A DNA stretch of 16,881 nucleotides from contig JABFSV010000001.1 of assembly GCA_013140405.1 (NCBI GenBank), positions 1 to 16,881 on the forward strand, given 5' to 3'. The notes below the pieces were generated by a model, which did no database searches, had not been told where the DNA came from, and saw nothing but the letters and a program-made list of their open reading frames with translations. Origin of the DNA: Methyloglobulus sp. Its GTDB lineage: Bacteria; Pseudomonadota; Gammaproteobacteria; Methylococcales; Methylomonadaceae. This document shows positions 1-16,881 of the stretch, one piece after another (the first letter of the stretch is position 1; each line of letters begins with the position of its first letter). The position numbers were made by a program, and so were the translations under genes.

Positions 1-68
1 ATAATCAGCAGGGGTTTTATATTACAGGCCAACAGGTATGGTGGTTCTATGTGAAATCGAGTGGGTAA
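1..68 (+). CDS. possible C-terminal end of an upstream gene (partial)
   Basis: One plus-strand frame is open from the window edge to a TAA at 66-68. It encodes about 21 residues that include GQQVWWFYVKSSG. The tryptophan- and tyrosine-rich composition looks protein-like, and a REP-like hairpin begins nine bases after the stop, which is the usual place for such elements (just after genes). A stretch this short could be open by chance. Nothing can be said about function. Confidence 0.3.
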   Translation, partial: NQQGFYITGQQVWWFYVKSSG

Positions 69-76
69 ATAACATT

Positions 77-143
77 AGGGCTTGTGGATTTTTCCGTTCG
101 TCCTGAGCTTGTCGAAGGATGATCGGAAAAATCCACAAGCCCT
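77..143. repeat. REP-like hairpin with perfect 20-bp arms
   Basis: Arms 77-96 (AGGGCTTGTGGATTTTTCCG) and 124-143 are exact reverse complements. They enclose the REP-like core TTCGTCCTGAGCTTGTCGAA at 97-116. The element sits directly after the possible stop at 68. On RNA it would form a very stable stem. It has no U-run, so it is more likely a REP/BIME-type element that stabilises or terminates transcripts than a classical terminator. Confidence 0.8.
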
Positions 144-170
144 CCAATTGAAGATTAAGTTCGATACAAC

Positions 171-288
171 GCAACATCCTTATGGCTATTAAACCATCAG
201 TCTTGTAAATAAAAATGTTTTAAAATCAATATATTGATTTTAAAACATTAAATGGATGTTGATAGAGCATGAGTAACCATAAAGTTGC
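171..288. repeat. imperfect 118-bp palindrome with a perfect 36-bp core
   Basis: The core at 214-249 is a perfect palindrome with no spacer. Its 18-base half is AATGTTTTAAAATCAATA, and the other half is the exact reverse complement. Imperfect symmetry continues outward: GCAAC at 171-175 faces GTTGC at 284-288, and TTATGG at 180-185 faces CCATAA at 277-282. It could be a miniature element, a cruciform-forming site or a binding site for a dimeric protein. Confidence 0.8.
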
Positions 289-297
289 CCACGGCTC

Positions 298-348
298 AAA
301 GTAAGCCCGTCCATCCTTTGGCAAGCTCAGGACGAACGGACGTACTTT
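298..348. repeat. REP-like element, reverse orientation
   Basis: The block GGCAAGCTCAGGACGAACGG at 320-339 is the reverse complement of the core seen at 97-116, with small changes. Imperfect outer arms AAAGTAAGCCCGTCC and GGACGTACTTT surround it. Confidence 0.65.
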
Positions 349-425
349 GTTGCCACCCTATGTTAGCAATCTTAAGCATTCTACCCACTATAAATCACAT
401 AGAGCTGTTATTGTTTTCTAACTAT

Positions 426-573
426 GATTCGAACTTTTAATGTTTGATCCGTTCGTACCCAGGCATAAATGCTGAGCTTGTCGAAGCACATAAGCCTTTC
501 GACAGGCTTTTATGCCCTTTGGGTACAAGGCGAACGTAAGTTAAAGCTTCGCAAGGTCGAATCTATAAATATA
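426..573. repeat. compound REP/MITE-like element, about 150 bp
   Basis: Two REP-like units face each other: GTTCGTACCCAGGCATAAA at 451-469 and its imperfect reverse complement ending GGGTACAAGGCGAAC near 535. Both contain CTTGTCGAA-type or TTCGACAGG-type cores. Outer arms GATTCGAAC at 426-434 and GGTCGAATC at 556-564 add a further layer. The build is the same as that of the element at 6302-6452, which shares the motif CGTTCGTACCC...GCATAAATG. The two are therefore probably copies of one mobile or mobilisable family. Confidence 0.7.
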
Positions 574-658
574 CGCAGATTGCATGGAATAGGGTGGAGT
601 GGAACACTGTCTTCGTGCAGACCCTAACTTTGTACTACTCCAACCAATCGTTCAATCA

Positions 659-880
659 CTACGGAAAACGAGCGCCTCTTTCGTGAGCCAAGCGAAAGTT
701 TAGAGGAACGTAAGACATCCGTAAGCCAACGAATGATAATTCTGGCGTGCCGCCAGCATCCAATTTTTGGTGGTCGAAAAAATAAACAAGGGCTTTAAAT
801 GTGCCGATAGGAACAAAACTTTCGACGGCCACCATGATTATTGCAAACAGCGGTGGTAGTGACATAAGAAATATTAACAT
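659..880 (-). CDS. small hydrophobic protein with repeat-like C-terminal tail
   Basis: The predicted product is 73 aa and not recognised. The ATG at 880 is preceded by GGAG eight bases upstream. The only alternative upstream start, at 943, is TTG without a clear ribosome site, so 880 is preferred. Residues 1-20 form a hydrophobic segment (MLIFLMSLPPLFAIIMVAV), either a membrane span or an uncleaved signal. The last 25 residues or so (from about ELSFVGLRM to the end) are encoded by DNA that contains small inverted repeats (for example TTTCG at 679-683 with CGAAA at 693-697). They resemble translated intergenic repeat sequence. The original gene may be only the N-terminal hydrophobic peptide, with the repeat having extended its frame. 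It lies beyond the terminator of the sulfate operon, so it is probably a separate unit. Confidence 0.4.
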   Translation of the reverse strand: MLIFLMSLPPLFAIIMVAVESFVPIGTFKALVYFFDHQKLDAGGTPELSFVGLRMSYVPLNFRLAHERGARFP

Positions 881-1198
881 CCTGCTATCTCCTGTTGTTA
901 AGTATTCATTTTGATAAACCCCATTTGTTGAAGGCAATTCCAACGGTATTTTCTAGGCGTACTTGCTAAATCGCTTACCAGAAAAAATAGGTACAAAATT
1001 GACAACAATTTATGTGGTTCAGGTGTTTAAAAAAACTAACCGACCGTTTTTAAAGGTGGTTTGTTAGAGATTATCCTAATATACCTTTTCTGATCAGTTA
1101 AACGGTATGATTAGATTTATATATCTATGAAAGTGATTTATGACTTGGTTGTTAACTTTCTGTTACACGCTGTGCTAAACGTGTCAGGCTTATGAGTG
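881..1198. other. intergenic region between small ORF and cysB
   Basis: This region of 318 bases is AT-rich and has no convincing gene. It contains the probable cysB-operon terminator at 1029-1061 and must hold the promoter of the small ORF starting at 880. I could not assign -35 and -10 boxes with confidence. Confidence 0.6.
1029..1061 (-). terminator. probable Rho-independent terminator of the cys operon
   Basis: Read on the minus strand, AACCACC (1061-1055) pairs with GGTCGGTT (1045-1038). This gives seven base pairs with one bulged C and a nine-base loop. AG and a run of seven T (1035-1029) follow. It lies about 140 bases after the cysB stop, in the right orientation to end the sulfate operon transcript. 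Confidence 0.55.
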
Positions 1199-2134
1199 CT
1201 ACGCAGACAAACTCACTTTTGCTAAAGGGACTTTCTTTGCATCATGTAGGAATTCCCGTAACTGTAGTTGTTCGATAAAATAGCGCGAGTAGCTTGGCAA
1301 GTAACTTTGTTTCAAATAGGCAAATTTGGTGGTCGATGGCGGAATGAGATGCGCCAAATCCAGTGCGACAAGATCTGAATCCATATTCGGCTCATAAGAT
1401 GTTCCCGCTATGATTCCAACGCCAAATCCTAGGCGGACATAAGTCTTGATCACATCAGAATCGGCTGCTGCTAGGGTAATATCCAAGTGGATGCCCTTAT
1501 TGTCGAAAGCCTTTTCTATATTACCGCGCCCCGTAAAACCCCGGCTGTACGTCAATATGGGATAAGTTCCCAATCGTTCAAGGGTAATGTCTTCGTCTAT
1601 TAACGGATGGCCTTTAGGGACAACAACAATATGTTGCCATTGGTAACAAGGTTTAATCACCAGTTTTTCGTCTTCATCCATTTTTTCGGTGCAGATGGCG
1701 ATATCGGCCTTATGCTGGTGCAACAAATTAATCAAATTACCGGGCGATGATTGCTCGATATAGATTTTGATGCCAGGGTATTTTTCCCTGAACTTGCTGA
1801 TCGGTTTAGGCAAAAAATATTTTGCTTGCGTATGCGTGGTTGCGATATGCAGCGTTCCGTTGCGGTTATCGAGAAAATCATCGGCCAAAGCGCGAATATT
1901 GCGCTTGGCCTGGTTGACGGATGTCACTTCTTTCAGTATGCGTTCGCCTAAAGGTGTAGGGCCTAATAATCTTTTCCCATGCCGCTCAAATAGCGGTGTG
2001 CCTATTTCATCCTCAAGCATCAGCAATTGCCGACTCACAGCGGATTGCACGATGTTCATCTTTTCCGCTACTTTGGTTAGGTTGTAGCCCGTTTCCTGTA
2101 GCAGATGCAAAATTTCGAGTTGGTTTAAGTTCAT
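1199..2134 (-). CDS. cysB: LysR-family transcriptional regulator CysB
   Basis: Transcription factor controlling sulfate uptake and cysteine biosynthesis. In enterobacteria CysB binds N-acetylserine as inducer and sulfate or thiosulfate as antagonist. The product is 311 aa, slightly shorter than the enterobacterial protein (about 324). A winged helix-turn-helix covers residues 1-62. The effector domain from about 93 has TTHTQ at 99-103, Thr149, and GFTGR with Thr201. These match the sulfate-contacting Thr100, Thr102, Gln103, Thr149 and Thr202 known for CysB. The motif AADSDVIKTYVRLGFGVG is also typical of CysB/Cbl. The ATG at 2134 follows the cysA stop by eight bases, so the regulator is co-transcribed with the transporter it probably controls. 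A Cbl-like paralogue (organosulfur control) is the main alternative, but the linkage to cysTWA favours CysB. Confidence 0.93.
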   Translation of the reverse strand: MNLNQLEILHLLQETGYNLTKVAEKMNIVQSAVSRQLLMLEDEIGTPLFERHGKRLLGPTPLGERILKEVTSVNQAKRNIRALADDFLDNRNGTLHIATTHTQAKYFLPKPISKFREKYPGIKIYIEQSSPGNLINLLHQHKADIAICTEKMDEDEKLVIKPCYQWQHIVVVPKGHPLIDEDITLERLGTYPILTYSRGFTGRGNIEKAFDNKGIHLDITLAAADSDVIKTYVRLGFGVGIIAGTSYEPNMDSDLVALDLAHLIPPSTTKFAYLKQSYLPSYSRYFIEQLQLREFLHDAKKVPLAKVSLSA

Positions 2135-2142
2135 TTTAGCCG

Positions 2143-3231
2143 TCAGACATAAAAATCAGTTGCTGCTTCTGGAACTTGAGGTTTTGCTAGGTTGAACCAA
2201 TGGGCATGCTTAATAAATAGCGACACCTTATCTCCCTTATCCAAGCCCAATTGTTTGAACTGGTCGCTGGGCATTTCGGCATAAATTGTCTTAGCCGAAC
2301 CGTTTAAGCCCTCATTGCTTAATTCCAGGCGGATCGTCGCACCTAAATGTTGCCAATCTTTAAGGATTATCGGGGATGCTGAACCATCACTCAGTTTTTC
2401 AACGCCAATATGGTGAGGCCGTACATGAGCGGTAATGCCCTCCGCATCATCAAGAACAATTCCGGCACTCTTGAGCCAGGCGCTATCGCCTTTTTGCAAA
2501 TCAAATACATTGGTCTGGCCGATAAAGTGGGAAACAAAGTCATTACTGGGAGAATCATAGATTTCACTAGGTGTGCCTTTTTGCTCAATCTTGCCTTTAT
2601 TAAGCACGACGATCTGACTAGCCACCTCCATGGCTTCTTCCTGGTCATGGGTCACAAAGATCGTGGTGACATCCAACTCATGATGCAGATGCCGCAACCA
2701 AAGGCGCAAGTCTTTGCGGACGCTGGCATCAAGCGCACCGAACGGTTCGTCCAACAATAATACCGACGGCTCTACAGCCAACGCCCGCGCCAAGGCAATA
2801 CGTTGGCGCTGACCGCCTGAGAGTTGGTCAGGAAAGCGGTCATGTAACCAATCCAATTGCACCAAGCTCAACAAATCATGTACCCGTTTTCGGATAACAG
2901 CTTCACTTGGGCGATCTTTGCTTGGCTTGACCCTTAGGCCAAAAGCAATGTTGTCAAACACGGTCATGTGCCGGAACAGCGCATAATGTTGGAATACAAA
3001 CCCGATGTGGCGGTTCTTGACCGATTTGTCGGTGACTTTATCCCCGCGCAAGAACACATCACCTTGGTCGGCTTGTTCAAGCCCGGCAATGATACGCAAC
3101 AACGTGGTTTTGCCACAACCGGAAGGCCCTAATAAAGCGACCAAATCGCCATCTGGAATTTCAAGATTGATGTTGTTCAGCGCGGAAAATGCACCAAACC
3201 GCTTGCTAATGTTACTTAAGGTTATGCTCAT
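2143..3231 (-). CDS. cysA: sulfate/thiosulfate ABC transporter ATP-binding protein CysA
   Basis: Cytoplasmic ATPase powering sulfate/thiosulfate import through CysT and CysW. At 362 aa it has the normal length. The nucleotide-binding domain shows Walker A GPSGCGKT at 35-42, Q-loop Gln81, the signature LSGGQ at 137-141, Walker B LLLDE at 158-162 and the switch histidine His195 in THDQEEAM. The C-terminal third (about 240-350) is a TOBE-like regulatory domain as in other CysA/MalK-type ATPases. All catalytic residues are present. It starts 89 bases after the cysW stop, the widest gap among the three transporter subunits. The gap contains a small palindrome (3306-3319). The ribosome site before ATG 3231 is weak (AGAGA). 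cysB follows eight bases downstream. Confidence 0.97.
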
Positions 3232-3305
3232 ATCTATTTTCTCTATAAATGTTGACTGTAAAGGCTATTCAGCGGCTTTCCTGGGCAGATATTTATATGC
3301 ATTCA

Positions 3306-3319
3306 CCACATCCATGTGG
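3306..3319. repeat. small palindrome just after the cysW stop
   Basis: CCACAT CC ATGTGG is a six-base-pair inverted repeat with a two-base centre, immediately after the cysW stop codon at 3321-3323 (minus-strand reading). It may be a weak intra-operon hairpin that adjusts the amount of cysA message. A two-base loop is too tight for a full RNA stem, so a protein-binding site or chance are also possible. Confidence 0.35.
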
Positions 3320-3320
3320 C

Positions 3321-4184
3321 TTAGGCCTTTAAATCCTGTTTTTGCTTCCATTCCAGGAAGGTCTTAACAACCAGTGTGACCACTGCCAATCCTGCCAATA
3401 AGGATGCGCTGGCGAAAGCGCCCACGAAATCGTATTCGTTGTAGCTCACTTCAATATGGAGTGGCAGCGTGTTGGTAAGCCCCCTGATATGTCCAGATAC
3501 GACGGAAACTGCGCCAAATTCGCCCATTGCTCGGGCATTACACAGCAACACACCGTACAACAACCCCCACTTGATATTGGGTAAGGTGATCTTGAAAAAA
3601 GTTTGCCAGCCACTTGCACCTAACGATAAGGCCGCTTCTTCCTCTTCATGGCCGATTTCCTGCATCAGTGGAATCAACTCACGGGCAACGAAAGGGAAAG
3701 TCACAAACAAAGTCGCCAAGACAATCCCTGGTACAGCGAAAATAATCTTGATGTCATGGTCTGAAAACCAAGATCCAAACCAACCTTGTGCGCCAAAGAT
3801 CAATACATAAATAAGCCCCGCAATCACAGGCGACACTGAAAATGGCAGGTCAATCAGCGTAATCAACAGGCTTTTGCCACGAAACTCAAACCGGGCAATT
3901 GCCCAAGCGGCGGAAACACCAAATACAGTGGTCAACGGTACGGTAATGGCGGCAGTTAACAGCGTCAGCTTGATGGCAGCCACGGTGTCAGGATGCGTCA
4001 GACTAGAAGCGTAGGCCGTCCAACCCTTGGCAAAAGCCTCAATTAGCACTGTTGCTAACGGCAAAATCAAAAAAACGCCAATGATCGCTAAAGTGAGCAC
4101 AACCAGGGCATAGCGCACCCAGTCAGCATCGCCTATGGTCAGCGATTTTGTACGTGATGGCATAACAGGGGAAATTGTATTCAT
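3321..4184 (-). CDS. cysW: sulfate ABC transporter permease CysW
   Basis: Inner-membrane permease subunit, 287 aa, that pairs with CysT to form the sulfate channel. Several hydrophobic spans are visible, the first at about 24-50. The BPD-transporter EAA loop that contacts CysA is present: E183-A-A with G189 and LP at 201-202 (ITLPNIKW). The N-terminal 20 residues or so are polar and cytoplasmic. ATG 4184 is preceded by GAGGA, which overlaps the cysT stop codon. The 11-base gap and shared sequence suggest translational coupling. Order and similarity to the CysT neighbour separate CysW from CysT; both belong to the same permease family. Confidence 0.95.
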
Positions 4185-4195
4185 TTGCGTGATCC

Positions 4196-5023
4196 TCAGA
4201 GCTGTCCACTACGGCGGCGTACCCACCATTGCAGCCCGTTAACTGATAGCAGCAACAGGAATGATAGTAGCAGCATGGTCAAGCCAATGGCGGTGGCACC
4301 GGCATAATCGTATTGCTCCAGTTTGGTGATAATCAACAGCGGCACGATTTCCGAAACATAAGGCATATTGCCAGCAATAAAAATCACTGAACCGTACTCG
4401 CCGACCCCACGAGCAAAAGCCAGAGCAAAGCCTGTGATTGCAGCAGGGAGGATATTGGGCAAGATGACTTTGATAAAGGTTTGTAGCCGAGTTGCACCCA
4501 GGCTGGCAGCGGCTTCTTCCATTGCCTTATCAAATTCCTGTAACACCGGTTCGATGGTACGCACAACAAAAGGCAAGCCGATAAAGATTAAGGCAAAGAC
4601 AATCCCTAACGGCTTGTAGGCGATTTGAATGCCAAATGCTTCCATCACCAATTTGCCGATCCAGCCTTTAGGTTCGTAAATTGCCGCCAACACAATACCT
4701 GCCACAGCGGTCGGCAAGGCGAAGGGGAGGTCGATTAGCGCATCAAAAACCTTTTTGCCAGGAAAGGGATAACGCACCAGCGTCCAGGCAATGATAAAAC
4801 CGAATATTCCGGAAAACGCCGCAGCAATCAATGCTGATCCAAAGCTGACGCGAAATGAAGCCAATACACGGGGGTTGGTCAGAATTGCCCAGTACTCGTC
4901 GAGACTTAGCTGAAAAGTCTTCAGCAGCATCGCGCTGAGTGGTATTAAGACTATCAACGCCAGATAGAATAGCGTAAAGCCGATAGCCGGGCGAAATCCC
5001 GGCATAATGTTACTTTGTGACAT
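4196..5023 (-). CDS. cysT: sulfate ABC transporter permease CysT (CysU)
   Basis: Inner-membrane permease, 275 aa, the usual size. About six hydrophobic spans can be seen (first at about 14-34, last near 240-262). The EAA loop lies at E170-A-A, G176 and LP at 188-189 (VILPNILP), the docking site for the ATPase. The motif [11 protein letters not shown] is typical of sulfate and molybdate permeases. ATG 5023 has an AAAGG ribosome site eight bases upstream. sbp lies upstream with an 80-base gap that shows no strong terminator, so sbp and cysT are probably one transcript. Confidence 0.95.
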
Positions 5024-5103
5024 GTCAGTAACCTTTGGTTTAAATGGAAGGCAATAAAAACAGTGGTGTTATATTTCTCATCTGATCTTAGTCGTTTTTT
5101 TGG

Positions 5104-6117
5104 CTAAGGCGCGTAAATCTGGTCGAACGTGCCGCCATCATCGAAATGCTCTTTTTGCGCTTTTGCCCAGCCGCCGAATTTGTCAGCGACAGTAAACAGT
5201 TCCAGTTTCGGAAAGCGTTTTAAATCGGCTGGATCAGCTTGCTCAGGTTGCGATGGACGGTAATAGTGCTTCGCCGCGATTTTTTGTCCGACTGGCGAAT
5301 ACAGGTATTGCAAATAAGCCTCTGCCAAATCCTGCGTACCGTTCTTTTTGACGACCTTATCAACCACAGCCACTGGCGTTTCTGCCAAGATGCTGGATGG
5401 CGGCACGACAATCTCAAACTGGTCTTTGCCGTTTTCATTATCGTTAATTGCCAGGAACGCTTCATTTTCCCAGGCGATCAACACATCGCCTTGTCCACGC
5501 TGGATGAAAGTCGTTGTTGATCCTCGAGCACCAGAGTCGAGTACAGGCACATTTTTGTACAATTTCTTCACGAAATCCTTGGCGACATCTTTACTGCCTA
5601 GCGCTTTTTCTGCATAAGCCCAGGCAGCCAAATAGTTATAACGCGCACCACCTGAGGTCTTGGGGTTAGGAGTAATGACGGAAACACCTTCTTTCACCAA
5701 ATCACCCCAATCTTTAATGCCTTTAGGGTTGCCTTTGCGAACTAGAAAAACAATCGTAGAGGTATAAGGCAAGCTGTTGTTCGGTAGACGACTTTGCCAA
5801 TCCTTGGGTAGCAAGCGGGCTTTTTCAGCGATTTGGTCGATGTCGTAAGACAGCGCCAAGGTCACGACATCGGCTTCCAAACCATCGATCACCGCCCGTG
5901 TCTGCTTGCCACCGCCGCCGTGGGATTGTTGGACATCTACGTCTTCCCCAGTTTTGTCTTTCCAGTATTTGATAAATTCTTTGTTGAAGTCCTGGTAGAG
6001 TTCGCGGGTAGGGTCATAAGACACGTTCAAGATAGTTCTTTCTGCCAAGGCTGTACCGCTTAGTAGTAAGGCGGCAATAAAGAAAAACAACGGCTTGTTG
6101 GTATTTGAGAGTTTCAT
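5104..6117 (-). CDS. sbp: periplasmic sulfate-binding protein Sbp
   Basis: Periplasmic solute-binding protein that delivers sulfate to CysTWA. At 337 aa it is close to enterobacterial Sbp in length. A signal peptide ends at about ALA (residues 23-25). Family motifs in order are [12 protein letters not shown] at 30-41, [34 protein letters not shown] and [20 protein letters not shown]. The NPK-[ST]-SG-x-AR block is the known prokaryotic sulfate-binding signature. [12 protein letters not shown] and [13 protein letters not shown] line the ligand cleft in relatives. ATG 6117 has GGAG five bases upstream. The alternative CysP (thiosulfate-binding) is less likely, because the overall sequence is much closer to Sbp. 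It heads the cysTWAB run. A promoter is expected in 6118-6290, but I could not place it. Confidence 0.96.
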
Positions 6118-6527
6118 GGTTACTCCATGTTAATAGTTGGTTAAAAGCTCGTAGTGAGCTAAAAAATACTTTATTGATGCATTTTTCAGATTTAGAGTTA
6201 TGGTAAAGCACTCTTTTAATAATATAAAATGATATGTTTAGATTTACTTAGCTTAAAATAAGATATAAAAATCAAACAACCCTTGAGAGCAATAAAATTT
6301 TGGAAACTCTGAACAAGTCCTTCGACGACTAAAGGAAGTGCCAGTGGTGCAAGCTCAGGACGAACGGTAAGTTGTTGATTCCGTTCGTACCCAAAGGGCA
6401 TAAATGGTGGGCTTGTCAAACTATGAATGGAATCAACTTGTTCAGAGTTTCCTTTTGTTTTACTCGATTTGCCCAATCAACTCAGTTACTGACGAAAACA
6501 AGACGGATTCGACAAGACCTGCATACG
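6118..6527. other. intergenic region between porin gene and sbp
   Basis: This stretch of 410 bases has no convincing gene. The half next to sbp (6118-6290) is AT-rich and is the probable sbp promoter/leader. It has a five-base-pair stem AGCTC/GAGCT at 6146-6160 followed by TTTT on the minus strand. The other half is the compound palindromic element 6302-6452. Confidence 0.6.
6302..6452. repeat. compound REP/MITE-like element with perfect 17-bp terminal inverted repeats
   Basis: GGAAACTCTGAACAAGT at 6302-6318 is exactly repeated in inverse at 6436-6452. Inside are a second inverted pair (GTTGATTCC 6374-6382 and GGAATCAAC 6429-6437) and two head-to-head REP-like units: GCAAGCTCAGGACGAACGG at 6349-6367 and CCGTTCGTACCCAAAGGGC at 6381-6399. 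Size and content match the element at 426-573. It separates the porin gene from sbp, and because it lies after the porin stop it may end or stabilise that transcript. Confidence 0.75.
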
Positions 6528-8042
6528 TTATTTTTTGTAGCTTGGCTTACCGTCACCAAATGCATTCAGCGACACTTCAAAGAAGAAGAAATTGCTAGCT
6601 CGGTCGGTAAAAGGGCCATCAACTGGATCATTGAAAGACCGAGTAAAACTGCCCGGCTCAAAGCGAGCATAGCTTAAGCTCCAGTCCACATAAGGGTTGA
6701 GTTTGTGGCGCATTCTGATGTCGAATTCATGACCCAGAAAACTACCACTTTTACCGGATTTATCCTTCAAATTAGCCCGGTTCCAGCCATCGGTTTCGCT
6801 TTGTAGCAAAAAGGCGTTGTAACCGGCATCAACACGTACATCTTTGTAGGGGGTAAACTCAATCCGCGCCTTGGGGGTAATGATGTTATCCCAGGAAAAA
6901 TAATCGTTGCGCGACCACGGTTGGTTGAAACCATAAAATGAATCGAAACGCTGATTAGCACTGTCACTGGAATTTTTATCGCCGGTGCCGTAGCCATAAT
7001 ACAGACTGGCTCTAGGTTTCCAGGAGAGATCAAAGGTGTAGCCGAGTTCCAGGGAGTACGCCAAAGCATCATGTTGTTGCATAACTTGGAGTCCGGTTTT
7101 TTTGTCGATCACGCCACTACGACCAAATTGCTTATTGATGTCGGCATCGAAATCAAAGCCACTTTCTCCGATCAAGCCATAAACGCGAAGACCAGGAGCA
7201 TAAATGTCCAAATCGGGTTTACGGTTAGCCGACACCGGATTGGTGGGGTCGCCATTTTGCTTGCGACCAATGAAATAAGGCTGGATTGTGATGTAATCCG
7301 ACCATTGCTTCAGGCTTAGGACACCACCATAAATCCAGGTATCTTCATCGGGACGGTCAAAATCGTACTTGAGGCGTTCGATTGGCTGAAAAGCAAAAGT
7401 ATCCAAATCCCAATCATTTTGCTTTTTACCAAAACGGACGCGAAAACCTTCGAAATTATTGGTAGTGTTACGGAACTGATTATTACCGATCAAACGCCGA
7501 TCCAGCAATTCCAAGTGCTGACGGCCTGCACGGATGCTTAATGGGCGGTTATGCCCCAGTAAATCCTTGAAGTACAATTCGGCATAGCCTTGGATCAGCT
7601 CAAACTCATTGACATCTGAGACATTCCTTTCATATAGCCCGTTGTAGCTTCTCGAATCTTGGAATTCGACAGCAAAGCGCAATGGGTCCAGGATGTCATG
7701 GACACCAAGATAAGCCCGTGTCCTCAATAGCCATAGATTGTCAGGGTCAGGCCGAAAATCAGTGCTACTATTGTTGCCCGTAGGTGTAGGCCGATAATCA
7801 TTTTCCCGGTATTCGTAACGTGTGCGGTGTTCCAGCCCCACATCCAACCATTCCACATCCCGGAATTGCTCGAACTGGGTTTTGCTCAAATTCCGTACAT
7901 AAGAGGGTGGATCGGTTTCCGGTTCGACACGGTAACCCAAGGTCTTACGGTAATAGTCTTCGGCATTTGCCAAGCCCGGCCATGACAACAGCAGACTTAT
8001 GGTGCTTGCTGTAGACAATAATTTAGTTAAATAATGACTCAT
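6528..8042 (-). CDS. outer-membrane porin, alginate-export family
   Basis: Predicted outer-membrane beta-barrel of 504 aa. The start chosen is ATG 8042, which has AAGGAT six bases upstream. A frame extension to 8087 would need a TTG and is rejected. A signal peptide ends near LANA (residue 27). The mature protein shows alternating hydrophobic/aromatic strands. It contains family-typical stretches such as LEHRTRYEYRENDYRP, LLRTRAYLGV, IRAGRQHLELLDRRLIG and YGYGTGDKNSSD, which I associate with the Alginate_exp (AlgE-like) porin family. Many members of that family have nothing to do with alginate. No alginate genes are nearby; the neighbours are DUF2292 and the sulfate transporter. A role in outer-membrane passage of sulfate or organosulfur compounds is an inference from context. 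Confidence 0.85.
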   Translation of the reverse strand: MSHYLTKLLSTASTISLLLSWPGLANAEDYYRKTLGYRVEPETDPPSYVRNLSKTQFEQFRDVEWLDVGLEHRTRYEYRENDYRPTPTGNNSSTDFRPDPDNLWLLRTRAYLGVHDILDPLRFAVEFQDSRSYNGLYERNVSDVNEFELIQGYAELYFKDLLGHNRPLSIRAGRQHLELLDRRLIGNNQFRNTTNNFEGFRVRFGKKQNDWDLDTFAFQPIERLKYDFDRPDEDTWIYGGVLSLKQWSDYITIQPYFIGRKQNGDPTNPVSANRKPDLDIYAPGLRVYGLIGESGFDFDADINKQFGRSGVIDKKTGLQVMQQHDALAYSLELGYTFDLSWKPRASLYYGYGTGDKNSSDSANQRFDSFYGFNQPWSRNDYFSWDNIITPKARIEFTPYKDVRVDAGYNAFLLQSETDGWNRANLKDKSGKSGSFLGHEFDIRMRHKLNPYVDWSLSYARFEPGSFTRSFNDPVDGPFTDRASNFFFFEVSLNAFGDGKPSYKK

Positions 8043-8180
8043 TTTATATCCTTGTTTAATGCTCTTATAGTGGGCTGTTTTTAACAAAAGCCAATCGATC
8101 TAAGTCAAGGTAACATCCGGTGATCCGGTCAGTTATCAGGTACAGATTTAGTTGTTATTCACCGTTGATACGGTAGAAAG
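8043..8180. promoter_or_regulatory. leader between DUF2292 gene and porin gene, with hairpin
   Basis: On the minus strand a stem of TAAC...GTTA with inner CCGG/CCGG lies at about 8111-8135 (centre CCGGATCACCGG). It has no U-run. Nearer the porin gene, TTGACT followed 17 bases later by GTTAAA is a possible but weak promoter. The region therefore leaves open whether the porin is co-transcribed with the DUF2292 gene. Confidence 0.35.
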
Positions 8181-8375
8181 TTAGAATGAACTCTTTTCGA
8201 GAGTAGATCTCCTATCAAAGCGCAGTTTTTCCCTGCGTTCGATTTGTACGACCTTACTTTCGTGGATAATGATTTCAACCGAGCCGAACCGAATGCCTTG
8301 CAAAGCAATCGCAATCTGGTTTGCGATGTCAGCCACTTGCTGTTCTTTGTCGAAAATTCCCGTTTCAAGACCCAT
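8181..8375 (-). CDS. DUF2292 / YezD-family small protein
   Basis: Small cytoplasmic protein of 64 aa with no signal peptide or membrane span. The core IRFGSVEIIIHESKVVQIERREKLRF (about residues 28-53) matches the short DUF2292 family. From memory, members such as Bacillus YezD have the same GSV-x-I-x-[IV]-H-[DE]-x-x-[VI]-VQIE pattern. Family members often lie beside sulfate or sulfur-assimilation genes, as here, but no biochemical role is known to me. ATG 8375 has AAAGGTG about four bases upstream. The product is acidic at the N-terminus and basic at the C-terminus. It is the first gene of the minus-strand sulfur block and may set its expression, for example as a small sulfur-status factor. 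That role is speculative. An overlapping frame (8159-8368) is a shadow. Confidence 0.8.
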   Translation of the reverse strand: MGLETGIFDKEQQVADIANQIAIALQGIRFGSVEIIIHESKVVQIERREKLRFDRRSTLEKSSF

Positions 8376-8767
8376 AAAACACCTTTGTTTTTAGTTAAGT
8401 CGGAGAGTGCTAATTCACTTTTGAGACAATCTTAGGGTAAGCATTAACATTATTAAAGCGATATTATTCGATATTTAAATCTGAAAATGAGATATGAATA
8501 ATTTTTCTAAGCAGTACAAAGCATTTTCTTGCGTGTCAAATAAGCAACGCCTCGAAACTATGTAAGAAGAAGCTTAAAACTAGAGGGAAGGGGAGTGGCG
8601 GATTTGTTACATCACGGATATGCCAATGTGGCTCATAGGTGAGTAAGATTTTATCCTATAAGGACACGTGTTAAGCGCTGTAAGATTAGTTAGTAGGGTA
8701 CAAACAACGTACCCTACTAGGTCTTAATTTGGCTGTTTTAGATTTTTAAAGTACTAAACATTTATAA
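8376..8767. other. intergenic region, 392 bases
   Basis: No gene is supported. The 8376-8480 side should carry the promoter for the DUF2292 gene. It is AT-rich, with several TAAT/ATTA stretches but no clear -35/-10 pair or CysB-type site that I can defend. The 8691-8719 hairpin is the only strong structure. Confidence 0.6.
8691..8719. repeat. perfect 11-bp stem-loop
   Basis: TAGTAGGGTAC (8691-8701) and GTACCCTACTA (8709-8719) are exact reverse complements separated by the seven-base loop AAACAAC. The structure lies about 50 bases past the stop of the minus-strand secreted protein gene (8768). It could act as a 3' hairpin for that transcript, although no T-run follows on either strand. Confidence 0.6.
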
Positions 8768-9187
8768 TTAAGGTGCTTTTGGACAGACTGCGGTTGCATA
8801 TAAGACATTAACAATCTTGATGAGGGCACGATTTCCAACAGTGTTCGCGGCACCCACAAAGAACAGCAACTTTGCTTTAAGGTCGGCGACAGCCAAAGGA
8901 TTATCCCTGATCTTGATGTCCAATTCGGTTAAACGCGGCATCGCATTCAAGGCGGCAAAGTCCGCAGCAATAAGAGGCTGTAAATTACCATTCCCAATTA
9001 TAAAGACAATCTTGTCGGAATGGTAAACCTGCGCCTGTCCCGTGGTCGTGATTGATGGGCAGGTGGTAATTGCCCCCCTACCAACAGCTTCAACAGTGGG
9101 AACTGCGGACAGTGCCATAGAAGAGGCACTTATTCCGGCAACCAGCGATACGGCAACTGTTAAAGATTTCAGTGTTTTTGTATTCAT
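8768..9187 (-). CDS. secreted protein of unknown function with one cysteine pair
   Basis: The 139-aa product is not recognised. It has a clear Sec signal peptide (MNTKTLKSLTVAVSLVAG..., probable cleavage near ALSA, residues 25-28). The mature part has exactly two cysteines, Cys43 and Cys135 near the two ends, which could form a disulfide closing a small domain. The middle contains FIIGNGNLQPLIAADF and a leucine/alanine-rich helical region (about 75-125). ATG 9187 has AGGAG nine bases upstream, a strong ribosome site. It is a single gene with its own upstream gap of about 250 bases. It resembles the gene at 15670-16119 in size, export signal and cysteine layout, but I see no clear sequence similarity between the mature parts. 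Confidence 0.75.
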   Translation of the reverse strand: MNTKTLKSLTVAVSLVAGISASSMALSAVPTVEAVGRGAITTCPSITTTGQAQVYHSDKIVFIIGNGNLQPLIAADFAALNAMPRLTELDIKIRDNPLAVADLKAKLLFFVGAANTVGNRALIKIVNVLYATAVCPKAP

Positions 9188-9439
9188 GATAGTATGCTCC
9201 TGCCGTTAATTTGACTAACGGTCGTTTTAGATTAAAAAATAAAAGTTTGTTGCTACCGCACTCATCCTGAGTTCGTTAGCAAGGCAGTCAAATTGGCTGA
9301 ATTTGCTGCCCGATTAGGCTGCCTTCCAACCCTGGCAGGCTGGAAGGCAGCTTTCCTTCCTGGATTTCTTGGCACTAGGCCGGGTGGTTATAGCTTCATT
9401 TCTCGGCCAAACTGCCATAACGGGTTCTCAACGCTATCA
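9188..9439. other. intergenic region with an 11-bp GC-rich hairpin
   Basis: GCTGCCTTCCA at 9318-9328 pairs exactly with TGGAAGGCAGC at 9341-9351 around a 12-base loop. It lies about 90 bases after the stop of the dockerin-like gene and may be its 3' hairpin. It lacks a T-run on the minus strand, so Rho-independent termination is uncertain. The 9188-9260 side must hold the promoter of the 8768-9187 gene. Confidence 0.5.
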
Positions 9440-9898
9440 TCAAAAGATGAACAACTGGACATTGACCAGGGCATCATCGCCGATTTCGTGTAAAACACCG
9501 TCCTCATCGACATCCACCGAACCGTCGCGGAAATCGACTTGGTTTTTGCTTGGAACACCATTGACGCCGTTTACGGTGTTCTCGTCATTCAGATCAACGT
9601 TATTGAGGTCGTCTAGGGTAGTGATGCTGCCGCCTTCGTTGACATCGATTTCACCATTGGTGATGTCCACCCGAACCGGGGCGGCTTCGTCGAACCAGAA
9701 TATGACATTATTCAAGTCATCGGCACCATCAATGAGGCCATCCTGGTTAACATCGACGTAGCCTTGGATGAGGTTGACCGAATCGATTGTTACAGCCTCC
9801 GCAGCAGGGGCCGCAATAAAAGTCACTAAACCGAAAAGTAATGGCATCGCGGCGAAGAGAGGTGTTTGTGTTGAATTGATACAAGCAGAGTTTTTCAT
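9440..9898 (-). CDS. secreted protein with three dockerin/EF-hand-like calcium-binding repeats
   Basis: The 152-aa exported protein has a signal peptide ending near AAEA (residue 35). The mature part is almost entirely three repeats of the type V-[ND]-[LIF]-x-x-G-x-[VI]-D-V-[ND]. Loop 1 (DVNQDGLIDGAD, 49-60) has every calcium ligand position of a dockerin type I loop (D1, N3, D5, D9, D12). Loop 2 (85-96) lacks D5 (Gly89). Loop 3 (129-141) is complete at D1, D3 and D5 but one residue longer before its final Asp. Spacing between repeats is about 36 and 44 residues. The protein is strongly acidic. There is no cohesin, glycoside hydrolase or sorting signal (PEP-CTERM, LPXTG) in the protein, nor a partner gene in the window. 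Calcium binding is likely; the partner is unknown. ATG 9898 has GGAG seven bases upstream. Confidence 0.8.
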   Translation of the reverse strand: MKNSACINSTQTPLFAAMPLLFGLVTFIAAPAAEAVTIDSVNLIQGYVDVNQDGLIDGADDLNNVIFWFDEAAPVRVDITNGEIDVNEGGSITTLDDLNNVDLNDENTVNGVNGVPSKNQVDFRDGSVDVDEDGVLHEIGDDALVNVQLFIF

Positions 9899-10092
9899 TT
9901 TCGTTCTCCAAATAGTAGTAAATTAAGGTTTGTTAAAATCTCATGTCAGGCATAACAGAATCATGCCGACATTGATTTTTTTGTGCTTTTTCACCCTTGG
10001 CGCAATGAATTGACGGTCAGCAGGGTAAAACTGGCGAGATTGTCCGTAAACCCGTCAGCGTCGTAAGCCAAACTTTTTTACGATAGTACAGT

Positions 10093-10130
10093 GGCTTGAG
10101 TTATTTCATCCTGGTTGAGCAACTCAAGCC
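10093..10130. repeat. perfect 10-bp inverted repeat with 18-base spacer
   Basis: GGCTTGAGTT (10093-10102) and AACTCAAGCC (10121-10130) are exact reverse complements. Two further outer bases (AG at 10090-10091 and CT at 10132-10133) continue the match after one mismatch. This could be an RNA hairpin or a two-site operator between the dockerin-like gene and the response regulator gene. Confidence 0.5.
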
Positions 10131-10329
10131 CCTGGCTTTATCTAATTACCGTTATCTGGGGTATCCAGAAGAAGGTGTCAAAAGCATCCGGCTTGGTAAT
10201 TACTTTATTCGTTTATTCGTGAGACAACTTGCAGGAAAAATGCAAAAAAATGATTGATTAAGAAATTGCGGAAAGTTTTGTGACTGAATATGGTATTTTT
10301 ACGCTGATCCCCTATAAATAATGAGATTT

Positions 10330-10361
10330 CATATCGACATTAAGCGCAATCGCTTGATATG
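10330..10361. promoter_or_regulatory. candidate operator upstream of the response regulator gene
   Basis: CATATC (10330-10335) and GATATG (10356-10361) form the outer arms and AAGCG/CGCTT (10342-10346, 10351-10355) the inner arms. A six-base bulge lies on the left side. The site is 69 bases before ATG 10430, a plausible place for autoregulation by the encoded OmpR-type protein. Functional meaning is inferred from position only. Confidence 0.3.
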
Positions 10362-10429
10362 CCACTAAACTTAAACCAATAGTAAAGCTGACTATTCCTA
10401 GCTTTAATTTTTTACTGGAATCCTTCCTT

Positions 10430-11152
10430 ATGAGTATAAAAATTGCCTTAGTTGAAGATGATGAAATAATTCGAAACAATTATTCAGAAATTCTTGCCGA
10501 TGAAGGGTTTGAAGTTGTTGTTTTTAGTAACCGACAAGAAGCTATGAATTATTTTCAAACGGCATTGCCGGACATCGCTATTCTCGATGTTGGCCTTCAG
10601 GAAGAACGGGATGGCGGCTTTAAGCTCTGTTCAGATTTACGCCGGTTAGCGCCAAAACTGCCGATCATTTTTTTAACGTCGCGGGATGATGAAATCGACA
10701 GGATTTCAGGGCTGCGCTTAGGGGCTGATGACTATATTACTAAGGATGCGAGCATCAACTTCATCATGGTTAGGATTGAAGCATTATTCCATCGCATTGA
10801 AGTGATTACCCAAAGCCAAACTCCTGAATTAAAAATAGAACAAAATCATTCAGAATTTGGTCTACTTAGATTAGATAAGAAATTATTAAAAGCGGCTTGG
10901 AAAAATACGCCTTTAGACCTCAGCTTAACCCAATTCTGGATTCTCTGTGAGCTGGTGACTAATCCTGGCGAAGTAAAAACCTGCGACAAATTGATGCATG
11001 CCGCCCATATTTGTGTAGAACCCAATACCATAACAGCCCATATTAAAATGATCCGTTCCCGGTTCCGTGATATTGATAGTGATTTTGATTGCATCAAAAC
11101 CGAGCGCTCTGCTGGGTACCGTTGGTTAGATAAGAATTCAGATATCGATTGA
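10430..11152 (+). CDS. OmpR-type response regulator, PdsR-like
   Basis: Cytoplasmic two-component response regulator and DNA-binding protein, 240 aa. The receiver domain (1-120) has acidic pocket Asp10/Asp11, phospho-acceptor Asp53 in ILDVGL, Thr83 and Lys105, so it should be phosphorylatable. The C-terminal 145-235 is a winged-helix domain (NTITAHIKMIRSRFRD as recognition helix region, SAGYRW hairpin). The stretch GLQEERDGGFKLCSDLRRL and SGLRLGADDYITKD recall PdsR, the response regulator of the proteobacterial dedicated sortase system. That match is from memory, and no sortase is in the window. It converges with the histidine kinase gene, with 37 bases between stops. That kinase is therefore its likely partner, although the two are not co-transcribed. 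The ribosome site is weak (GGAA well upstream of ATG). Confidence 0.9.
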   Translation: MSIKIALVEDDEIIRNNYSEILADEGFEVVVFSNRQEAMNYFQTALPDIAILDVGLQEERDGGFKLCSDLRRLAPKLPIIFLTSRDDEIDRISGLRLGADDYITKDASINFIMVRIEALFHRIEVITQSQTPELKIEQNHSEFGLLRLDKKLLKAAWKNTPLDLSLTQFWILCELVTNPGEVKTCDKLMHAAHICVEPNTITAHIKMIRSRFRDIDSDFDCIKTERSAGYRWLDKNSDID

Positions 11153-11189
11153 TATTCAATGCTTCTGCTTCGAATACGGTTGAATTAAA

Positions 11190-12668
11190 TTAAGCAATAG
11201 CTGGGATTCTTACTGTAAATATTGCACCTTCTTTGTTTATTAAATCGCTCGCCTGAACCGAGCCGCCATGCCCTTCGGCAATCAATTTGACTAAATAAAG
11301 ACCTAAACCTAGGTTATCGCTTTTCCAATGTCCGGCATCCCTTAAAGATACAAAAAGATCGAATATCTTATCTTTGTCATCAGGCAGTTTGATGCCTTCA
11401 TTAATCACCGATAACTCCACTATGCCACTGTTATTCAACAAATTGACAGTAATCGGAGTATGCAAATGGCTGTGCTCGATGGCATTGTTGACCAAGTTAT
11501 CCAGCAATTGCCGCAGGCGGTCTTCATTCCCCAGGACATTCAAATGTAGGTCAATATCCCCAATAAATTGGGATTGCGGATACGATAACTTATATTCATC
11601 GATTTGCGATTGAACGATATCAGCTAAATTGACAGGTTTTAACGGCTCCTTATAAATCATCGCTTCCAAGCTGCTTGCATTGCTGACACTAGCCAATAAG
11701 ATATTCATATAATTCAGGCTTTTTTTAGCGCGTTCCAGATAGGTATTGATCGATGGCTGTTGCGACCTTCGTTCGATGAGTTCCAGTGAGCTTTTTACGC
11801 CTATCGAGGCATTTTTCAGTTCATGTTTTAAAAACTTGGCCATATTTTCCAGCCATTGAATGCGGCGATTGTTCGCCTCTGTCAGTTCATCGGTGCGCTC
11901 GTCTACCAGTCCTTCCAGGTGTTTGCTGTATTTGGCAAGTTGCTGGTCACGTATTTCAATTTGCTCCAGCATCGCATTAAAGCTGTCGATTAAGTTGCCG
12001 AGTTCGTCGCTGGAATAATTTGGAATTCTCACCGAATAATCATCATCTTTAGCAAGCGTACTGGTCACATTCTGTAAATCTAAAATGGGGGTTGAAATCA
12101 GCTTGTGCAAACGGGCGGACACGGCAAAACTAAGGGCGAAACAGGCCAATAGCGTGATAACAACCCAGCTAAGGTAGCGTAACATTTTCATAATGAAATG
12201 AGTCATATCGGATCGGATCTGTACCGTTCCGATGGGTTTATTTTCAAAATAAATAGCGTTTGAAACTTCAATCGTACCGACAAAATTTCCGGAAGACACA
12301 AAGTGCAAAATTCTTGTCAACCATGAGGTGTCTTGTTGTTGCAGGGATGAATTTCCTGGATTGGCTTTATATTCGGCAAACAACGCACCTTCCTCCTGAT
12401 AAATTGCTGCATACACGATGTCTTTTTTAATGGCTAAAGCATTCAAATTTTCGATTGCCGTCCTCGGGTCGTTAAATGCCAGTGAGCCAGTGCTTCGCGA
12501 GCCTATCACCTTGGCCAAAGTCGCCAACTCCGCTTCGATATCGTGGCGCATGGTTATAGCCTCATTAATCGAGATAACGATAGCCATGACAAAAATCCCA
12601 ATGCTGGCAGACAGCATCATCATGGCAATCAGTTTGGTTTTAATGGGCAGGTTGCGTAATGCCAACAT
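11190..12668 (-). CDS. CHASE8-HAMP sensor histidine kinase
   Basis: Inner-membrane sensor kinase, 492 aa. TM1 is at about 13-34. The periplasmic domain (about 35-158) contains LAKVIGSRSTGSLAFNDP, typical of CHASE8, the sensor type of YfiN/TpbB. TM2 is at about 166-185, HAMP at about 186-240 and a coiled coil to about 275. The dimerisation helix has His282 in KHELKN (the usual Pro is Ala287). The ATPase domain has N-box Asn391/Asn395, G1 NEG at 423-425 (the common DxGxG is altered to NEGIK), F-box KIFDLF at 434-439 and G2 GLGL at 454-457. Asn in G1 also occurs in working kinases, so activity is likely. The start ATG overlaps the yfiR-like stop (TAATG), which implies translational coupling and a shared complex. 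By analogy with YfiR-YfiN, the YfiR-like protein probably represses this sensor. The likely substrate is the response regulator at 10430-11152. Confidence 0.92.
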   Translation of the reverse strand: MLALRNLPIKTKLIAMMMLSASIGIFVMAIVISINEAITMRHDIEAELATLAKVIGSRSTGSLAFNDPRTAIENLNALAIKKDIVYAAIYQEEGALFAEYKANPGNSSLQQQDTSWLTRILHFVSSGNFVGTIEVSNAIYFENKPIGTVQIRSDMTHFIMKMLRYLSWVVITLLACFALSFAVSARLHKLISTPILDLQNVTSTLAKDDDYSVRIPNYSSDELGNLIDSFNAMLEQIEIRDQQLAKYSKHLEGLVDERTDELTEANNRRIQWLENMAKFLKHELKNASIGVKSSLELIERRSQQPSINTYLERAKKSLNYMNILLASVSNASSLEAMIYKEPLKPVNLADIVQSQIDEYKLSYPQSQFIGDIDLHLNVLGNEDRLRQLLDNLVNNAIEHSHLHTPITVNLLNNSGIVELSVINEGIKLPDDKDKIFDLFVSLRDAGHWKSDNLGLGLYLVKLIAEGHGGSVQASDLINKEGAIFTVRIPAIA

Positions 12669-13261
12669 TATTCATGCCCCTGTTTTGTAGTTTTGACCAG
12701 GGTCGCGAGTTCTATTATCTTGGAGCTTATTGCGAGTCCGACTTGATTGATCGCATCTGGATTGATTTCAAATTGGATGTGATCGCCCGATTTAATCAGG
12801 GTAATCATGCCGCCATGTCTGGAAAAACCAGGAATATCGCTAATGGTCAAGACGGAAAAGTGCTGGAGGGAATTCAACAGGGCTGGCAGCCTTTGTAATT
12901 CAGAGCTGCTTATAAAGGCAACATGGCAATTATTTAACGATTCATCCGACAATACGCCGCTGTTATACATCTCAACGTGAATGCTTTTATCTTTGATAGG
13001 CTTGTCTTGGATAGCGTCCAACGCAGACTGGCCGAACGGATTTCTGCCGATAATACAAAATTCTAAAGACGCATTGCCATCATTGAGTTTTGCTTCCGGC
13101 CATTCGGTAAAGAGGGCAAATTTGTAACTGTATAAGGCTTTGAGAGTGTCTTCACCAAAAACTTTTTCTTGGGCGAATGCCGGTAAGGGAAGGATAACAA
13201 TTAGGATTAGGACTGATAGAAACCGTAAGGTTTTAGTCATGGTTGACACAAAAAATGCCAT
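12668..13261 (-). CDS. YfiR/DUF4154-family periplasmic protein
   Basis: Periplasmic protein, up to 197 aa. A signal peptide ends at about AFA (residues 28-30 of the long form). Family hallmarks are the early YSYKFALFTEWPE and the C-terminal pattern GMITLIKSGDHIQFEIN followed by AISSKIIELA. Two cysteines, Cys69 and Cys112, are placed like the first disulfide pair known for Pseudomonas YfiR. The second YfiR pair is absent. In YfiBNR, YfiR binds the periplasmic part of YfiN and represses it, with release on envelope or redox stress. Here the partner downstream is a CHASE8 histidine kinase, whose ATG overlaps this stop codon by one base. Two starts are possible, 13261 or 13240, neither with a good ribosome site. 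The 16-base gap after the receptor gene suggests coupling. Confidence 0.9.
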   Translation of the reverse strand: MAFFVSTMTKTLRFLSVLILIVILPLPAFAQEKVFGEDTLKALYSYKFALFTEWPEAKLNDGNASLEFCIIGRNPFGQSALDAIQDKPIKDKSIHVEMYNSGVLSDESLNNCHVAFISSSELQRLPALLNSLQHFSVLTISDIPGFSRHGGMITLIKSGDHIQFEINPDAINQVGLAISSKIIELATLVKTTKQGHE

Positions 13262-13277
13262 AGCCAGTAAACACAGC

Positions 13278-15293
13278 TTAATATTTCAGGCTACCCTGAA
13301 GCCAAAACATCCGTTCGGCTTGTAACGGGTTTGGAGTAAATCCATCATAAAATTCAGGATGCTGCGAATCGTTAAGGTTATTGGCGATAAATGCCAACTC
13401 CAGGTTTTTGTTGAGCTTCCAGGCCAATCGCGCGTCCAGGGTGACGTAACTGGGGATGGCTTGTGCCACAAGAACGCCAGAAGCAGAATCAGCATAGCGT
13501 AACCAAAAATCCACTTCAACCGCAGGCGCGATATCGAAAGAGCTTCTAAATGCCCACAAAAAACGAGGATCTTGGCTGGTGGTTTCTGGAGAAACATTGG
13601 GGATTTTTCGTATAGATTTGATCTCCATATTTATAAAACTTGTACTTAATTGAAAGCGTGCCCAGTCAACTGGATGCCATGCCACTACTGCCTCCAAACC
13701 CAAGGTTGTACTTTTTTTTATACTTTGCTCAGGAAACAAATCACTAAATTCGTTGTTAGCAACTAGGTTATTGTTGTATTGGTTATAGTATGCCGCCACA
13801 TCAAATGAAAAACTGTCCGAGTTCCAATAACGATAACCCAATTCATAGCTAACCACCTCGTCGGATTTAAGCTTTTGGTATTGATTAAACTCGAATACCT
13901 GCTTAAGGTTAGGGTCATTTTCAAAAAATACGTTTGCTGATAAATCCGTTACTGCCGGTAATCTTACCGCCCTGGAAACGCCCGCCCATACACGATGTTG
14001 ATTAGCGGCTTTCCAAAGGATACGGAGGGAAGGTTCATATTCAAAGCCGTTATTGTTGTGGTGTTCAAATTTGCTGCCTAAAGTGATTTCCACATCATCG
14101 CTCCAGCGCCATTTATCTTGAAAGAAGACACTGAACCGGTTGTTCTGAAATGTTTTAGGGAAATATTCTTTTGCTATGCCTGAGTTAAACGGTTTTAGCT
14201 GCACTAAACTTAGGCGGTAATTGAATCCCCAAGTCAATTCATGCGCTTCATTCACGGCAAGCACATGCTGAAAATCAAAATCGACTGTTTCACTATTTAA
14301 TGATCGGTTTAGCGACTGATTTTCTTGAAAGGCATCGTAAAAAAATTGTGCGGTCATGCGCGATGCCAAGGACTGGTTATAGTTCCAGCGTGCCATGATA
14401 TTGCCGCCTTTTTTTACAGTCCTATTTAAACTGAAATCATTACTGGGTATATCTTGGTTTTTAGCGTCATTCTGATTATAAACGCCGTAGTAGATATCCC
14501 CTTGTGCCATCAAGGCATGCTTGCCATCGGAATTAGCCCAATCCATACGAAAGCCCCCGCGTCCCGATGTCCATTCTTCATTAGTATCGTTACCTATCCG
14601 ATTGGCAAAGCTTTCATCGCGCAGGAACTTACCGTAAACCCGCGCATAGCCCTGATCGTCAAATTGCCAGCCTTTTCGAAGCCCCGCGCCGTATTTATCG
14701 CCACCAAAGAGCGTCGCACTCCCTTCCATGGTGTCGGCGGAATGCTTGGTGATGATGTTAATCACGCCATTGGCGGCGTTTGCGCCCCACACGCTGGCAC
14801 CGGGGCCGCGTATGACTTCAATCCGCTCAATATCGTCCAGCACCCGGTCTTGTATATCCCAATAGACACCTTTATTAATCGGCGAGTACAAAGACCGGCC
14901 ATCCATCAGCACCAGTAATTTATCAGCGACCAAGCCATTAAAACCTCTGGCGGAAATCGCCCACTTAGTGGAACTGATCCTGGCAACGTGCAAACCCGGC
15001 ACCATACGTAAGGCTTCGGGTATGTTAGTCGCCCCAGAACGGCGAATATCGTCCTGCGTAATCACATAAGCCGCCGCTGCGGTATCCGTAAGTTGTTGTT
15101 CAGTCCGAGTCGCGGATATGACTTTGCTGCCCATCAGTTCTTCGATGCTTAATTTGTCCAATCCTTCGGGTTCATTTGCTAGGACGTTTACCGGATAGGC
15201 ATAGCAAAAAACCGTCCAAAGTAAAATACGACTAATCCATCTTATAATTTTTTTTGTTATCAAGACGACCTCAAAAGGGCTTGATTTCAGCAT
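13278..15293 (-). CDS. TonB-dependent outer-membrane receptor
   Basis: Outer-membrane receptor for energised uptake or sensing of an unknown ligand, 671 aa with no N-terminal STN signalling domain. The signal peptide ends near VLA (residues 37-39). The plug domain is at about 50-185 with ATRTEQQLTDTAAAAYVITQDDIRRSG, MVPGLHVARI, WAISARGFNG and the highly conserved IEVIRGPGASVWGANAANGVINIIT. A 22-strand-type barrel follows and ends in an aromatic residue (SLKY). The plug type resembles receptors that, from memory, are often followed by DUF4154 genes. The substrate cannot be read from sequence. ATG 15293 lacks a ribosome site. A TTG at 15263 has GAGG five bases upstream and would give a shorter, more typical signal peptide, so it may be the real start. 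It is the first gene of the receptor-YfiR-kinase operon. Confidence 0.93.
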   Translation of the reverse strand: MLKSSPFEVVLITKKIIRWISRILLWTVFCYAYPVNVLANEPEGLDKLSIEELMGSKVISATRTEQQLTDTAAAAYVITQDDIRRSGATNIPEALRMVPGLHVARISSTKWAISARGFNGLVADKLLVLMDGRSLYSPINKGVYWDIQDRVLDDIERIEVIRGPGASVWGANAANGVINIITKHSADTMEGSATLFGGDKYGAGLRKGWQFDDQGYARVYGKFLRDESFANRIGNDTNEEWTSGRGGFRMDWANSDGKHALMAQGDIYYGVYNQNDAKNQDIPSNDFSLNRTVKKGGNIMARWNYNQSLASRMTAQFFYDAFQENQSLNRSLNSETVDFDFQHVLAVNEAHELTWGFNYRLSLVQLKPFNSGIAKEYFPKTFQNNRFSVFFQDKWRWSDDVEITLGSKFEHHNNNGFEYEPSLRILWKAANQHRVWAGVSRAVRLPAVTDLSANVFFENDPNLKQVFEFNQYQKLKSDEVVSYELGYRYWNSDSFSFDVAAYYNQYNNNLVANNEFSDLFPEQSIKKSTTLGLEAVVAWHPVDWARFQLSTSFINMEIKSIRKIPNVSPETTSQDPRFLWAFRSSFDIAPAVEVDFWLRYADSASGVLVAQAIPSYVTLDARLAWKLNKNLELAFIANNLNDSQHPEFYDGFTPNPLQAERMFWLQGSLKY

Positions 15294-15669
15294 TTGATAT
15301 TTTATTGATAGTTATAAAAATTTAGCAAATTAATTATCCAAAGATTTAAGCAGAGAACTACCCCCAAGCGCACAACAAATTTCAACAAAAAGGATGGGGT
15401 GTTGATCTTGAATTGCCTTTATTCTTTAATGTCCTATTCCTACTGAATTTGATGGAGGCAAATTTTTGAACCTGCCGCTTTAGCTTAGAAATTTAATAAA
15501 CCTAAGAACGGTAATTGTTTAAAATTGATATTGTGATGCTGGTTCTATAACCAAACCATCTGCCTTGTAGTTCTTGTACTGCTACAAAAACCAAGCGACA
15601 AACAAATACCCGATCTTTTTGAAATAGCGCCTACGCTTCAACGAATTAAGGGCCTTGTTAAACCCCTAT
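15294..15669. other. intergenic region, 376 bases, upstream of the receptor operon
   Basis: No gene is supported. The side next to the receptor is very AT-rich. On the minus strand TTGGAT and TATAAC, 19 bases apart (around 15313-15343), are a weak promoter candidate. A six-base-pair stem TTGTAG/CTACAA lies at 15565-15587 without a T-run on the minus strand. Confidence 0.5.
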
Positions 15670-16119
15670 TTATTGGTTTATTTGAAGAACTAACTTAGGA
15701 GGGCCAATAGCAGTGACTAAACTACTATTTAGGCACTGCGCCTCGATTATATAATCTTCTGGGTTTGCAGCTGATTTCCTGACGACCAGCACATAATTAC
15801 CGGAACCATCGGCAGTGTTAGTTGCCCAAGGGGATGATGTGCTGGTACTCTCGGTATCAAAAACAGTAAGAGTCGGAACGCTGTCTTTACCAAACGTTAC
15901 ATAAACTGTCGCCGCTGAATTAAGTACGGTATTAAGATCAAATACCCTGGCGCGAACTTGAACAGTCCCCGAAGGACACGTAAAAGTATAGGCATCAACT
16001 GCCACTAAAGAAGCACCCAGCGTACCAGACGCTTGAATTGCTTTTGCCGTGAAGGATGCAGCTCCCCCTGCAACCAAGGCAAAAGCCAGTATTATTGTTT
16101 TCACTGTTTTAAGTTTCAT
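15670..16119 (-). CDS. secreted protein of unknown function with one cysteine pair
   Basis: The 149-aa product is not recognised. The signal peptide MKLKTVKTIILAFALVAGGA... has a probable cleavage near AKA (residues 25-27). The mature domain is rich in Thr, Ser and Val with alternating short strands (VQVRARVFDL, ATVYVTFGKD, NYVLVVRKS, DYIIEAQC), suggesting a beta-sandwich. Cys48 and Cys129 are the only cysteines outside the signal and could form a disulfide joining the first and last strands. The phrase SGNYVLVVRKSAANPEDYIIEAQC recalls small extracellular or periplasmic domains, but I cannot name a family. ATG 16119 has GGGAG nine bases upstream. It lies upstream of the receptor operon on the same strand, but a gap of 376 bases argues for separate transcription. 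Confidence 0.75.
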   Translation of the reverse strand: MKLKTVKTIILAFALVAGGAASFTAKAIQASGTLGASLVAVDAYTFTCPSGTVQVRARVFDLNTVLNSAATVYVTFGKDSVPTLTVFDTESTSTSSPWATNTADGSGNYVLVVRKSAANPEDYIIEAQCLNSSLVTAIGPPKLVLQINQ

Positions 16120-16627
16120 AATGTAATTCTCCCATCGGCATAGAAATTAACAGCTATTTACGGTAAAAAAGCGCTAGTGAGCGTATCCTATTCCCCGCAT
16201 GAGGGAATTTTAGCGTGCTATATTTGCTGTCTCGAAATGTTTTTTAAGCCCGCCATTACTTTAGCTTAGTAAAAATCTTCGTGAACAATTACAGCTCAAC
16301 TGAGATTTACTCGCTGACTTTTTTATCCTAAACGAATAATTAAGTCCAATAAATTTGACGCTTTTCAGCCGAATCAAAAACGAGAAATAGCTGAATGGCA
16401 AAAATCCGACTCCAGCTACACTGTATTCGTTTTTCGGTGAAAGAATTTGTAAGAAATAGGTATAAAAAATGAAGAAATATGAATTTTGATCTTGCCCAGA
16501 TTTCACGGACACCCAGCTAAGCGACTTTTAGCTTAAAAACAGGGTTAGATGGCCCTGTTTTTAATCAAGCCGATTATGATCGGTAATACACTAAATCAAA
16601 GGTTCGTCAAGTAGACAATCCCAGACG
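16120..16627. other. gene-poor region, 508 bases
   Basis: An 83-codon minus-strand frame at 16261-16512 has unusual composition and no ribosome site that I can defend, so it is not called. Between 16166 and 16208 are nested stems (ATTCCC 16190-16195 with GGGAAT 16203-16208; CGCT/AGCG followed by six T on the minus strand, 16164-16183) in the leader of the secreted protein gene. These might be a weak attenuator or terminator. The strong terminator at 16535-16562 is also here. Confidence 0.55.
16535..16562 (-). terminator. Rho-independent terminator, symmetric
   Basis: AAAAACAGGG (16535-16544) and CCCTGTTTTT (16553-16562) are exact reverse complements around an eight-base loop, so both strands read a stem followed by T. 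It lies about 65 bases after the stop of the small membrane protein gene at 16628 and probably ends that transcript. Confidence 0.8.
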
Positions 16628-16816
16628 TTATCGTCTTTGCTTCTGTTGGGTATTCGCTGCTTTTTCGACAGGGATGGCTATTTGCTTTATACGGTCAAAA
16701 AAATAACCGATAAAGCCGACCATTACGACTGCGAACAGGATTCGACTTACTACTAGGACATCGGCGAGTGATACGTCGGCGTTGTTATCAAACAAGTTGT
16801 TGAATAAAGTGTTCAT
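16628..16816 (-). CDS. small single-span membrane protein, unknown
   Basis: The 62-aa product is not recognised. ATG 16816 is preceded by GAGGG about eight bases upstream. The longer frame to 16831 would use TTG and is less likely. Residues 1-15 are polar with Asn-rich NNLFDNNAD. Residues 18-40 form one membrane span (LADVLVVSRILFAVVMVGFI and onward). The tail after FFDRIKQ is basic and ends in QKQRR, which by the positive-inside rule predicts a cytoplasmic C-terminus. It is followed by a good terminator, supporting a real, separately transcribed small gene. Confidence 0.6.
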   Translation of the reverse strand: MNTLFNNLFDNNADVSLADVLVVSRILFAVVMVGFIGYFFDRIKQIAIPVEKAANTQQKQRR

Positions 16817-16881
16817 TTTGTCTACCCTCAAGCTGTGTTAACGGTATCGGTCTTTTCACCCCTATGCGTTAAAGAATGTGC

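Follow-up and report, generated by a model that had tools for sequence, protein, structure and literature searches.

A TonB-dependent receptor, a YfiR-like protein and a CHASE8 histidine kinase as a probable route from the outer membrane to DNA in Methyloglobulus

Methyloglobulus sp., a relative of the methanotrophs, carries in the analysed window (the whole stretch of 16,881 nucleotides) a gene set through which a receptor in the outer membrane probably signals to DNA, with a small protein of the periplasm and a sensor kinase as intermediates. Because the linkage extends beyond close relatives, counterparts of known interface residues are present, and the kinase and regulator are similar to TIGR03785 and TIGR03787, one receptor-to-DNA pathway is the best reading, and we consider a single pathway from the receptor to this particular regulator reasonably likely. 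What supports it is the order of the genes, their conservation and co-inheritance, the retained interface residues, and a receptor motif that tracks linkage to YfiR.

Three co-directional genes on the minus strand encode a TonB-dependent receptor (TBDR; 671 aa, 13278–15293), a YfiR-like DUF4154 periplasmic protein (197 aa, 12668–13261; PF13689 with 126.1 bits against a cut-off of 24.9), and a histidine kinase with CHASE8, HAMP, and HATPase_c domains according to Pfam (492 aa, 11190–12668; CHASE8 with 52.3 bits). The TBDR and YfiR genes are spaced by 16 nt, and the YfiR and kinase genes overlap by 1 nt (TAATG). The gene of an OmpR-type response regulator (240 aa, Response_reg and Trans_reg_C in Pfam; 10430–11152, plus strand) is convergent with the operon and lies 37 nt from the kinase stop codon. 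The coordinates and domains confirm the tight operon facing a regulator that had been described in the sequence-only reading, and the absence of an STN domain from the receptor also holds, as Pfam gives only the Plug and the TonB_dep_Rec barrel.

The same reading had assigned the output to a histidine kinase rather than a cyclase, and the protein indeed has HATPase_c and an H-box and no GGDEF. A HisKA domain was not recognised in it by Pfam; the H-box FLKHELKN aligns with HK853-type kinases and is invariant in 25 aligned relatives, and its His282 (11823–11825, minus strand) is the predicted phospho-acceptor. The periplasmic CHASE8 sensor domain (12216–12548, minus strand) is the proposed YfiR-binding domain: its GSLAF occupies the position of AAVVF of YfiN, with F65 aligned there, and Phe65 and Asp67 are common with E. 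coli DgcN/YfiN. On the side of the YfiR-like protein, F164 and L185 align with Phe162 and Leu183 of YfiR, which belong to the proposed YfiN interface (in both comparisons, the P. aeruginosa numbering was mapped in this analysis). The best NCBIfam match of the kinase is HK_near_YfiR_like (NF053592; 177.1 bits, cut-off 194), and its core is closest to TIGR03785, the kinase model of the proteobacterial dedicated sortase (PDS) system (175.1 bits, cut-off 612.2). The regulator is closest to TIGR03787 (about 275 bits, cut-off 335.7), so that both members of the pair match these models best and both remain below the cut-offs. TIGR03785 and TIGR03787 are named for the same system.

The predicted structure of the YfiR-like protein has YfiR structures as its best matches (E 4.6e-9), its profile matches YfiR chains (E 5e-11), and its best NCBIfam match is TOL_0243 (NF053591; 103.7 bits, cut-off 125). 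The pair of cysteines equivalent to Cys71/Cys110 is kept, with patterns for both of them matching 49 of 64 homologues, and the Cys145/Cys152 pair is absent. In YfiR, the former pair is redox-active and the latter is needed for stability (PMC4655355). A redox change as the trigger, suggested earlier, is in keeping with the retained pair, but the absence of the second pair weakens this idea.

The receptor has a complete plug and barrel, with a fold closest to Cir and BtuB, and its closest curated family is TOL_0244 (NF053590; 534 bits, cut-off 645). Its residues 45–65 (15099–15161, minus strand) form an N-terminal periplasmic segment with a motif of YfiR-linked receptors, in which S49, E51, and L53 are at least 90% conserved among 38 aligned receptors. 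An HMM of this N-terminus, trained on 76 YfiR-linked receptors with the held-out genomes excluded, was applied to 31 ORFs of these genomes (30 loci were used, from three genomes that together have 78 plug matches). It recovered all eight linked receptors (17.6–41.1 bits) and matched one of the 23 other ORFs (44.5 bits), the rest scoring 4.9 or less; the plug model, too, gives high scores to linked receptors, and the motif is confounded with receptor clade. In one motif-bearing receptor, neither YfiR nor a kinase is adjoining. A strict sequence pattern tried for the same motif matched only 39 of 87 linked receptors, being too strict across clades, and the HMM was used instead.

A gene-neighbourhood search bore out the linkage beyond close relatives. 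The order receptor–YfiR–kinase is retained in nine of ten full-length kinase relatives from named genomes, and in eight of these nine loci the facing regulator is also present, with identity down to 55%; the ninth (L015) keeps the three operon genes with no such regulator adjoining. In the organism's own genome (3.39 Mb, 35 plug matches), all five DUF4154 genes share a gene cluster with a TBDR, which is more than chance, and all four CHASE8 matches adjoin a DUF4154 gene. At the level of the order, a CHASE8 domain lies directly downstream in 128 of the 150 DUF4154 matches listed, with a gap of 126–220 nt between domains (150 matches were listed for each of the two domains). Order-level regions come from deliberate selections, and the following counts are not rates: a receptor was found in 15 of 15 regions chosen for short CHASE8 frames, by the adjoining rule given below in 14 of 20 chosen as paired, five of the remaining six having a receptor that overlaps or lies no more than about 1.4 kb upstream, and for 22 of 23 DUF4154 genes in a further 20 regions, 14 of them chosen as unpaired.

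The class sample comprised all 47 DUF4154 matches outside the own genome (one of them below the Pfam cut-off), and genes were counted as adjoining if they were on the same strand within 500 bp or less. A receptor adjoins 27 of these loci. The other 20 have no same-strand receptor adjoining, yet three of them end at a contig edge about 650 bases upstream or less, and two have a divergent receptor, at 15 bp (L105) and 170 bp (L086). A CHASE8 gene is not directly downstream in 18 of the 47, and L087 and L082 are operons of receptor and YfiR with no kinase found adjoining. Counting from the receptor side, in 25 genomes that all contain DUF4154, 17 of 24 TOL_0244-like receptors (E 1e-100 or better) adjoin a DUF4154 gene by coordinates and seven do not.

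In 62 three-part loci, the distances correlate at 0.80 between CHASE8 and YfiR, 0.64 between CHASE8 and TBDR, and 0.56 between YfiR and TBDR, and none of 2000 permutations matched any of these values; L112, L113, and L115 (repeats of L016, L012, and L010) and rows in which domain segments were short or CHASE8 was identical were left out of the correlations and the tree. The outputs vary among relatives and include kinases, hybrid kinases, and GGDEF/EAL proteins. The locus L105 contains a natural fusion, DUF4154-PAS-HisKA-HATPase-REC, which has no CHASE8 and adjoins the divergent receptor. Another ORF with DUF4154, CHASE8, and HAMP (P0157) was considered as a Rosetta-stone fusion of YfiR and CHASE8 and dropped: its DUF4154 match ends at 107 of 143, and the junction and C-terminus look frame-shifted by eye, hence it was given no evidential weight.

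We propose that the four genes would make up a single two-component pathway that spans the envelope and has the YfiR–CHASE8 switch as its basis. The YfiR-like protein would sit on the CHASE8 domain in the periplasm and set the state of the kinase, with the TonB receptor filling the place of YfiB in YfiBNR. Binding of a putative ligand may change the N-terminal segment of the receptor with its motif L..LS.EEL, upon which YfiR would be captured or, if the presumed switch runs in the opposite direction, released; the kinase would then phosphorylate the convergent OmpR-type regulator and transcription would change. The contact version of the first step, in which the receptor acts on YfiR directly, is tentative, and we rate its chances somewhat below even.

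The strongest alternative concerns this first step and is only slightly less probable than contact: the receptor would be an ordinary transporter, and the YfiR-like protein, which resembles half of a periplasmic binding protein, would bind the imported ligand and then act on the CHASE8 kinase. Behind the YfiR structures, the next matches of the YfiR-like protein model are a substrate-binding protein from Rhodothermus with a single domain (E 1.7e-5) and, with two lobes each, the binding proteins 3lkv (E 8.3e-4) and 3lft (E 1.7e-3; L-Trp in the solved structure), and the complete plug and barrel of the receptor fit a transporter. The genus and the order also contain operons arranged alike in which a PF04392 substrate-binding protein takes the YfiR position; these favour import over contact, and PF04392 is also the family of 3lkv and 3lft. 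These parallel operons are described here for the first time. Among 24 PF04392-type ORFs in the regions examined (20 regions picked among the 56 matches listed, and three other regions), 17 have a TBDR at 600 bp or less and 18 a kinase or cyclase at such a distance, with both in 13 and neither in two. The N-terminus HMM gave no score above 4.5 bits for 17 receptors linked to PF04392 adapters, and a segment common to YfiR-linked receptors and absent from these 17 is likewise new. On the other hand, the usual ligand cleft is missing from the YfiR-like protein because it has one lobe only, and the function of the Rhodothermus protein is called unknown in the available text of PMC10805632, where only Hg and Br soaks are reported. 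In YfiBNR, moreover, YfiR is bound directly by YfiB (PMC4655355). The earlier proposal that the signal passes through YfiR and not through a FecR-like protein stands in part: the linkage, the interface residues, and the resemblance of kinase core and regulator to one known pair support one pathway, but for the receptor–YfiR contact itself import explains the data almost as well.

It is unlikely, in our estimate, that the receptor is a co-regulated nutrient importer, an output rather than an input, with the YfiR–CHASE8 kinase sensing another periplasmic cue such as the redox state. The retained Cys71/Cys110-equivalent pair and the 20 class-level loci with no same-strand receptor adjoining would agree with this; however, the pairing of receptor and YfiR persists where no adjoining kinase was found (L087, L082) and across changes of output, receptor and CHASE8 distances correlate, and the stabilising Cys145/Cys152 pair is absent. 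That the kinase in truth pairs with a different regulator, the convergent gene being a chance neighbour, is very improbable, for although the gene lies outside the operon, is missing next to L015, and is one of 29 matches to the regulator model in the genome, it is kept in most related loci, is the genome's best match to TIGR03787 (274.5 bits, the next having 159), and faces a kinase whose core best matches TIGR03785.

The single pathway from receptor to regulator that we prefer resembles YfiBNR, to which HmsCDE and AwsXRO are related, in having a DUF4154 gene that directly precedes the gene of a CHASE8-HAMP membrane protein and in the interface-residue counterparts; NF007423 (DgcN/YfiN) matches kinase residues 10–282 with 94.4 bits against a cut-off of 325. 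It differs in its kinase and regulator output instead of GGDEF, in the TonB receptor that leads the operon, in the single cysteine pair, and in that no YfiB was found at the locus. With E. coli YfiB as the phmmer query (E 1e-3), no YfiB was found next to DUF4154 in 114 loci, the window among them, though a search of this kind could overlook a distant OmpA-type protein; the sole match, in L081, is weak, on the other strand, and 4.2 kb from DUF4154. An OmpA sequence pattern, which may be too strict, had no match in the loci.

Divergent Yfi operons with sensor-kinase, Hpt, or GGDEF-EAL outputs replacing GGDEF, almost all of them without yfiB, were described by Malone et al. 2012 (PMC3375315). A kinase output on a YfiB-less Yfi operon is therefore not new by itself. 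Those operons have the same core of YfiR and PAS(CHASE8)-HAMP, a non-GGDEF output, and the interface residues; the difference here is the receptor tied to the set, and the term 'TonB' is absent from the main text of that paper. Our literature search found no paper that names a TBDR as partner. The names of NF053591, NF053590, and NF053592 show that NCBI curators saw YfiR-like proteins beside kinases, and these families are the best matches of the window proteins, yet all scores are below the curated cut-offs. The receptor's nearest family is named after TOL_0244 of Thalassolituus, which has 40.3% similarity to OmpS of Alcanivorax dieselolei, described as essential for alkane detection (PMC6304351); YfiR is not mentioned in the available parts of PMC6304351, PMC9788540, and PMC5174103, which deal with OmpS/TOL_0244.

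In FecA/FecR/FecI cell-surface signalling, a TonB receptor senses the signal at the outer membrane and acts with anti-sigma and sigma factors. The proposed sensor here is likewise a TonB receptor, but it has no STN, and a DUF4154 protein and a kinase adjoin it in place of such factors. If the pathway is true, TBDRs would feed two-component and c-di-GMP signalling with neither STN domains nor anti-sigma factors, and a testable route may lead from outer-membrane alkane receptors of the TOL_0244/OmpS type to gene expression. The linked receptor is a concrete candidate for the outer-membrane partner missing from yfiB-less Yfi systems, and similar sets with other last parts in many relatives suggest such a stand-in for many 'YfiR' systems. 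More speculatively, and somewhat short of an even chance, TonB receptors may be a general outer-membrane signalling input that acts by way of binding-protein-like adapters in the periplasm, which can be exchanged for one another. YfiR, with one lobe, and PF04392 proteins, with two, would then belong to the same class of adapters. Each would be read by a receptor N-terminus of its own type (LS.EEL next to YfiR; EIPSVYSASKYEQ and further types next to PF04392) and by a membrane sensor domain of its own, with kinase, hybrid-kinase, or cyclase outputs joined at will, and the OmpS/TOL_0244 alkane receptors would be the first of the class with a suspected ligand.

In the four stretches searched, no direct-repeat family was found near the starts of regulator and receptor, the only repeat being one pair of 13-nt repeats at 16451–16484, and alignments read by eye revealed no footprint common to the two upstream regions. 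With no regulator-binding site found, three small secreted-type ORFs on the minus strand are no more than possible target genes. One lies upstream of the receptor (15670–16119), with a similar ORF in three of nine related loci; another, with acidic D-rich repeats, is divergent from the regulator (9440–9898; two of nine), and the third lies beyond it (8768–9187; four of nine). The ORF with D-rich repeats is present in two of 121 genomes of the order, including the own genome.

The genes of a TonB-dependent receptor (TBDR; window 13278–15293), a YfiR-like DUF4154 protein (12668–13261) and a CHASE8-HAMP histidine kinase (11190–12668; domains by Pfam) follow one another on the minus strand with a gap of 16 nt and an overlap of 1 nt, and the kinase stop codon lies 37 nt from a convergent OmpR-type regulator gene (10430–11152, plus strand). 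The sequence-only reading, which had described a tight operon facing a response regulator and a receptor without an STN domain, is borne out on both points, the Pfam search finding only Plug and barrel in the receptor. HisKA was not called by Pfam in the kinase; His282 (FLKHELKN) is invariant across 25 aligned relatives, and its region lines up with that of the phospho-acceptor in HK853-type kinases. The usual first residue of the kinase G1 box is D; here it is N423, and among 84 homologues it is N in 75 and D in 8, with the motif missing in one. Both sortase-system kinases examined also have N in this place.

The kinase alignment matched 54 loci in named genomes, of which ten (L010–L019) cover the whole kinase, in L013 spread over two frames. 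Receptor and YfiR lie upstream in unchanged order in nine of the ten (in L013 and L018 only the end portion of the receptor is present, at a contig edge), and the facing regulator accompanies eight of these nine, L015 being the exception; L019 has neither receptor nor YfiR. The neighbourhood check suggested earlier thus shows the linkage to be kept beyond close relatives. At the order level (121 genomes), DUF4154 occurs in 49 genomes and CHASE8 in 64; CHASE8 lies directly downstream on the same strand in 128 of the 150 DUF4154 matches listed (22 without), and 22 of the 150 CHASE8 matches listed are unpaired. At the class level, DUF4154 was found in 27 of 185 genomes (26 plus the host genome). 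Among the 47 class-level loci outside the host, a TBDR is immediately upstream in 22 and immediately downstream in 7 (27 loci altogether, a same-strand TBDR beside DUF4154 being absent in the other 20), CHASE8 is downstream in 29, and both partners are present in 15. No YfiB was detected beside DUF4154 in 114 loci with E. coli YfiB as the query.

The output domains differ. Of the 29 class-level CHASE8 loci, hybrid kinases account for 16, kinases for 6 and GGDEF/EAL proteins for 7. On a quick tree of 86 CHASE8 domains, with many weak and some long branches, 20 changes of output class are needed, against a mean of 38.0 after shuffling; its well supported branches alone require at least four changes for GGDEF/EAL, six for kinase and six for hybrid kinase. 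Pairwise distances over 62 loci correlate between CHASE8 and YfiR (0.80), CHASE8 and TBDR (0.64), and YfiR and TBDR (0.56), and since none of 2000 permutations reached these values, receptor, YfiR and CHASE8 are co-inherited as a unit; the correlations speak to co-inheritance, not to contact.

The closest named relatives of the host assembly (3.39 Mb, 545 contigs) are Methylococcaceae, including Methyloglobulus. In this genome, each of the five DUF4154 genes is clustered with a TBDR, and each of the four CHASE8 matches adjoins DUF4154. One of the four outputs is the window kinase. The second is a hybrid kinase carrying two REC domains and Hpt, after which comes a REC-GGDEF protein; the third is a PAS-GGDEF-EAL protein, with the receptor gene placed after its gene; and the fourth is a HisKA kinase truncated at a contig end. 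No CHASE8 was found beside the fifth receptor-YfiR pair on its 4.7-kb contig. Elsewhere, L087:4398-10301 (minus strand) has two receptor-YfiR pairs in tandem, and neither CHASE8 nor a kinase or cyclase was detected adjoining them. At L105:3871-6594 (minus strand), DUF4154, PAS, HisKA, HATPase and REC occur in one protein, with a divergent TonB receptor adjoining; this would be a YfiR domain wired straight to a hybrid kinase.

The kinase sensor part is related to DgcN/YfiN by the curated NCBIfam model NF007423 (94.4 bits, below the cut-off of 325). Contact residues proposed by Malone et al. include Phe162 and Leu183 of YfiR and, in YfiN, the motif AAVVF (PMC3375315, as far as available). In the correspondence assigned here, their counterparts are F164 and L185, each with at least 90% conservation across 33 sequences, and GSLAF in CHASE8, where F65 and D67 are invariant in eight aligned proteins, E. 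coli DgcN included. Of the redox-active Cys71/Cys110 and stabilising Cys145/Cys152 pairs described in the accessible part of PMC4655355, the window YfiR keeps only the first.

The receptor could act on YfiR directly through its N-terminal segment, or it could import a ligand that YfiR senses. YfiR-linked receptors carry the consensus L.dLSLEeL..veVtsaSK..Q between signal peptide and plug, and S49, E51 and L53 each show at least 90% conservation among 38 receptors, the others being 35–84% identical to that of the window. A segment HMM trained on 76 linked receptors was run on 31 ORFs of three left-out genomes, the window receptor among them; it recovered all eight linked receptors (17.6–41.1 bits) and one without YfiR (L177, 44.5 bits), the remaining 22 scoring at most 4.9 bits or not at all, in a test confounded with receptor clade. 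None of 17 receptor ORFs linked to the substrate-binding family PF04392, also a different receptor group, exceeded 4.5 bits, and several have another N-terminus in common. The predicted structure of the receptor (mean pLDDT 78.7, with lower values in the segment; nearest solved structures Cir and BtuB) has a short helix at residues 50–54. The segment is compatible with a docking segment for YfiR, short of proof. At L197:3449-5473 (plus strand), a receptor has this motif, and neither YfiR nor a kinase or cyclase was detected next to it.

Import followed by sensing is almost equal in weight to direct contact, because PF04392 operons parallel the YfiR set and the YfiR model resembles binding proteins. 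Operons in the same genus consist of a receptor, a PF04392 protein and a HAMP hybrid kinase in the same layout; on host contig 70 the third gene ends at the contig end after HAMP. Among 24 PF04392-type ORFs in the fetched regions, 17 have a TBDR within 600 bp, 18 a kinase/cyclase, 13 both and two neither (L208 and, at a contig end, L203). PF04392 genes beside a TonB receptor and/or kinase/cyclase occur at L198, L199, L200 and L204–L222 except L208. The best structural matches of the YfiR model are solved YfiR, then a Rhodothermus marinus single-domain substrate-binding protein, 3lkv and 3lft; the likeness to 3LFT is already noted in the available part of PMC4655355, and the paper describing the Rhodothermus protein (PMC10805632) mentions neither YfiR nor TonB in its main text.

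YfiR operons with kinase outputs were already described in 2012 (PMC3375315, available part), and NCBI has named families to which the receptor, the YfiR-like protein and the kinase are each related. Among the papers listed in the literature searches, which cover few subscription papers and preprints, no treatment of the receptor-YfiR set was seen.

The nearest curated family of the window receptor is TOL_0244 (534 bits, below the cut-off of 645). The accessible text of PMC6304351 reports a sevenfold rise of Thalassolituus TOL_0244 on n-C28 alkane and gives its similarity to OmpS, the receptor by which Alcanivorax detects alkanes, as 40.3%. In 25 DUF4154-bearing genomes (the host, two congeners and, from the class-level sample, 22 of 26), 17 of 24 TOL_0244-like receptors adjoin DUF4154 by coordinates and seven do not. 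A hydrophobic ligand is therefore a candidate lead, not a result.

Elsewhere in the window, positions 1199–8087 (minus strand) look like a sulfate/molybdate-type uptake operon with a porin: a LysR regulator, a solute-binding protein and an Alginate_exp-type porin by Pfam, and an ABC ATPase and two permeases by eye only. Three small secreted-type proteins on the minus strand (8768–9187, 9440–9898 and 15670–16119) flank the set and are shared by some of its closest related loci; that at 9440–9898, with acidic D-rich repeats, occurs in 2 of the 121 order genomes, the host included.
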